This document shows, piece after piece, positions 1-64,000 of a DNA stretch of 64,000 nt. How positions within the stretch are numbered: the stretch's first letter is position 1; each line of letters opens with the position of its first letter. A model generated the notes under the pieces. That model had not been told where the DNA came from, did no database searches, and was given only the letters and a program-made list of their open reading frames with translations. The position numbers and the translations under genes are program-made. This DNA is from Desulfonatronovibrio magnus (GTDB lineage Bacteria; Desulfobacterota; Desulfovibrionia; Desulfovibrionales; Desulfonatronovibrionaceae): positions 1 to 64,000 of the forward strand of contig NZ_JYNP01000018.1 of assembly GCF_000934755.1 (NCBI RefSeq). Reading direction: 5' to 3'.

Positions 1-768
1 GAAGTTTATAATCCTTTTGATATTTTACTTTACCTGAAGTCAAAAGAATTTTCCAATTACTGGTTTGAGACCGGCACTCCCAGTTTTCTGGTTAAGATGC
101 TGCATTCCAGAAGGTATTCAATTCCTTATCTGGAGTCTATTCAGGCAAGTGAAAAGCTTATGGGCAGTTTTGATATTGAGCATATTGAGGTTGAAACCCT
201 GCTCTTTCAGACCGGTTACCTGACCATAAAATCTGCAAAGCAAATAGTCGGTGGTAAGCGGTTTACCTTAGGGTATCCAAACCTTGAGGTTAGACAAAGC
301 CTGGCTGATTCTCTACTTACTTATCTGGTCGGTTCACTGGCAGAAGCAGAAAATGCCAAGTTTTCAGCCTATGATGCCCTGCTGGCCAATGACCTGGACA
401 GTCTACGCGATATTTTTCATGCCTTTTTTGCCTCCATCCCCAGCGACTGGTATCGCAAGAATCAATTATCCCGGTATGAAGGTTATTATGCCTCGGTTGT
501 GTACTGCTATTTTGCCGCTCTGGGTTTAAATGTTCATCCTGAAGATCCCACCAACAAAGGGCGGCTGGACTTGTCAATCCGTTTTCAGGACCGGGTATAT
601 ATCATTGAATTCAAGGTGGTGGAGCTTGCAGGTGAGGGCAAGCCTCTGGAGCAGATTAAAGCCAGAGGATACACAGAAAAGTATGCAGGCCAGGAAGTTT
701 ATCTCATAGGTGTGGAGTTTTCCAGCCAGGACCGGAATATTGTGGGGTTTGAGTGGGAGAAGAATTAG
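1..768 (+). CDS. AAA-ATPase-like / PD-(D/E)XK nuclease family protein, C-terminal part
   Basis: The reading frame is open from the first base of the window, so this is the C-terminal part of a longer protein; the Met at 97 is internal. The visible part resembles the large family (DUF1703/PDDEXK_9) in which an N-terminal AAA-like ATPase is joined to a C-terminal PD-(D/E)XK nuclease fold. Near the end, GRLDLSIRFQDRVYIIEFKV supplies the core D...E-x-K residues, followed by a helix with QIKARGYTEKY, typical of the family. The ATPase part lies outside the window. The role of the family is poorly known; such genes are often numerous in accessory regions of anaerobes. Confidence 0.8.
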   Translation, partial: EVYNPFDILLYLKSKEFSNYWFETGTPSFLVKMLHSRRYSIPYLESIQASEKLMGSFDIEHIEVETLLFQTGYLTIKSAKQIVGGKRFTLGYPNLEVRQSLADSLLTYLVGSLAEAENAKFSAYDALLANDLDSLRDIFHAFFASIPSDWYRKNQLSRYEGYYASVVYCYFAALGLNVHPEDPTNKGRLDLSIRFQDRVYIIEFKVVELAGEGKPLEQIKARGYTEKYAGQEVYLIGVEFSSQDRNIVGFEWEKN

Positions 769-776
769 ACCATTTA

Positions 777-1179
777 TCAGGGCAACCGTTTGAAGCCCGC
801 CAAATCAAAATGACGATCAAACGTAAACACTTGCGAAACATACCTGGATATCATGAGCGTAAAGGAGACGCAGTTTGTGAAGGACACGCCTTGATCAGAT
901 AATTATGCGAACAGCTGCAGAGCACGCAGTTCATCCTCTTTGTCGGGCCGCCATATCTGGAAAGCATGTGATGCATAGATGTTGCTAAGCCTCTCGGCGG
1001 CAAAGATATTGCCAGCTCTTCTTCCCAGCAGAGTAGCGGTTTCGTTCAGCACAAGGCTGCTTGTGGCAAGTCTTTCATGACTATTTTTCCAGTTCGGCCC
1101 ATATATTCAATGCAAGCTGATGAAACTGATCTTTGACGAGATAACGCGCTAATAATGGACCAGTATCAACGAATATCAT
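777..1179 (-). pseudogene. PIN-domain toxin, inactivated
   Basis: Just downstream of the RHH antitoxin and overlapping its end, the minus strand encodes a PIN ribonuclease start (MIFVDTGPLLARYLVKDQ, with the first catalytic Asp). It stops at a TAG near 1081. The rest continues in a shifted frame: HERLATSSLVLNETATLLGR, then AERLSNIYASHAF, then a TAA after LRALQLFA, then VSFTNCVSFTLM and VFTFDRHFDLAGFKRLP before TGA at 777. One single-base shift in an A-rich stretch and one in-frame TAA break the gene. Order and overlap match VapBC-type toxin-antitoxin pairs. A start at 1191 is also possible. Confidence 0.75.
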
Positions 1180-1417
1180 AAGACTCGCCATAATGATATT
1201 CATCGTGTTCAGCGCTAAAATCGGGAGAGGAATAGCCCTGATAAATAGCCTTGTCCTCGTAAAAGCAGTCCTGCAAGCCATTGCTGACTTCAGTACTGTC
1301 AATTTCCTTTTGCAGGGCTTCCCGGATGAGCTGTCCCAGAGAGATTCCCATTTTTCTGGACTTGCTGGCCGCCCAAATCTTCAATTCTCTGGGCAGCATA
1401 ATTGTTGTGCGTTGCAT
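1166..1417 (-). CDS. Ribbon-helix-helix (CopG-type) antitoxin
   Basis: This 83-residue protein starts MQRTTIMLPRELKIWAASKSRKMGISLGQLIREALQ in overall form, the usual ribbon-helix-helix DNA-binding fold, followed by an acidic, disordered tail (residues 45-83) that would bind and neutralise a toxin. GAGGTGAT precedes the ATG. It overlaps the start of a PIN toxin that is now broken, so the antitoxin has outlived its toxin. A small palindrome at 1431-1446 may be its autoregulatory operator. Confidence 0.8.
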   Translation of the reverse strand: MQRTTIMLPRELKIWAASKSRKMGISLGQLIREALQKEIDSTEVSNGLQDCFYEDKAIYQGYSSPDFSAEHDEYHYGESYDIR

Positions 1418-1430
1418 ATTATCACCTCAC

Positions 1431-1446
1431 ATTATGTTGCCATAAT
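1431..1446. promoter_or_regulatory. Palindrome upstream of the antitoxin, candidate operator
   Basis: ATTATG and CATAAT arms flank a TTGC spacer, 14 bases upstream of the antitoxin start codon. RHH antitoxins usually repress their own promoter through such palindromes. The assignment rests on position and symmetry only. Confidence 0.4.
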
Positions 1447-1521
1447 ATTTCATGCATAACTTTTCGTCCAGCAAAAAAACAGGTACAGACGCAATATGCT
1501 CCACATATTGGTTCGCTGTAG

Positions 1522-1794
1522 TCAGGCTACTTTTAGATGAAGATTTTTCCCTACTGCTTGAGCATAATTTACTAAAGTTGAAAGCCGGATATCCTCAGCG
1601 TGGTTTTCAATTCTAAAAATAGCTGATTTTTTGGTATTTAATATAAAGGCAACCTGTTCTTGAGTGAGCCCTGCTTCAAGACGTGCCTGCTTCAAGAGGA
1701 CACCAATCTTAAATTGCTTATACCCTTTATCAAAGCTCTCCCCAAAACTGGGGCTTTTCTTTTTTCGTTTTTCGATATATATCTTGAGAGTCAA
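1522..1794 (-). CDS. XRE-family (HigA-like) DNA-binding protein
   Basis: This is a 90-residue protein with an XRE helix-turn-helix at about residues 30-82 ([20 protein letters not shown], then [10 protein letters not shown], then [16 protein letters not shown]). The start is a TTG preceded by GGGAGG at good spacing; there is no in-frame ATG that would keep the N-terminus. The form is that of a HigA/RelB-type antitoxin, but no HigB or RelE toxin is visible in the 120 bases upstream, so it seems to be an orphan. It could instead be a small stand-alone regulator. Confidence 0.75.
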
Positions 1795-1957
1795 AAGTTC
1801 CTCCCGTTACGCAGTAATTATGCTGGCGTGCCTGTCCACTGTTTAACTCAGAAAAGGGCTAAATGTAACTGGATATTTATGTAGCTTTGAGATATACTGT
1901 AAGTGTCAGTCAGCTTTGTTAAACAAAGCAGTAACAGTAAATGCAGGAGATAGTATT

Positions 1958-2815
1958 ATGGAATCAACCCAGAATATCAAGCAGATCATCAAGTTGGAAC
2001 TGCCGAAAATTATGGAAACTGACCCTGAGATTCATGATTTTATTCTCAGGCTGACTCGCAAACAATACGCTGACAGGAATCAAACAGATGATCGCATAGA
2101 GAGACTTTTTGATGAGCTGAAAAGGGACCGAGAGATCAGTCAAATAAGATGGGAAGAGAATCAGAAAGAATTGCGGGAACTCAGGCTGGCTCAAGATAAG
2201 AAATGGGAAGAGAATCAGAAAGAATTGCGGGAACTCAGACTGGCTCAGGATAAGAAATGGGAAGAGAGCCAAAAAAAATGGGAGAAAAGTCAGAAAGAAT
2301 TCAAGGAGTTAAAGCTGACCCAGGATAAAAAATGGGAAGAAAATCAGAAGAAATGGGAGGAAAATCTGAAAGAATTGCGGGAAATGGTTAAATCCATATC
2401 TAAATTGTCTCAAAGGTTTGATTCCAGCATCGGAGCTCTGGGCGCCAGGTGGGGTCTGCACAGCGAAGCCTCGTTCCGCAACGGGCTTAAGGCGATTCTA
2501 ACCGAGTCATTCAGTGTCAGGGTTGAACGTTACGAAGACTATGACATGGAAGGTATGGTTTTTGGCCGGCCTGAACAGATCGAACTTGATGTGGTCATTT
2601 ACAATGGGGATATTATTATTTGCGAAATCAAGTCTTCCATTAGCAAGTCTGAAATGCATGTTTTTTATCGAAAAAAAGAATATTATGAGAAGAAGCATGA
2701 CCTCAAAGTTAACCGGACTATGGTCATATCCCCCATGATTGACCCCCTGGCTTTAAAGGTGGCCGAGCGACTGGGCATAGAGACATATTCATATGCTGAC
2801 AAAGTTAATCTGTAG
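1958..2815 (+). CDS. DUF3782-like coiled-coil protein with PD-(D/E)XK fold
   Basis: About 285 residues. The ATG at 1958 is chosen over an upstream TTG (1916) because GGAGA precedes it. Residues about 50-135 form a charged coiled coil built of a tandemly repeated 18-residue unit of the form KWEENQKELRELRLAQDK, with some copies expanded by a KWEENQ-type insert. The C-terminal third (LHSEASFRNGLKAIL, then ELDVVIYNGDIIICEIKSS) has the D...E-x-K residues of the PD-(D/E)XK superfamily, as in DUF3782 proteins found in cyanobacteria, archaea and anaerobes. The function is unknown; a nuclease role is an inference from the fold. Confidence 0.75.
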   Translation: MESTQNIKQIIKLELPKIMETDPEIHDFILRLTRKQYADRNQTDDRIERLFDELKRDREISQIRWEENQKELRELRLAQDKKWEENQKELRELRLAQDKKWEESQKKWEKSQKEFKELKLTQDKKWEENQKKWEENLKELREMVKSISKLSQRFDSSIGALGARWGLHSEASFRNGLKAILTESFSVRVERYEDYDMEGMVFGRPEQIELDVVIYNGDIIICEIKSSISKSEMHVFYRKKEYYEKKHDLKVNRTMVISPMIDPLALKVAERLGIETYSYADKVNL

Positions 2816-2841
2816 ATTACATATGCGATTGTAGTTCTTAC

Positions 2842-3378
2842 AAGTAACTAAAACCAAATTGGCAATAAATTCAAAGCATTATGGTTTTACCATACAGATT
2901 GCTTCGGTCGCTTAGGCTCCCTCGTGGGTGACAGGTTTTCAGCAACCACATCCCTGACAGCTCAGGTGTCATTGCGAGCGAGTCTTCGAGCGCGGCAATC
3001 TCGAACGCGTTAAGGCTGATTTTTTGGTTACTCAAAGGTTCGGTCCCGGGCCGCCCGGGGGAGGAGCTTCTAAGTAACTGGAATCGTTTTGCTAATAAAA
3101 TCAGCCGGTTACAATTTTCATATTTTTACGTTTTTTGCTTATTATTGATGCACATTTGCCTGAAAAGTTCCGTCAAAGATGAGAGCTTTACGCCTGGCAT
3201 CGGGACTGTCCCTCGCTGTGTAGATTTTTTCATCAAAGCAAATTTCTTTCACTAACCAATGCAGCATCAGTCTTGTTTGTAGCACCTCGCGGGGACTGTC
3301 CCAATTTTCAGAAAAGTGACAGACTCGTAAAGTTACTCGCAAGTTCGGTCCCGAGCCGCCCAAGTGAGGAGCTTGTAA
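2842..3378 (+). repeat. Composite dispersed repeat, units A and B
   Basis: The gap holds two repeat units. Unit A (2842-3032) begins AAGTAACT and ends GTTACT, and carries the conserved GCTTCGGTCGCTTAGGCTC and CATTGCGAGCGAGTCTTCG segments. A GC-rich spacer (about 3033-3071, core GTTCGGTCCCGG) leads to unit B (3072-3337), which also begins AAGTAACT and ends AGTTACT and carries two GGGACTGTCCC palindromes. A second spacer follows. The same modules recur near 11.5-12.2, 25.3, 35.8-36.3, 46.2-46.7, 56.1-56.4 and 60.6-61.7 kb. Small reading frames here are products of the repeat. Confidence 0.85.
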
Positions 3379-3382
3379 TGAA

Positions 3383-3685
3383 TTAACTGAGGATTTTTTT
3401 TATATCCAGGAGGGATGATTTTATTTCATCCAGAGTATCGGCAAACCTGCTCTGCTCTTCGAGGCGCATGCGAGCGCCGTCAATGGTCAGCTTATCCTTA
3501 TACAGAAGTTTTTTGATCTTTTTTAGAAGTTTGATATGTTCGCAGGTATAATAACGCTGGCCCTTAGCTGTTCTATTGGGACGCAACTGTTCAAACTCAG
3601 TTTCCCAAAAGCGCAGTACATAAGCTTCCAGCCCCAGCATTTCAGCAACCTGACCTATTTTATACTTACCTTCTTCCCTGCTCAT
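3383..3685 (-). CDS. MerR-family transcriptional regulator
   Basis: A 100-residue protein with a MerR-type winged helix at residues 7-75 (YKIGQVAEMLGLEAYVLRFWE, then RYYTCEHIKLLKKIKKLLY, cut into pieces here) and a short helix at the C-terminus in place of an effector domain. It lies 292 bases downstream of pheT in the same direction, an arrangement known from Desulfovibrionales, where a small MerR protein follows pheST. Its regulon is not evident. It is shorter than classical MerR sensors and lacks metal-binding cysteines. Confidence 0.85.
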   Translation of the reverse strand: MSREEGKYKIGQVAEMLGLEAYVLRFWETEFEQLRPNRTAKGQRYYTCEHIKLLKKIKKLLYKDKLTIDGARMRLEEQSRFADTLDEIKSSLLDIKKILS

Positions 3686-3764
3686 GGAAAAAGAATAAAC
3701 ATATGCAGCAAATTGGTAAAGTATTAGTTGATCGGTTTCAATTCGGGCCCCATATCTGTTCAGC

Positions 3765-3963
3765 TTTAGAGGAAAGCAGTGGATAGATACTCAGCACCCA
3801 TTTGAGAAAATTTCGTGAACAAAATGACTCATTTTGTTAGACACAGGGGCCCCGGAAAAACCAATCCCCCTCCGGGCTGTATGTCTCCGGGCAGGAAGCT
3901 GGCCACATCCAAGGCGCTGATGAGTACAGGACCCCATGGATTGGGATAAATCTCACGGGGTCC
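3765..3963. repeat. Dispersed repeat fragment and inverted repeat after pheT
   Basis: Positions about 3765-3900 match, in reverse orientation, the stretch at 46060-46200, including AAAATGACTCATTTT-like and CTCCGGGCTGTATG-like segments. At 3929-3963, GGACCCC and GGGGTCC form a 7-base inverted repeat just past the pheT stop; on the minus strand it is not followed by a T-run, so termination is uncertain. Nothing else is visible between the MerR gene and pheT. Confidence 0.55.
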
Positions 3964-3977
3964 GGCAATATATAATA

Positions 3978-6374
3978 TCAGGCAAATCTGAGGGGGAGTT
4001 TACTGGTCAGATCTTGGGCAATTTTCTGATGCACCTTTTCGACTTCTTTGTCTTTTAAGGTCTTGTCGGGATGCCGATAAGTCATGCGATAGGTCATATT
4101 TTTTTCAGCAGAATTTTCCGGATAGTAAACATCAGTTAGAGTTGCTTCTTCCAGGATGTTTGCCCCACTGCCAAGAACAACATCCATAATCTGATCGTGC
4201 TTGATGTCCATGGGTGCTATAATGGTCATATCTCGGCGGACCACCGGAAAACGAGGCAGAGATACAAAACTGATTTCCTGATCAAGAAAGATTTTTTGAA
4301 GCTCATCAAGGTCAATATCGGCAAACCAGATATCTTTTCTGGCTTTGTATATCCTGGCTATGTCAGGCTTTACCCTGCCAAGAAAACCAAGCTCAACATC
4401 ATTACAGATGAATCTGACTGCTGGAGACAAATAACTATGGTTGAACTCCTGAATAAAATTAACAGGCAACCTGACGAATACTTTAGTTAAATTTTCAAGC
4501 AAACCCTTGATATCAGCATAGTCAAAATCATCCTCAATATGAGGCCATTGCCCTGAGTGGCGTGCGCCATATAGAAGAACAGCAAGCCGGTTAATTTCTT
4601 TGACTCCGGTTTCAGACTGATTATGAGAAAAAAATGCTCTGGCAACTTCAAAGACTTTTAAACGATTGTTGTCATGCCCCAGATTGTGGCGCAAAGATTG
4701 TAATAATCCGGGTAACAGGTCTGTCCTCAGCACATTCTGGTCTTCGCTTAAAGGATTAAACACATCTACCCTGTAAGTTTCTTCCCCACCAATGGCATCA
4801 AGGTCAGAGCGACCTACAAAGCTGTAATTGACGACTTCGTTAAGCCCGAGACCTCTGGCCCAATCCTTGATCCTGACGATAAAATCAAAACTCAGGTCCA
4901 GCGGCTGCTGGCCAAGAGATTTTTTTATACGCGGGAGATGCTCAGGGATACGGTCTAAACCGTATATCCTGCCAACTTCTTCTATCAGATCCACTTCCCG
5001 CTCAAGATCCGGTCTGTAGCTTGGAGCAGTAACTTTAAATTCATTATCGCCATCTGAAAGTACACATCCAAGTCCGGAAAGAGTTTTTCGACAATAATCT
5101 GCATCTACATCAATGGCCAGTAAAGACCCAACTTTGGAAGGACGAAAGTTGACTGAAACAGATTGAAATGGTCTGGGCTCAGCCTGAGATACTCCCCCTG
5201 CCACAGTCCCACCGGACATTGAGCTGATAAGCTCAGCAGCTCTGTCAATGGCAAACCTTGATCCAGGATGATCAACTCCACGTTCAAACCGAAAGGATGC
5301 TTCGCTGCTCAGACCAAGTCTTCTTGCAGTTTTTCGAATACTTAAAGGATCAAACACTGCACACTCAAGGAGTACATTCCGGCTATCCTTGTGTATCTCT
5401 GTCTCTGCCCCGCCCATTACACCGGCCAGAGCAACCGGCCTTTCAGCATCCCAGATCAGAAGATCATCTTTTGCAAGAGTCCTTTGCTGTCCATCAAGAG
5501 TTGTAAACTTCATTCCATCAGTTGCCCTGTCAACTCTAACAAGTTCACCTTTCATCAGGTCATTGTCAAAAGAATGAAGTGGTTGTCCCAGTTCCATCAA
5601 AATGTAGTTGGTGACATCAACAATATTATTAATGGGGCGAACCCCGACAGCCATAAGCCTGTATCGAACAGCCGCAGGACTTGGCTTGACCTCACACTCA
5701 GAAATTATCCTTGCCTGATAAAGTGGACATCCATATGAATCATCAATAACCACCCTGACCATGGAGTTGCAGTTCAGAGAATGATTTTCCTGCAGGTTCA
5801 ACCAGGGAATGGTAAGGGGTAAATCAAAAATTGCTGCTGTTTCTCTTGCAAGACCCAGAACACTTAGACAGTCTGATCGATTGGGTGTGATGCCAATATC
5901 CAGTACGTACTCTTCAAGGTTCAAGGCCTGAATCAGACCCGTTCCAGGCTTAAGCCCTTCATCAAGGACCATTATACCGGAAGAATCCGAGCCCAGCTCA
6001 AGCTCTATTTCAGAACAGATCATCCCCTTAGAGACCTGCCCGCGAATTTTGGCCTTTTTTATTAGCATTTCGTTCGGCATAACCGTACCCACAGGGGCAA
6101 CAGCTACTTTCTGCCCGGAAGCAACATTGGGAGCACCGCATACTATGGGCAACAGCTCACCTGTACCAATATCCACCTGGCAAAGAGAAAGTTTGTCTGC
6201 ATCTGGATGGGCTTTTTTCTCTACCACATGCCCCACAACCAACCCTGAAAGGTATGCAAAAGGTTTTTGGATTTCCTCAACTTCCAGACCCACCATGGTC
6301 AGTCTGTGAGCGAGTTCTTCCACAGTTCCTTCATAAGGAGTGAATTCTTTTAGCCAAGTCAAACTGAGAAGCAT
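3978..6374 (-). CDS. pheT: Phenylalanine--tRNA ligase beta subunit
   Basis: This 798-residue protein is full length. It has an N-terminal tRNA-binding OB domain (about residues 40-150), a B3/B4 editing domain (about 210-390), a B5 domain (about 400-475), a catalytic-core-like domain, and a C-terminal FDX-ACB anticodon-binding domain (about 705-798). With PheS it forms the cytoplasmic alpha2-beta2 enzyme that charges tRNA-Phe. The gene starts 24 bases after pheS on the minus strand, so the two are co-transcribed. Confidence 0.97.
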   Translation of the reverse strand: MLLSLTWLKEFTPYEGTVEELAHRLTMVGLEVEEIQKPFAYLSGLVVGHVVEKKAHPDADKLSLCQVDIGTGELLPIVCGAPNVASGQKVAVAPVGTVMPNEMLIKKAKIRGQVSKGMICSEIELELGSDSSGIMVLDEGLKPGTGLIQALNLEEYVLDIGITPNRSDCLSVLGLARETAAIFDLPLTIPWLNLQENHSLNCNSMVRVVIDDSYGCPLYQARIISECEVKPSPAAVRYRLMAVGVRPINNIVDVTNYILMELGQPLHSFDNDLMKGELVRVDRATDGMKFTTLDGQQRTLAKDDLLIWDAERPVALAGVMGGAETEIHKDSRNVLLECAVFDPLSIRKTARRLGLSSEASFRFERGVDHPGSRFAIDRAAELISSMSGGTVAGGVSQAEPRPFQSVSVNFRPSKVGSLLAIDVDADYCRKTLSGLGCVLSDGDNEFKVTAPSYRPDLEREVDLIEEVGRIYGLDRIPEHLPRIKKSLGQQPLDLSFDFIVRIKDWARGLGLNEVVNYSFVGRSDLDAIGGEETYRVDVFNPLSEDQNVLRTDLLPGLLQSLRHNLGHDNNRLKVFEVARAFFSHNQSETGVKEINRLAVLLYGARHSGQWPHIEDDFDYADIKGLLENLTKVFVRLPVNFIQEFNHSYLSPAVRFICNDVELGFLGRVKPDIARIYKARKDIWFADIDLDELQKIFLDQEISFVSLPRFPVVRRDMTIIAPMDIKHDQIMDVVLGSGANILEEATLTDVYYPENSAEKNMTYRMTYRHPDKTLKDKEVEKVHQKIAQDLTSKLPLRFA

Positions 6375-6397
6375 CTATTATATCCTTGCTAAACCTG

Positions 6398-7450
6398 CTA
6401 CGCAAATTGTTTGAGAAAACGCAGGTCATTTTCGAAAAACATTCTGAGATCACCAATGCCATACTTAAGCATGGCCACCCTTTCTACGCCCAGACCAAAG
6501 GCAAATCCAGTATAGCGCTCAGGATCATAATCCACCTTGGCGAATACTTCCGGATCTATCATGCCACAACCAAGAATCTCAACCCATCCTGTTTCCTTGC
6601 ATATCCTGCAGGTACTGCCGTCTTTTGCCTTTCCACTGCCATTGCACATAACACAACTGATATCCACTTCAGCACTCGGCTCTGTGAAAGGAAAGAAACT
6701 TGGTCTGAATCGGACCTTGACACCAGGATCAAAAATCTCATGAGCAAACGCAGTCAAAGTTCCACGCAGGTCAGCCATGTTAACATCAGTATCCACCAGA
6801 AAGCCTTCGATCTGGTGAAACATGGGTGTGTGCGTCAGATCCGAGTCTCTGCGATAAACCTTTCCAGGAGCTATGGCTGCTACAGGAGGTTTGCGTTTGA
6901 GCATGGTTCTGACCTGCAAAGGAGAAGTATGAGTTCGCAAAACAACATTTTCACTGATATACAAAGTGTCCTGCATATCTCTCGCAGGATGTCCGGGCGG
7001 AAGGTTCAGTGCTTCAAAGTTATAGAAGTCGGTTTCCACTTCAGGACCTGTGACAACGTCGAATCCAAGCCTGATAAAGATGGCGCAGATATCATTAATA
7101 ACTTTAGTAACAGGATGCAAAGAACCGACATCAGGAGCTCGTCCTGGAAAGGTAGGATCAAAAGATGCCATACTCAATTGCTGTTTCTGTTCTTCAAGAA
7201 AACGAGTCTTTTCAGAGTACAGATCATTAAGTGCATCCTTGACTTCGTTGGCAAGACGCCCCAAAGCCGGTCGATCATCTTTGGATAGTTCGGGCAAACA
7301 GGACATAATGGATGCAAGCCTTCCTTTCCTGCCAAGAAAGTCTACTCGAGCATCTTCCAATTCCTGCAACGAAGAAGCCTGATCCAGAACTATTTTAAAA
7401 TTCTGGATCAGGCTTTTAAGATTTTTGCTGAGATCAGCAGATGAATTCAT
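6398..7450 (-). CDS. pheS: Phenylalanine--tRNA ligase alpha subunit
   Basis: This is a 350-residue class II synthetase subunit: an N-terminal coiled coil (residues 1-90) that contacts tRNA, then the catalytic domain with class II motifs, including [16 protein letters not shown] and a [14 protein letters not shown] segment near the C-terminus. It binds Phe and ATP and pairs with PheT. It starts 3 bases past the rplT stop codon, consistent with the operon rpmI-rplT-pheS-pheT. Confidence 0.97.
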
Positions 7451-7453
7451 TGT

Positions 7454-7804
7454 TTATGTCCCGGACTTGACCATTTCCGCAAGTCTGGCAAATGCTGCTT
7501 TTTCATTTACAGCCATATCAGCCAAAACCTTACGATTCAACTCAACTCCGGCCTTGCTCAGTCCATTCATAAAGCGACTGTAAGATAAACCATATTCTCT
7601 GGCAGCGGCATTGATACGCACAACCCAGAGTTTCCTGAATTCACGTTTTTTCTGCCTCCGGTCACGATAGGCATAACATAAACTCCGCTCCACTGCTTCA
7701 CGAGCGGTGCGGTAGAGCTTGCTTCTTCCCCCGCGGTATCCCTTGGCTAACTTTAAATATTTTTTATGCCGCTTGTGGGCGGTTTTACCTCTTTTAACCC
7801 GCAT
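7454..7804 (-). CDS. rplT: Large ribosomal subunit protein bL20
   Basis: A 116-residue basic protein with the bL20 signature ([15 protein letters not shown], then [13 protein letters not shown], then [20 protein letters not shown] in overall form). It binds 23S rRNA early in large-subunit assembly. In E. coli bL20 also represses its own operon; no clear leader structure was recognised here. A good ribosome binding site (GGGGAGGA) precedes the ATG. Confidence 0.98.
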
Positions 7805-8004
7805 TGAATCCTCCCCTTTTGGAGTGCAATTTTTAGTGATTTGGTAAATTACTGTAGACAGTCTGAAACAAAAAACAAAACAATGTCATTTGCTAATGGT
7901 TGTAAATTACCTGGTTTTTGCTGATAATAGCTAACTTACGGCTATATTGCGTACAATTACCGAGTTAGACTGTATAGACAATGTAATAATCAGTACAATA
8001 ATGT

Positions 8005-8205
8005 CTAAAAAGAATTAGGCAAAAGCCTTTTAACTGATTTCATGTTGGCACTGTCAACAATGGCTGACTTGCCCAGTTTTCTTTTTCTTTTGGCACTTTT
8101 CTTGGTCAGTATATGACGCAGATTCTGTTTCCGTCTCTTGACCTTTCCACTGCCGGTAATGCTGAACCGTTTGGCAGCACTTCTGTTTGTTTTAATCTTG
8201 GGCAT
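8005..8205 (-). CDS. rpmI: Large ribosomal subunit protein bL35
   Basis: A 66-residue, strongly basic protein starting [20 protein letters not shown], the standard bL35 N-terminus. GGAGGA precedes the start. It lies between infC and rplT as in most bacteria, though with unusually long gaps on both sides (154 and 200 bases). In the 200-base gap to rplT I see only AT-rich sequence with no clear gene. Confidence 0.97.
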
Positions 8206-8359
8206 TATATCCTCCTGACATAAAATTTGTGCTTATAAACTTGATGTATCAACTCAAACCTGGAGTGCAGCCTGTGCGTCAGCTTTCCGAAGAAGTTACG
8301 GATTACATGCCAGGCTTTTAGTATAGCGCTGAACTAAATACCAAAAATGAGAATTGACA

Positions 8360-8884
8360 TCATTTCTTAGGATTAATGGGAGCCAGCAACAAATGCATTG
8401 TTCGACCTTCAAAACGAGGTTCCTGCTCCACCTTTGCCACATCTGAAGTCATATCAACAATACGGGATAAAATTTCAGCTCCCCGGTCCTTATGGGCCAG
8501 TTCTCTGCCTCTGAAGGCAACAGTAACCTTGCATCTGTCCCCAGCCTCAATAAACCTTAATATGTGACGCACCTTGGTGTTGAGATCATTATCATCAGTT
8601 TTGGGTCTGACCTTGATCTCTTTAATCTGAACCTTGGTCTGCTTCTTTTTGGCTTCCTGTTTCTTTTTCTGCTGTTGAAACTGATATTTGCCAAAATCCA
8701 TTATTCTGCAAACCGGAGGATCGGCATTGGGTGCCACTTCCACCAGGTCAAGCCCCATGGATTCAGCCTGACTTATGGCTTTTGCGCTGTCCATGACCCC
8801 AAGCTGCTCGCCATCCTCATTGATTACACGTACTTCTCTCGCCCTGATCTGCCTGTTGCGTCGGGCCTTAGTAGAGGTATCTAT
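8360..8884 (-). CDS. infC: Translation initiation factor IF-3, starting at AUA
   Basis: IF-3 homology continues upstream of the first ATG (8794): [20 protein letters not shown] precedes [13 protein letters not shown]. The frame has no ATG, GTG or TTG before a TGA at 8888-8890; the fitting start is an ATA at 8882-8884, eight bases after GGGAGG. That gives 174 residues, normal for IF-3. E. coli infC uses the similar rare start AUU, through which IF-3 controls its own synthesis. The start lies inside the 3' end of thrS (17-base overlap), implying translational coupling. The protein binds 30S subunits and checks initiator tRNA pairing. Confidence 0.9.
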
Positions 8885-10820
8885 AACTCATTCCTCCCTT
8901 CTTGAACGGTTCATCCATTTCATCATATATTAATTCAATCACATCGGGCAATGACTTCAGACCAAGGTTTTTACCTCCCCTGACACGAACATTCAGCCCT
9001 GATGCGCTGATTTCTTTTTCTCCAGCTACCAGAATATAAGGAACCTTCTCAATTTGAGCCTCACGTACTTTGTACCCCAGCTTTTCGTTCCGAATGTCCA
9101 TGTCGACCCTGATGCCTTGATCCTTGAGAGTTTTACAGCACTTTTCGACATATTCCTTCTGGACATCGGTAATATTCAAGATCCTGGCCTGAACCGGAGC
9201 AAGCCATACTGGAAATGCTCCTGCATAGTGCTCAATTAAGACTCCAAGAAATCGCTCAATGGCTCCAAGAATCACTCTATGCAGCATAACAGGCCTGTGC
9301 CGATTACCATCTTCTCCCGTGTAAGAAAGATCAAACCTCTCCGGCAGGGTAAAATCACATTGTACAGTTGCGCATTGCCATTTTCTACCCAGAGCGTCCT
9401 TTAGTTTTACATCGATTTTGGGTCCATAAAAAGCTCCGTCTCCGGGGTTAACGCTGTAGTCAAGACCGATGCTTTGCAAGGCATTAGTCAATGCAGTTGT
9501 AGCTCGATCCCAGTCAGCATCACTGCCAATAGATTTTTCCGGCCTGGTGCTGATCTCTACTTCGTAATCAAACTCAAATAGAGCCATAATATCCTGAACA
9601 AACTTGACAATGGATACAATCTCCCCTTGAAGCTGATCCGGTCTGCAAAGAATATGGGCGTCATCCTGAGTGAATTCTCGGACCCTTAATAAACCATGCA
9701 AAACACCGGATTTTTCGTGTCTGTGAACACGTCCCAGTTCAAAATATCGCAAAGGCAGATCCCTGTAACTTCGAAGCCTGGACTTGTAAATCAGCATGTG
9801 CGAAAGACAGTTCATAGGCTTTATTCCGTAGGAATGTTCTTCAATATCAGTAAAGTACATATTCTCACGGTAATTATCATAGTGCCCTGATTTTTCCCAG
9901 AGTTCCCTGCGTAAAATCTGTGGGCCCTGAACTATCTGGTATCCACGCCTGAGATGCTCTTTACGCTCAAAATCTTCAAGAATTGTTCTGACCAGCGCAC
10001 CTTTCGGATGAAAAATTGGCATACCTGGCCCGGCTTCTTCTGAAAAACTAAATAAATCAAGTTGAGTGCCAAGTTTGCGATGATCCCGCTTTCTGGCTTC
10101 CTCCAATTGCGCAAGGTGTTTTTTCAAGTCCTTGGGTGTCGCAAAGGCTGTACCGTATATTCTTTGCAGCATGGGACGCTTTTCATCACCCCGCCAGTAG
10201 GCTCCTGCAACAGATGTAAGCTTGAAAGCCTTGAGATAGCCTGTATCTGGCAGGTGCGGTCCCCTGCATAGATCAACAAAATCACCATGTTTATAGATTG
10301 AGACTGTATCTTCATCAAGATCATCAATAATCTCGAGCTTATAAGTTTCATTCATACCAAGAAACATTTTTTTGGCTTCATCCTTAGAAACCACAATACG
10401 CTCAAATGGAAGATTCTGAGCTACACTTTCGGTCATTTTCGCTTCAATTTTTTCCAGGTCTTCAGGGGTGAAGGAGCGCTCAAAATCAAAGTCATAGTAA
10501 TAGCCGTTTTCAATGTCCGGGCCGATTGTAACCTTAGCAGTCGGAAACAATGACTTGACTGCTTCGGCCATAATGTGAGCCGCACTGTGCCGTAAAACTT
10601 TCAGCCCTTCAGGACTTGAAAGAAACACCGGCTCCACAGAGTCGCATTCCTCATCCACAGCAGATTTAAGATCATACAGCCCTTCATTGCACTTACAGGC
10701 TACAACCTCCTTAAGCTTCTTGCCGGAAAGAGCTTGAGACAGAACTTCTCTGCAGGTTGCTCCAGAAACCACCTGGACTTCTTCATGAGTGCCTGCAACT
10801 TTGACCATTTTATTATCCAT
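8868..10820 (-). CDS. thrS: Threonine--tRNA ligase
   Basis: A 650-residue class II synthetase with an N-terminal TGS domain (residues 1-62), the second additional (editing) domain with [11 protein letters not shown] and a later [10 protein letters not shown], the catalytic core (about 260-540, with [15 protein letters not shown] and [12 protein letters not shown]), and a C-terminal anticodon-binding domain. It charges tRNA-Thr in the cytoplasm. It is the first gene of the translation operon; its stop codon overlaps infC. Confidence 0.97.
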
Positions 10821-11240
10821 GAATAGATTATATTTTTATATAGTTAAAAGTTTTAAGCCAAAAGCTCAAAGCAAGGTTAAAGCAGTATAACAATCCAGCG
10901 TCACAAAAAAAACATTAGATGCTATATAATAGCTTCTCAATATTTTTTAGAAACTTTTAAAAACTATTGAGGGAATGACTGTTCCTGCGTAATAGTTTGT
11001 CTGATTGCTAAGCAGCCTGATGTAACCTGAACAGGGATAGATGTGCCGGATAACCCGGCATTCAAAAACAGTACATCCATAATACACGCGGTCTTGACAA
11101 GATCACTTCAAATGGCTGGCTGTCCCCGAGCTGGTCCAGGCAAAAAGGCTGGATAGTTGTCAATACTGCAACTACAGCAACATTTTGTGTAAATTTGTAG
11201 TGCTATATAACCAAAAGAAATCAGAGCAGTAAAAAAATCT
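10821..11240. other. Non-coding gap upstream of thrS
   Basis: I see no gene in this stretch of over 400 bases. It should hold the promoter and leader of the thrS operon, but no strong sigma70 pair was clear. A small hairpin (TGCCGG at 11044-11049 with CCGGCA at 11055-11060) is present; no T-box features were recognised. Confidence 0.5.
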
Positions 11241-11245
11241 AAAAA

Positions 11246-11273
11246 AATCAGGGAGGCAAGGGCCTCCCTGATT
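11246..11273 (-). terminator. Rho-independent terminator of tRNA-Val
   Basis: AATCAGGGAGG and CCTCCCTGATT form a perfect 11-base stem with a 6-base loop. On the minus strand the stem is followed by a run of T (plus-strand A run at 11241-11247 and further A-rich sequence). It lies 16 bases downstream of the tRNA gene. Confidence 0.85.
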
Positions 11274-11288
11274 GATGATCCTTGATAA

Positions 11289-11363
11289 TGGTAGGCGCGG
11301 GGAGATTTGAACTCCCGACCCTTTGCACGTCAAGCAAATGCTCTCCCCCTGAGCTACGCGCCT
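11289..11363 (-). tRNA. tRNA-Val (GAC)
   Basis: The minus strand folds as a tRNA: acceptor arms AGGCGCG/CGCGCCT, a D arm, an anticodon loop TTGACGT with anticodon GAC (revcomp of 11329-11331), a T arm with GGGAG-TTCAAAT-CTCCC, discriminator A, and an encoded CCA end (11289-11291). It stands alone, with its own promoter-like sequence upstream and a terminator downstream. Confidence 0.93.
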
Positions 11364-11382
11364 GCATCCCGAACAGACAGGT

Positions 11383-11412
11383 TTGCTACCAGCATTTTCT
11401 CTGTCTTGTCAA
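11383..11412 (-). promoter_or_regulatory. Sigma70-type promoter of tRNA-Val
   Basis: On the minus strand a perfect TTGACA (11407-11412) is followed after 18 bases by TAGCAA (11383-11388). The -10 end is 20 bases from the mature tRNA start, a normal distance. Confidence 0.55.
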
Positions 11413-11481
11413 GTATATTATATTCAGATAAGTTAAGAAGTTATAAGCACCCTACCCTGTCAGCCCGGGTGGAAAGCTTAC

Positions 11482-12165
11482 AAGTAACTAGAATCGTTTT
11501 GATAATAAATTCAAATGGTTACAATTTTCACATTTTTATGATTTTTGCTTATGATTGATGCACATTTGCCAGAAAAGTTCCGTCAAAGATGGGAGCTTTG
11601 CGCCTGGCACAGCTTCCTGCCCGGAGGCTTACAGCCCGGAGGGGGACTGTCCCTCGCTGTGTAAATTTTTTCATTGAAGCAAATTTCTTCCAGGAACCAA
11701 TGCAGTATCAATCTGTTTTATAGTACCTCGCGGGGACTGTCCCAATTTTCAAATATGGGACTGTTCTTTAAGGTGGAGGCGGCTTCCAGCCGCCTGGAAT
11801 TCAATAGCCTGCAGGATGCAGGCTCCACTTTAAAGACAGTTACTCACAAGTTCGGTCCTGGTCCGCCCAGGTGAGGAGCTTCTAAGTAACTAAAACCAAA
11901 TTAGTAATAAATTAAGAGCATTATGGTTTTACCTTACAGATTGCTTCGGTCGCTTAGGCACCTTCGTGGGTGACAGATTTTGAGCAACTACACATGCAAC
12001 ACCTCATGTGTCATTGCGAGCGAGTCTTTTTACCTCGTTGAATACACGCAGTGCAGGCGCAGCCATTCAACTAAGGCGAGCGCGGCAATCTCAAACGCGT
12101 TAAGGCTATTTCAAGTTTCTCACACGTTCGGTCCCAGGCCGCCCGGGTGAGGCGCTTGCAAATAT
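11482..12165 (+). repeat. Composite dispersed repeat, units B and A
   Basis: Unit B (11482-11844) starts AAGTAACT, ends AGTTACT, and has an insert carrying paired segments GCGGCTTCCAGCCGCC and GCCTGCAGGATGCAGGC. The GC-rich spacer follows, then unit A (11884-12120; its right end, AGTTTCT, is degenerate), then another spacer. The unit order is the reverse of the copy at 2.8 kb. No gene is seen between tRNA-Val and the YjbQ gene apart from these repeats. Confidence 0.85.
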
Positions 12166-12238
12166 CGGCAGCACAATAATCCCTCTGGAGTAAGACGCAT
12201 AAGTTTTGCTGCAGGGATAAAAGAGGAGAGAAAAAAAA

Positions 12239-12634
12239 ATGGATTCGATCACAGTTAAGACCAGAACAAGACAGTGCTTGATGGATATCACTTCCGAGGT
12301 GCAACAGTACCTCAAATCACATAACCTCATAAGCGGGATAGTAACCATCTATTGTCCCCACACTACCGGTGGCATTACGATTAATGAAGGGGCTGACCCT
12401 GATGTAATGCGTGACATCCTGGCCTTTCTGGAAAAAATGGTACCGCACCGGGGAGACTACAGGCACGCTGAAGGTAATAGCGACGCGCATATCAAGACAA
12501 GCATCATTGGACCTTCCGTCCAGGTAATTGTGGAAGACGGTCGGCTGATGCTTGGCACCTGGCAAAAAATATTTTTTGCTGAATTTGACGGCCCCAGATC
12601 AAGAAAAGTCTGGCTCAAATGGCTACAGGGGTAA
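12239..12634 (+). CDS. yjbQ: YjbQ-family (UPF0047) protein
   Basis: A 131-residue protein with the family signatures PHTTGGITINEGADPDV, HRGDYRHAEGNSDAHI and, near the end, GTWQKIFFAEFDGPR. Conserved His, Asp and Glu residues line a putative metal site. Members are often annotated as secondary thiamine-phosphate synthases, since E. coli YjbQ has weak activity of that kind; the true substrate is unsettled. GGAGAG precedes the ATG. Its end overlaps the end of trmFO on the other strand by 12 bases. Confidence 0.92.
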   Translation: MDSITVKTRTRQCLMDITSEVQQYLKSHNLISGIVTIYCPHTTGGITINEGADPDVMRDILAFLEKMVPHRGDYRHAEGNSDAHIKTSIIGPSVQVIVEDGRLMLGTWQKIFFAEFDGPRSRKVWLKWLQG

Positions 12635-13945
12635 AAGCTCCTTTTTCCAGGCAGCAAAACTCTTCTGAGCTCTTTCGGCATGGAGTTCCTTGCGCCTGGC
12701 CTTTTTAGCCCGAACATTGAGGGCAGGGAAAAGCCCAAAGTTTATATTGGAAGGCTGAAAATTTTTCTCAATTCTGCCAAGATGGTTCAATAGAGCACCC
12801 AAAGCAGTATCAGCCGGCGGTTCAGGCAGCGCAATTTCCCGGCCTTGAACCGCAAGTTTCATACCCAGCCAAAGACCTGTTGCGGCTGATTCAAGATAAC
12901 CCTCCACGCCGGTTATCTGCCCTGATAGATGTACTCCTGCTCTGCCTTTGAGCTCCAAATCAGGACCAAGAACTTTGGGCGAGTCTACATAGGTATTTCT
13001 GTGCATACTGCCAAGACGAAGAAACTCTGCTTGTTCAAGGCCGGGTATTAAAGAAAAAACACGCTTCTGTTCAGGATACTTTAACCTGGTCTGAAAACCT
13101 ACCATATTAAATGCTGTCCCTGCAACATTCTCGGCCCGCAGCTGAACCACTGCAAAAGCCTCTTTGCCTGTTCTGGGGTTTGGCAGCCCAACCGGCTTCA
13201 AGGGGCCGTAGGCCATGGTCATTTCACCCTTGCAGGCCATAGCCTCTATAGGCATACAACCCTGGAAATGTATTTCTTTTTCAAAATCCCTGGCAGATAC
13301 AGTCTGGGCTTTAATCAGCTCTGAATAGAAATGCTGGTACTGATCACGATTCATGGGGCAGTTTAAATAGTCATTATCCTCAGGACGATATCTTGATCCC
13401 CGGAAGGCCTTGACCATATCTATGGACTCTGCGCTTACAATGGGCGCAATGGCATCATAAAAATACAGACTGTCCCGCCCGATAACTTCAGCAAGACTCT
13501 GAGCCAGCGCATCGCTCATAAGAGGTCCAGCTGCAATGATAACCTTATCAAAATCAGCAAGATCCGGATGGTCCAGACTGTCTATCTCTTTCCTTCTAAC
13601 TTCTATTTGAGGATTATTATGCAGGGCATTGGTTAAAAATTGAGCAAAACCATGTCGATCAACTGCAAGAGCTTTGCCTGCCGGCACTCTGTTGGCCAGA
13701 GCAGATTGCATGACTAAACTGCCCAATTCCAGCATTTCCCGCTGCAAAAGACCTATGCCAGTTGACAGTTCCTCTGAGCGAAATGAGTTGGAACAGACAA
13801 GTTCCCCAAGATTGGGATTTTCATGAGCTGGAGAGTACCTGTCAGGCTTCATTTCAAAGACAGTACAACTGATATTGTGTCTTGCGAGTTGCCAGGCTGC
13901 CTCACACCCGGCCAGCCCTCCTCCTATGATGGCTATATTTTTCAC
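12623..13945 (-). CDS. trmFO: tRNA (uracil-54-C5) methyltransferase, folate-dependent (TrmFO)
   Basis: This 440-residue flavoprotein begins with a dinucleotide-binding motif (AIIGGGLAGCEAAWQLA). It contains YFYDAIAPIVSAESID, CPMNRDQYQHFYSEL and GNITGVEGYLES-type (here SGQITGVEGYLES) segments typical of TrmFO rather than the GidA paralogue. It makes ribothymidine at position 54 of tRNA using methylene-tetrahydrofolate and FADH2. It appears to be a single gene. Confidence 0.95.
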   Translation of the reverse strand: MKNIAIIGGGLAGCEAAWQLARHNISCTVFEMKPDRYSPAHENPNLGELVCSNSFRSEELSTGIGLLQREMLELGSLVMQSALANRVPAGKALAVDRHGFAQFLTNALHNNPQIEVRRKEIDSLDHPDLADFDKVIIAAGPLMSDALAQSLAEVIGRDSLYFYDAIAPIVSAESIDMVKAFRGSRYRPEDNDYLNCPMNRDQYQHFYSELIKAQTVSARDFEKEIHFQGCMPIEAMACKGEMTMAYGPLKPVGLPNPRTGKEAFAVVQLRAENVAGTAFNMVGFQTRLKYPEQKRVFSLIPGLEQAEFLRLGSMHRNTYVDSPKVLGPDLELKGRAGVHLSGQITGVEGYLESAATGLWLGMKLAVQGREIALPEPPADTALGALLNHLGRIEKNFQPSNINFGLFPALNVRAKKARRKELHAERAQKSFAAWKKELLPL

Positions 13946-13977
13946 TGTATATCCTTATTATTGACAGTCATTTTTTT

Positions 13978-14010
13978 TGTTCCTGGTTCTTGGTTCCTGG
14001 TTCCTAGTTT
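13978..14010. repeat. Heptamer tandem tract (GTTCCTG-type)
   Basis: About four and a half units of GTTCCTG or GTTCTTG in tandem with a 7-base period, between trmFO and the amphi-Trp gene. It belongs to a class of heptanucleotide tracts seen at many intergenic sites of this window. Confidence 0.7.
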
Positions 14011-14185
14011 TTTTATTGCTCTTGTTCCAAGGCCACAGCCTGGAAAGAGCTGACAACCGAGGCTAATTTACCACAAAGCTGATGAAGAGTTACACAAGTT
14101 GTAACTTGACAATTTCAAGAATTGTACAGAAAACTATTGACTGTAAATTTACTTACACAAAAAACAAAAAATATGGAGTCCACTT

Positions 14186-14680
14186 ATGAGCAAAAAAGAA
14201 ATGAAAATCAAAGGTGTTTTGCCAAAACAGGATCTGATCAGCTTTTTTGAAGACTTTGTTTCCGGCCTCAAAAACGATACCATAAATTTTCAAAACAATG
14301 ATGAGAGCTTAACATTAAACCCAGGTTCTGCCGCTGAGGTGGAAATAAAGATCAAATCCAAGAAAGAGAAAGAAAAAATTTCCATGGAACTTAGCTGGCG
14401 CAAGGACAAACAATATGAAACCAAACCACTTAACGTAAGCATATCCAATCCGGAAGAAGATGAAAAAGATGAAGACGCAAAAGTAGTGCCTGCGCTGTCA
14501 ACATATTCAGAACAGACATCGGCTGGACCTCCAGCATCATCTGCACCTCCCATTCCGGGCAGTGCTTCAGAATCAGACCAGAACGAAGAAAGCTCTCCCA
14601 ATGATCATGAACCTGATCAAGATCAGGACGATGAAAAAGAGCAACAAAACATAAAAATGACCATAGGCAAGCAATCATAG
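14186..14680 (+). CDS. Amphi-Trp domain-containing protein
   Basis: A 164-residue protein. Residues 1-78 match the amphi-Trp domain (starting MSKKEMKIKG, with LISFFEDFVSGLK and a closing MELSWRKDK), a small domain of unknown role found in archaea and anaerobic bacteria. Residues about 85-164 are a highly acidic, Ser/Pro/Glu-rich tail (DEKDEDAK, SESDQNEESSPNDHEPDQDQ) predicted to be disordered. No signal peptide. The tail may bind a basic partner; that is a guess. Confidence 0.8.
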   Translation: MSKKEMKIKGVLPKQDLISFFEDFVSGLKNDTINFQNNDESLTLNPGSAAEVEIKIKSKKEKEKISMELSWRKDKQYETKPLNVSISNPEEDEKDEDAKVVPALSTYSEQTSAGPPASSAPPIPGSASESDQNEESSPNDHEPDQDQDDEKEQQNIKMTIGKQS

Positions 14681-14688
14681 CATTATAT

Positions 14689-14729
14689 CAGCTGTCAGTT
14701 ATCAGGAATAACCTGGCAACTGACAGCTG
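14689..14729. terminator. Hairpin between convergent genes
   Basis: CAGCTGTCAGTT and AACTGACAGCTG form a perfect 12-base stem with a 17-base loop, between the converging amphi-Trp and HAD genes. No T-run follows on either side, so it is a possible bidirectional stop or mRNA-stabilising hairpin. Short TAGCTCA heptamers follow it. Confidence 0.5.
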
Positions 14730-14754
14730 GTAGCTCATAGCTCATAGCTGGACA

Positions 14755-15519
14755 TCACTCCCTGGCTTTTAGGATAATATCCTCCAACCTGGTGATATCC
14801 TGAATTACTATATGAGCGGTTTTGCTCAATGACTCTCTGGTACCAGCACCGGTAAGAACACCCACTCTCAAACCAGCCTTGGCCAGCTTAGCCATCATCA
14901 TATCATGGTCACTGTCTCCCACCACTGCCACATGCTCAGGATGGAGCCCCATATGAGTACAAAACGCTGTGGTCATGCCTGGTCCGGGCTTAGGTCCGAA
15001 TCCGCTGTCATAGCCTGCAATAAAATCCACCAGTTCAGTCAATCCAAACTCCTGCACTGTGGACTCAGCTCCTGAGTAGCTGTCATTGGTGGCTATTCCC
15101 ACAATAAGACCCTGCTGTTTCAAAAAAGTAAAAAATCGTGGGAGATCAGTCACAGGCGCTGCGTGCTCAAGTCCTAAACGACTGAAAACATCATCAAGGT
15201 ATGCAATTAACTTATTTTTAGATATATTTGAGCCCAAATCGATCCAGAAGTCAGCAAGTTCTTCAGGACTGCCTAAAGCTATTACTGAGTTTGGGAGAAA
15301 TCTGCCAGTTTCGAGATCTAATCCTCCCGCTGTCATCAACAGTTCTGACAACTCCCCGTCGCCCTGAGAAGCAAATTCAGCAGCATTATGAACAGCTGGC
15401 AGCCATGTCCTGTGAAAATCGAACAGTGTGCCGTCTTTATCAAAAACAATCCCTCTGATGCTGGACAAGGTCCGGGTCAAAGCCTCTTCATAATAGCTGA
15501 GTTTATTTATGCTTGCCAT
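14755..15519 (-). CDS. HAD-superfamily hydrolase (phosphoglycolate phosphatase-like)
   Basis: This 254-residue protein has the HAD motifs: motif I FDKDGTLFD near residue 27 with the two catalytic Asp residues, motif II GIATNDS, a motif III lysine in GFGPKPGPGM, and motif IV VVGDSDHDMMMA. The cap domain is helical (subfamily I), as in Gph. The substrate is a small phosphate ester, not identified here. It overlaps the end of nadD by 13 bases and is the last gene of the run proS-xseA-uvrB-nadD-HAD. Confidence 0.9.
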   Translation of the reverse strand: MASINKLSYYEEALTRTLSSIRGIVFDKDGTLFDFHRTWLPAVHNAAEFASQGDGELSELLMTAGGLDLETGRFLPNSVIALGSPEELADFWIDLGSNISKNKLIAYLDDVFSRLGLEHAAPVTDLPRFFTFLKQQGLIVGIATNDSYSGAESTVQEFGLTELVDFIAGYDSGFGPKPGPGMTTAFCTHMGLHPEHVAVVGDSDHDMMMAKLAKAGLRVGVLTGAGTRESLSKTAHIVIQDITRLEDIILKARE

Positions 15520-16166
15520 GTTTTTCTGATCTCCTGGGAATAAGACTCAAGGTATACTTTAACAGTCTGAGGCACGAGCCAGTCAATTTTTTTCCCGCTC
15601 AGCCATCTGGAACGAATCATACTCGAACTGATATCCAGTATGGGCACCGAAAAATACCTGACAGTGCCTCCATTCAATATATCCCACCTGCCTGTATTGT
15701 GGCGTTTGACATTCCAAAAGCTGTTAATAAAAATATCAAGTTCAGCAGGATCAGCCCCTGACCTGCCGGCTACAGTCAAGTCGCACAACATACCGATCTC
15801 TTTGCCCTTATACCACTTTTCCATGGTCAGCAAATCATTGTCACCCAGAATAAAGGTAAAGTTTGTGTCTGGCGACCTGTCAATGCTTGTCTGCAAGGTA
15901 TCAAAAGTAAACGAAGGGCCTGTTCGTTCCCTTTCCATGCGGTTCACGGAAAGCTCGGGATGATCCTGTATGGCAGCTTCAAGCATGGCACAGCGCATGT
16001 CAAAGGGAAGAATATTGTCAACCTTTTTGTGAGGAGGAATGTGAGCAGGAATTAGCTGGATGGTATCGAGTTCAGCCTGTTCCAGAAGTTCAATGCACAG
16101 TCTTAAATGCCCGATATGAGGCGGATTGAAGCTGCCCCCCAATAGACCTGTTCTGGCATTTTTCAT
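15507..16166 (-). CDS. nadD: Nicotinate-nucleotide adenylyltransferase
   Basis: A 219-residue nucleotidyltransferase with GGSFNPPHIGHL at the N-terminus (the HxGH motif) and ISSSMIRSRW near residue 183. It transfers AMP from ATP to nicotinate mononucleotide in NAD synthesis. It is not next to obgE/proB/rsfS here; instead it sits between uvrB and the HAD phosphatase. Confidence 0.95.
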   Translation of the reverse strand: MKNARTGLLGGSFNPPHIGHLRLCIELLEQAELDTIQLIPAHIPPHKKVDNILPFDMRCAMLEAAIQDHPELSVNRMERERTGPSFTFDTLQTSIDRSPDTNFTFILGDNDLLTMEKWYKGKEIGMLCDLTVAGRSGADPAELDIFINSFWNVKRHNTGRWDILNGGTVRYFSVPILDISSSMIRSRWLSGKKIDWLVPQTVKVYLESYSQEIRKTWQA

Positions 16167-16236
16167 ATATTTCTCTGACGCATGTATCTCATGTTTTTGT
16201 GTAATAATTTACGCATGTCTGAGTAGCCGTTCCCGC

Positions 16237-18231
16237 TCAAGTCAGCAAAAGCTTTTTCAAAGCTTGAATTTTGTCCCTCACAAAGGCAGCCTTTTCAAAT
16301 TCCAAATCCCTGGCCAGAGCCCGCATCTCTCTTTCCAGTTTCACAATGTCTTTTTCCAGTTTGCCCCTGTCCATTCCATAAGCCTGAACATCTTCTGCAG
16401 CGAGAGCCATTGTGGCCTGCTTTTCAGGCTGGTGCATATCGTAAAGAGTATTAACTCCCTTTTTGGTTATGGAAACTGGAGTAATATTATTCTCTACATT
16501 ATGCTGAACCTGCTTCTGCCTTCTTCTTTCAGTCTCTTCCATGGCTCTCTGCATGGAACCGGTTATTTTATCAGCATACATGATAACCCGACCTTCCAAA
16601 TTTCTCGCAGCTCGCCCAAAAGTCTGAATCATGGATCTTGTGGAGCGCAAAAAACCTTCTTTGTCAGCGTCCAGTATAGCCACAAGAGAAACCTCAGGAA
16701 TATCCAGCCCTTCTCGCAGAAGATTGATGCCAACCAGAACACTGAACTCTCCAGCCCGCAAAGCCTGAATAATAGCCACTCGTTCCAGAGTATCAATATC
16801 AGAATGCAAGTATCTGGACCTTACGCCGCGCTCTTGAATATAATCAGTCAGATCTTCAGCCATTCTTTTGGTCAGCGTAGTTACCAGCACCCTTTCATCA
16901 TTGTTTTGTCTTTTCAGACATTCATTAAGCAAATCATCCATCTGTCCTGTTGTGGGACGCACTTCGATTTCAGGATCCACCAAGCCTGTAGGCCTGATAA
17001 TCTGCTCCACAACAATACCATGGGAGCGATCCATCTCCCATTGCCCCGGGGTAGCTGACACAAAAACAGTCTGCCCCATTCGTTCAAGAAACTCATCAAA
17101 GCTTAAGGGTCGGTTATCAAGAGCTGAAGGAAGCCTGAAGCCAAAATCTACCAGAGTCTTTTTTCTGGAAATATCACCATTATACATCCCGCCAACCTGG
17201 GAAACAGAGATGTGTGATTCATCCATAAACAGAAGGTAGTCGTCAGGAAAGTAATCAAGAAGACAGGATGGAGGCTGTCCAGACTTGCGTCCATCCAGAT
17301 GCCGGGAATAGTTTTCTATGCCATTGCAATAACCCATTTCCTGAATCATTTCCAGATCCAACTGGGTTTTCTGCTCTAATCGCTGAGCTTCAACAAGCAT
17401 ATTCTGTTCTTCAAACCAGACCAGTCTGCGCCTTAATTCTTCCCGGATATCGTTCATTGCCCGATGTAGATTGTCCTGGTCTGAGACATAGTGGCTGCCT
17501 GGATAGATAATAGTTTTTTTCAGTCTGCTCTTTATTTCGCCTGTTAAAGGATCAGCATCATAAAGAGCCTCCACTGTGTCTCCAAAAAACTCTATTCTCA
17601 GGGCCTGCTCTACCCTGTACGCAGGGATAAGCTCAAGAACATCCCCTCTAACTCTGAAAGTTCCTCTGTGGAAATCGTAATCATTGCGTTCATACTGGAT
17701 CTCCACCAACCTGCCCATAAGTTCATCCATGTCAATGGTCTGCCCTTCTTCAATGGGAATAATCATCTTGGAATAGTACTCTGGAGATCCCAGACCATAA
17801 ATACAGGAGACAGATGCAACAATAAGCACATCCTCCCTGGTCAGCAGCGCATGTGTGGCTGAGTGCCTTAGCTTGTCAATGTCATCATTGATGGATGAGT
17901 CTTTTTCAATATATGTATCTGTTCGAGGCAAGTATGCTTCAGGCTGGTAGTAATCATAATAGCTTACAAAATACTCCACAGCATTTTCAGGAAAAAGAAG
18001 CTTGAATTCATTATATAACTGGGCGGCAAGAGTCTTGTTGGGGGCCATTATCAGGGCCGGTCTGTTTACTCCGGCAATAACATTGGCCATGGTAAAAGTT
18101 TTCCCCGAACCGGTCACGCCGAGCAGGACCTGGCTGTCAACGCCCTGCTCAATATTTTTGATAATTTGGGCTATGGCCTGAACCTGGTCCCCTTGAGGAG
18201 TATATTCGGAAATTAACTTGAACTGGTTCAT
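16237..18231 (-). CDS. uvrB: UvrABC system protein B
   Basis: This 664-residue DEAD-like helicase is of normal length for UvrB. It has Walker [15 protein letters not shown] (near residue 39), the beta-hairpin region [21 protein letters not shown], a DESH box, helicase motifs V and VI ([22 protein letters not shown], then [12 protein letters not shown]), and a C-terminal UvrC-binding UVR motif ([22 protein letters not shown]). It verifies lesions in nucleotide excision repair. Two long antisense frames over it are shadows. Confidence 0.98.
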
Positions 18232-18254
18232 ATCTCACTAACCATCAACAACAC

Positions 18255-19595
18255 TCACTCAACCCGTGCCTTGATACGACCATCAAGTACAAGAATTTTC
18301 AAACCGTCTCCTGATTGCACATCCTTTACACCGCGCAGAAACTGTCCTGTTTTGTCAACTTCCACAAGAGAATAGCCGCGCTTTAAAGGACCATGTGGAT
18401 CAAGATCCGACAGCCTTTGAGAAGCAATGTTCAATCTGTTTTCATTCATTGTGTGTAAAGACTGTCCGCCTGCCAGCAATCTGCTTTCCAGGTAAGACAA
18501 TTCGTTGCTTCGCATGTCCCAGAACTCAGGACCGAATCTAAATCTCAACCTGCTGGACAAATCGGCCAGTCGCTGGCTTCTGTTTTGTAAAACATCCCTC
18601 ATTGCACGTATCAGGCGATCTTTCAATGCCTCAAGACGTTCTTCGAGCCTCTGCATGCGATGTGCCGGGCTCAACCAGCCCAAAGCCTTGATTAAGCTGT
18701 TGAGTTCGTTTTCATTTTCTTTTAGATAATTGGAGTAACTTTTAATCAGTGTCAGCTCCATTTCATCGAGTTTTTGAGCCAGGTCTTTTCTCTGAGGCCA
18801 CAATGACTGAGCAGCCTGGCTGGGGGTGGCAACTCTTTTATCAGCAGTCAAGTCTGCTATGGTGGTATCTGTTTCATGCCCGATGCCTGTCAGCACCGGC
18901 AGTGTGGATTCAAAAATTGCATGAGCAACCTGTTCATCATTAAAGGCCCACAAATCCTCAAGGGAGCCCCCTCCGCGCATAACAACAATCAACTGTGCCC
19001 ATGCATGTTCATTGGCCAGTTTAATTGCTTTGACAATCTGTCCGGGCGCACGGTCACCCTGTACCAGGCATGGATAAACTCTTATTTCACTGCCAAGTCC
19101 AAGATCTTCAGCTACTCGAGTAAAATCATGTATAACCGCACCTGTGGGTGCTGTAACCACTGCCACCCTGTCTGGACTGTATGGCACTGGCCTTTTCCTG
19201 CTCTCGTCGAAATATCCCTGGGCCTGCAGCTTTTTTTTCAAGGCCTCAAACGCCAGAAAAAGATCACCAAGGCCCTGTTCCTGAACCAGTTCAGCTATAA
19301 GCTGGTAAGTTCCTCTCGGAGCATACACTCCGATTTTTCCAGCGCAGACGACATCCTGACCATTTTCCAGAGTAGCAGCAGGATCAGCCTTATTCTGACG
19401 GCTGAAAGGCTGGGTATTTTTGAACCACGCCACCTGCAATCCTGCCTGATCATCTTTGAGGGAAAAGTAGATATGTCCTGATCCTGGTCTGGACAAATTG
19501 GAAACCTGACCTCTGACCCAGATAAATGGGAAATGCACTTCAACCAGTTCCTTAATGGAAGAAGTCAGTTCAGCTACTGAAAAGATATGGGGCAT
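18255..19595 (-). CDS. xseA: Exodeoxyribonuclease VII large subunit
   Basis: A 446-residue protein with an N-terminal OB domain (FPFIWVRGQVSNLSRPGSGHIYFSLKD, cut here as it appears at residues 20-46) and the catalytic core with SPDRVAVVTAPTGAVIHDF, RGGGSLEDLWAFNDE and GIGHETDTTIADLTADKRVATPS. A long coiled coil follows. With XseB it degrades single-stranded DNA. No xseB lies next to it in this window. Confidence 0.96.
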   Translation of the reverse strand: MPHIFSVAELTSSIKELVEVHFPFIWVRGQVSNLSRPGSGHIYFSLKDDQAGLQVAWFKNTQPFSRQNKADPAATLENGQDVVCAGKIGVYAPRGTYQLIAELVQEQGLGDLFLAFEALKKKLQAQGYFDESRKRPVPYSPDRVAVVTAPTGAVIHDFTRVAEDLGLGSEIRVYPCLVQGDRAPGQIVKAIKLANEHAWAQLIVVMRGGGSLEDLWAFNDEQVAHAIFESTLPVLTGIGHETDTTIADLTADKRVATPSQAAQSLWPQRKDLAQKLDEMELTLIKSYSNYLKENENELNSLIKALGWLSPAHRMQRLEERLEALKDRLIRAMRDVLQNRSQRLADLSSRLRFRFGPEFWDMRSNELSYLESRLLAGGQSLHTMNENRLNIASQRLSDLDPHGPLKRGYSLVEVDKTGQFLRGVKDVQSGDGLKILVLDGRIKARVE

Positions 19596-19600
19596 AATGT

Positions 19601-21325
19601 TTACAAACCAAAGTGAGCATGAACATCTTTTCTGATTGAAGCAAATTCGTCATCAAAATTGTCCATGGGAATTTCAAACCTCTGACCTGAATGCCTGATC
19701 TTGACTTCAAAAATACCGTTCTTGATACCCTTGCCTCCAATAACTATCTGAATGGGAGAGCCGATAAGGTCCACATCTTTGAATTTAAATCCCGGGCGCT
19801 CATCACGGTCATCAAGAAGCACATCAACTCCCATTGTTTTGAGCTTTTCATATACATTGTCAGCCTCTTTTCCAACCTGTTCATCCTTGTAATTTAAAGC
19901 AATGACCACTGCCTCAAAAGGAGCAATGGCCGGAGTGAATATTATTCCATTCTGGTCGTGATTCTGTTCAATACAGGCAGCCAGAATTCTGCTGACCCCA
20001 ATGCCGTAGCACCCCATGACGATCAACTTTTCTTTGCCGCCCTCATCTAAGTATGTTGCCTTCATGGCCTGACTGTACTTTGTACCAAGCTTGAAAATAT
20101 GACCAACCTCTATTCCCTTGGTCAAGTAGATATTTCCCTCACAGCGCGGACAGGGGTCTTTTTCAGTTATGATTCTAAGGTCGAAATATCCGCCGATCTG
20201 GGCATCACGCCTTAAATCTACATGTTTAAGGTGGGCGTCGGTTTCATTGGCTCCGGTCACCCAGTCTGTATCAAACTGCAGCTCCAGATCAGCCACAATG
20301 CGATCAACATTCAATCCAACAGGACCTGCAAAACCTACTCTGGCACCAGTCCAGGATTCAATATCTGCCTGCCTGGCCATTTCTAAGTTCTGGGCATTGA
20401 GAATATTTTTCAGCTTGATTTCATTGAGTTCACGATCCCCGCGAACAAGGGCGGCAATGGATCGGCCATCAGCTTTATAGAGCATGGTCTTAATGACCTT
20501 GCCGGCAGGAACTTTAAGGAAATCAGCTACCTCGTCAACAGTATGCAATCCTGGAGTAGCTATTTTTTCCGCAGGCAAAGCACATTCTGCACAATCATCA
20601 CCATGACATTTAACTTCAGCCTTTTCTAAGTTGGCGGCAAAATCACAGTCATTGCACGTGGCAATGGTATCCTCGCCTGTATCAGCCAAAACCATGAACT
20701 CATGAGAAAAGCTGCCTCCTATGGCCCCGGAATCAGCTTCAACCGCTCTGAACTTCAGACCAAGCTTTTCAAAAATACTGATGTAGGCTTTGCGCATTTC
20801 CTCATAACTTCTGGACGCACCGGCATCGTCAACATCAAAAGAATACGCGTCCTTCATGATAAATTCGCGACCGCGCATCAAACCAAATCTTGGCCTGATT
20901 TCATCACGAAATTTGGTTTGTATCTGGTATAGATTAACGGGCAGGTGCCTGTAAGACTTTATCTCACGGCGTATAAGATCAGTAATAACTTCTTCATGAG
21001 TTGGTCCAATGCAGTAATCGCGATTATGCCTGTCCTGAAAGCGCAACAACTCTCTGCCATAAGCCTCCCAGCGCTGTGACTCTATCCATAAATCTCCGGG
21101 TTGAACAGCTGGCATGAGCATCTCAATGCCGTTGAACCTGTTCATTTCCTGGCGCACAATAGTTGAAATCTTCTGCAAAGACTTCCAGCCAGTTGGAAGA
21201 TAAGTATAGATTCCTGATGTCAGTTTGCGGATCATACCCGCTCTGAGCAAAAGTTTGTGACTGATTACTTCAGCTTCAGAAGGATCCTCTTTCAAAGTGG
21301 GAATAAAGTATCGGCTCCAGCGCAT
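19601..21325 (-). CDS. proS: Proline--tRNA ligase
   Basis: A 574-residue class II synthetase of the long bacterial type, with an inserted YbaK-like editing domain (about residues 225-385, including [22 protein letters not shown]), class II motifs in the core ([20 protein letters not shown], then [10 protein letters not shown]) and a C-terminal anticodon-binding domain. It charges tRNA-Pro and removes misacylated Ala. It heads the run proS-xseA-uvrB-nadD-HAD; gaps are short. Confidence 0.97.
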
Positions 21326-21523
21326 GTAGATCTCCTGGTAAAAAGTTTGTTTGAATGGTTGTAACTTTCAACTCGTTGCGGGTCATTAACTCTTTGTGAG
21401 CATCTTGGTGACGTACAGCTTCAATCCTAACGCGGACTGTGCCCACAACCTCAAAAAAGATATTTTAACCGCCCGTTCGAAGACTCACTCAAGACGCAAA
21501 GGGCGCAAAGGAAGAAAGAAGTT

Positions 21524-21592
21524 TTTTCATTTGCCGGGGAACGGCAAATGAAAAGGCAGCCTTTTTGAAAACCGATGCCCGGTTTTCAAAAA
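21524..21592. repeat. Two strong adjacent hairpins upstream of proS
   Basis: Two perfect 13-base stems lie close together: 21524-21536 with 21542-21554 (loop GGGAA), and 21562-21574 with 21580-21592 (loop ATGCC). The second has T-rich and A-rich outer ends, so it could end transcription in both directions. The rest of the gap 21326-21890 holds CGCAAAG-type low-complexity sequence and a CCTTCAG heptamer tract near 21745-21785; no gene is seen. Confidence 0.7.
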
Positions 21593-21890
21593 AATATCTT
21601 CATTAATGTCTTTAACTTTGAGTCCTTCGCGTCTTTGCGATTCAAATTTTCTTTTTTTTATGACAGGATTTCAGAAATAAGTTACTAATAGCAAGAAACA
21701 AAAAAAACTATTTGAAACTGACAAAAGCAATAATGTCCATGACCCCAAACCTTCAGCCTTCAGCCTTAAACCTTCAGCCTAAAAACTCTGTTATAACCTC
21801 AACTTAACAATCCTTGTTTCAGTTGATTTGTGGGCACAGCCTGAACTATGGGGCAGGCAAGATGATAAACATACACGCTCTTACTGTCTG

Positions 21891-22271
21891 CTAAACTGCA
21901 CGGCAATCACTGCAGCGTCCATAAAGTACAATTTCATGATCTTCAAGAATAAACCCGTTGGGCACCATGGTATTGAATTCTCCCGGACAGCCGTCAACAC
22001 AGAAAACCCTGTCGCATTTCCTGCAGCAGAAATGGTGATGATGGTGCAGCGAAGGATCACTTTTTTCATACCTGGCTCCCTGACCAGGCATGACAAACTC
22101 CCTGACAAAGCCCTCTTTCTTAAGCTCTCTCAGATTTCTATAAACCGTGGCTATACCCAAACCCGAGACTTCCTCTTTGGCCTTGCTCAGGATTTCCTGG
22201 GGACTCATGGGACCTTTTGACTGCCTGATACACTTTACAATTGCGTCTCTTTGCCGAGTTTTATGCTTCAT
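21891..22271 (-). CDS. Fur-family transcriptional regulator, probable Zur
   Basis: This 126-residue protein has the Fur winged helix (about residues 5-80, with GLGIATVYRNLRELKKEGFVRE) and a C-terminal dimer domain with the regulatory HHHHH segment and two structural zinc pairs (CRKC and CSDC). It is divergent from znuACB, so it most likely represses zinc uptake when zinc is plentiful (Zur). PerR or Fur roles cannot be excluded by sequence. It ends just after the second Cys pair, as short members do. Confidence 0.88.
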   Translation of the reverse strand: MKHKTRQRDAIVKCIRQSKGPMSPQEILSKAKEEVSGLGIATVYRNLRELKKEGFVREFVMPGQGARYEKSDPSLHHHHHFCCRKCDRVFCVDGCPGEFNTMVPNGFILEDHEIVLYGRCSDCRAV

Positions 22272-22349
22272 GTATGTGCCTCCTGACTCTACTATATGGA
22301 TAAACTAATGAAGATGCAACTTTTTCCAATATCTCTCAGCACTTTGCAT

Positions 22350-22480
22350 GAGTAATGCGGGCTGTGTCCACAACCCTGTGTTAACAACCCAATTTAAACA
22401 AGGGTCGTTAAGTTGGGACGATAACTGGAATTTTCAGGCTGAAGGCTGAAGGCTGAAGAATTAGGATCTTGGCCATTCTC
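22350..22480 (+). repeat. Dispersed module D upstream of znuA
   Basis: The sequence TGCGGGCTGTG(T/C)CCACAACC, AACCCAATTTAAACAAG, a short variable stretch, then GGCTGAAGGCTGAAG tandem heptamers and AGGATCTTGG. The same order recurs at about 45.85, 48.89 and 52.50 kb, each time upstream of a plus-strand gene. The rest of the divergent gap 22272-22700 should hold the Zur operator; an AT-rich, imperfectly symmetric stretch at 22527-22552 is the only candidate and is weak. Confidence 0.65.
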
Positions 22481-22700
22481 GTTCACAGGCTTTAGATGCT
22501 AATTCCACAACCGAGGCATTGACTTTTAATAATCAATAACCTATTATCATTTTCATATTGAGCTTCATGTTAGCTTGTTGGAACCTGTGCATGTTTACTG
22601 AAATTCTTGCAGCCACAGGCATGGTGTTTTTCGGAAATTATTCGCTTTGGCGAAGCCGGGTTTACCCAGGGCTGCATTTGTATCAAAAAAGGAGAAAAAA

Positions 22701-23726
22701 ATGAGCCACTCAAAAACCGAGTTAAGTCAGAACAAAATTTTCATTATTATCATGGCATTTTCAGCTGTATTATTAATGATGCCATCTTTTGCCAGGGCAG
22801 ATAATGAAATTCAAATCATGGTCAGCATCCCTCCCCAAAAGTATTTTGTTGAAAAAATTGGAGGATCCAGAGTAAATGTCAACATAATGCTCCCACCCGG
22901 GGCCAGTCCACATTCATTCGAGCCAAGACCTGCGCAAATGACTCAATTGGGTAGCGCTGATATCTACATGGCCATTGGTGTGGAATATGAAAAAACACTT
23001 TTACCTCGCATCAAGTCCATGCATCCTGACCTGACTATAGTTCATACTGATCATAACATAAAAAAAATATCCATGGCTTCCTGCTCCCACGACCACCACC
23101 ATGAACATCACCATGAGCACGGGCATAATCACGGGCATGAGCACGGACATGAGCACGGACATGAGCACGGACACGGGCATGGACACGATGATGACCAGCA
23201 TGAACATCATGCCCACAGGCATGACGGGCACGACCCTCACATCTGGCTTTCTCCTGATTTAGTCATGCTACAGGCGTCAAACATTTTCAAATCGCTTACC
23301 AAAGCCAATCCTGAAGATGCTGACTATTTTCAGCAGAACTACATAAACTTCATTAACGAACTGGTACATCTTGATCAGGAGATTAAGCATATGTTTGCGG
23401 ACATCAAGCCAGGCAGCAAATTCATGGTCTTTCATCCAGCCTGGGGATACTTTGCCCGGGCCTATGGTCTCAGGCAAATACCTGTTGAGGTGGAAGGCAA
23501 AGAACCTAAGCCCGGTGATTTAAGACAGCTTATTGACACAGCCCTGCAGGAAAATATAAGAGTTGTTTTTGTATCACCTCAATTTTCCAAACGCAGTGCT
23601 CAAACCATAGCCGATTCTATTGAAGGGAAAACCCTGTCCATCAATCCTTTATCTGAAAACTGGAAAGAAAACATGCTGACTGTGGCCGGTGAAATCCAGT
23701 CAGCAATGGGGGTAAAACAACATTAA
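22701..23726 (+). CDS. znuA: Zinc ABC transporter, substrate-binding protein
   Basis: About 341 residues from the ATG at 22701, which follows AAAGGAG; the upstream ATG at 22647 lacks a site. A Sec signal peptide ends near ARA-DNEI. The mature protein is a cluster A-I metal-binding protein with zinc-ligand histidines (PHSFEPRP, then the HDPHIWLSP region, then FHPAWGYFARAYGL). A long His/Asp-rich loop (about 23071-23235, HDHHHEH and repeated GHEH units) buffers zinc near the entry site. The loop contains tandem 12-base repeats. Confidence 0.95.
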   Translation: MSHSKTELSQNKIFIIIMAFSAVLLMMPSFARADNEIQIMVSIPPQKYFVEKIGGSRVNVNIMLPPGASPHSFEPRPAQMTQLGSADIYMAIGVEYEKTLLPRIKSMHPDLTIVHTDHNIKKISMASCSHDHHHEHHHEHGHNHGHEHGHEHGHEHGHGHGHDDDQHEHHAHRHDGHDPHIWLSPDLVMLQASNIFKSLTKANPEDADYFQQNYINFINELVHLDQEIKHMFADIKPGSKFMVFHPAWGYFARAYGLRQIPVEVEGKEPKPGDLRQLIDTALQENIRVVFVSPQFSKRSAQTIADSIEGKTLSINPLSENWKENMLTVAGEIQSAMGVKQH

Positions 23727-24489
23727 TGCCATAAAGGTCAAAAACCTCAGTTTTTCCTACAACAGCCATCCTGTGCTGGAAAATGTCAACCTTGAGGTTG
23801 CAGCAGGAGATTTTGTTGCTGTTCTCGGACCCAATGGGGGTGGCAAGTCCACCCTCATTAAAATTATGCTGGGCATTCTGCCCCTGCAAGAAGGACAGAT
23901 ATACATACTTGGAGAAATTCCTGGAAAAGCAGCACACAAAATCGGTTATGTTCCCCAGCATGCAACAAGCGCTGACAAGTTTCCAGTAAATGTCCTTGAT
24001 GTCGTGCTCATGGGCCGGCTTGGAAGCATTGGGCGCTTCAAGAAATACAAGCCTCAGGACTACTCTATGGCAGAGAAGGCTCTTGAGCATGTGGGAATGG
24101 AAAAACTCAAAAACACCTTGATCAGCAATCTATCCGGAGGTCAGAAGCAGCGTGTACTCATTGCCAGGGCACTGGCCTGTGATCCAGAAATTCTTTTTCT
24201 GGATGAACCTACAGCCAGCGTTGACCAGAGCTTTCATTCCAGGCTTTATGATCTACTCAACGACTTAAACCGGTCAGGCAAAACCATCGTGGTCATCAGT
24301 CACGATCTGTCCGTCCTTTCCAGCCATGCCAAATCAGTTGCATGTGTTAATAAAAATCTGTACTTTCACGACTCTTCGGAAATAAGTCAGGATATGCTGG
24401 AAAAAGTATATCACTGCCCTGTGGAGCTCATCACCCACGGATCAATTCCGCACAGGGTCCTCAAACACCATCATTGCACACATGATTGA
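23726..24489 (+). CDS. znuC: Zinc ABC transporter, ATP-binding protein (start unclear)
   Basis: ABC ATPase with Walker A GPNGGGKST, signature LSGGQKQR and Walker B ILFLDEPTAS. Homology begins upstream of the GTG at 23773: KVKNLSFSYNSHPVLENV is family-typical. In that frame there is no ATG, GTG or TTG before a stop; only an ATT at 23722 is available. An ATG at 23726, overlapping the znuA stop as TAATG, is one base out of frame and reads CCA TAA. One extra base would give MPIKVKNLSF. So this is either non-AUG initiation, a small frameshift, or a sequence error. Confidence 0.85.
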
Positions 24490-25288
24490 AGTCCTTCAGT
24501 ACGAATTCATGCGTAATGCCCTCATGGCCGGTCTGTTAGTGAGCATTGCCTGTGGTATTATCGGCGCCTTAGTTGTGGTCAACAGGATTGTCTTTATTTC
24601 CGGAGGCATAGCCCATGCATCGTATGGTGGCATTGGACTGGCTTTCTTTGCAGGTTTTTCGCCCAACATGGGTGCTGCACTGGCAGCGTTGATTTCCGCT
24701 CTAATCATGGGCTTGGTCAGCAGGGGCAAAAAGCACCGCGCTGATACTGTCATTGGTGTTATATGGGCTGTAGGCATGTCCACCGGGATCATTCTGATAG
24801 ACCTGACCCCGGGATACAATGTGGACCTCATGAGTTATCTTTTCGGAAGCATTCTCATGGTTCCCAAATCCTCATTATGGACCATGGCTGTCATGAATCT
24901 GGGAATTTTTATCCTGATACAATTATTTTACAGAGATTTTCTAACCATGTCCTATGACGAAGAATTTGCTGTTGCCATGGGGGTGCCTGTGGGGGCACTC
25001 TACTTTCTACTGTTGATAATGGTAGCCTTGACAGTAGTCATGACTATTCAGGTGGTGGGACTGATCCTTGTTATTGCCCTATTGACCATTCCGTCGTATC
25101 TTGCTGAAAAGTACACCAGATCATTGAAAAGCATGATGCTTGCAGCTGTTTTGATAAGTATATTCTTTACTCAGACCGGAATATGGCTGTCTTATTATCT
25201 CAACCTGACCACAGGCGCTACCATAGTAATGGTGGCTGCAGCATTTTTCTTTCTGTCCGGACTGGTTTCAAAAATACCCTATAAGTAA
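24482..25288 (+). CDS. znuB: Zinc ABC transporter, permease
   Basis: A 268-residue ABC-3 family permease with about eight hydrophobic segments and the coupling region FLTMSYDEEFAVAMGVP. It overlaps znuC by 8 bases. Its last codons, TAT AAG TAA, form part of the AAGTAACT end of a dispersed repeat, so the present stop codon is repeat-derived or coincides with the insertion point. Confidence 0.95.
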   Translation: MIEVLQYEFMRNALMAGLLVSIACGIIGALVVVNRIVFISGGIAHASYGGIGLAFFAGFSPNMGAALAALISALIMGLVSRGKKHRADTVIGVIWAVGMSTGIILIDLTPGYNVDLMSYLFGSILMVPKSSLWTMAVMNLGIFILIQLFYRDFLTMSYDEEFAVAMGVPVGALYFLLLIMVALTVVMTIQVVGLILVIALLTIPSYLAEKYTRSLKSMMLAAVLISIFFTQTGIWLSYYLNLTTGATIVMVAAAFFFLSGLVSKIPYK

Positions 25289-25541
25289 CTACAATCGTAT
25301 ATGTAATAAAATCAAGGCATTATGGTTTTACCATACAGATTGCTTCGGTCGCTTAGGCTCCCTCGTGGATGACAGGTTTAGAGCAACTACATCCCTGACA
25401 GCTCAGGTGTCATTGCGAGCGAGTCTTCGAGCGCGGCAATCCTTGTTGCGAGCGAAGCGAAGCAATCTCGTGCTAAGGCTGATTTTTTGTTACTCACAAG
25501 TTCGGTCCCGGTCCGCCCGGCTGAGGAGCTTACAAGTAACT
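25283..25541 (+). repeat. Composite dispersed repeat, unit A, and spacer
   Basis: Unit A runs 25283-25494 (AAGTAACT to GTTACT), followed by the spacer with GTTCGGTCCCGG and a further AAGTAACT at 25534-25541. The left end overlaps the znuB stop codon. Downstream, 25545-25640 is another inverted module (GACCCCGGATCAAGTCCGGGG and ATTCCGGCGAAGGCCGGAAT). Confidence 0.8.
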
Positions 25542-25689
25542 TCAAAAAAACTGGACCCCGGATCAAGTCCGGGGTGACGGTTAAAGCAAACTATTACTTT
25601 TTGCCGTCATTCCGGCGAAGGCCGGAATCCAGTTTTTTTCTTGTTCCCAGGCAGGAGCCTGGGAACGAGCACTAAGGCTGAAAGGAGAA

Positions 25690-25805
25690 GGCCTTGTAAC
25701 TTCGACTTTAGACTTTTGACTTTACTCTTTTGACTTGGGACTTCGAACTTTAGACCTTGGACCTTAGACCTTAGACCTTGGACCTTGGACTTTAAACCCT
25801 TTAAT
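25690..25805. repeat. Heptamer tandem tract (GACYTTR-type)
   Basis: About fifteen degenerate 7-base units of GACTTTA, GACCTTG or GACCTTA, between the repeat cluster and lgt. It has no coding sense. It is one of the longest heptamer tracts in the window. Confidence 0.75.
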
Positions 25806-25870
25806 TTCACTCTTGTAACAGCTTCAGACTTGCAACAGTCTTGCAGTAGTGAGTAAAATAATTGTAATCC

Positions 25871-26656
25871 ATGCTGAATTATCCTGATATCAATCCCGTT
25901 GCCTTTGAGATAGGTCCTCTTCAGTTACGCTGGTATGGACTCATGTATCTTATTGGCTTTGCAACTGCCTGGCTCCTGGCGAGATACAGAGCTGGAAAGC
26001 CTGGATCAGGCTGGACCAGACAGGAACTGCCCGACTTGATCACCTATTGCGCCCTGGGTGTAATTATCGGGGCCAGAGTGGGTTATGTGTTGTTTTATGA
26101 TTTTTTCAGCTTTATCTCTCGCCCCTGGGAACTCGTCATGATCTGGCAGGGAGGGATGTCTTTTCATGGCGGTCTGGTTGGAGTTCTTGTCTGTTTGTGG
26201 CTTTACGCCCGCAAAACCAACAGATCTTTTTTCACAGTAAGCGACTTTGTTTCACCCCTTGCTCCTTTGGGTCTTATGTTCGGCAGACTGGGCAATTTCA
26301 TCAATTCAGAACTATGGGGACGCCCTACAGACATGCCATGGGGAATGGTCTTTCCTGATCATGCTTCCGGGTTCGTTTCAAGACACCCTTCCCAGCTTTA
26401 TCAGGCCTTTCTTGAAGGACTGGTATTGTTTATAATTATATGGTTTTTCTCTAATCAAAAAAGACCAAAAATGGCTGTTTCAGGTATGTTTTGTCTGGGA
26501 TATGGAGTATTCAGATTTATTGTGGAATTTTTCCGGGAACCTGATGCTCATCTTGGATTTTTGCTTATGGACTGGATGACCATGGGACAAATCCTGTGTG
26601 TGCCCCTTATCTTTGTGGGATTGACTGCCATAGTGCTGGCATATCGAAAAAAATAG
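25871..26656 (+). CDS. lgt: Phosphatidylglycerol--prolipoprotein diacylglyceryl transferase
   Basis: This 261-residue inner-membrane protein has about seven transmembrane segments and the Lgt signature GRLGNFINSELWGRPTDMPWGM (shown by its parts GRLGNFIN and ELWGRPTD) plus RHPSQLYQ and a YGVFRFIVEFFREPD segment. It attaches diacylglycerol to the lipobox cysteine of lipoproteins; several are encoded in this window. It is a single gene. Confidence 0.96.
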   Translation: MLNYPDINPVAFEIGPLQLRWYGLMYLIGFATAWLLARYRAGKPGSGWTRQELPDLITYCALGVIIGARVGYVLFYDFFSFISRPWELVMIWQGGMSFHGGLVGVLVCLWLYARKTNRSFFTVSDFVSPLAPLGLMFGRLGNFINSELWGRPTDMPWGMVFPDHASGFVSRHPSQLYQAFLEGLVLFIIIWFFSNQKRPKMAVSGMFCLGYGVFRFIVEFFREPDAHLGFLLMDWMTMGQILCVPLIFVGLTAIVLAYRKK

Positions 26657-26733
26657 CAACAATCTCCAGTCTATAAGTTGTTGTAACACTGCAGCGACAT
26701 TTTGTGTTAATTATTGCTTCTACCATCGGGGAC

Positions 26734-26916
26734 GGGAGCATTACGCGTTTCTGACAACCAGATAGGGGACAGTCCCGAAGCCAGGGACAGTCCCCCTCCG
26801 GGCTGTAAGCCTCCGGGCAGGAAGCCGTGCCAAGCCATGATAAACCGCTTTTAACCCAAAAAAAGCTGTGACAAACACATCAATTTTTTCAGTTGTCAGA
26901 AACGCGTAATGCTCCC
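26734..26916. mobile_element. MITE-like element with 25-base terminal inverted repeats
   Basis: Positions 26734-26758 and 26892-26916 are perfect 25-base inverted repeats (outer end GGGAGCATTACGCGTTTCTG). The 183-base element has no transposase gene. ATCGGGGA occurs on both flanks (26725-26732 and 26917-26924), like a target duplication, offset by one base on the left. Inside are GGGACAGTCCC and the CCTCCGGGCTGTAAGCCTCC core also seen at 3.85, 11.6, 46.1 and 56.65 kb. A diverged copy with its own inverted ends lies at 42932-43094. Confidence 0.75.
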
Positions 26917-26924
26917 ATCGGGGA

Positions 26925-27250
26925 AAGGCACTTTTGCCGACCTTAAACCGCATACCAGACATGGACTATCCGGCGGCAAAAGAGCCAGTCCCCTTTCTGC
27001 ATAAATTAAGTGTTCCTGTAGTGGTAATTATTCACCACATACGGCATATGACTATTATTCTATCCTGGATTCCGGCTTTCGCCGCAATGACGGTACAGAG
27101 CAACTCTCTGCTTTAACCAAAACCCCGGTCATGATCCGGAGTCCAGATCTTCCTGTTGGATCTTGCTGAACAGTTACCAGTTTCTTAACCTTCCCCCTTC
27201 ATCCTTCCCCCTTCCCCCTTCAGCCTTCAGCCTTCCCCTTTAAGCCTGTC
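26925..27250. repeat. Low-complexity and dispersed repeat DNA
   Basis: No gene is seen. A stretch near 26928-27010 (CACTTTTGCCGACCT to GCCAGTCCCCTT) resembles 56380-56450. At 27055-27150 there are TCCTGGATTCCGGC and ATGATCCGGAGTCC fragments, and 27180-27245 is a CCTTCAG/CCTTCCC heptamer tract. Confidence 0.55.
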
Positions 27251-27256
27251 ACAAAC

Positions 27257-29665
27257 TTAGCTACCCTCAGACTGGGGCAAGGTAAAAAGCACGCTGGTGC
27301 CCTCCCCGACCCTGCTTTCAATACGTATTTTACCTCCATGCTTTTCCACAAAATCCTTGCAAAGAATCAAACCCAATCCAGTACTGGTCTCCCCTTCTGT
27401 ACCGGGCATGACACTTTTATGGGCAATGGAAAAAACTTTGGCGATATCATCCTCTTCCATGCCCATGCCATTGTCATGGATCCCCAACTCAACAAAATCA
27501 GCAATTTTTTCAGCTGAAATATTTACAGTGCCACCTCGTGGGGTAAACTTTATTGCATTGGAAAGCAGATTACGTAAAATGGTGTTGATCATAAACTCAT
27601 CAGCCCATACTTCAAGACCATCCGGGACTGATTGAACGATCTTAATTTTTTTTTGCGCAGCTACCGACTCCAGAACACCTGTGTTGATGGATACCAGTTC
27701 ACACAATTCTCGTGACTCCGGCTCAAACTTGATCAATCCACGCTGCATCCTGGCCCATTGCAACAAATTTTCCAACAAGGCAAACAGGCTCTTTGAAGAT
27801 CTGTAAAGCCCTGCTGATGCCTCCTTTATCTCGTCCCGGGTCCATGACACCCCGTCAGCTGCAATCATTTGAGACAGACTGAGCAGCCCTGACATGGGCG
27901 ATTTTAAATCATGTGCTATTATGGAAAAAAATTTATCTTTTTCAGCCAATGCCTGTTCAAGCTCCTGGTTAACCTCGGTCAGCTTTTCCTGAGCTTCTTT
28001 GCGCTGTGTTATATCTGTAGCAATTTCCATTCGCACCAGCCTGCCGTCAATCCAGTGAATGGCCCTGTCACGACAGTCGTACCAGCGCCCAGTCAGAGAA
28101 TTCCTGTATTCCCATGTATAAACTCCTGAGGGCTTGCCGTCCGGGCTTATCAACTCATGATTTGTACAAAATGAACATGGTCCATCCTGTTGTGCCTGTA
28201 TCACTTTCCAACATTCTTTACCAATAATATCCCCAAAAACTCTTGAGGCAAATTCATTACAAAAAAGCACTTTGTGGCTGTCCATATCAATAATAAACAC
28301 AAAGGCTTCAATACTGTTCATTACAGTTTTCAGTCGATCATGTGACAACATTAGTTCATTTCTGGCCTTGATGCGCTCAGAAATATCCCGGACCGCACCT
28401 ACTCTGTACTCATCAGTGCCAACCTGAAAATTCCTGGCTTCAAGCTCAGCATGAAATACTTCTCCATTTTTCCTTATCCCCCTGACTGTGTAGGGCCGCG
28501 CATAATCTTTAATTATATTTTCTCTGATTACTACATGATCTTCCGGGTGAAAGGCAACTTCAAGAATATCTCTCCCCAGAAGCTCATCTCGAGTGTAACC
28601 GAAGATCTTGGTCATTGATGTGTTTACATCCTTCACTATGCCGGATTTATGTATGACAATCCCTTCCATGGTTACATCAGAAAGAAGACGATAACGTTCT
28701 TCACTGACCAATAGATTTTGCTCAGCCAGCATTCGGTCGCTGATGTCTGTATGCGTTCCCACCATACGCATGGGATTGCCCTGTCTGTCGCGTTGAACTA
28801 CCTTCCCCCGGCCGCGTATCCAAAGCCATTCGCCATCACGCTTTAGAAACCTGAAAACCCAGTCCAGCACTTCCTTTTGACCTGAAAAATTGTCATCGAT
28901 AAGCTTCTTCAAAGTTATAAAGTCATCAGGGTGAACTCTTTTGGCAAACTCTTCAAATGTGCTGGCAAATTCCCCTGGTTCATATCCGGCCATGGTATAA
29001 TATCTGTCATCAAAATATAACTTGTCATCAGTAATATCCCAGTCCCAGATACCTTCGTTTATCGCGGTCATAACCTTGGCCAGTCTGTCCTCTCTCTCTA
29101 TAAGAGCTTCATTTTTCTTTCTGAGAAGACTGTACAATTCCAGGGCTTCAAGGGAAGACGCGCAGTTTTGACAAAGAATCATCACCAGAGGAATTGTGGC
29201 ATCAGGTAATCCCTGACCATGCTCCAGGTGTCCCAGAAATATCCCCCTGATTCTGGAAGCAGTTGCAATGGCCTGGATCATAAATCTGCCTTGTGTTTCT
29301 GAAGCAGAAGCAAAAACAGGCTTCTCACTGTTAATGGCCAGAGCAATCAGTCCATCATCCACAAGGTGGTCAAACTCCGAACAGAGCTGAGCTTTAGTAT
29401 CTGCAGGATCATTCAGTACAAAATCAAAACTGTTTGTTTCTTCATCTACAAGCCATATACCAATACTTTTAAACTGAGCAAGACGAATAATCCTGGAGGC
29501 AATATCCTTCAGAATATCCATTCTGTCTTCAAACCGGCCATGTTCAGGGCGAAAATCAGCCCAGTCAGCAGTAGAGTTCAGGGTATCAATTATATTTCTT
29601 TGTGTCTCTTCAAGAAATTTGACCCTTGTCTTCAACTTTTCTATCAGATCATCCTTCATCACCAC
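27257..29665 (-). CDS. Multi-PAS sensor histidine kinase
   Basis: An 802-residue cytoplasmic kinase without transmembrane segments. An N-terminal GAF-like region (about 1-190) is followed by three PAS domains (about 205-325, 330-440, 445-560; PAC segments such as GEWLWIRGRGKV and GEVFHAELEARNF). The HisKA box is FFSIIAHDLKSPMSGLL (about residue 580), followed by HATPase with N box NLLSNAIKFTPRGG and a GLGLILCKDFVEKHGG G2 box. It overlaps the HDOD gene by 17 bases. Its partner may be the receiver domain of the first gene in the operon. Confidence 0.92.
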   Translation of the reverse strand: MVMKDDLIEKLKTRVKFLEETQRNIIDTLNSTADWADFRPEHGRFEDRMDILKDIASRIIRLAQFKSIGIWLVDEETNSFDFVLNDPADTKAQLCSEFDHLVDDGLIALAINSEKPVFASASETQGRFMIQAIATASRIRGIFLGHLEHGQGLPDATIPLVMILCQNCASSLEALELYSLLRKKNEALIEREDRLAKVMTAINEGIWDWDITDDKLYFDDRYYTMAGYEPGEFASTFEEFAKRVHPDDFITLKKLIDDNFSGQKEVLDWVFRFLKRDGEWLWIRGRGKVVQRDRQGNPMRMVGTHTDISDRMLAEQNLLVSEERYRLLSDVTMEGIVIHKSGIVKDVNTSMTKIFGYTRDELLGRDILEVAFHPEDHVVIRENIIKDYARPYTVRGIRKNGEVFHAELEARNFQVGTDEYRVGAVRDISERIKARNELMLSHDRLKTVMNSIEAFVFIIDMDSHKVLFCNEFASRVFGDIIGKECWKVIQAQQDGPCSFCTNHELISPDGKPSGVYTWEYRNSLTGRWYDCRDRAIHWIDGRLVRMEIATDITQRKEAQEKLTEVNQELEQALAEKDKFFSIIAHDLKSPMSGLLSLSQMIAADGVSWTRDEIKEASAGLYRSSKSLFALLENLLQWARMQRGLIKFEPESRELCELVSINTGVLESVAAQKKIKIVQSVPDGLEVWADEFMINTILRNLLSNAIKFTPRGGTVNISAEKIADFVELGIHDNGMGMEEDDIAKVFSIAHKSVMPGTEGETSTGLGLILCKDFVEKHGGKIRIESRVGEGTSVLFTLPQSEGS

Positions 29666-30920
29666 TCCCCGGAACTATAATTTGCATTAAATCACGCAGT
29701 TGATTACTGGTTTGAGATACCACTTTGGTCAAAACACTTGGTTTAAGTCCGGTCACCTGCCATGCCTCTTTATCTATGGGCGTTACTCGCCTTGATCCGC
29801 TGTGCCCGAACCCCATGCCATGGGCAATGGAATCAGCAATCTGTACCAGTAAAGCTTCGTCAAGGTTATCCCAGCTACGTGCATGATGACGTGCAAGAAT
29901 GTCGGCCAGGGTGGGGGGGATATTCCATTCCTTTAGCAACGCCTCTCCAAGGTCAGCATGGGTAAAACCTGTATGCTTACGCTCAAGCTGATACAAGGGA
30001 ACCGGCTGTTCTGCAGCAGCAAGCAGAATCCCTGCGCAGACATCGGGATGATGCTTAATGAGAACCATTCTGCCAATATCATGGAGCAGTCCGCCTACAA
30101 ATACCCTTTCAGTATCAGGCATGCCTGCTTCAGCGGCCAGAATTCTTGCCAGAACTCCCACGGCAATACTGTGTTCCCAGAAATCGTTTACATTTACGAT
30201 ATCTTCAGGAATATCATCAAACATGGATGTCACGGAAATGCCCATGGCCAGGTTAGTGATCTCTACTGTGCCTACTATGGTCACAGCTCTGGACAGGGTG
30301 TCTATCCTGGAAATAAAACTGTAAAAAGTACTGTTGACTAATTTTAGCATTCTTGAAGAAAGACTTGTATCCTTACTGATAACTTCAGCAATATGAGCTG
30401 CAGAACTTACAGGGCTTTTGACCACTTCCATGATCTCATAAAAGACATCCGGTAATGACACCAGCTCAACTTCCCTTTTGACAAGGGACTCCATATCAAT
30501 CTTCTTCTTTTCTGGTTCATGGCAAATTAATTTTTTGAGATGATCATCCCGCCCCCGGTACTTCTCGACCACTTTTCTCGCATTTTTTCTGTCAAGCCCC
30601 TGGGTAATCTTCTTTGTAAAAAGCCATTCTAATTTTTTATGTACTTGAAAATTTCGGTCGCAACCTGCAAAACGCCAGTTCACCATAGCCTGCAGAACGC
30701 TGGTTACATCAGGATCAAAACAAGCAAAAAGATCAAGATCTTCTTCATCAACGGGCGGACCTTCAACCTTTGCTTCAGTAATGCCCCAGATGCGGGCGAT
30801 TTTTATACGCTCCTCGGTCAATCTGTGCCCGGTAGGCAAAATAAGCCTGCCTTTGCTTGTCCGTAAATCTGAGACCAGAATCATACCCGGCTTCAAATCC
30901 TCCATACTAACAACTCTCAT
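29649..30920 (-). CDS. HDOD-domain signalling protein
   Basis: This 423-residue protein has a short N-terminal region (LKPGMILVSDLRTSKGRLIL, like proteins that precede HD-GYP domains) and an HDOD domain (about residues 165-370) with SLPDVFYEIMEVV, DTSLSSRMLKLVNS and an intact HD pair in GGLLHDIGRMVL. HDOD proteins act in signalling and often bind partners rather than hydrolyse cyclic nucleotides. It sits between a cytidylate-kinase-like response regulator (4-base overlap) and a PAS kinase. Confidence 0.9.
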   Translation of the reverse strand: MRVVSMEDLKPGMILVSDLRTSKGRLILPTGHRLTEERIKIARIWGITEAKVEGPPVDEEDLDLFACFDPDVTSVLQAMVNWRFAGCDRNFQVHKKLEWLFTKKITQGLDRKNARKVVEKYRGRDDHLKKLICHEPEKKKIDMESLVKREVELVSLPDVFYEIMEVVKSPVSSAAHIAEVISKDTSLSSRMLKLVNSTFYSFISRIDTLSRAVTIVGTVEITNLAMGISVTSMFDDIPEDIVNVNDFWEHSIAVGVLARILAAEAGMPDTERVFVGGLLHDIGRMVLIKHHPDVCAGILLAAAEQPVPLYQLERKHTGFTHADLGEALLKEWNIPPTLADILARHHARSWDNLDEALLVQIADSIAHGMGFGHSGSRRVTPIDKEAWQVTGLKPSVLTKVVSQTSNQLRDLMQIIVPGSGDEG

Positions 30921-32167
30921 AACTGCTCCTCCCGTTGTCCCTGTTCCTTGCCAGTTAAAGAAGCAGTCTGTTTTTCAGAATAAGCTCTACGAATGGTTTC
31001 AGTTAGTTTTTTTATATCTACAGGCTTTTGCAGGCAGGCAAAAGCACCCATTTGAGCACACTGACGCAATTCTTTCTCCTGTCCCCCTCCAGACAAAATA
31101 ATAACAGGCAGATTTGCATGACTTCTTTTGATAAGGCTAAGAACCTGTATTCCATCAATTTCAGGCAGCATTAAATCAAGAATAACCACTTCGGGTTCAT
31201 CTTCTTCTATCAATTCCAAGGCTTCCTCTCCATTATATACTACAGCAGTGCCCATCTCTCTCATTCGCAAACGGTCTGACAATTTCTGGGCATACCTTTT
31301 TTCATCATCCACCAGCAACACTTTGGAAGGAGTTTCAGAATCAAAAGGACGATATACGTCTGTTTCAAACATATCCGGTCCGGCCTGGATCTCATATTCC
31401 ACATCCTCCACAAGATTTTCCATAATAGATTTCAGGTCTCCTTCCAGTTTTTCAGTACGCATGATATTTTTTTCCAGCCTGATGACAAGCTTGTCCTGGA
31501 TGAATTTGGCCCTGACTATCCAGCCTCTTAATGACAGTTCAGCCTCAATATCGGCTGTAAGAGCAAAATTCTCTGCTGCAAGCAAAGATTCTTTGTTGGG
31601 CAGCGTAACAGCCCTTTTAGCATAAGATCTGATGATAGATGCAGCCTCATCCACAGAAGATTTATCCATGGAAATGAGAATATCATAAAGTGAAGATTCC
31701 CAGGGGCCTTGATGGACGACATATTCTGTCCAGCGATAACGGCTTTCATCTTCTTGAGAAATCAGCTTGTTCAGATCGTTGGCGTTGAGATGATGCTGTT
31801 GGGCTGCTATCTCTAACCGATAGCTCAAATCAGCCGTCAGACACACCTTAAGTACATGAGTCAACCCTTTGGGTATAAGAAAACCGCCAAAACCGATTAA
31901 TAACAGGTCATGTTTAAGAAAATGGGCTGCCAGAACGGATTTATAGCAGGCAATACAACGTTGCTTCTCCTTGGTGAATTTATTGAATACTGATGTCTTT
32001 CCAAACAATGCTTTGTAAAACTTATCTTCCGCAATTTCATACTTTTCCGAGGCCTGTGCAATAATTTGCCTGTCCCGGACAATATTGAGCCGCATGTCAT
32101 TGACAAGACTGCTGACCACTTCCTCTTCCCGGCAATAGGGAGCACTGAAAACTGTAATTGTCGGCAT
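30917..32167 (-). CDS. Cytidylate-kinase-like domain fused to a receiver domain
   Basis: 416 residues. Residues about 1-200 resemble the cytidylate kinase-like family (PF13189 type: MPTITVFSAPYCREEEVV, then KFYKALFGKTSVFNKF, then LLIGFGGFLIPKGLTHVLKV), but the phosphate-binding loop lacks the G-x-x-G-K-S pattern, so catalysis is doubtful. Residues about 200-270 are a linker. Residues 285-400 form a receiver domain with KVLLVDDEKRYAQKLS, phospho-Asp in VVILDLMLPEIDG, and the conserved Lys in ACLQKPVD. Such fusions are known in sulfate reducers but their role is not. It is the first gene of a three-gene operon. Confidence 0.85.
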   Translation of the reverse strand: MPTITVFSAPYCREEEVVSSLVNDMRLNIVRDRQIIAQASEKYEIAEDKFYKALFGKTSVFNKFTKEKQRCIACYKSVLAAHFLKHDLLLIGFGGFLIPKGLTHVLKVCLTADLSYRLEIAAQQHHLNANDLNKLISQEDESRYRWTEYVVHQGPWESSLYDILISMDKSSVDEAASIIRSYAKRAVTLPNKESLLAAENFALTADIEAELSLRGWIVRAKFIQDKLVIRLEKNIMRTEKLEGDLKSIMENLVEDVEYEIQAGPDMFETDVYRPFDSETPSKVLLVDDEKRYAQKLSDRLRMREMGTAVVYNGEEALELIEEDEPEVVILDLMLPEIDGIQVLSLIKRSHANLPVIILSGGGQEKELRQCAQMGAFACLQKPVDIKKLTETIRRAYSEKQTASLTGKEQGQREEQL

Positions 32168-32207
32168 GGCTGTTTTTCCTCATAGCATTGAAATATGTTG
32201 TTTTGCA

Positions 32208-32350
32208 GCTGAAAGCTCAAAGCTCAAAGCTGAAAGCTCAAAGCTGAAAGCTGAAAGCTGAAAGCTGAAAGCTGAAAGCTCAAAGCTGAAAGCTCAAAGC
32301 TCAAAGCTGAAAGCTCAAAGCTGAAAGCTCAAAGCTCAAAGCTCAAAGCT
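32208..32350. repeat. AAAGCTS heptamer array upstream of the signalling operon
   Basis: About twenty nearly perfect tandem copies of the 7-base unit AAAGCTC or AAAGCTG. The array starts about 40 bases upstream of the start codon of the cytidylate-kinase-like response regulator, in its expected promoter region. Positions about 32390-32470 continue with degenerate TTAAAAC and GACTTTG heptamers. No gene is seen in 32168-32511. Confidence 0.9.
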
Positions 32351-32511
32351 GAAGAACTCGGACTTTGCACATCAAAAGTTTAGACTTTGGACTTGAACCT
32401 TAACCTTGGACTTAAAACTTAAAACCTAATACTTAAAACCTAATACTTAAAACTTAAAACCTTGGACCTTAGACATCACAGACTCCAGCCACATTATAAA
32501 GAAGAAGCCCG

Positions 32512-34377
32512 TCATGCAAATAACAGGTTAAGCATGACAAGTGAAACAACAAGAAAAAGAATGGTCATAATGCTTCCAGCCCTCATGAAGTCAGTATTTC
32601 TATAACCTCCCGGACCCATGATTAGAGCATTGACCTGATGAGTGGGAATAAGAAAAGAATTAGATGTGCTTATAGCCACAGTCAGGGCAAACATGGCTGG
32701 ATCAGCCCCGGACAACACGGCAATATTAATTGCCAGTGGGACCAGTAAAACCGTAGCTCCCACATTGGACATAAGCAGGGTAAAAACAGTAGCCAGAACT
32801 GCAACTGCAGCCTGCAGCACCCAAACAGGCACATCCCCCAGGACATTGATTGTCTGCATTGCTATCCAGGCTGCAGCTCCGGTAGATTCCATGGCCAATC
32901 CCAGAGGAATGAGACTGGCCAGCAAAAAAACTGATTGCCAGCTCACAGATTTATAGGCTTCGTCCATGGTCAACACACCGGCCACAACCATGGCAATAGC
33001 TCCTGACATGAGTGACACGGAAAGGCGAAGATCACTAAAAATTACCAATCCAAAAGTAATGAGAGAAATAATAACTGCATGGGGTAGTTTTTCATGCAGT
33101 ATAACCTCATGGGGAAAGTCTGAAGAAACCACAACAAAATCAGGATCCTTTTCCAGGGCCATTAAATCCTGCCAGAGGCTGTGCAGAACCAGAGTATCTC
33201 CGGCTTGCAGCGGCAGATCACGAATGTTGCCTCGTATGACCTGCCCCCCCCTGTTAATGGCCAGAACGCTGGTTCCATAGCTCCTGCGCATTGTGATGTC
33301 CATGAGAGTCTTGCCGATAACATTGGAACGGGGTGGAATAACAACCTCAGAAACACCAGCTGTTGAGGCCGATAGCACTTCGGCAAAATGCCTCATAACA
33401 CCATGACATTGCAGATCCATTTCTGAACAAACGTCATTAATATCTTCCCTGCTTCCCAGCAGAGCCAGTACTGCATCCTGTTCAATCACAATATCATAGG
33501 CAGGAGAAATCCTCATGTCTCGATTCTGATATAGTCCAATGATGGCAATTCTGTTGCCAAAAAGAGCCTCCACTTCTAAGACGGTCTTGCCATACAGAGG
33601 GCTTTCCCGCAGCACATGAATCTCAAATATATCACCTCTAAGTCCGTACAGTTTTCTAAAATACTCCACAGTGGAAATGTCCTGGTCTTTGGAGCTTTTC
33701 TTTACAGGAAGCACATACGGTCCAAACAGTGTAAAATATACTACTCCGGTAAAAATCAGAGTCAGTCCAATGGGAGTAACGTCAAACATGTTAAAACCGC
33801 GCATGGGTTCTACGGTTTCCGGAAGGGTGGCATTAAAGGTGCGGATCAAGTCATTCAGTAGAATAAGAGGACTTGATCCTATAAGAGTCAGTGTACCTCC
33901 AAGTATGGCACAGAAAGCCATGGGCATGAGCATTCTGGACATGGGAAGATCAGCTCGCACTGAGATACGCTTGATTACCGACATAAACAATGCTGCTGCG
34001 CCGACATTCTGCATAAGTCCGGAAACAATCCCCACTGTTCCGGAAATAATGGGTACAATGCGTTTCTCAGTTGTTCCTCCAAACTTGAGAATCAATGAAG
34101 CCAGCTTGTTCATCAGGCCTGTTTTATCTAAGGATTTGCCAAGGATAATAACGGCAATAATTGAAATGACTGCGTTACTGGCAAAACCGCTGAATAACTG
34201 GTCACCCGGAACCAGAACCGGGGCACCTGGAATCAGGATCAATAGCCCAATAATCATCATGATCAACACTGCAGCTACATCGACTCTGACCACTTCAGAC
34301 ACAAAAAGAAAAACCGTCAGGCCTAAAATCCCGAAAACCCAGATCATTTCCGGTGTTAATACAGATACTTCGCTCAT
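32512..34377 (-). CDS. SLC13-family permease with TrkA-C domains
   Basis: This 621-residue membrane protein has two halves of hydrophobic helices with two soluble TrkA-C domains between them (about residues 245-330 and 335-415, e.g. VLRESPLYGKTVLEVEALFG and SNVIGKTLMDITMRRSYG). The SLC13/CitT family moves sulfate, dicarboxylates or related anions, usually with sodium. C-terminal SNVGATVLLVPLAINI fits the family. The gene starts one base after the stop of a sigma54 activator, so both are probably one transcript. Sulfate or a sulfur oxyanion would suit the organism, but the substrate is unproven. Confidence 0.9.
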   Translation of the reverse strand: MSEVSVLTPEMIWVFGILGLTVFLFVSEVVRVDVAAVLIMMIIGLLILIPGAPVLVPGDQLFSGFASNAVISIIAVIILGKSLDKTGLMNKLASLILKFGGTTEKRIVPIISGTVGIVSGLMQNVGAAALFMSVIKRISVRADLPMSRMLMPMAFCAILGGTLTLIGSSPLILLNDLIRTFNATLPETVEPMRGFNMFDVTPIGLTLIFTGVVYFTLFGPYVLPVKKSSKDQDISTVEYFRKLYGLRGDIFEIHVLRESPLYGKTVLEVEALFGNRIAIIGLYQNRDMRISPAYDIVIEQDAVLALLGSREDINDVCSEMDLQCHGVMRHFAEVLSASTAGVSEVVIPPRSNVIGKTLMDITMRRSYGTSVLAINRGGQVIRGNIRDLPLQAGDTLVLHSLWQDLMALEKDPDFVVVSSDFPHEVILHEKLPHAVIISLITFGLVIFSDLRLSVSLMSGAIAMVVAGVLTMDEAYKSVSWQSVFLLASLIPLGLAMESTGAAAWIAMQTINVLGDVPVWVLQAAVAVLATVFTLLMSNVGATVLLVPLAINIAVLSGADPAMFALTVAISTSNSFLIPTHQVNALIMGPGGYRNTDFMRAGSIMTILFLVVSLVMLNLLFA

Positions 34378-34378
34378 T

Positions 34379-35761
34379 TTAATATAATATATCCCTTTTA
34401 AGATCTATACCATATTTTCTCATTCTGTTCAAAACAGTCACTCTATTGATACCAAGAATCCTGGCAGCCTGGGATTTGTTTCCCTTACTCTGTCTCAAGG
34501 CCTCAATAAGCTCATTTTTCTGATCCTTTTGGCCAGGGTTACCAGGACAGGATCCTGAAGCCTGAGGTACAAAGCTGCAGGTCAGATTATCAGGAAGATG
34601 CTCAGGCTTGATCAGATCCGAATCAGCAATCACAAAACTATACTCCAAAGCACTTTTAAGCTCCCGGATATTTCCCGGCCAGGAATAATCCATAAAAATT
34701 TTCATGGCCTGAGGACTGAGTCCCCTGACTTTATGCTTATTGTTGACAGACAGTCTTTTCATGAAGAAGTCCACCAAATGCGGAATATCCTCTTTGCGCT
34801 CCCTGAGTGCAGGCAAATGAATGGGTATGACATTAATGCGGTAAAAAAGATCTTCTCGAAATTCAGCCTGACCAATGAGAGTGGGCAGGTACTTGTTGGT
34901 GGCGGTAATAAAGCGTACATCCACGGAAATGGACCTGCTTTCTCCAACCCGCTCAAAAGTCTTGTTTTCCAGGACTCTTAAAAGTTTAACCTGTACCGGC
35001 ATGGGCAGATCCCCTATCTCGTCCAGAAAAATGTCACCTTTATGTGCAATTTCAAATCTGCCTTTACGATGTTGGACCGCCCCTGTAAAAGCTCCCTTAA
35101 CATGCCCAAAAAGCTCACTTTCCAGAAGTGATTCGCTGAGTGCTGCGCAATTGACCTGAACATATGGCTGCTCAGACCTGGGACCCAATTCATGAATTGC
35201 TCTGGCCACAAGTTCTTTGCCTGTTCCTGATTCACCACAGATAAATACCGGAAAATCACTTTGGGCTGCTTTTTCAATAAGATTAAAAATCTTTTTCATG
35301 CTGTCGGAGTACCCTACCATGCCATGAAAAACTGTGTCCTGGTCCAGCATCCGTGAAAGCTGCTGCACTTTGGTGTCCAGGATGTCCAGTTCAGAAATAT
35401 CGGTCATGATCTCCACTGATCCCAGGGCATTGGAGTCATCATCGTACAAAATGCTGGCTGTTTTAAGAACAGTTACATAAGAACCGTCCTTGCGCATGAT
35501 GTGGCACTTTCTCTTGATGATCTTTTTTTTCTCAAACAACTTGCACCATGCCCCACTTTCAGTATCCATAAGAAGCGTGCAAGCATCACACCTGAATATG
35601 GTACATGGCTTGTCAATCAATTCTTCTCTCTTATATCCCGTAATCTGCTCCAGTGCCTTATTGACCATCTGAATGGTTCCATCCTCTGCAACCACCAGCA
35701 GCCCCTCATGCATAATTTCAACAATATCCTTACAATATAAATTAAAACTCACAGGCTTCAA
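34379..35761 (-). CDS. Sigma54-dependent PAS/AAA+/Fis transcriptional activator
   Basis: A 460-residue regulator: PAS domain (about 10-130, with a Cys-rich insert CTIFRCDACTLLMDTESGAWC in parts), AAA+ domain with Walker A GESGTGKE, the sigma54-contacting GAFTGA loop, Walker B GDIFLDEIGDLP, and a C-terminal Fis helix-turn-helix (NKSQAARILGINRVTVLNRM). The PAS cysteines could bind a metal or sense redox state, by analogy. It probably activates genes with -24/-12 promoters; its tight link to the SLC13 permease suggests uptake control. Confidence 0.93.
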   Translation of the reverse strand: MKPVSFNLYCKDIVEIMHEGLLVVAEDGTIQMVNKALEQITGYKREELIDKPCTIFRCDACTLLMDTESGAWCKLFEKKKIIKRKCHIMRKDGSYVTVLKTASILYDDDSNALGSVEIMTDISELDILDTKVQQLSRMLDQDTVFHGMVGYSDSMKKIFNLIEKAAQSDFPVFICGESGTGKELVARAIHELGPRSEQPYVQVNCAALSESLLESELFGHVKGAFTGAVQHRKGRFEIAHKGDIFLDEIGDLPMPVQVKLLRVLENKTFERVGESRSISVDVRFITATNKYLPTLIGQAEFREDLFYRINVIPIHLPALRERKEDIPHLVDFFMKRLSVNNKHKVRGLSPQAMKIFMDYSWPGNIRELKSALEYSFVIADSDLIKPEHLPDNLTCSFVPQASGSCPGNPGQKDQKNELIEALRQSKGNKSQAARILGINRVTVLNRMRKYGIDLKRDILY

Positions 35762-35781
35762 CTCGCCCTCCTTCTTCTTAG

Positions 35782-36345
35782 AAGTAACTACAATCGTATA
35801 TGTAATAAATACAAAGCGTTATGGTTTTACCATACAGACTGCTTCGGTCGCTTAGGCTCACTTGTGGGTGACAGGTTTTCAGCAACCACATCCCTGACAG
35901 CTCAGGTGTCATTGCGAGCGAGTCTTCGAGCGCGGCAATCCTTGTTGCGAGCGAAGCGAAGCAATCTCGTGCTAAGGCTGAATTTTTAGTTACTCACAGG
36001 TTCGGTCCCGGTCCGCCCGGGTGAGGAGCTTACAAGTAACTACAATCGTTTTATTAATAAAATCAGATGTTTACAGTTTTTACAGTTTTCACATTTTTAC
36101 GATTTTTGCTTATGATTCATGCACTTTTGCCTGAAAAGTTCCGTCAAAGGTGGGAACTTTGCGCCTGGCACAGGGACTGTCCCTCGCTGTGTAAATTTTT
36201 TCATTAAAGCAAATTTCCTCCAGGAACCAATACAGCATCAATCTTTTATATAGTACCTCGCGGGGACTGTCCCAATTTCCAGAAAAGTGACAGACTCGTA
36301 AAGTTAGTCACAGGTTCGGTCCCGGCCCCCCCGGGTGAAGCGCTT
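35782..36345 (+). repeat. Composite dispersed repeat, units A and B
   Basis: Unit A is 35782-35994 (AAGTAACT to AGTTACT), then the spacer, then unit B 36034-36308 (AAGTAACT to AGTTAGT), then a final spacer with GTTCGGTCCCGG. The order matches the copy at 2.8 kb. The rest of 36346-37058 is AT-rich with no convincing gene. Confidence 0.85.
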
Positions 36346-36465
36346 CAAAAAAAATCAATCGTAAATGATTAATCACATGATTAAATATACAGCTTCAAAA
36401 TTTTACACAATAAAAAACATAAAAAAATAAATAAATTATATCAGATAGTTACGCAAAAAAAACCA

Positions 36466-36481
36466 TGGCATGAATTGTGCT
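36466..36481 (+). promoter_or_regulatory. Candidate sigma54 (-24/-12) promoter
   Basis: TGGCATGAATTGTGCT has GG and GC exactly 10 bases apart and one mismatch to TGGCAYG-N4-TTGCW. It points toward the cytochrome/molybdoenzyme operon, but about 575 bases upstream of the first start codon, which would need a long leader or a missed gene. Confidence 0.3.
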
Positions 36482-37058
36482 CAATAAATATGTGAAAAAG
36501 TACACATTGCCTTCACATATTTTTTTAAAAAAATCATTATATTTAACAGTTTGCCTTTTAACCTGTAACTTAGTCAATGGCTGTTCATCATGATCTGTAT
36601 GAAACATAATTTTTTTGCAATTAAACCCTTGGATGTGGCACAGGGACTGGAACTTACGGGATCCACTTGCCTCATAAATAAAACGTTTAAAACATCGGTT
36701 ATAGTTCAAGCTGGTCCGGGAATGCCTGCCCCATGCTTTACTGAAAAAAAGCTAAACTATTACAGTTTTTAACTTGACAATAAGCATTTCATAAGAAAAA
36801 CATTTACTTATAAAAATTTTAGACCAGGTTCCTGCACAGACTCGATCTTTTCCTGTATAAATTGGTGCATCACCTCAATTCAGCGTTAAAATGGAAAACG
36901 CGGGCTGCTGATTTCTAAAACAGGCAAGAAGCCAAATCCGAAATTAAGATCCGGTAAGATTTCAAATTTTTTATTTAAAGGCAGAAACCCGCTGGTTTGG
37001 TCCAAAACCCCCAGCTTGGAACTTTTCTAAATTGAACAACTTTATCAGGAGGTATGTA

Positions 37059-37406
37059 ATGAGAAAGATGGTCGCTTTATCTATTGTAGCAATTATGTTT
37101 GCAACCCAGATTGGGATAGCACTCGCAGCCATGGACGGCAACCCCAGAAAAGGAAGATTTCTTTTCAGGCAGGAATGTAGACCCTGTCATATGGAAAACC
37201 CCATTCATGAACAGCAGGAGTATCATGCCCATTATCTTGGACCTGATGCAAAGCGCCAGGCCGAGTGGATGGAGGTACTTGAAAACATTGATGAACTGCC
37301 CTGTTTCGAACACTGGAAAGAAATCTCTGATTCTGACATCAATGACATTTTCACCTACCTGTACAATGGTGCTGCAGACTCTCCTACTCCTGAAAGATGC
37401 GGCTAA
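37059..37406 (+). CDS. Exported monoheme cytochrome c
   Basis: 115 residues from the ATG at 37059, which follows AGGAGG; the in-frame TTG at 37032 is less likely. A Sec signal peptide (MRKMVALSIVAIMFATQIGIALA in two parts) is followed by one heme-binding motif, CRPCH, at about residue 39. A His/Gln-rich stretch follows, and a cytochrome-c-like EISDSDINDIFTYLYNGA near the end. It is the first gene before the molybdenum oxidoreductase (80-base gap), so it probably carries electrons to or from that enzyme in the periplasm. Confidence 0.88.
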   Translation: MRKMVALSIVAIMFATQIGIALAAMDGNPRKGRFLFRQECRPCHMENPIHEQQEYHAHYLGPDAKRQAEWMEVLENIDELPCFEHWKEISDSDINDIFTYLYNGAADSPTPERCG

Positions 37407-37485
37407 GAGTCTTTGACAACTTCTCTGCCCGGCACGCTGATTCATTAAAGCCTGTCGGGCGGATGAACCTAATAAGGAGCCTTTT

Positions 37486-39687
37486 ATGAAGGACAAGTTG
37501 CCCCCCTTAAGCCGAAGAAAATTTCTCAAAACCAGCCTTGCTGCTGCAGCTGTCACTGCAGGAGCGGGTACTCCCTTAGTCAAATCCCTTGTACCTGGAG
37601 CTCACGCTTCAGGGTCCAGGCCACCAAAAGGAGATCTTACTTCTCACTTTACTGCCTGCGACATGTGCTTCAACAGATGCGGCATGATCGCCCGAGTGCG
37701 CAACGGCGTAATTGAAAAAATCGATCCTAACCCGAAATTTCTAAAATCAAGAGGCATGATCTGTGCCAGAGGCAATGCTGCCACCAACCATATTTATGAT
37801 CCAGACAGACTGAAATATCCTTTAAGAAGAACAGGTAAACGTGGAGAAGGAAAATGGGAGCGAATCAGCTGGGAAGAAGCCTTAGACTATACAGCTGAAA
37901 AAATGCTGGAAATTGGCGAGAAGTACACCCGATGCGGAATGATGTTTATTCCCGGTTCTGACATGCAGTCCCAGTTAGTGCATAGATTTGCCGAAGTATA
38001 TGGTTCATTCAACATCACCTCACATGAAACCCTTTGCCTGCTCAGTAAAAACAGAGCTTACTTGGATACCATCGGGGAAGTGCCCTACCCAGACGTTTTT
38101 TACAGTAAATATATCCTTATTGCTGGAGCCAATCCTTTTGAAGCCATTATCACTCCAGACACCATGGATTTTTTTGAAGCCCGTAAAAACGGCTGTAAAA
38201 TTATTGTTCTTGACCCAAGATTCACCAAAACCGCGGCCATGGCAGACGAGTGGTACCAGATCAAGCCTGGTACAGATATGGCTTTTTTCCTGGCCCTTTG
38301 CCACGTCATTGTCAAAGAAGAGCTTTACGACCGTGATGGCTGCTGTCCTAAAATGACATACGGCTTTGATGAGTTTTTCCTGCACATTCAACAGTACACA
38401 CCTGAATGGGCTCAGGAGGAATGCGGCATTCCATCTGAAGACATTATCAGAATAGCGAGAGAAATAAGTGCTGCTGCACCATCTGCCATGGTTTACCCTG
38501 GTAGACGCACATCTGATTATAAGGATTCCACCCAGATAAGAAGGGCCATGGCTATAACCAATGCCCTTCTGAACAACTTTGACAAGCCGGGCGGCCTGCT
38601 GGCCCTGCGCGAAGTGGGAGTGAAAACACCATATTATGATGTCCCGTGGTATGACGACAACCCTTTTGACCGGGTTGAAGCTGGACTGGTCCCGGGATTG
38701 ATAGATCATGAAGGCTCATTTCAGCTCATGCGCGAAGCAATTATTTCCGGAGAGCCATATCCCATCAAGGGCTGGTTCAATTTTAAGACCAACTTCATGC
38801 AGACAGCGGCCAACAGAAACAAGACACTGGAAATGATTGATCACTTGGACTTCATAGTTAATATTGATATCGCCATGACAGATACAGCCTGGTACTCTGA
38901 TGTGGTTCTGCCTGGAGCCAGTTTTCTGGAAAGAAAGGACCCTGTTTCCGCGCTGCAGGGTTCATCAGCATGCGCCTGTGCAGTACTTAGAGATCCTGTA
39001 GTTCCGGAAATGTTTGAGTCCAGATCTCCTTTCTGGATTTGCCAGGAACTGTCAAAAAGAATGGGCTTTGGTGATTCTTTTGACTTTACAATGGATGAAT
39101 ACAGGCAAAAACAGCTTGATGGACTGGACGGGGCTTTGGAAGCCATGCTTAATGATGGTGTTTACTACAACCCCAGCCAGGTGTACGGTATATACTCTGG
39201 ATCTCCTCTTAAAACACTTAGCGGGGTCAAGGAAATATTCAACCAGCGTTATGCCAGATCCGGCGTAGATCCCATGCCAGTTTACCGAAAAAGAAGAATG
39301 CCGGGCGAAAATGAATTCAGGCTGGTTGTGGGTAGAACAGCCTTTTTCACTCACAGCAATACCAATCTTGAACTTCTTACCGAGTTCATGGAAGAGAACG
39401 TTCTGAATATGCACCCTGAACCAGCGCAAAATATGGGACTCAAAGACGGTGATCTGGTGGAAGTGAAAAGCCAGGTCGGTTCCGGCAGACTGCGTCTGGA
39501 GCTGACTCAGGGCATTGAAAAACAGACTGTTTACATGGCCACCGGATTCGGCGCCCTTTCACCCCAGATGAGTCTTGTTCACAACAGAGGAGCCAGTATT
39601 GCAGAAGTTCTTGAGGATTACCATGATGAAATTTCCGGAAACATGGCCATGCATGAAACCCTTGTAACCGTAAGGAAGGTGGCCTGA
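37486..39687 (+). CDS. Tat-exported molybdopterin oxidoreductase (PsrA/PhsA type), catalytic subunit
   Basis: This 733-residue protein has a twin-arginine signal (SRRKFLKTS, with an Ala-rich h-region and cleavage near AHA-SGS). The [4Fe-4S] ligands are C58, C61, C65 and C93 (CDMCFNRCG and ICARG). The Mo/W-bisPGD domain has HETLCLLSKN with a likely Cys metal ligand near C184. A dinucleotide-binding domain (RLVVGRTAFFTHSNT onward) ends the protein. The Cys ligand and subunit partners place it with polysulfide/thiosulfate reductases (PsrA, PhsA) rather than formate dehydrogenase. The substrate is inferred from the rhodaneses downstream. GGAG precedes the ATG. Confidence 0.88.
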   Translation: MKDKLPPLSRRKFLKTSLAAAAVTAGAGTPLVKSLVPGAHASGSRPPKGDLTSHFTACDMCFNRCGMIARVRNGVIEKIDPNPKFLKSRGMICARGNAATNHIYDPDRLKYPLRRTGKRGEGKWERISWEEALDYTAEKMLEIGEKYTRCGMMFIPGSDMQSQLVHRFAEVYGSFNITSHETLCLLSKNRAYLDTIGEVPYPDVFYSKYILIAGANPFEAIITPDTMDFFEARKNGCKIIVLDPRFTKTAAMADEWYQIKPGTDMAFFLALCHVIVKEELYDRDGCCPKMTYGFDEFFLHIQQYTPEWAQEECGIPSEDIIRIAREISAAAPSAMVYPGRRTSDYKDSTQIRRAMAITNALLNNFDKPGGLLALREVGVKTPYYDVPWYDDNPFDRVEAGLVPGLIDHEGSFQLMREAIISGEPYPIKGWFNFKTNFMQTAANRNKTLEMIDHLDFIVNIDIAMTDTAWYSDVVLPGASFLERKDPVSALQGSSACACAVLRDPVVPEMFESRSPFWICQELSKRMGFGDSFDFTMDEYRQKQLDGLDGALEAMLNDGVYYNPSQVYGIYSGSPLKTLSGVKEIFNQRYARSGVDPMPVYRKRRMPGENEFRLVVGRTAFFTHSNTNLELLTEFMEENVLNMHPEPAQNMGLKDGDLVEVKSQVGSGRLRLELTQGIEKQTVYMATGFGALSPQMSLVHNRGASIAEVLEDYHDEISGNMAMHETLVTVRKVA

Positions 39688-40427
39688 TGAAGAAAAAATA
39701 CTGTATGGTCATTGATTCTTCGGTGTGCATTGACTGCAAGGCCTGCATGGTTTCGTGCAAGGTTCAGCACAAGGTTCCCCGAGGTTTCTGGCGTAACTGG
39801 ATTAAAAACTCAGACCCTGACTTTACCCTTGGAAAATATACTTCCATGCACTTTCAGCCTGGTGGATGCATGCAGTGTGACAATCCTACCTGCGTGTATG
39901 CCTGTCCTAGCGGAGCCACCTTCAAGGACGATGAAACCGGTATTATCCATGTCAATGAGGATTTGTGCATAGGATGCGGTAATTGTGTCAAGGCCTGTCC
40001 ATATCATGCCAGGTACAGGCATCCTGTTAAACGTGTTCCGGACAAGTGCGACTTCTGCCGGGAACGATTGGACATGGGACTTCTACCTGCATGCGTGGAC
40101 ACTTGCCCTACCAAAGCCAGAAATTTTGGTGACAGAAATGATCCTGACAGCGACGTTTCAAGACTTTTAAGAGAACAGGAAACTGTGCGCATTGTCAGCA
40201 GACCTGTAGATACCGAACCAAATATGTTTTACCTGTCTTCCACCATGCCCATGGACTGGCCGGGTCCTGTGGAATATCCTGCAGCTCATCAGGCCATGGT
40301 AGGCGTGGTCAACCCACTGGTAAAAGTAGCTGTTGGACTGTCAGGCCTGGGTGTGGCAGCCATGTTCCTGAAGCAGCTTTTTACAAGTGATGAAGCCTCC
40401 CATGAGGAAAAAAAGGAGGAGGTTTAG
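39687..40427 (+). CDS. Four-cluster ferredoxin subunit with C-terminal membrane anchor
   Basis: This 246-residue PsrB/PhsB/FdnH-like protein overlaps the catalytic gene by one base. Cys motifs CIDCKACMVSC, CMQCDNPTCVYACP, CIGCGNCVKACP and CDFCRERL...CVDTCP give ligands for four [4Fe-4S] clusters. Residues about 207-231 form one hydrophobic helix (KVAVGLSGLGVAAMFL), as in formate dehydrogenase-N beta. It links the molybdenum subunit to the membrane cytochrome. Confidence 0.92.
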   Translation: MKKKYCMVIDSSVCIDCKACMVSCKVQHKVPRGFWRNWIKNSDPDFTLGKYTSMHFQPGGCMQCDNPTCVYACPSGATFKDDETGIIHVNEDLCIGCGNCVKACPYHARYRHPVKRVPDKCDFCRERLDMGLLPACVDTCPTKARNFGDRNDPDSDVSRLLREQETVRIVSRPVDTEPNMFYLSSTMPMDWPGPVEYPAAHQAMVGVVNPLVKVAVGLSGLGVAAMFLKQLFTSDEASHEEKKEEV

Positions 40428-40428
40428 T

Positions 40429-41139
40429 ATGAGTGAAAAAATGATCCACCGACATGACAAGGCCGCCATCTTCATCCATTGGTTCAATGCGTTATGCTGG
40501 ATTTTTCTGACTCTCACAGGACTTGGGCTAATTAAAAATGATCAGATCAATCCCATAGGTGCGTGGTGGCCCAGCCTCATGCGATCTATATTCGGCAGCG
40601 GCGAAATGCTATTGAATTTCCACATTTATGTAGGCCTGACCTGGGCTGTAGTCTTTATTCTGTACATTATTTTCAGATTCAAAGACAGTATGGGCTTTTT
40701 AAAGGAATCATTTTCAATTAATCCTGCCAGAGACATGTCCTGGATGATTAAAAAGAATGTTCAACTCACCCTGGGTGATAAGGCCCTGACCAAAATGGGC
40801 ATGGGGACCGATATTCCTCCACAGGGTTTTTACAATGCCGGTCAGAAACTGTTTGCCCAGCTCACTGTTGTTGCCGGGTTAATCCTGGCTGTCACCGGGG
40901 TAATCATGTATCTGTCCACTATGATTCTTAACAATCCGACTCCTGTGGCCTGGTCCAGGACTATACACTTCCTCATGGCAGGTCTGGCCTTTGCCGGACT
41001 CCTGGTTCACATTTACATGGCTGCCATTTCAAGGGAAGAAAGGCCTGCCTTTAAATCCATGTTTTCAGGGTCAGTGCCTGAATCTTATGCCAGGCATCAT
41101 CATGAGCTGTGGTATGACGAAGTAAAAGACAAACCTTAG
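40429..41139 (+). CDS. Cytochrome b subunit of the molybdoenzyme (FdnI/PhsC-like)
   Basis: 236 residues from the ATG at 40429, which follows AAGGAGGAGG; an upstream in-frame ATG overlaps the ferredoxin gene. Four transmembrane helices carry heme-b ligand histidines: FIHWFNALCWIF, LLNFHIYVGLTW, and the last helices with RTIHFLMAGLAF and LVHIYMAA. It would exchange electrons with menaquinone. A terminator follows directly, so the core operon is cytochrome c, catalytic subunit, ferredoxin, cytochrome b. Confidence 0.9.
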   Translation: MSEKMIHRHDKAAIFIHWFNALCWIFLTLTGLGLIKNDQINPIGAWWPSLMRSIFGSGEMLLNFHIYVGLTWAVVFILYIIFRFKDSMGFLKESFSINPARDMSWMIKKNVQLTLGDKALTKMGMGTDIPPQGFYNAGQKLFAQLTVVAGLILAVTGVIMYLSTMILNNPTPVAWSRTIHFLMAGLAFAGLLVHIYMAAISREERPAFKSMFSGSVPESYARHHHELWYDEVKDKP

Positions 41140-41146
41140 ATATTAA

Positions 41147-41177
41147 AGGGTCGTGATTGATTCGCGACCCTCTTTTT
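41147..41177 (+). terminator. Rho-independent terminator after the cytochrome b gene
   Basis: AGGGTCG and CGACCCT (41147-41153 and 41165-41171) form a stem, followed by CTTTTTG. It separates the molybdoenzyme operon from the rhodanese genes, which therefore need their own promoter or read-through. Confidence 0.8.
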
Positions 41178-41343
41178 GAAATTACGATTAAGTTACCGAT
41201 AAAAAGAGTAGTTATTAATCTGCTTTTACAGCTCAGTCTCTTTCCTTGTAGCAAAGCAGAAAATAAACCAGGAACATGTCCGAACAAGATGGCTAAACCA
41301 TTACTTTTTTTAATAACACCCTATAGCTTAAGGAGGTAGCCTT

Positions 41344-42261
41344 ATGAACTCTCAATGGAAAACCATACGAAACTTATTCATTGTATTAGGGATTTCCGTT
41401 TTATTTCTGACCGGCTGTGTAACAAAGGAAGCACCCAAAGCAGCTTATGACCCGGGTCGCATTCCAACTGTAGATGTAGAGTTTGATCCTGCTCAAGTGC
41501 CCAACCCTTTTCATACCATTGTGGGTATTGATTTTGTGAAACCTTTTGTCTGTGACAACCTTTTAAGAATTGAACCCAGAGAAGATGTGGTTCTTATTGA
41601 TTCAAGGCCCAAACGCCCACGCTATGACCGTGGCCATATACCAACTGCCATCAGCATGCCTGACAGCCAGTTCGACGAACTCATACACAAACTGCCTGCT
41701 GATAAGTCGGCCCTTTTAATCTTTCACTGCCAGAACTTTGCCTGACCTCTGAGTCACAACTCCGCCTGGAAGGCGGAAGAACTGGGTTACACCAATGTTG
41801 TTGTCTACGCAGCCGGTAATGTGGAGTGGGACAGCAGATACATTTCATGGACCCTCGAAGACATCACTGAAACCCCCGCAGTAGAGAAGGCAGATGAGCC
41901 TGTTGCTGCAGCACCGGTCTCAGAAATTAAGCAAGGTCCATTTGAAGGATCAGTTGACACAGACTTTTTTATAGAACTGATGACCACCAATCCACACAGT
42001 ATCCAGCTCATTGATGTCCGTTCTCAGCAGGAATTCGGTGCTGGACACATTCCATCATCCATCAATATGACAGTGGACCAGCTTGAAGCCAATATTAATA
42101 CCTTTACCGATGAAAAACCAATAATCTTTATCTGCTCCACCGGTGCCAGAAGTGGCGAAGCATTTTACATGTTTATGGACATGCGCCCTGACCTGACCAG
42201 TGTTTATTATATTGATGCAGAAGTGTCCTATGCTCCGGATGGAAGCTTCACCATAGAATAA
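41344..42261 (+). CDS. Selenocysteine-containing tandem rhodanese lipoprotein
   Basis: One continuous frame interrupted only by TGA at 41743-41745 (codon 134); with UGA read as Sec it is 305 residues. AAGGAGG precedes the ATG. The N-terminus is a lipoprotein signal with lipobox LTGC. Rhodanese domain 1 (about 65-160) has DSRPKRPRYDRGHIP, then FHCQNFA-U-PLSHNSAWKAEELGYTNV in parts: Sec sits at the catalytic Cys position, five residues after a Cys. Domain 2 (about 200-300) has DVRSQQEFGAGHIP and catalytic Cys in FICSTGARSGEA. Homology on both sides of the TGA shows it is not a true stop. It is likely a periplasmic sulfane-sulfur carrier. Confidence 0.88.
41761..41777 (+). promoter_or_regulatory. 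SECIS-like hairpin for the first Sec rhodanese
   Basis: TCCGCC and GGCGGA form a perfect 6-base stem around loop TGGAA. The loop begins 21 bases after the TGA and has G at its second position. Bacterial SECIS elements are small stem-loops about 16-37 bases after UGA with a G in the first two loop positions, so this fits the model for SelB recruitment. Confidence 0.75.
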
Positions 42262-42290
42262 TCTGCCTTTCTTCATTACCTTCTGTTGAC

Positions 42291-42344
42291 GGTCGGAACT
42301 GAAACCTGATATCCTGGTATTGGTTCCGACCTGAAAATTTTTTT
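42291..42344 (+). terminator. Hairpin and T-run between the two rhodanese genes
   Basis: GGTCGGAAC (from 42291) and GTTCCGACC (to 42331) form a 9-base stem around a long loop, followed shortly by a run of seven to eight T (42337-42344). It looks like a rho-independent terminator for the first rhodanese gene. Confidence 0.7.
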
Positions 42345-42429
42345 AAAATGCGAACCATGTCACTATCTAACTGCAAAAAAGACTGAGTATATCTGTTGAA
42401 ACTTCTAAACATCCAACAGGAATATTGTC

Positions 42430-42927
42430 ATGAAAAGAGCCAAAAAAAATTTATTCCCGCTTTTTTTAATCATATCCATCAGCCTGCTTATCTTAAGCCA
42501 CCCTGTAAATGCTGAAAGAACTGCTGGCTGGTGGGACCACGCCCAGAGTGTTGCTCAGCGCGAAGGATACAAAGTAATCACTACCAGCGAACTAAAGCAA
42601 CTCTATCAGGAAGAACAGGATTTCATCATACTTGACAACCGATATACTTACGAACTGAGTAGCGGTTTTCTTCCGGGTGCAATAAATGTCACCTTTGATC
42701 TTTCTCATTTGCAGTCACTTCCTAATGAAAAACGTGCTGAGCTCACGGATGCTTTAGGTGAAGATAAAGACATGACCATAGTAACCTATTGTAGAGATTT
42801 CAGGTGAATCTTAAGCGGCATCGCCGCCAAATGGGCCGTGCGCCTTGGCTATACCGATGTTTACCGATACACTGCTGGAATGGCTGCCTGGACAGAACAC
42901 TATCCTGATGACCTTGAAGGAAGATAA
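42430..42927 (+). CDS. Selenocysteine-containing single-domain exported rhodanese
   Basis: The frame is open except for TGA at 42805-42807 (codon 126); with UGA as Sec it is 165 residues, ending at TAA 42925-42927. A Sec signal peptide (hydrophobic LFPLFLIISISLLIL, cleavage near VNA-ERT) leads to one rhodanese domain: DNRYTYELSSGFLPGAINV, then TYCRDFR-U-ILSGIAAKWAVRLGYTDVYRYTAGMAAW in parts. Sec replaces the catalytic Cys, with the same C-x4-U spacing as in the gene before. Family homology runs unbroken through the TGA. It probably handles persulfide in the periplasm alongside the molybdoenzyme. Confidence 0.87.
42826..42849 (+). promoter_or_regulatory. SECIS-like hairpin for the second Sec rhodanese
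   Basis: GCCAA (42826-42830) pairs with TTGGC (42845-42849) and GGC (42834-42836) with GCC (42842-42844), with a 3-base bulge and loop CGTGC. The loop begins 29 bases after the TGA and has G at position two, fitting the bacterial SECIS model. A competing hairpin (GCGGC/GCCGC at 42815-42827) lies closer to the TGA. Confidence 0.55.
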
Positions 42928-42931
42928 TCCG

Positions 42932-43094
42932 GAAGCATTATGCGTTTCTGTAAAAGTCCAATAAAGACAGTCCCCCGCCGGGCTGTAAGCCTCCAGGCAG
43001 GAAGCCGTGTCAAGCCTTAATAAACCACTTTTACCTTCAAAATCGCTATGACAAACAGCTCATATTTTAAATTTTCAGAAACGCATAATACTTC
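42932..43094. mobile_element. MITE-like element, second copy, overlapping a chaperone start
   Basis: GAAGCATTATGCGTTTCTG (42932-42950) and its inverted copy (43076-43094; one mismatch) bound a 163-base element with the same interior as 26734-26916 (CAGTCCCCCGCCGGGCTGTAAG, GGAAGCCGTG, AATAAACCACTTTTA). It starts 5 bases after the second rhodanese stop, and its right end contains the only good start codon (43048) of the TorD-like gene. Confidence 0.7.
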
Positions 43095-43740
43095 TTCTAA
43101 GCTTCAATATCAGAACCTGTCCACTGAGAGACAGCAAATATTCAAGGACGCGTTAAGACTTTTGATTCATATCTTCTGGAGTAAAGACGGTAAAAAAGAC
43201 TGGGTTGAGCTGATAGACTGGTCTAAGTCAATCTGGATGTCATTGCACAGGACTCCAGAATTTGAGCTTGATCAAACTCTACAAACCATCAACATTCTCT
43301 TATCAGACCTTTCCCATGATGACCTGCAAATAGAACTGGAAAGCGAATTTGTACGCATATTTATCAACACCAGAGGAGGTGTGACTGCGTCTTTGTATCA
43401 CTCATTTTATTATGACGAACAGCATCTGCTTATGAACGAGCCTGCAGCTGAAATGACCCGCCTGCTGGAAGATATCGGGATGGACACCAAGTCGGGCATG
43501 GGTGAACCTCCTGACCATCTTTGCATTGAACTTGAATACCTGCTGTTTCTGCTGGAACACATTGAGCCAGACCCTGACCCGGATCTGATCAAGCATATTC
43601 AGGTGTTTGCTTCTGAATTCATGCTCCCATGGATCTCAAAATTTCAAAAAAGCATTCCCAATTACATGCCTGCCTCTTTTTTTTGCCAGACAGCCCAGAC
43701 CATGAAACAACTGCTCATTATTATTGGAAAGATTGATTAA
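43048..43740 (+). CDS. TorD/DmsD-type molybdoenzyme chaperone
   Basis: A 230-residue all-helical protein with TorD-family marks: a conserved LESEFVRIFINTRGGV and, later, GEPPDHLCIELEYLLFLLE (EPxDH motif). Such chaperones bind Tat signal peptides and aid molybdenum cofactor insertion, so its client is probably the Tat-exported molybdoenzyme at 37.5 kb. The ATG at 43048 lies inside a MITE-like element and has no clear ribosome binding site; the first 15-16 residues are repeat-derived. No other ATG, GTG or TTG occurs before the conserved part. Confidence 0.85.
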   Translation: MTNSSYFKFSETHNTSSKLQYQNLSTERQQIFKDALRLLIHIFWSKDGKKDWVELIDWSKSIWMSLHRTPEFELDQTLQTINILLSDLSHDDLQIELESEFVRIFINTRGGVTASLYHSFYYDEQHLLMNEPAAEMTRLLEDIGMDTKSGMGEPPDHLCIELEYLLFLLEHIEPDPDPDLIKHIQVFASEFMLPWISKFQKSIPNYMPASFFCQTAQTMKQLLIIIGKID

Positions 43741-44126
43741 CCCTGTATAATCATCTGATTAAGTTTTTGACCTTCCTTTGGCCCTTTCAAAAACACACAA
43801 TCTGATAATATCTATCATTCCAGCACGTTAGCCATTTCCATTTTTATGGCACACACTTTGCCCTGTCCGGTATGTCACTTCATTCGGTGCGAGGTGCCGT
43901 ACCCTGGTTGCTGCAAACGTTACGCTTATCCCAAATAACTTCAAAAACTGGCCCCTTATAAAGCTCGGATTGACGGTTAAAGCAAGTTCTTACTCTTTAC
44001 CGTCACTTCGGCGAAACCCGGAATCCAGGTTTTGATGGATGTAAGTTACTCGCAGGTTAGGTCACGGGCTTCACGGGTGAGACATATGCAAAACATTATT
44101 GGAGTAATAAAATACGGAGAAAAACT
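43741..44126. other. Gap with repeat fragments before the second redox pair
   Basis: No gene is seen. A fragment near 43935-44030 (CTTCAAAAACTGG, GACGGTTAAAGCAA, CGGCGAAACCCGGAATCCAG) resembles 25535-25640, and 44042-44090 is a lone spacer-like piece (GTTACTCGCAGGTTAGGTC). The promoter and the ribosome binding site (ACGGAG) of the next gene lie at the right end. Confidence 0.5.
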
Positions 44127-45086
44127 ATGAATGCCAAAAAACTGTCCAGAAGGCACTTTCTGAGCTTCACTGCAGCGGGGGTAGCCGGTATGATCCTGCC
44201 TGGAACTTTAGAAGCTGCTCAAAGAGGACACACCATTGCCACAATGCTGGATATTGAATCCTGCATCAACTGTCGTGAATGCGTTAAAGCATGTAAAGAA
44301 GCAAACAGCAGTAAATTCCCAAACCCGGAGAAGCCCTACCCGGAAATGTTTCCATCCCGGGTGCCGGTTGAAGACTGGTCAGACAAACAGGATGTAAGCA
44401 ATCGACTGACTCCTTACAACTGGCTCTATATTCAAACATCTAAGGGAACGTACAATGGCCGGAATTTTGAGATTCACATTCCCAGGAGATGTCTGCACTG
44501 CCAGAACCCTCCATGCGCCAATTTGTGTCCCTGGGGAGCAGCAGTACGGGAAGTCAGTGGAACAGTCAGAATTAACGACAGGATCTGCCTTGGTGGAGGA
44601 AAGTGTAAAGACGTTTGCCCATGGTTGATCCCGCAACGCCAGACTGGTGTAGGTCTGTATCTTGATCTCATGCCAAGATTTGCCGGCAACGGCGTCATGT
44701 ACAAATGCGACCGCTGTTACCAGAAACTGGCAGAAGGGGAACTGCCTGCCTGCATAGAAGCGTGCCCCATGCAGCTGCAGACCATTGGTCCCAGGGACAA
44801 AATACTGGCTCAGGCCAGAGAGTTGGCTGATGATATTCAAGGATACATATATGGTGACCAGGAAAACGGCGGAACCAATACTTTTTATGTTTCACCAGTT
44901 CCTTTCAATGTTTTAAATGAAAACATAACTACCGGGCCAGGTAAGCCCCATCTTAAACCTGTTGAAAACACCATGAGCAAGTCGGAATATCTTACTGCAG
45001 CCCTGGTTGGTGCGCCTCTGGCCGGTCTTGCTGCTGGCCTGCTGAGTCATAAAGCTGATAAAGATGCAAAAATAGATACGGAGTAA
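44127..45086 (+). CDS. Tat-exported four-cluster ferredoxin subunit
   Basis: 319 residues, beginning with a twin-arginine signal (LSRRHFLSFTAAGVAGM). Cys motifs CINCRECVKAC, CLHCQNPPCANLCP, CLGGGKCKDVCP and CDRCYQKL...CIEACP supply four [4Fe-4S] clusters; the third has an extra glycine (C-x4-C). The C-terminus has a hydrophobic helix (YLTAALVGAPLAGLAAGLL). It is a DmsB/HybA/NrfC-like electron carrier facing the periplasm. It pairs with the next gene (2-base gap) but has no catalytic subunit beside it. Confidence 0.9.
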   Translation: MNAKKLSRRHFLSFTAAGVAGMILPGTLEAAQRGHTIATMLDIESCINCRECVKACKEANSSKFPNPEKPYPEMFPSRVPVEDWSDKQDVSNRLTPYNWLYIQTSKGTYNGRNFEIHIPRRCLHCQNPPCANLCPWGAAVREVSGTVRINDRICLGGGKCKDVCPWLIPQRQTGVGLYLDLMPRFAGNGVMYKCDRCYQKLAEGELPACIEACPMQLQTIGPRDKILAQARELADDIQGYIYGDQENGGTNTFYVSPVPFNVLNENITTGPGKPHLKPVENTMSKSEYLTAALVGAPLAGLAAGLLSHKADKDAKIDTE

Positions 45087-45088
45087 AC

Positions 45089-45553
45089 ATGAAAAACAAA
45101 GTCAACCACATTGCCAAGCGCTGGGAAGTGCATGTTTTTAAAATATCCATTGGCCTGCTTATTTTGTCGGGACTGGCTCAGATGCCTTTATTTAAACGCT
45201 ATTATATTGCTGATATTCCTGGGATGGCCTGGACAGCTGATTATCACTTCAACCATTATCTACACTATATCGCGGCAGCAGTTTTGCTCTTTATTGTGTT
45301 AAAATGGTCAGCCATATTTATAAAAGATAGAAAGCAAGGTGTAAGTCTAACCATGAACGGATTCATAAGGGCAGGTCTGTTTTTGGCTATAATTATCACA
45401 GGCTTTTTAAGGGCTGCCAAAAACTTACCTGATGTTTTCTTCAGCCCCCTGGCCACCACTTCCATAATCTGGATACACCTGGCAGCGGGTGCTTTACTAT
45501 GCGTTGCGGCTATATACGCCAGGTTGGCTGCAAAGCCTTATCTCAATCAGTAA
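45089..45553 (+). CDS. Small membrane cytochrome b-like subunit
   Basis: A 154-residue protein with four predicted transmembrane helices (KISIGLLILSGLAQMP, HYIAAAVLLFIVLKW, IRAGLFLAIIITGFLR, IWIHLAAGALLCVAAI). Histidines in the first two and last helices (WEVHVFKIS, FNHYLHYIAA, IWIHLA) could bind heme b. Along with the ferredoxin before it, it probably forms a quinone-linked electron-transfer module. Too short and diverged to name a family with certainty. Confidence 0.75.
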   Translation: MKNKVNHIAKRWEVHVFKISIGLLILSGLAQMPLFKRYYIADIPGMAWTADYHFNHYLHYIAAAVLLFIVLKWSAIFIKDRKQGVSLTMNGFIRAGLFLAIIITGFLRAAKNLPDVFFSPLATTSIIWIHLAAGALLCVAAIYARLAAKPYLNQ

Positions 45554-45579
45554 AATGGTTTTTTCAGGGTAACTTGAGA

Positions 45580-45611
45580 GTTAATAGTTATCAGTTAATT
45601 GTTATTAGTTG
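45580..45611. repeat. Heptamer tandem tract (GTTANNN)
   Basis: GTTAATA, GTTATCA, GTTAATT and GTTATTA follow one another with a 7-base period. Downstream, 45612-45850 is AT-rich with no gene seen. Confidence 0.65.
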
Positions 45612-45852
45612 AAGAAAAAAACATTATGATTTCAAATGGTTAGGCGTTGGAAACGTCTGGATATCTAAAGATTGTAAAGTGGCAATACATCCAAGGGGTT
45701 GCACAAGAACTTTTGACTGTCCAGAGGGTAAGTGGACAATCCATAAAATGACGCCCCCCTGTTACAACTCAGCAGGCCAAAAAACTATGAGAAAATAAAT
45801 TGCTTTTTTTACACTAAATAACTACAATTAAAATTTTAACAAATACAAGAAC

Positions 45853-46200
45853 TAATGCGGGATGTGCCCACAACCCAATTTAAACAAGAATAGTTAAGTT
45901 TGGGCGATACCCTTACTTTTCAGGCTGAAGACTGAAGGTTGAAGGCTGAAGGCTGAAGGTTGAAGGCTGAAGGTTGAAGAATAAAGATCTTGGGCATCAT
46001 TGCTCTTTCAAGATTAAACATATTTCTAGGTATCTGTTTAGCGCTTTGCATGTGGCATGGCTTCCTGCCCGGAGGCATGCAGCCCGGAGGGGGACTGGCT
46101 CTTCCGGGGCCCACTTGTCCCAAAAATGAGTCATTTTGAGCACAAATTGATGCTCAAGTGGGTTACGGAGTACCTGTCCACTGCTTTCCTTAAAAGCTCC
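45853..46200 (+). repeat. Module D followed by an inverted GC-rich module
   Basis: 45853-46035 is the dispersed module D: GCGGGATGTGCCCACAACCC, AATTTAAACAAGAATAG, GGCTGAAGGTTGAAGG heptamers and CATCATTGCTCTTTCAAG. Positions 46060-46195 are the reverse complement of the stretch at 3765-3900, with CCCGGAGGCATGCAGCCCGG. Confidence 0.7.
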
Positions 46201-46735
46201 TCACCTGGGCGGAACAGGACCGAACCTGCGAGTAACTTTAAGAGTCTGTCACTTTTCTGGAAATTGGGACAGTCCCTGTGCCAGGCGTAAAGCTCTCATC
46301 TTTGACGGAACTTTTCTGGCAAATGTGCATCAATCATGAGCAAAAATCGTCAAAATATGAAAACTGTAAACATCTGATTTTATTGGCAAAAAGATTGTAG
46401 TTACTTGTAGGCTCCTCACCTGGGCGGCCCGGGACCGAACGTGTGAGTAACTTACACCACTCGTTCCCAGGCTCCAGCCTGGGGACGTCTTGTTATTGCG
46501 GCTCCAGCCGCTTCTTTGAAATGTGGCTTAAGCCACAAAAAAAGAAGTAATAGCCTTAACACGTTAGAGATTGCCGCGCTCGAAGACTCGCTCGCAATGA
46601 CACCTGAGGTGTCAGGGATATGGTTGCTGAAAACCTGTCACCCACGAGGGAGCCTAAGCGACCGAAGCAATCTGTAAGGTAAAACCATAATGCTTTGAAT
46701 TTATTAATAATTTGATTTTAGTTACTTGTAAGCGC
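46195..46735 (-). repeat. Composite dispersed repeat in reverse orientation, units B and A
   Basis: Unit B runs 46231-46406 and unit A 46446-46727, both reversed (AGTAACT on the left, AGTTACTT on the right) with the spacer between them reversed too. Unit A carries the insert GTGGCTTAAGCCAC plus CAGGCTCCAGCCTG, shared with the copy at 61.5 kb. No gene lies in this stretch. Confidence 0.85.
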
Positions 46736-46802
46736 TAAACAGATACATTTCTTGTTTTTTTCTAAAAGATTGAAACGGTAAGTTACTAAAAGGTATTGTG
46801 TA

Positions 46803-48734
46803 ATGATAAAGCCGGAAATTTTGGCCCCTGCTGGTAGCAGGCTTTCCTTTCTTGCTGCTCTATCAGCCGGAGCAGACGCTGTATATTGCGGTCTCAAACA
46901 CCTTTCAGCCAGGATGGAGGCAGACAATTTTTCCATCGCAGAGCTGAGCTCTTTGACATCTCTTGCAAAAAGGAAAAATTGCAGGGTTTATGTGGCCCTG
47001 AATACACTTATCAAACATGATGAATTAGATAAAACCGGCAGGCTTTTACAGAGGCTTGAGAAGCAGGTTCAGCCTGATGCCATTATTTTTTCTGATCTCG
47101 GACTCGTTGATATTGCTCAACAGGTGGGTATTAAGTCTGAACTGCATCTGTCAACCCTGAGCAATTTCCATTGTCTGTCAGCCCTGGACCAGCTTAAAAG
47201 TCTTAATATCAAAAGAGTGGTCCTGCCAAGAGAGCTGAATATTGATGAAATAAAACACTTGGCATCACTTTCAAATATTGATCTGGAAGTATTCGTTCAC
47301 GGTGCACTTTGTTACGCCATATCAGGACGCTGTTACTGGAGCAGTTACCTTGGGGGCAAAAGCGGTCTTCGAGGACGGTGTGTTCAGCCCTGCAGACGTT
47401 CCTATACTTATAAAGGCTCCAAGGGCACTTATTTTTCCTGTCAGGATTTAGGACTTGATATCCTGGCGAAAACCCTGCTGGATATTCCCCAGCTGCGGGC
47501 CTGGAAAATTGAGGGACGTAAAAAAGGGCCTCACTATGTATTTTATACTACCAAAGCATATCAGATTATCAGAGACAATCCTGACGATCCCAGAGCCCGT
47601 AAACAAGCCATAGGACTGCTGAATATGGCTCTGAGCAGAAAATTTACTCACTATAACTTTCTGCCCCAAAGACCATTCAACCCCATAGACCCAAAAAATG
47701 AACCTGCCTCAGGTCAATATATGGGCAAAACAAAAGGTTCCGACAAAAACATTTTCTTTACTCCCTGGTCACAATTGCAGCCTGGAGACCTGGTTCGCAT
47801 AGGCTATGAGGGTCAATCTGGACATAAAACAGTAAAGATAAGAAAGCCTGTTCCTTCCAAAGGAAAATTCAATCTTCCTCCAGGAACACGCCACGGATCT
47901 CCTGTATTCCTGGTGGATCGCCAGGAAAAAGAGCTTATGACAATGATCAGGGAGATGGAAAATCAGCTGGATGCTATTGGGCCTGAAAAAATTCAAGTGT
48001 CTTTTCAGTATCAAAATCCAAAACCTGCTGTCATTAGAAATCAATTGAAAAATATTGATGTCTTCAGATTTCCTCCAAGAGAGCGAAAAGAAGCAGGCAT
48101 CCAGCTCAGCCTGGATCCTGCCATTAGATCCAAGCTTGGACCATTCAAAAAAAACTGGTACTTCCTTCCACCTGTGATCTGGCCTGGGGTTGAAAAGGAA
48201 TGGATTGAACTGACAAGTTTTTTGCAGAAAAAAGGAGCTGTAAATTTTGTTCTCGGTTCTCCCTGGCAAAATGCTCTGTTTAATACTTCAGCCAGACTAA
48301 ATCTTTGGGCTGGACCTTTCTGCAATATTGCCAACTCAGCTCACATCAGGGTGTTAAAAGATATGGGTTTTAAGGGAATCGTGCTAAGCCCTGAGCTTGC
48401 TGAAAGTGACATGACCCGGCTCATGACCTCTTCCCCCCTTCCAACAGGGGTGATAATTCAGGGGTTGTGGCCTGTTTGCATTTCCAGAACTTTTGCTCAG
48501 GAAGCCAGGCCCGTAGCATTTTTTGAAAGTCCCAAAAAAGAAACCTTCTGGACAGCACAACACGATGAAAACTATTACACCTTTCCCAACTGGGAAATTA
48601 ACCTCAGGCAACATGATACCACCCTGCGCAAATCAGGATGCTGTCTTTTTCTGCACCTCAAAGAAACTCTGCCCAAAAAAATGCAGCTCAAACAAAGACC
48701 TGGACTTTGGAACTGGGAACAGGGCCTGCTGTAG
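46803..48734 (+). CDS. Peptidase U32 family protein
   Basis: This 643-residue protein has the U32 signature: ILAPAGSRLSFLAALSAGADAVYCG at the N-terminus, ELHLSTLSNF, RVVLPRELNIDEI, and EVFVHGALCYAISGRCYWSSYLGG followed by GRCVQPCRR, all given in parts. The four conserved cysteines around residues 170-200 bind an Fe-S cluster in studied relatives. U32 members include hydroxylases for 23S rRNA and ubiquinone as well as putative collagenases; the large size fits the YdcP/RlhA-like subgroup, but the substrate is uncertain. Confidence 0.9.
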   Translation: MIKPEILAPAGSRLSFLAALSAGADAVYCGLKHLSARMEADNFSIAELSSLTSLAKRKNCRVYVALNTLIKHDELDKTGRLLQRLEKQVQPDAIIFSDLGLVDIAQQVGIKSELHLSTLSNFHCLSALDQLKSLNIKRVVLPRELNIDEIKHLASLSNIDLEVFVHGALCYAISGRCYWSSYLGGKSGLRGRCVQPCRRSYTYKGSKGTYFSCQDLGLDILAKTLLDIPQLRAWKIEGRKKGPHYVFYTTKAYQIIRDNPDDPRARKQAIGLLNMALSRKFTHYNFLPQRPFNPIDPKNEPASGQYMGKTKGSDKNIFFTPWSQLQPGDLVRIGYEGQSGHKTVKIRKPVPSKGKFNLPPGTRHGSPVFLVDRQEKELMTMIREMENQLDAIGPEKIQVSFQYQNPKPAVIRNQLKNIDVFRFPPRERKEAGIQLSLDPAIRSKLGPFKKNWYFLPPVIWPGVEKEWIELTSFLQKKGAVNFVLGSPWQNALFNTSARLNLWAGPFCNIANSAHIRVLKDMGFKGIVLSPELAESDMTRLMTSSPLPTGVIIQGLWPVCISRTFAQEARPVAFFESPKKETFWTAQHDENYYTFPNWEINLRQHDTTLRKSGCCLFLHLKETLPKKMQLKQRPGLWNWEQGLL

Positions 48735-49091
48735 TACTCATCTCTGAAACCACTTCACAAAGGTACGGGAACCAAGGCTTATCTTTCAGTCATGAAAGTG
48801 ATACTTTTCCCATCAATTTTTTACTCCCTGCCCTAAAGTTTATTAAGCTATTCCCGATATGTTATATGAAGGCTAAATCTCTTTTAGTACAGGCTGTGCC
48901 CACAACCCAATTTAAACAGGGATCGTTAAGCCGGGCCGTTTACCGTACTTTTCAGGCTGAAGGCTGAAGGCTGAAGGCTGAAGAATTAAGTAACCTGAGC
49001 ATCATTGCTCTTTCAAGGTAAAAAAACTTTCATTTTTTCTACTGGATTGAAACGGTAAGATACTATTAACATTAAACAAGGCGGTATTGAC
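48735..49091 (+). repeat. Gap with module D upstream of flaG
   Basis: 48887-49060 is module D (AGGCTGTGCCCACAACCCAA, AACAGGGATCGTTAAG, three GGCTGAA heptamers, CATCATTGCTCTTTCAAGG, ATTGAAACGGTAAG). The remainder has no gene. It should hold the flaG promoter; no sigma28 site was clear. Confidence 0.65.
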
Positions 49092-49493
49092 ATGAACCTG
49101 ACAGAATCACCTCAAGCAGTTGATAACTTTCTGTCCACAACATACAACAGACAGGAAGTACAGATAAGCCACCGGAAGTCTGCCCAGGCTGACCTTCCTC
49201 CAAGAATACCTGCTAATCAGGCTGACCTTTCTCCAAAAATAGCTGATAATACTGAATTATCGAAACTTGAACATGACAAACTTGTCAGTGCGACCAACTC
49301 GGTTAAAGAATACATGGACTCTATGGGCATAAAGCTGGAGTTTCAGGTCCTTCGAGATGGAGATGGTATGCAGGTCAAAGTTCTGGATTCGGAAGGAGAA
49401 AGGGTGATCAGAAAAATTCCAGCCGATGAAATGCTCAAACTGGCTGAATCAATTGAAGAAATGCTGGGCTTGTTTGTCAATAAGACACTATGA
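49092..49493 (+). CDS. flaG: FlaG-family flagellar protein
   Basis: 133 residues. The C-terminal half is the FlaG domain (about 65-133): VKEYMDSMGIKLEFQVLRD, then VKVLDSEGERVIRKIPADEM. FlaG proteins are linked to flagellin and filament length. The N-terminal half is low-complexity with a duplicated ADL-PP-RIPANQ / ADL-SP-KIADNT segment. The ATG has a weak AAGGCGG site. No other flagellar genes are in the window, so it is an isolated member. Confidence 0.85.
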   Translation: MNLTESPQAVDNFLSTTYNRQEVQISHRKSAQADLPPRIPANQADLSPKIADNTELSKLEHDKLVSATNSVKEYMDSMGIKLEFQVLRDGDGMQVKVLDSEGERVIRKIPADEMLKLAESIEEMLGLFVNKTL

Positions 49494-49564
49494 TGGGCAC
49501 CTAATTGTGCATGGTGAATTGCTACCCAAAACTATCATTTTAAAATTAAATACAAAAAACATAC

Positions 49565-50926
49565 TCAGTATGCCACCAGAACCATGCCTGTAATCCTTTC
49601 TAAAAGAAGCCCCTCAGGCCTGGCAATGTCTCGCATTTCCTTTCCGGGCTGCAGGCTGGTAATTACAGTCCTGCCGATAATCCACCGGCCATGGTTAGCA
49701 CTAAAAGGCCTCCAGGTACGCAGTCCCCACATGGAATGATAAATAACCGGCTCATCAAGTACTGCATCATGTCCTATATATAGCATTACGTGTCCGGGCA
49801 TATATAAAATTGTCAGCCATGGCCTGCCATGCTCAGAAATAAGATCCATTTTTGCCTGTGCTGAAATCCCCTGCATGGGAATAAAATAACCTGCTTGAGC
49901 CTGTTGTCTTGAGTTTCTCGGCAAAAAAATACCGAAACCCGAAAACAAGTCTTTGAGCAAGGCAGAACAGTCTCTGTTTTCATAAAGTCCTCCCCAGCCA
50001 TATTTCTGCCCCATCATGGCGTTAAGTAATGATGCCATTTTATTTTGAGTAGGCTGAAACGGCATAACGCTCATCTTATCCTTTCCTATCCTGACCGTGA
50101 CTAAGTGCGCATCTCCATTTTTATCGCGCACTGGCGCAAATACGTCATAAAATGCGCTTAATACTGTTTCAGATTTTAGTGGAAGACTCATCCCAACCCT
50201 GCCCTCAAACAGGAACATTCCTTTGTCAGTCAATACAGAAGTTTCATCAACTGTAAATCCAGCCAATGAACCGTTCTCATAAATCTGCATAAAGTCTTGA
50301 TCCACTGTGGCAATTTCTGTCCACCTCATCCACCCTGCAGCATAGTCAGTCTCAGCAAGAACCCACTGGTTGTCCTGACTCATATGAGTGATCAAAACAG
50401 GAGTCCCTGCAGGAACCAGGGAGTTTTGCAGGTAATCAAAGGGAAATCCTTCTCCAGGCTGTGATGGATTGTAAAAAAGAGGCCGATGAGTTGGAAGAAC
50501 ACGCATTGAAGCATTGGAGGTTGTTATAGCTCGAAGATGCATTGATGGATAATTATCTATGTCCGATGTTCTCTTCATCTCTGCCAGCCATCCGTCAGGC
50601 AGTGGTAGATTGTTTTCTCCATAAATCGTTCGGGACTTGAACCTGTTCAGCCCCCAGAAAACCTGTTCCGCATCAAATTTGGGATTATTTCTGTGCCAGG
50701 GAGAATAAAATTTCATCAGAAAGTCCTGATACATTTCCATTTGCCCATCCTCTGAAATGAGCAGAGTCTGCTCATCCGTAACAAACTCAGCAGCATCCTG
50801 AGGCAGCATCTTAAGGTCTCGGACCATCCCCGGCTCTCTCGCTGCACAGGCCAATAAAAGCATGCAGAAAGTAACCAAAACAAATACTCTGAAAACGTTA
50901 CCACTTTGTTTACTTTGAGTTTTCAT
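49565..50926 (-). CDS. NlpC/P60 lipoprotein with SH3 domains
   Basis: This 453-residue lipoprotein has a signal peptide with lipobox LLAC-A. An N-terminal NlpC/P60-associated region (about 40-140, including FYSPWHRNNP) is followed by SH3-like domains (about 140-290) and the NlpC/P60 peptidase domain: catalytic Cys in YENRDCSALLKDLFSGFG, His in MPGHVMLYIG. It would cleave peptide bonds in peptidoglycan stems at the outer membrane, like other proteins with this N_NLPC_P60 arrangement. Confidence 0.92.
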   Translation of the reverse strand: MKTQSKQSGNVFRVFVLVTFCMLLLACAAREPGMVRDLKMLPQDAAEFVTDEQTLLISEDGQMEMYQDFLMKFYSPWHRNNPKFDAEQVFWGLNRFKSRTIYGENNLPLPDGWLAEMKRTSDIDNYPSMHLRAITTSNASMRVLPTHRPLFYNPSQPGEGFPFDYLQNSLVPAGTPVLITHMSQDNQWVLAETDYAAGWMRWTEIATVDQDFMQIYENGSLAGFTVDETSVLTDKGMFLFEGRVGMSLPLKSETVLSAFYDVFAPVRDKNGDAHLVTVRIGKDKMSVMPFQPTQNKMASLLNAMMGQKYGWGGLYENRDCSALLKDLFSGFGIFLPRNSRQQAQAGYFIPMQGISAQAKMDLISEHGRPWLTILYMPGHVMLYIGHDAVLDEPVIYHSMWGLRTWRPFSANHGRWIIGRTVITSLQPGKEMRDIARPEGLLLERITGMVLVAY

Positions 50927-50983
50927 ATATTTCCTTTCAACTACCCTGCCGGGTTTAACTTATTGAGAGTACACGATGAATAT

Positions 50984-51208
50984 CTACTGCGGATCAACTC
51001 GTCTGCGTCTCAGGTCACTCAGGCTAGCTTCCTCGAGATAATTGCCCTGAAAGCCGCAGTCTAAGCAGACAAAAGCCTTCACCGGATAACCCAGCATCAT
51101 AATACGACCTTGGGGAATAAAAGTATGTTTGGAGACTCCCATTTTTCCCGTTATCAAATTGGATTTGCCGCAATCAGGGCATTTCCTTTGCTCTGTACTT
51201 TCTTTCAT
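50984..51208 (-). CDS. Small zinc-ribbon protein
   Basis: A 74-residue protein with two CxxC knuckles (CPDCGKSNLI and CLDCGFQGNYL) about 35 residues apart, typical of a zinc ribbon. Between them is KHTFIPQGRIMMLGYPVKAF. Function unknown. It lies between the NlpC/P60 gene and a response regulator, same strand, with modest gaps. Confidence 0.7.
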   Translation of the reverse strand: MKESTEQRKCPDCGKSNLITGKMGVSKHTFIPQGRIMMLGYPVKAFVCLDCGFQGNYLEEASLSDLRRRRVDPQ

Positions 51209-51282
51209 GGTATTTTCCCTGCACCTTGATTAGCCATTGTCACTCAAAGATTACTACAAAACAATGATTTCACAACAATACC

Positions 51283-52443
51283 TCAGCCTTTCCTCAAAGC
51301 CTGGGGCGGAATAAGCACTGATATGGGATGCTTTACCCCAAGGCTTTTATCCAGACTGACCAGCTTTTCAATCTGGCTGGGGCTAAGTTCACTGCCTTTC
51401 TGTAACAGCAGTCTGCCGCTAAGTGACCTGATCTCTTCAGTAATCACCATATAAGGAGTAAGTTCGGCCAGTCTGATCTGTTTGTGCTCGTATTGTTCCT
51501 GAGTCTGAAGCACTTCCACGAATGCTCTGATCACATCAGGATCATAGCGCCCCTTTCTAATCAAAATCTTTTCCATGGCTCCCCGGACATCATAACCTCT
51601 CGACATTAACAGATCATAATCCAGAATCAGCTTAAGAATCCTGGATCCAAGAGGGATATCTTTACCCTCAACCTCATCCAGAGGTACTCCCCGTCCATCA
51701 TACAGCTTTTCCTGGTAAGCGATCATACTGGCCAGATTTTCCAGACGGGGAATCATACTGATCATTCTGGAACCGCTTTCAGGATGCCTGGCAAAAAGTA
51801 CTATCTCCTGGCTTTGCAGCCTCTCCCCTGTTTTTAGTTTCTCCAGTACAGAGGGAGGCAAGGTAATGCAGCCCACCTGAGAAAGCAGGGCCCCTGTTTC
51901 ATAAAACCAGACATCAGTTTCTCCAAGTCTTGCTGCAGTATCCCGGACAAGATGCTTGATTCTTGTAGCCCTGCCCATGGCCAGTTCATTGGTTGATCCC
52001 AAAATATCCGTCAAAACCTGGGTAATTCCCCTTACCGTATCTTCCAAAATCTCTTTTTCTGCTCTGATCAGTCGATACTGTTTAATGCCGTCATTTAAGG
52101 CCCTCTCCAGATTCACCGGGTAACATGGCTTGGTCAAAAACCTGAACACATTGCCGGCATTGATAGCCTCCACTGCTGAGATTAAATCGGCCTGCCCGGT
52201 AAGCATTATTCTTACACTGTCCGGAAATAGATTTCTGACCCTGGAAAGAAATTCAACCCCATTCATTTCGGGCATTTTCAAATCAGCCACCACAACTGCG
52301 TAAGGCCCTTTTTCATTAATGGCCTTCATGCCCTCCACAGGACCGCTTGCTGTGTCCACACAAAACTTCTTGCGCAAGGTCCTTTTAAAGCCTTGCAAAA
52401 TATTCAAATCATCATCAACAAACAGGATTTTATAGTCATTCAT
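51283..52443 (-). CDS. Response regulator with degenerate HD-GYP domain
   Basis: This 386-residue protein has a receiver domain at residues 1-120 (ILFVDDDLNILQGF, phospho-Asp in VVVADLKMPEMNG, Lys in FLTKPC). Residues about 150-330 are HD-GYP-like, but the key residues are changed: where HDIGK is expected there is SQVGC, HHE is replaced by YQE, and GYP by a RGVP-type sequence. HPESGSRMI is retained. It is therefore probably not a c-di-GMP phosphodiesterase and may act as a binding or scaffold protein. Confidence 0.85.
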   Translation of the reverse strand: MNDYKILFVDDDLNILQGFKRTLRKKFCVDTASGPVEGMKAINEKGPYAVVVADLKMPEMNGVEFLSRVRNLFPDSVRIMLTGQADLISAVEAINAGNVFRFLTKPCYPVNLERALNDGIKQYRLIRAEKEILEDTVRGITQVLTDILGSTNELAMGRATRIKHLVRDTAARLGETDVWFYETGALLSQVGCITLPPSVLEKLKTGERLQSQEIVLFARHPESGSRMISMIPRLENLASMIAYQEKLYDGRGVPLDEVEGKDIPLGSRILKLILDYDLLMSRGYDVRGAMEKILIRKGRYDPDVIRAFVEVLQTQEQYEHKQIRLAELTPYMVITEEIRSLSGRLLLQKGSELSPSQIEKLVSLDKSLGVKHPISVLIPPQALRKG

Positions 52444-52829
52444 GGGTTACTCCAGCAAAAAGCTGCACAACTCTTGGCACAAAATTTAAAAAATTGAGTC
52501 TAATGCGGGCTGTGCCCACAACCCAGTTTAAACAAGAATAGTTGAGTTTGGACGATAACCTTACTTTTCAGACTGAAGGCTGAAAAATAAGGATCTTGGG
52601 CATCATTGCTCTTTCAAGGTTAAATCAATTTCTTGTTTTTTTCTACAGGGTTGAAACGGTAAGTTACTAATGTATACGATTACAATCTGTAACAAGTTAC
52701 TCAAAAAGTAGACAAATAACAAGCTTAAAAAAAAATTCAGTCCTTTTCTAAATTAAACTTGTCATCATAATTATGGCTACTATATACTGTCCACATTCCC
52801 ATATCTAAATCGCTGAAAAGGAGCCAGAC
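52444..52829 (+). repeat. Gap with module D upstream of a kinase gene
   Basis: 52503-52675 is module D (TGCGGGCTGTGCCCACAACC, AGTTTAAACAAGAATAG, a short GGCTGAA run, CATCATTGCTCTTTCAAGG, GTTGAAACGGTAAG). It is the shortest copy of its heptamer part. No gene is seen; 52680-52829 should hold the kinase promoter, and AAGGAG precedes its ATG. Confidence 0.65.
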
Positions 52830-54812
52830 ATGTCCAAAGTGCTTATCGTTGAAGATTCCAGGACCATATCCGGGCTGATACAAAAGTTCCTGCTCAGAAA
52901 CAGCTATGAAGTCACCGACTGCGTGGCCTTTGCCGAAAAGGCTATAGAGAGTATTCCTGAAAAATTTCCTGATCTCGTACTCATGGACATCAACCTCAGC
53001 GGGGAGATGGACGGCATCAGAGCTGCATCCATCATCCGCAACAACTGGGACATTCCGGTATTGTTTCTGACCTCGGAATACAGTGAAGACATCATGCGCA
53101 GGGCAGCAAGGGCCCGACCTTACGGCTATCTCCGCAAGCCTTTTGAGGAGTACCACCTCATTGCCCAGATGGATCTGGCTCTGCGTCTGAAAAAGATAGA
53201 AGTTAAAACTCTTAAGCAGAGAAAAAGAGCGGTAAACCGGCTCAGACAATCCGAGGAAAAATTCCGAAAACTTTCCGAGGATATGCCCAGCATGATCTGT
53301 ACCTTTACTTCGGACAGCACTCTAACCTATGTCAACAAGGCTTATGCTGATTTTTTTAACAGCACCCCTGAAGCTCTTCTTGGTGCCAGATGGCTGGACT
53401 TTGTGCCTGAGACTGAAAGAGAAGCTGCCAGAAAAAATTTTCAGCAGCTTAGCGTGGAACATCCCTTCAACTCTTATGAGCATCGTGTAACAAATGAAAG
53501 TGGAGATTTGAAATGGATGGCATGGACAGACCGGGCACTGTTTGATGACCAGGGGCACTTGAATTATTACCTTGCCATAGGCCTGGATATAACAAAACAG
53601 AAACAAACAACCCTGTCTCTCGCTGAAAACGAACGTGCCCTTTCACAGGTCCTTAAAGCCTTGAAAGTAGGCATGATGGTGTTGGACAGAGATTCCGGGG
53701 TTATCACCAGGGCAAACGCTGAGGCACTGGCCTGCTGCCCAAACCAGAAAATAATCGGGGCTGCCATTGATGATGTTATGTCTGCACTTTTTCCTGACCA
53801 GAACGTTTCCTTTGCCTCTATTGTTCAAAAAATGCCCTACTTTAACGAGGAACGCTCCCTGAAAACAATCCGCGGCACCAAAATTCCAGTGCTTTGCAGC
53901 GCATTCAGCAGCGGTCTGAATTCTGAAAAAACAATCATTCTTACTTTTCATGACATCTCTGAACATAAGGAATTGGAAATGCAACTGACCCATGCCCAGA
54001 AAATGAAAGCAGTGGGCTCTCTCGCTGCCGGCATCGCCCACGAAATCAACACTCCTGCACAGTACGTTGGAGACAATATCCGTTTTTTAAAAGACGCCTT
54101 TCATGATTTGCTCAACCTTGTGGACAAATGCAGGGCAAGATATGATGAACAGTCTACATTTTTCTCTAAGCATGAGTTTGAGCAAATGCTTGAACAGGCT
54201 GACTATTCATTCCTTCAGTCAGAGGTGCCCTCCAGCATCGACCAATCCTTGCAAGGCATTGATCATATCAGCAATATTGTCCGAGCCATGAAAAGATTTT
54301 CCCATCCCGGTGAAAGAAACGACATGACCAGTATTGATCTTAAGGATGCTATTGAAAACACTCTGGCCATCTCACGCAACGAATGGAAGTACGTGGCTGA
54401 AACAAAAATCACTTGTCAGTCTGCATCGCCCATAGTCCATGGATATCCTAATGATTTAAACCAGGTTTTTCTAAACCTGATTGTCAATGCAGCCTATTCA
54501 ATCAAGAAAAAGGTAGGCTCCACCGGAAAAAAGGGGCTGATTCACATCCATGTTTCTATCAGTGAAGGACACGCCAGAATAGACTTTACAGATACCGGGA
54601 CTGGGATTCCCCATGAAATCCAGGATCGGATATTCGAACAGTTCTTCACCACCAAGCCTGTAGGCATGGGCACCGGACAGGGATTGGCACTGGCCTATTC
54701 CATTGTTGTAGACAAGCACCAGGGAAAGATCAGCTTTCAATCCACACCTCAAAAAGGAACCACTTTTACCGTGCTTTTACCCACCAACCACAAGGAAGAG
54801 AAAGGTCAATGA
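52830..54812 (+). CDS. Receiver-PAS-PAS histidine kinase
   Basis: 660 residues, soluble. An N-terminal receiver domain (1-120; phospho-Asp in [14 protein letters not shown], Lys in YLRKPFEEY), two PAS domains (about 140-260 and 265-385), a HisKA-type box ([20 protein letters not shown], His near residue 406) and an HATPase domain with [10 protein letters not shown] and [15 protein letters not shown]. The receiver at the N-terminus suggests input from another kinase. It overlaps the following HDOD response regulator by 4 bases, its likely partner. Confidence 0.92.
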
Positions 54813-56023
54813 CAACAATACTTTTCGTAGACGATGAAATAAATGTTTTAAACGGCATCAGAAGAATGCTCCGAAACATGCGGGGCGAATGGGATATGCA
54901 CTTTGCCACAAGCGGTGACCAGGCTCTGCAAATCATGTCTGCGCAAAATGTGGACGTGATCGTCACTGACATGAGAATGCCGGGCATGCACGGAGGCGAA
55001 CTTTTGACAAAAGTCATGAAACTCTGGCCGGAAACAATACGCATGGTTCTGTCCGGGCACTCTGATCTGGATGTGGTTTATCAGGCTGTACTGCCCGCAC
55101 ATCAGTATATTTCCAAACCAAGTTCGGCCGAGACCATCAAGTCAGCCATCCAGAGGGCCATCAAAGTAAGAAAACACATCAATGGACATCCTGTAAAAGC
55201 AGTTATTTCCAGCTTAGACACTCTGCCTGCCTTGCCTGAACTCTATCATCAGCTGACTGAAGAGCTCAGAAAAAGTGATCCGGATATTAAAGCTGTAAGC
55301 CGCATTATTGCCATGGATATTGGCATGAGTGCCAAGCTTCTTAAACTGGTCAATTCTTCATTCTTTGGATTTTGTCGCCATATTGCCAGCTTAGAACAGG
55401 CTGTGACCCTGCTTGGAATAAATATTATCAGGTCATTGATTCTTTCCGTACATATCTTCAGCCTTTATGACCTTTCCAATGTGCCTGGATTTTCCCTGAA
55501 AAAATTATGGGAACACTGTTTAGGTTCGGCAAATCTTGCTCAGAAACTCGCTGTACTGGAGGGTATGTCAAGAGAAAGCGCTGAAGACTGTTATTTTGCA
55601 GGCCTCTTTCATGACATAGGAAAGCTGGTCCTGGCCAGTCAACTGCCTGAGGAATACAATGCCATCCTGGAAAAAATCAGAAATAAGGGGCTGACAGTTC
55701 GCACAGCTGAAATACAGATTCTTGGTACCAGCCATGCCGAAGTGGGCGGATACCTGCTCGGAGTGTGGGGTTTTCCAGATGATATTGTGGAGGCAGTCAC
55801 CTTTCATCATCAGCCATGTCTTGCTCAGTCAGGCATGCGAGCCCTCACCACCACTCATGTTTCCAACATCCTTGAAAGAAGATACAATGTCTTTAACCCA
55901 AACTACAACCTGCCCGACTACAGTTTTGACTATCTCAAAACCCTGCAACTCACTGACAGACTAAAGGACTGGGAAAAACTGGCCAGAGGTGAACTGGACC
56001 ACGTATGCCATCAAAAAGGATGA
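54809..56023 (+). CDS. Response regulator with HDOD output domain
   Basis: A 404-residue protein: receiver domain (1-120, TILFVDDEINVLNGI, phospho-Asp in VIVTDMRMPGMHG, Lys in YISKPSS) followed by an HDOD domain (about 140-340, LPALPELYHQLTEEL, MSAKLLKLVNSSFFG, LFHDIGKLVL with HD intact). It is translationally coupled (ATGA overlap) to the kinase upstream. It presumably relays phosphorylation to an HDOD-based output; targets are unknown. Confidence 0.92.
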   Translation: MTTILFVDDEINVLNGIRRMLRNMRGEWDMHFATSGDQALQIMSAQNVDVIVTDMRMPGMHGGELLTKVMKLWPETIRMVLSGHSDLDVVYQAVLPAHQYISKPSSAETIKSAIQRAIKVRKHINGHPVKAVISSLDTLPALPELYHQLTEELRKSDPDIKAVSRIIAMDIGMSAKLLKLVNSSFFGFCRHIASLEQAVTLLGINIIRSLILSVHIFSLYDLSNVPGFSLKKLWEHCLGSANLAQKLAVLEGMSRESAEDCYFAGLFHDIGKLVLASQLPEEYNAILEKIRNKGLTVRTAEIQILGTSHAEVGGYLLGVWGFPDDIVEAVTFHHQPCLAQSGMRALTTTHVSNILERRYNVFNPNYNLPDYSFDYLKTLQLTDRLKDWEKLARGELDHVCHQKG

Positions 56024-56039
56024 AAATGATATAATTTCC

Positions 56040-56362
56040 TGGTAGCTGTAGCCCTTTTTAAGCTCCTCACCCGGGCGGCCCGGGACCGAATCTGTGAGTA
56101 ACTTTACGAGTCTGTCACTTTTCTGGAAATTGGGACAGTCCCCGCGAGGTACTTTAAAAAAGATTGATGCTGCATTGGTTCCTGGAAGAGATTTTCTTTG
56201 ATGACAAAATTTACACAGCGAGGGACAGTCCCAGTGCCAGGTGCAAAGTTCCCATCTTTGACGGAACTTTTCTGGCAAATGTGCATCAATCATAAGCAAA
56301 AATCGTAAAAATATGAAAATTATAACCATCTGATTTTGTTGATAATTTGGTTTTAGTTACTT
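56040..56362 (-). repeat. Composite dispersed repeat in reverse orientation, unit B
   Basis: A reversed spacer precedes unit B at 56097-56362 (AGTAACT on the left, AGTTACTT on the right) with two GGGACAGTCCC palindromes. No unit A follows here. Confidence 0.85.
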
Positions 56363-56379
56363 AGAAGGAAAGCAGAGGA

Positions 56380-56700
56380 CAGGCACTTTTGCCGACCTCA
56401 AGCCATAAATCAACTGGACTATACTCAGGCAAAAAAGCCAGTCCCCTTCCAGCTTAAATACAATTTCGCTGTAGTGTTGCATTTCCTGCAACAATGAACC
56501 ATGCTGAGAGGCATATTCCAGATCACCGTGCTTCAGCCTGATATCCAAAAAAAATACACTCATGGCTATGGCTTTACTTTTCACATCAAGATAAGTTATT
56601 GTTTGCAGATAGCGCTTCTTAATAAAACAAGGGCTGGGAGAGCCAGTCCCCCTCCGGGCTGTATGCCTCCGGGCAGGAAGCCGTGCCACATGCGAATGGC
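56380..56700. repeat. Dispersed repeat fragments before the Mla operon
   Basis: 56380-56450 resembles 26928-27010 (CACTTTTGCCGACCT, GCCAGTCCCCTT). 56640-56690 is the CCTCCGGGCTGTATGCCTCC module, followed by GGAAGCCGTGCC. The middle part has no gene with coding signs. The mlaE promoter should lie in 56700-56753. Confidence 0.6.
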
Positions 56701-56753
56701 TAAACTGTTACACAGATTCAAATGCTGCATAACGCTATTTCTCAATTCCAAAC

Positions 56754-57908
56754 ATGACAACAGAACATTTAAATCCAGCCAAATCTTCACCCGAAAAAAA
56801 ATTGCAATGGTCCTTTGATTCATCTGGCAACGATCTGGTTTTACGCCTGAACGGAAGTCTGAATAACAGGACTGTGGGTAAGTTATGGCAGAATATGGAC
56901 AATAAGCTTAAGGGGATATCTGGAAACAATCTGACCATAGATGCCCACAATCTTGATTATATTGATATAAGCGGGCAGGCCTTTCTACTGCAGTCCATCC
57001 GTTCCGTTCAGGCTGAAGGGGGGCAGGCTGAAATTATAGGTTTGCGCAGCGATTTTGAGGCCCTTCATCATCAATTGTCATGCTTTGACTGCCAGGACAA
57101 GCCGGAACCAGCCAAAAAATCCATCTTTGAGGAAATGGGCAGGGCCACCCACAAGCTCGGGTTGGACATTAAAGCTTTTTTTATCTTTCTTGGTCAGTTT
57201 GTTTCAGCTTTTGCATATTGTGCTGTAAAGCCTCATACCATCCGCTGGAAAGATGTCATGGTTCACATTGAAAATGTTGGAGCCAGGGCAGTTTTTATCA
57301 TAGTCCTCATTGGTTTTCTTATGGGGCTCATCATTTCCTTCCAGTCCGCCATGCCCTTGAGGATGTTTGGAGCTGAAATATTTGTGGCCAGACTGCTTGG
57401 CTTATCCATGGTCAGAGAGCTCGGACCATTGGTGACCGCCATTATCCTTGCAGGCAGAACAGGATCTTCCTTTGCAGCTGAAATCGGAACCATGAAAATC
57501 AATGAAGAAATTAACGCTCTTACCACCATGGGCTTAAGTCCCATCAAATTTCTGGTGGTGCCGCGCATGCTTGCTACCATGATCATCATGCCTTTTCTGA
57601 CCATGTTTTTTATTCTGTTCAGCCTGATTGGCGGTGCAATAGTCATGCTTTCTCTTGGATTTCCACTTATTACCTATATTAATCAGATTACCATGTCCCT
57701 GACCATGGCTGACTTTGCAGGAGGCATGTTCAAGGCAGTTGTGTTCAGTCTGCTTGTGGCCTGGATAGGGTGCGTACGCGGGCTGCAGACAACAACCGGC
57801 GCCAAGGCTGTAGGATTGTCAACCACAAGTGCTGTTGTCAGTGGGATTGTACTCATTGCTGTAGCAGACGGAATCTTTGCTGTTGTATTTTTTCTGCTCG
57901 GTATATAA
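56754..57908 (+). CDS. mlaE: Mla-type ABC permease with N-terminal STAS domain
   Basis: 384 residues. An N-terminal STAS domain (about 15-110; LNNRTVGKLWQNMD, TIDAHNLDYIDISGQAFLLQ) is fused to an MlaE permease (about 130-384) with GFLMGLIISFQSAMPLRMFGAEIF and LGPLVTAIILAGRTGSSFAAEIGTMK, in parts. The STAS part corresponds to the separate MlaB of E. coli. It forms the membrane part of an ABC system that moves phospholipids between the inner and outer membranes. Confidence 0.93.
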   Translation: MTTEHLNPAKSSPEKKLQWSFDSSGNDLVLRLNGSLNNRTVGKLWQNMDNKLKGISGNNLTIDAHNLDYIDISGQAFLLQSIRSVQAEGGQAEIIGLRSDFEALHHQLSCFDCQDKPEPAKKSIFEEMGRATHKLGLDIKAFFIFLGQFVSAFAYCAVKPHTIRWKDVMVHIENVGARAVFIIVLIGFLMGLIISFQSAMPLRMFGAEIFVARLLGLSMVRELGPLVTAIILAGRTGSSFAAEIGTMKINEEINALTTMGLSPIKFLVVPRMLATMIIMPFLTMFFILFSLIGGAIVMLSLGFPLITYINQITMSLTMADFAGGMFKAVVFSLLVAWIGCVRGLQTTTGAKAVGLSTTSAVVSGIVLIAVADGIFAVVFFLLGI

Positions 57909-57963
57909 AAATAATTGATAACACTTAACTCTCAAGCTAACCCTTGTAACTCCAAGACCCCCT

Positions 57964-58734
57964 ATGTCTGAACATAAACATGCTGTTATACAAGTAAAAA
58001 ATCTCGGTATGGGCTTTGCCGGCGAGATCATCATGGATAACCTCAACTTTGATATTTATTCTGGTGAAATATTTGTAATTCTTGGGGGATCAGGCAGTGG
58101 TAAAAGTACTCTGCTTAAGCATATGATGGGATTATACAAGCCAGTACATGGTCAGATACTCATTAACCAGAAGGACTTGACCAGAGCTGATGAATCAGAG
58201 AAAATGAACATTATGCAGGATATCGGCATCAGCTACCAAAGCGGGGCTTTGTTCGGTTCCATGACATTGCTGGAAAATGTCCGGCTTCCCTTAGAAGAGT
58301 TTACGGATCTTTCTTTAACTGCCATGAACCTTGTGAGCAGGATTAAACTGTTCCTCGTGGGACTTCATGGATATGAAAACCACATGCCTTCTGAACTAAG
58401 CGGTGGAATGCAGAAAAGAGCAGCAATTGCAAGAGCCATGGCCCTTGATCCTTCAATGCTTTTTCTGGATGAACCTTCTGCCGGGCTTGATCCCATCACC
58501 TCGCTTGAGCTTGATGAGTTGATTCTGCAACTTGCTCACAGCCTGAATGTAACGTTTGTCATTGTCACGCATGAGCTGAGCAGTATTTTCAAAGTGGCCG
58601 ACAGAATGATCATTCTCGACAAAAAAAGGAAAACTATCGCCGACCAGGGATCTCCTGAAGATCTCAGGCTGAACTCAGCTGATCCCTGGGTGCGCTCTTT
58701 TTTGAATAGAACCATGCCCAACGATGATGGCTAA
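57964..58734 (+). CDS. mlaF: Mla-type ABC ATP-binding protein
   Basis: 256-residue ABC ATPase with Walker A GGSGSGKST, Q-loop SYQSGALFG, signature LSGGMQKRAAIARA and Walker B MLFLDEPSAG, all typical of MlaF. It follows the permease with a 55-base gap. Downstream lies a 144-base gap with heptamer tracts before mlaD. Confidence 0.94.
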   Translation: MSEHKHAVIQVKNLGMGFAGEIIMDNLNFDIYSGEIFVILGGSGSGKSTLLKHMMGLYKPVHGQILINQKDLTRADESEKMNIMQDIGISYQSGALFGSMTLLENVRLPLEEFTDLSLTAMNLVSRIKLFLVGLHGYENHMPSELSGGMQKRAAIARAMALDPSMLFLDEPSAGLDPITSLELDELILQLAHSLNVTFVIVTHELSSIFKVADRMIILDKKRKTIADQGSPEDLRLNSADPWVRSFLNRTMPNDDG

Positions 58735-58737
58735 GGT

Positions 58738-58852
58738 CTGAAGGCTGAAGGCTGAAGGCTGAAGGTTCAGGAAGCTGAGTAATGGACTTTAGACCGTGAA
58801 TCTTAGACTTTGGACTTTCGACCTTGGACCTTGGACCTTGGACCTTACCAAC
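58738..58852. repeat. Heptamer tandem tracts within the Mla operon
   Basis: Four AAGGCTG units (58738-58768) followed by degenerate GACTTTG/GACCTTG units (58785-58852), between mlaF and mlaD. Being inside an operon, it is transcribed, unlike most such tracts here. Confidence 0.75.
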
Positions 58853-58878
58853 TCTAAACACCTTTTGAGAAAATTATC

Positions 58879-59997
58879 ATGCGGACAGGACCCAACTACT
58901 ATACCATAGGCATTTTTGTCAGCATCGGAATTATCCTGATCTTTGCTGCTTTGATAATACTTGGCGCAGGAGCTTTGTGGCGGGTACATGTTGTTATTGA
59001 AACTTATGTTGATGAATCAATACAGGGCATCGATATAGGCTCACAGGTAAAGATGCGCGGTGTTCAAATCGGGAATGTTCAGCAGGTAAGCTTTGTAAAC
59101 ATAAAGTATCCAGAGGCCCATGACGCTCAACAAAGGTATGTACTCCTGGAAATCAGCCTTTCCCTTAAATCTTTTGGTGACATTACACCTGAAGAGTTCC
59201 AACAATTCCTGGCGCAAGAAGTTCTGGAAGGTTTGAGGATACGTATGCTACCCATGGGGATTACAGGATCAGCCTATATTGAAATGGATTATATGGATCC
59301 TGCCAGACATCCCCCCCTGCCTATAGACTGGACACCTGAATACCCTTATGTGCCCTCAGCGCCCGGCACATTTACCAGACTGGAGGAAACGTTTGAATCT
59401 TTAAGTAATACCATGGCCAAATTAGAAAAGTTGGAGTTCCAGAAGACTCTTGGACATTTGGACAACCTGATTGTCAATCTGAATGATACAGTTTCTTCTT
59501 TAAACATCCATGATCTTACAGAACAAACTGCACTTTTTCTGCAGGAATTGCGAGAAAGCAACAGAAGGGTTTCCGCCCTGCTGGGTCCGGAAAAAACTTC
59601 CCTGCAGGACATCAGCATATATTCCATGCTGGCTGAGACAGAAGGATTAATTAAAGATGTCAGGAAAAGTTTTGATAGTTTTGCAAAACATGAAACTTTT
59701 TCTCCTGACAATTTTGCTGAGATTATCGCAAATGTCCAAAAAGCTTCTGAAGCACTTCCGGCCACCATTCAGAACATGCATAAGGCTGCGGACTCAGTCC
59801 GTGAGAGTACAGCCGGATTTAATGCCCTGACAAGAAACACGTACTCTCTGATGCGCAGCCAGAACGAAAGAATTGAATCCATTATGAGGGATATGCAGAT
59901 AACAAGCAGCAACCTCATGGAACTGAGTTCTGATGCCAAAAGATACCCCTCATTCCTGCTATTTGGCGATAAACCATTGGAAAGTGATCTCAAATGA
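58879..59997 (+). CDS. mlaD: MCE-family lipid-transport protein (MlaD-like)
   Basis: 372 residues: one N-terminal transmembrane helix (YYTIGIFVSIGIILIFAALI in two parts), one MCE domain (about 35-150; YVDESIQGIDIGSQVKMRGVQIGNV), then a long helical region (about 165-360). It is longer than E. coli MlaD (about 180 residues), the C-terminal helices resembling PqiB/YebT-style or long MCE proteins that form a tube. It would span part of the periplasm between MlaEF and the outer membrane. Confidence 0.92.
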   Translation: MRTGPNYYTIGIFVSIGIILIFAALIILGAGALWRVHVVIETYVDESIQGIDIGSQVKMRGVQIGNVQQVSFVNIKYPEAHDAQQRYVLLEISLSLKSFGDITPEEFQQFLAQEVLEGLRIRMLPMGITGSAYIEMDYMDPARHPPLPIDWTPEYPYVPSAPGTFTRLEETFESLSNTMAKLEKLEFQKTLGHLDNLIVNLNDTVSSLNIHDLTEQTALFLQELRESNRRVSALLGPEKTSLQDISIYSMLAETEGLIKDVRKSFDSFAKHETFSPDNFAEIIANVQKASEALPATIQNMHKAADSVRESTAGFNALTRNTYSLMRSQNERIESIMRDMQITSSNLMELSSDAKRYPSFLLFGDKPLESDLK

Positions 59998-60614
59998 AAC
60001 AAATGAATTATGTTCTTATTTTAATTATTTCGGCCTTGACCATCTTGTCATGCGCACCTAAGAAGCCTCCCATAGAAAGAAACCACTTCGTTCTCGAGGT
60101 GCCCAAACATGAGACTCTAAGCACTATAAAGATTCCGGCCACTTTAAGTGTAAGAGAATTGTCAGTGTCTCCAGGTTATATGGGCAAGGAAATTGTTTAC
60201 CGAACTGATGGGAATAAAATACAAAGCGATTTTTACAATCAGTACTTCATCCCTCCCGGCCCCATGATCACTCAGAGTTTACGTACATGGCTCAGCAAGA
60301 AACAGCTGTTCAACAATATAATCAGCCCAGCCAGCCACATGCCTGCTGACTTTATCCTTGAAGGAAACATAGTATCCATTTATGGAGACTTCCAGGACAG
60401 TCAAAATTACCATGCTTTCATACAGATAGAATTTTTGCTTTTAAAGGATCTTGACATGGATTATGAAATAGTCTTCAATAAAACATACACTCTCAGAAAA
60501 CCTATAGAAAACAAAAGCGTCCAAAGTCTTGTCAATGGACTGAACCAGGCTCTTGGGTTTATTTTTACCTCCCTTGAAAACGATCTCTCGCTCCAGCTTA
60601 GACATTACAAGTAA
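59994..60614 (+). CDS. PqiC-like transport auxiliary lipoprotein
   Basis: A 206-residue lipoprotein with lipobox LSC-A and the ABC-type transport auxiliary fold (PqiC/YmbA): VLEVPKHE, then LSVRELSVSPGYMGKEIVYR, QYFIPPGPMITQSLRTWL. It overlaps mlaD by 4 bases. It probably sits at the outer membrane and caps the MCE tube. Its final codons TAC AAG TAA fall in the AAGTAACT end of a repeat, as for znuB. Confidence 0.87.
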   Translation: MKQMNYVLILIISALTILSCAPKKPPIERNHFVLEVPKHETLSTIKIPATLSVRELSVSPGYMGKEIVYRTDGNKIQSDFYNQYFIPPGPMITQSLRTWLSKKQLFNNIISPASHMPADFILEGNIVSIYGDFQDSQNYHAFIQIEFLLLKDLDMDYEIVFNKTYTLRKPIENKSVQSLVNGLNQALGFIFTSLENDLSLQLRHYK

Positions 60615-61675
60615 CTTGCTTAATCCTGGCTGCTGATTCAAAGCATTACGGCCTTACTTTGCAGTTAGCTTCGGTCGCTTAGGCTCCCTCGTGGGTGACA
60701 GGTTTTCAGCAACTACATCCCTGACAGCTCAGGTGTCATTGCGAGCGAGTCTTTTTATCCCGTTGAATACACGCAGTGTAGGCGCAGCCATTCAACTGGG
60801 GCGAGCGCGGCAATGCTTGTTGCGATCGAAGCAAAGCAATCTCGCGCTAAGAATATTTCAAGTTACTCACAGCTTCGGTCCCAGGCCGCCCGGGTGAAGA
60901 GCTTACAAGTAACTGGAATCGTTTTGCTAATAAAATCAGACGGTTATATTTTTCACATTTTCACGATTTTTGCTTATGATTGATGCACATTTGCCAGAAA
61001 AGTTCCGTCAAAGATGGGAGCTTTGCGCCTGGCACAGGGACTGTCCCTCGCTGTGTAAATTTTTTCATTGAAGCAAATTTCTTCCAGGAACCAATGGAGT
61101 ATCAATCTGTTTTATAGTACCTCGCGGGGACTGTCCCAATTTCCAAATATGGGACTGTTCTTCAAGGTGGAGGCAGCTTCCAGCCGCCTGGAATTAAATA
61201 GCCTGCAGGATGCAGGCTCCACTTTAAAGACAGTTACTCACACGTTCGGTCCCGGTCCGCCGGGTGAAGCGCTTCTAAGTAACTACAATCGTATATGCAA
61301 TAAAATCAGGGCATTACGTTTTTACCATACATATTGCATCGGTCGCTTAGACTCCTTAGTGGGTGACAAATTTTGAGCAACTACATCTGTAACACCTCAT
61401 GTGTCATTGCGAGCGAGTCTTTTTATCCCGTTGAATACACGCAGTGTAGGCGCAGCCATTCAACTGGGGCGAGCGCGGCAATCCTTGTTGCGAGTGAAGC
61501 GAAGCAATCTCGCGTTAAGGCTATTACCTCTTTTTTTGTGGCTTAAGCCACATTTCAAAGAAGCGGCTGGAGCCGCAAGAGTAAGACGTCCCCAGGCTGG
61601 AGCCTGGGAACGAGTGGTATAAGTTACTCACACGTTCGGTCCCGGGCCGCCCGGGGGAGGAGCTTCTAAGTAACT
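60609..61675 (+). repeat. Composite dispersed repeat, units A, B and A
   Basis: The longest cluster: unit A 60609-60867, unit B 60907-61238 and unit A 61277-61628, each starting AAGTAACT and ending AGTTACT, each followed by the GC-rich spacer (GTTCGGTCCCGG/CAGG); a lone AAGTAACT closes it at 61668-61675. The second A copy carries the GTGGCTTAAGCCAC / CAGGCTGGAGCCTG insert. Both A units have a GTTGAATACACGCAGTG insert, also present at 12.0 kb. No gene lies in this stretch. Confidence 0.88.
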
Positions 61676-61722
61676 AAGTTCGCCACATCAGATGAATGAT
61701 CTAAATGAACTGAGATAATTTA

Positions 61723-63399
61723 ATGGAAATAGATATTATTGGACTCATAAGAGATGTCCCGGAACTATTGTTTTTTATAGTCCTTGGATTCGGCTATCTC
61801 ATTGGCAATATCAAAATCAGGGGATTTGAACTTGGCTCCACAACTGGAGTGCTTCTGGCAGGCCTTTTTTTTGGACACTTTGGCTTTGAACTTCCGGCCA
61901 ACACTCTGGAAATTGGTTTTATCCTGTTTATTTACTCTGTGGGTTTACAAGCCGGTCCAAGATTTTTCAGTGTTTTTCTTGAAGATGGAATCAAGTACGT
62001 TATGCTTGCCATGGTTGTGAGTATTACAGCTGTTGGTCTGGCTTTTGGAATTTCAACATATATGGGTTTTTCAAGGGGTGTCAGTGCTGGCCTTCTGTCC
62101 GGATCGCTGACCAGCACTCCTACCCTGGCAGCTGCCCAGGATGCAGTGCACAGCGGGCTGGCCCGAATGTCCGAAACCAGGGCAGCGGACATTATAATTC
62201 AGGATATAGGTTCAGCTTACGCCATCACTTATCTTTTCGGTCTTATAGGGCTGCTTTTATTCATAAGATTTATCCCTTCTCTGACTGGAGTCAATCTGCC
62301 TGAAGAAGCTGCAAAGCTGGCCAGACAAAAAAGATTTTCCCCTGAAGATGAGGATGGTTCTGAACATTCGCATTCTCAGATGCTTCGAGCCTACAGGGTT
62401 CAATCCGATGAAATTGCTGAAAAACCTTTACGCGCGCTTAAATTTACCACCAAAACCGGGTGTGTCATTCAAAGAGTTATCCGCAAAGACGAAAGCTTTA
62501 TACCTGGTGCTGATACGGTTTTGGAAAAAGGAGACCGGGTTTCAGTTTTAGGTCCTCTTGAGGGACATGAAAAAATGGAAAAAATGATTGGACCTGAAGT
62601 GCTTGACAGAGAACTGCTCAGTATTCCCATCAAAACTTATGATGTAGTGGTAACCCATCCTGATGCAGCTGGTAGAAGCCTTGGCGACCTGCATTATCTT
62701 GCCAGGTACGGCAGCTTTGTAGTTAAAATCAGCCGATCCCACGTTGAACTGCCTGTAGATGAATCAACAGTGCTGGAAAAAGGTGATGTAGTCAGGCTAA
62801 CCGGGGTCAAGGACAGGCTTGAAGAGCTTATAAAGAGACTTGGCCATGTGGAGAGAAATATCATTCAGACTGACCTTCTGACCTTTGCCTTTGGCATTGC
62901 AGCCGGCCTTTTTATTGGAAAAATTACATTTAAGGTTGGAGCTCTTTCTATCGGCCTTGGAACTGCAGGCGGGTTGCTCATCACTGGGATACTTATCGGG
63001 TTTCTGCGCTCTGTTCATCCAACATTTGGTAGAGTTCCTCCTGCTGCCAGATGGCTTTTTATGGAACTCGGACTTTTATTTTTTATGGCTGGAATAGGAC
63101 TTAAGGCTGGCCAGGGCATTGTTGAGGCAGTCATGACAGTGGGGCCGGTTTTGTTTCTAAGCGGCATTGTGGTTACTACCCTGCCAGTTATTGTAGGATT
63201 TGTGTTTGGAAAATATATTCTTAAATTCAATACAGCAATTCTTCTCGGTGCCATCACTGGAGCCATGACCAGCACTCCTGCTCTTAATACTGTAATCAGA
63301 GCCGCCAACAGCCCCATTCCCTCACTTGGCTATGCCGGCACTTACGCATTTGCCAATGTTTTTCTGGCTTTAGCCGGAACTATAATCATGATGCTTTAA
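61723..63399 (+). CDS. AspT/YidE-like transporter
   Basis: This 558-residue membrane protein has two membrane halves (about 1-190 and 385-558) with two TrkA-C domains between them (about 220-380). Each half has the Asp-Ala exchanger repeat motif: SGSLTSTPTLAAAQDA and GAMTSTPALNTVIRAA. The family includes aspartate-alanine and succinate exchangers and E. coli YidE/YbjL; the substrate here is unknown. It starts after the repeat cluster with only a weak ribosome binding site (GAGAT). Confidence 0.92.
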   Translation: MEIDIIGLIRDVPELLFFIVLGFGYLIGNIKIRGFELGSTTGVLLAGLFFGHFGFELPANTLEIGFILFIYSVGLQAGPRFFSVFLEDGIKYVMLAMVVSITAVGLAFGISTYMGFSRGVSAGLLSGSLTSTPTLAAAQDAVHSGLARMSETRAADIIIQDIGSAYAITYLFGLIGLLLFIRFIPSLTGVNLPEEAAKLARQKRFSPEDEDGSEHSHSQMLRAYRVQSDEIAEKPLRALKFTTKTGCVIQRVIRKDESFIPGADTVLEKGDRVSVLGPLEGHEKMEKMIGPEVLDRELLSIPIKTYDVVVTHPDAAGRSLGDLHYLARYGSFVVKISRSHVELPVDESTVLEKGDVVRLTGVKDRLEELIKRLGHVERNIIQTDLLTFAFGIAAGLFIGKITFKVGALSIGLGTAGGLLITGILIGFLRSVHPTFGRVPPAARWLFMELGLLFFMAGIGLKAGQGIVEAVMTVGPVLFLSGIVVTTLPVIVGFVFGKYILKFNTAILLGAITGAMTSTPALNTVIRAANSPIPSLGYAGTYAFANVFLALAGTIIMML

Positions 63400-63424
63400 C
63401 AGGGAGCATTATTTCAGCAGGAGG

Positions 63425-63660
63425 AATAAGATTGAAGACTGAAGACTGAAGGCTAAAAATTGTTATCAGTTATCTGTTAATTGTTAATTGTTGAAAAACA
63501 AAAGCATGAATTCACTGCCTTACCCTGATAACACTTAACAAGTAACAGATAACTGGGTTGCGGGCACAGCCCGCATTAGACATTAGACTTTTGCCACTGG
63601 ACTTTGGACTTTAGACTTTGGACATTAGACTTTAGACCTTACTAACCAAAAACAATAGAA
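63425..63660. repeat. Heptamer tracts and module D fragment before the last gene
   Basis: GACTGAA and GTTANNN heptamers (63430-63500), AACANNN units (63525-63555), a reversed piece of module D (GTTGCGGGCACAGCCCGCAT), then GACTTTG-type heptamers (63585-63650). No gene is seen here. Confidence 0.7.
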
Positions 63661-63685
63661 TGCCTGGAAAAAGAGAAAAAATAAT

Positions 63686-64000
63686 ATGAACAACATTTCA
63701 GAACATAAACTTTACCTGCGCAGCCTGCGCCTTAAAGACTATGAACAGGTGCAGACCATCATGCAAAAAGTTTACAAAAACGTAGATGCTCCCTGGAGCA
63801 GGGAGCAGATTGAAGGTATGATCAACCGCTTCCCTGAGGGACAGATATGTATTGTGGATAAAGGCAGAACAGTAGCTGTAGCACTTACACTTATGATTGA
63901 TTATGCTGAATATGGAGACAAGCACACTTACCTGCAGGTAGTCGGCGACGGCACTTTAAAAAACCATGATCCTGATGGCGACTACCTCTACGGTATTGAG
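63686..64000 (+). CDS. GNAT N-acetyltransferase, probably bifunctional with carbon-nitrogen hydrolase (5' part)
   Basis: The frame is open to the end of the window (105 codons). The N-terminus (LYLRSLRLKDYEQVQTIMQ, then WSREQIEGMINRFPEGQICIVD, then DHDPDGDYLYGIE-like NHDPDGDYLYGIE) matches the GNAT part of the bifunctional GNAT/carbon-nitrogen hydrolase proteins of many proteobacteria. The hydrolase part would lie beyond the window. No substrate can be named. Confidence 0.85.
   Translation, partial: MNNISEHKLYLRSLRLKDYEQVQTIMQKVYKNVDAPWSREQIEGMINRFPEGQICIVDKGRTVAVALTLMIDYAEYGDKHTYLQVVGDGTLKNHDPDGDYLYGIE

Follow-up and report, generated by a model that had tools for sequence, protein, structure and literature searches.

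The Psr operon of Desulfurivibrio dismutans is reported to encode a secreted lipoprotein with three rhodanese domains, RS06465, which is strongly upregulated in sulfur disproportionation (PMC12142623). An older model describes Sud of Wolinella succinogenes as a polysulfide carrier that presents polysulfide to PsrABC, and this description of Sud makes no mention of selenocysteine (Sec) (PMC2628731). In Desulfitobacterium hafniense, the gene set Dhaf_1508-1513 is induced about 40-fold by Fe(III) (PMC3306737), and the MOLY cluster (MolyA, MolyB and MolyC) is present in 90% of elemental-sulfur disproportionators (PMC12998232). Rhodanese-like selenoproteins are also known. Five forms have been described, the first of which (PF00581, WP_010941598.1) carries the motif UxxS, and TsoB (NF045694) is a selenoprotein resembling a rhodanese/DsbD fusion, with the motif UxxxxU (PMC13188914). 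The pathways of sulfur respiration and disproportionation have been called incomplete or unknown (PMC12998232, PMC8780430).

The 64,000-nucleotide stretch of Desulfonatronovibrio magnus DNA analysed here (the window) contains two adjacent genes, rhod1 and rhod2, each encoding an exported-looking rhodanese with an in-frame TGA and both located next to genes for a PhsA/PsrA-like molybdopterin oxidoreductase. The first-pass annotation of this DNA had described rhod1 and had missed both rhod2 and the molybdoenzyme operon. The following genes make up the cluster:

37032-37406, plus strand: c-type cytochrome gene (PF13442, 25.3 bits, under the cut-off of 27; synteny)
37486-39687, plus strand: PhsA/PsrA-like molybdopterin oxidoreductase (PhsA model, 496.8 bits, under the NCBIfam cut-off of 694)
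39687-40427, plus strand: 4Fe-4S electron-transfer subunit (profile matches)
40387-41139, plus strand: cytochrome b561-type membrane subunit (PF01292, 86.8 bits)
41344-42261, plus strand: rhod1, exported-looking tandem rhodanese, 305 aa, with Sec134 (PF00581 in two stretches, 94.7 bits)
42430-42927, plus strand: rhod2, exported-looking single-domain rhodanese, 165 aa, with Sec126 (PF00581, 56.1 bits)
43048-43740, plus strand: TorD-type chaperone (PF02613, 90.9 bits)

Both rhodaneses score above the PF00581 gathering threshold of 22.2, and rhod2 is the very next gene downstream of rhod1. The order of cytochrome c, molybdoenzyme, Fe-S, cytochrome b561, rhod1, rhod2 and chaperone genes is partly shared elsewhere, and this order and its conservation suggest that the window genes form one operon. 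PhsA is the family that the molybdoenzyme matches best, yet the score lies below the cut-off and the protein was not assigned to that family; its Tat signal match likewise falls just under the cut-off.

The comparative analysis recovered parts of this arrangement in other genomes. Among 14 stretches from 12 other rhod1-bearing genomes, the molybdoenzyme was detected in 10 (39-58% identity), cytochrome b561 in six and a distinct, adjacent rhod2 in five. In the named loci (the best 80 of 281), which include many short ones, the molybdoenzyme was present in 17, 13 of these with cytochrome b561 and 12 with rhod2. When only the 53 loci of this set with at least 4.5 kb of upstream sequence were considered, the molybdoenzyme was present in 13. 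Elsewhere, the rhodanese was found beside other electron-transfer or sulfur-transport genes. L087, for example, combines it with an NrfD-type subunit and a more distant molybdoenzyme, and in L088 it is next to a PF04143 sulfur transporter. The encoded carrier may thus not be specific to the molybdoenzyme.

Other features were recorded at and around these loci. In a Desulfobacterales sequence (L108:11059-13452), the place next to the Sec rhodanese is taken not by the molybdoenzyme but by a PF11783 cytochrome c and a cytochrome b561. Upstream of the window cluster, a sigma-54 regulator gene is encoded on the opposite strand (34379-35761), and similar genes lie near several related loci. A sigma-54 promoter for the cluster was rejected, with three one-mismatch matches against 3.87 expected by chance and none before the first cluster gene; one of the three (43847) is located 265 bases ahead of the gene at 44127. 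Short tandem repeats of the gaaggctgaaggttgaag type were seen by eye at 45920-45990 of the window, in the non-coding stretch after the cluster.

The reading frame of rhod1 contains a single in-frame TGA, within FHCQNFA-(TGA)-PLSHNSA, and is then open through a second rhodanese domain to a TAA codon, in agreement with the earlier description of a tandem rhodanese in which homology resumes in frame after the TGA. The sites on which the following sections rely are:

41331-41336, plus strand: AGGAGG, ribosome-binding-like, ahead of the rhod1 ATG (sequence)
41407-41418, plus strand: lipobox-like LTGC, rhod1 residues 22-25 (sequence, by eye)
41728-41730, plus strand: C129 (TGC), classical catalytic position of rhod1 domain 1 (alignments and model)
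41743-41745, plus strand: TGA read as Sec134, second position of C-x4-U in rhod1 (in-frame; Cys/Sec exchange; family conservation)
42133-42135, plus strand: C264 (TGC), active-site Cys of rhod1 domain 2 (invariant in the 13- and 28-row alignments)
42790-42792, plus strand: C121, classical catalytic position of rhod2 (invariant in the 16-row alignment; model)
42805-42807, plus strand: TGA read as Sec126 of rhod2 (in-frame TGA; order-wide conservation)

The AlphaFold2 model of rhod1 contains a helix at residues 4-23, and the LTGC motif at residues 22-25 is presumably a lipobox under the usual motif rule; rhod1 may hence be an exported lipoprotein. The loop of its second domain, CSTGARSGEA, is classical-looking. 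A close relative, L098, from a Desulfonatronovibrio MAG, shares 74% identity with rhod1.

Several lines of evidence bear on the decoding of the two TGA codons, which we regard with very high confidence as selenocysteine codons in both genes; in rhod1, the TGA is real and almost certainly read as Sec134. The genome that contains the window (4.81 Mb in 134 contigs, 97.5% complete) was searched for selA, selB, selC and selD, as had been proposed at first pass, and SelA (612.5 bits, cut-off 268), SelB (386.3 bits, cut-off 242), SelD (374 bits, cut-off 125) and tRNA-Sec (81.9 bits, gathering score 47) were all detected above their cut-offs, on contigs other than that of the window. The SelD gene (G000:C23:26094-27014) contains one internal TGA, so that SelD is itself probably a selenoprotein.

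Named loci were collected by similarity, and a tblastn comparison of rhod1 with the best 80 of the 281 confirmed returned 34 in-alignment stops, all of them TGA. Of these, 31 map to column 134 and one to column 129; another falls in the corresponding motif of a neighbouring domain, and the last is a stray codon in L130. This stray in-frame TGA (L130:7150) is located in the linker before the first domain, in a context that is not Sec-like. For rhod2, all 27 in-alignment stops are TGA and map to column 126, with some of the sites lying within rhod1 domains that rhod2 also matches. The alignment with Cys-containing rhodaneses that the first-pass annotation had suggested revealed relatives with Cys at column 134. 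In the best alignment per locus, the motif reads C....C in 67, C....U in 12 and U....U in one of the rhod1 loci (best 80 of 281), and C....U in 14 and C....C in four of the 18 rhod2 alignments. Counts made on this basis understate Sec in multi-domain rhod1 proteins, and by whole proteins Sec is present in 17 of 79 rhod1 rows, the window included. Throughout the aligned domain, the two motif positions are occupied by Cys or Sec in every row (13/13 and 28/28 for rhod1, 16/16 for rhod2).

The same pattern was observed for rhod2 across the order. Among 120 genomes, 48 match rhod2 at 1e-15, and 28 matches reach at least 100 bits; exactly one TGA is present in 26 of these 28, six of them in single-contig genomes, and none in the other two (G365 and G213). 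Matches to rhod1 at 1e-25 were obtained in 34 of the 120 genomes. Within the family of the window, rhod1 is present in nine of the 18 genomes searched, its own included, and the best row contains a TGA in all nine, with two TGAs in G346; TGA-less extras in this family comprise a second rhod1 copy in one genome and a domain 2 fragment in another. None of the 25 matching genomes from other families of the order presents a TGA in rhod1. Nine of the 22 loci compared between the named set and the order and family genomes share sequence, and the two sets of counts are hence not additive. A quick tree of 79 rhod1 proteins, which excludes the L099 and L152 proteins (under 250 aa) and in which deep forks are weak, requires five changes between Sec and Cys, and starred branches force four of these.

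Codons located after the TGA appear to be under constraint, with less non-synonymous than synonymous change per site in all seven comparisons. With respect to L099, rhod1 codons 135-159 have accumulated six synonymous and no non-synonymous changes, and rhod2 codons 127-160 twelve and three; with respect to L098, the corresponding post-TGA values are 9.7 and 5.3 for rhod1, and 10 and 8 for rhod2. This constraint carries weight for rhod2 in particular, since the 39 codons that remain after its TGA would hardly constitute a gene alone. Use of TGA as a global sense codon was ruled out by the molybdoenzyme gene of the same cluster, which terminates at TGA. In the whole window, 18 open frames contain an internal TGA, and inspection by eye identified only the two rhodaneses as coding-like on both sides. 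Automated annotation readily breaks such genes in two at the TGA, and selenoproteins of this kind may hence be under-counted.

Putative SECIS elements were examined downstream of both codons:

41761-41777, plus strand: SECIS-like hairpin of rhod1, stem TCCGCC/GGCGGA, loop TGGAA (sequence; consensus and covariation over 26 sites)
42811-42848, plus strand: candidate SECIS region of rhod2, less certain, with alternative hairpins (folding)

The rhod1 hairpin, already noted at first pass, is present as described, with 21 bases between the TGA and the loop. To place it in context, the 45 bases 3' of each site were folded for the window and the best 80 of 281 loci, with sites located by motif pattern and duplicates removed. 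The mean folding energy is -16.4 at 40 Sec sites versus -10.8 at 126 Cys sites, and the mean z is -2.49 versus -1.26, these sites being related sequences rather than independent ones. A loop pattern defined ad hoc for this comparison, as distinct from a published SECIS predictor, was found at 39/40 Sec sites versus 36/126 Cys sites. The rhod1 and rhod2 labels in this set are loose, with five rhod2 sites labelled as rhod1, and L114, a known rhod2 Sec site missed by the motif pattern, is absent from both the folding set and the rhod2 consensus.

The 26 rhod1-type Sec sites have a stem in common that reaches seven pairs at most, of which five are retained throughout, and at four of the sites both sides of one stem pair differ, AU standing in place of CG. 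The second base of the loop is G in 26/26 sites and the loop contains GG in 24/26. The consensus from 14 rhod2 sites, with one three-pair and one four-pair helix, is weaker, and four Cys relatives of rhod2 fold as stably as its Sec sites and cannot be told apart from them by their hairpins, which makes the rhod2 element less secure. Searches with Rfam at gathering scores over the whole window returned a tRNA only. Overall, the Sec machinery, the Sec/Cys exchange at a single column, the covarying hairpin and the presence of TGA in all nine rhod1-bearing family genomes bear out the selenoprotein proposed for rhod1 at first pass.

The same cannot be said of the position originally assigned to Sec. 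The first-pass annotation had located the TGA exactly at the catalytic Cys, with Sec in its place. The strand-end Cys is what we take to be the usual catalytic position of rhodaneses, and in an alignment to solved rhodaneses it is C129 that falls on this residue, with U134 aligning to the second Cys of the CWGPAC motif of BH2092 from Bacillus halodurans (PDB 3nhv, 3o3w). BH2092 thus presents the same C-x4-C spacing as C129/U134, differing in its Cys at both places and its single domain. With Sec counted as Cys, no row of the 13- and 28-row rhod1 alignments departs from Cys at position 129 or at column 134, and column 129 contains Cys in all rows but one, which has Sec there.

The AlphaFold2 models (mean pLDDT 82.0 for rhod1 and 90.8 for rhod2) agree with this placement. 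In rhod1, C129 directly follows strand 124-128 and U134 lies in the loop before helix 136-146; in rhod2, C121 directly follows strand 116-120 and U126 lies in the loop before the next helix. Domain 1 of rhod1 superposes on BH2092 with Z 13.7 (rmsd 2.5, 106 residues) and on GlpE with Z 11.8 (rmsd 2.7, 105 residues). On these alignments and models, Sec is not at the classical catalytic Cys: C129 is retained, and it is the other Cys of an invariant C-x4-C motif that U134 stands in for. They point to the retained Cys as the usual persulfide-forming residue and to Sec as a second, nearby chalcogen. The relative L098 (L098:3096-4037) contains Sec at both positions (IFYUQNLAUPLSHNS), with the hairpin placed after the second TGA. 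If this reading is right, Sec134 marks a second residue of the active site that can be probed in C-x4-C rhodaneses, for which the natural Cys, Sec and double-Sec versions provide a ready comparative series.

The motif spacing is the same in both window proteins, C-QNFA-U-PLS in rhod1 and C-RDFR-U-ILS in rhod2. Longer relatives of rhod2 contain a C-terminal AhpC/TSA thioredoxin-like domain, identified in all five scanned (L077:9042-10157, L102, L103, L114 and L136), with two of the five under the Pfam cut-off, and CxxC is present in most long rows of the 16-row rhod2 alignment. This fusion is a pointer to redox recycling. No such domain is fused to the window rhod2, near which no reducing partner was identified either. 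Viral relatives, looked for with rhod2 only, yielded none that could be confirmed.

Computational evidence supports the decoding of TGA as Sec, the C-x4-U pair, the rhodanese fold and the gene cluster. The data are compatible with a role for rhod1 and rhod2 as cooperating exported selenoprotein carriers of sulfane sulfur beside the PhsA/PsrA-like molybdoenzyme, a role that we consider somewhat probable. Export, the substrate used, the sequence of steps and the hand-over to the reductase are predicted parts of this proposal, and persulfide handling by rhod1 is plausible. Rhodanese chemistry proceeds via a persulfide on the catalytic Cys. In the proposed mechanism, rhod1 and rhod2 would reside in the periplasm or attached to the membrane, where C129, or C121 in rhod2, would act like the catalytic Cys of ordinary rhodaneses and take sulfur from polysulfide or thiosulfate to give a persulfide. 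The selenol, located five residues on in the same active-site loop, would then attack this persulfide, and either pass the sulfur on towards the molybdoenzyme or allow the release of sulfide, leaving a Cys-S-Se-Sec bond that a partner would reduce. Such a two-chalcogen relay is suggested by the invariance of Cys or Sec at the second position, five residues after the first. A broader and decidedly tentative version of the proposal envisages a selenium-dependent module for polysulfide or thiosulfate respiration, in which Sec at the second (resolving) position would support a Cys-S-Se relay to a Psr-type molybdoenzyme, an arrangement that would be common in Desulfovibrionales for rhod2 and would have arisen several times in other Desulfobacterota for rhod1.

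The fusion of rhod2 relatives to an AhpC/TSA thioredoxin-like domain also accords with a different function, in which both proteins would be redox enzymes rather than carriers, their Cys-Sec couple reducing persulfides, polysulfides or peroxides with electrons from a thioredoxin-like partner or a cytochrome. The resemblance of C-x4-C/U to a redox couple, doubly Sec in L098 and in TsoB (UxxxxU, PMC13188914), agrees with such a function. The fold is nonetheless that of a plain rhodanese with Cys at the normal catalytic place, the cluster partners resemble reductases of sulfur compounds and the window rhod2 is devoid of the fused domain; we consider this function possible, if rather unlikely.

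A second alternative arises from D. hafniense, where a set with two rhodaneses and a TorD-like chaperone responds to Fe(III) with about 40-fold induction (PMC3306737), which argues against the sulfur-carrier reading. The cluster could then serve another acceptor, such as a metal or metalloid, and the role of the rhodaneses would be the upkeep or protection of the molybdoenzyme, or of its sulfur ligands, and not the supply of substrate to it. This appears improbable given that the molybdoenzyme has its best family match in PhsA, that the neighbours of rhod1 elsewhere include a sulfur transporter and a polysulfide reductase subunit of NrfD type, and that the D. dismutans precedent is upregulated with sulfur (PMC12142623).

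It is more improbable still that the two proteins handle selenium itself, in periplasmic selenite or selenide trafficking, and that Sec is a consequence. A rhodanese perselenide has been proposed as a selenium carrier, according to the title of a reference in PMC5877670, and a Geobacter cluster including the rhodanese ExtH affects selenite reduction through ExtI (PMC5877670); against this, the neighbours of rhod1 and rhod2 resemble sulfur-reductase genes and the sel genes lie on other contigs. Lastly, the notion that TGA is a true stop, in split or decaying genes or through assembly error, is scarcely credible, for although the molybdoenzyme gene ends at a genuine TGA stop and the code is hence not changed globally, the full Sec machinery, the recurrence of the same TGA across genomes (for rhod2, six single-contig ones among them), the restriction of in-alignment stops to TGA (best 80 of 281 loci) and the post-TGA constraint in 7/7 comparisons all argue against it.

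If sulfane sulfur is indeed carried by exported Sec rhodaneses, selenium would be an integral part of sulfur carriage during anaerobic sulfur respiration or disproportionation in many sulfate reducers. The individual elements are already in print: rhodanese selenoproteins are described in PMC13188914, and paired rhodaneses in a molybdoenzyme operon in PMC3306737, in whose account of that operon no Sec appears. PMC7463578 mentions tRNA-Sec and rhodaneses, in separate places, and neither rhodanese nor sulfurtransferase occurs as a term in PMC12013277. The literature searched, outside which lies the 2025 paper by Haft and Tolstoy that named TsoB, yielded no account of a molybdoenzyme operon with Sec rhodaneses. 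The Sec rhodanese pair in a molybdoenzyme operon is therefore a new combination of known elements, as far as this literature extends.

Among selenoproteins, the first rhodanese-like form resembles the window proteins by its rhodanese domain and its motif, UxxS corresponding to U-P-L-S in rhod1 and U-I-L-S in rhod2 (PMC13188914). Neither protein belongs to rhodanese_LYCAU (NF041203, motif CxU as opposed to C-x4-U in the window), with scores of 37.3 and 27.1 bits against a cut-off of 115, or to TsoB, with 45.2 bits for rhod1 and 100.9 for rhod2 against a cut-off of 805. The rhod2 match covers positions 9-152 of the TsoB profile, indicating a resemblance to its N-terminal part, and TsoB also shares with the window proteins the x4 spacing and, with rhod2 relatives, the fusion to a redox domain. 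It differs in being a longer, fused protein with Sec at both positions, whereas rhod1 and rhod2 keep Cys at the first (PMC13188914). TsoB-like genes with two TGAs (e.g. YUAGLTU) were observed in L069, L058, L072, L073 and L075, and in a number of phylum and order genomes, some of them with rhod2.

Among gene clusters, MOLY shares with the window an exported molybdoenzyme, a second subunit, a TorD-type chaperone and its occurrence in Desulfobacterota; likened here by description, it differs in that MolyA is set apart from membrane-anchored family members, whereas the window cluster includes cytochrome b561 and rhodaneses (PMC12998232). The Dhaf_1508-1513 set, likened by gene content alone, brings together a molybdopterin oxidoreductase, two rhodaneses, a 4Fe-4S protein, a polysulfide-reductase-type gene and a TorD-like chaperone; it differs in its induction by Fe(III), and the mentions of selenocysteine in that source concern other proteins (PMC3306737). 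Sud is likened by role, the older model assigning it the function proposed here (PMC2628731). RS06465 of D. dismutans is also an exported multi-rhodanese protein and predicted lipoprotein, encoded with a Psr-type molybdoenzyme in a soda-lake member of the Desulfobacterota, and has been proposed, like the proteins proposed here, to take up sulfur outside the cytoplasmic membrane (PMC12142623). The main text of that paper does not mention selenium or selenocysteine, and RS06465 comprises three domains versus two in rhod1. The rhod1/rhod2 pair most likely represents a Sec version of the D. dismutans triple-rhodanese lipoprotein.
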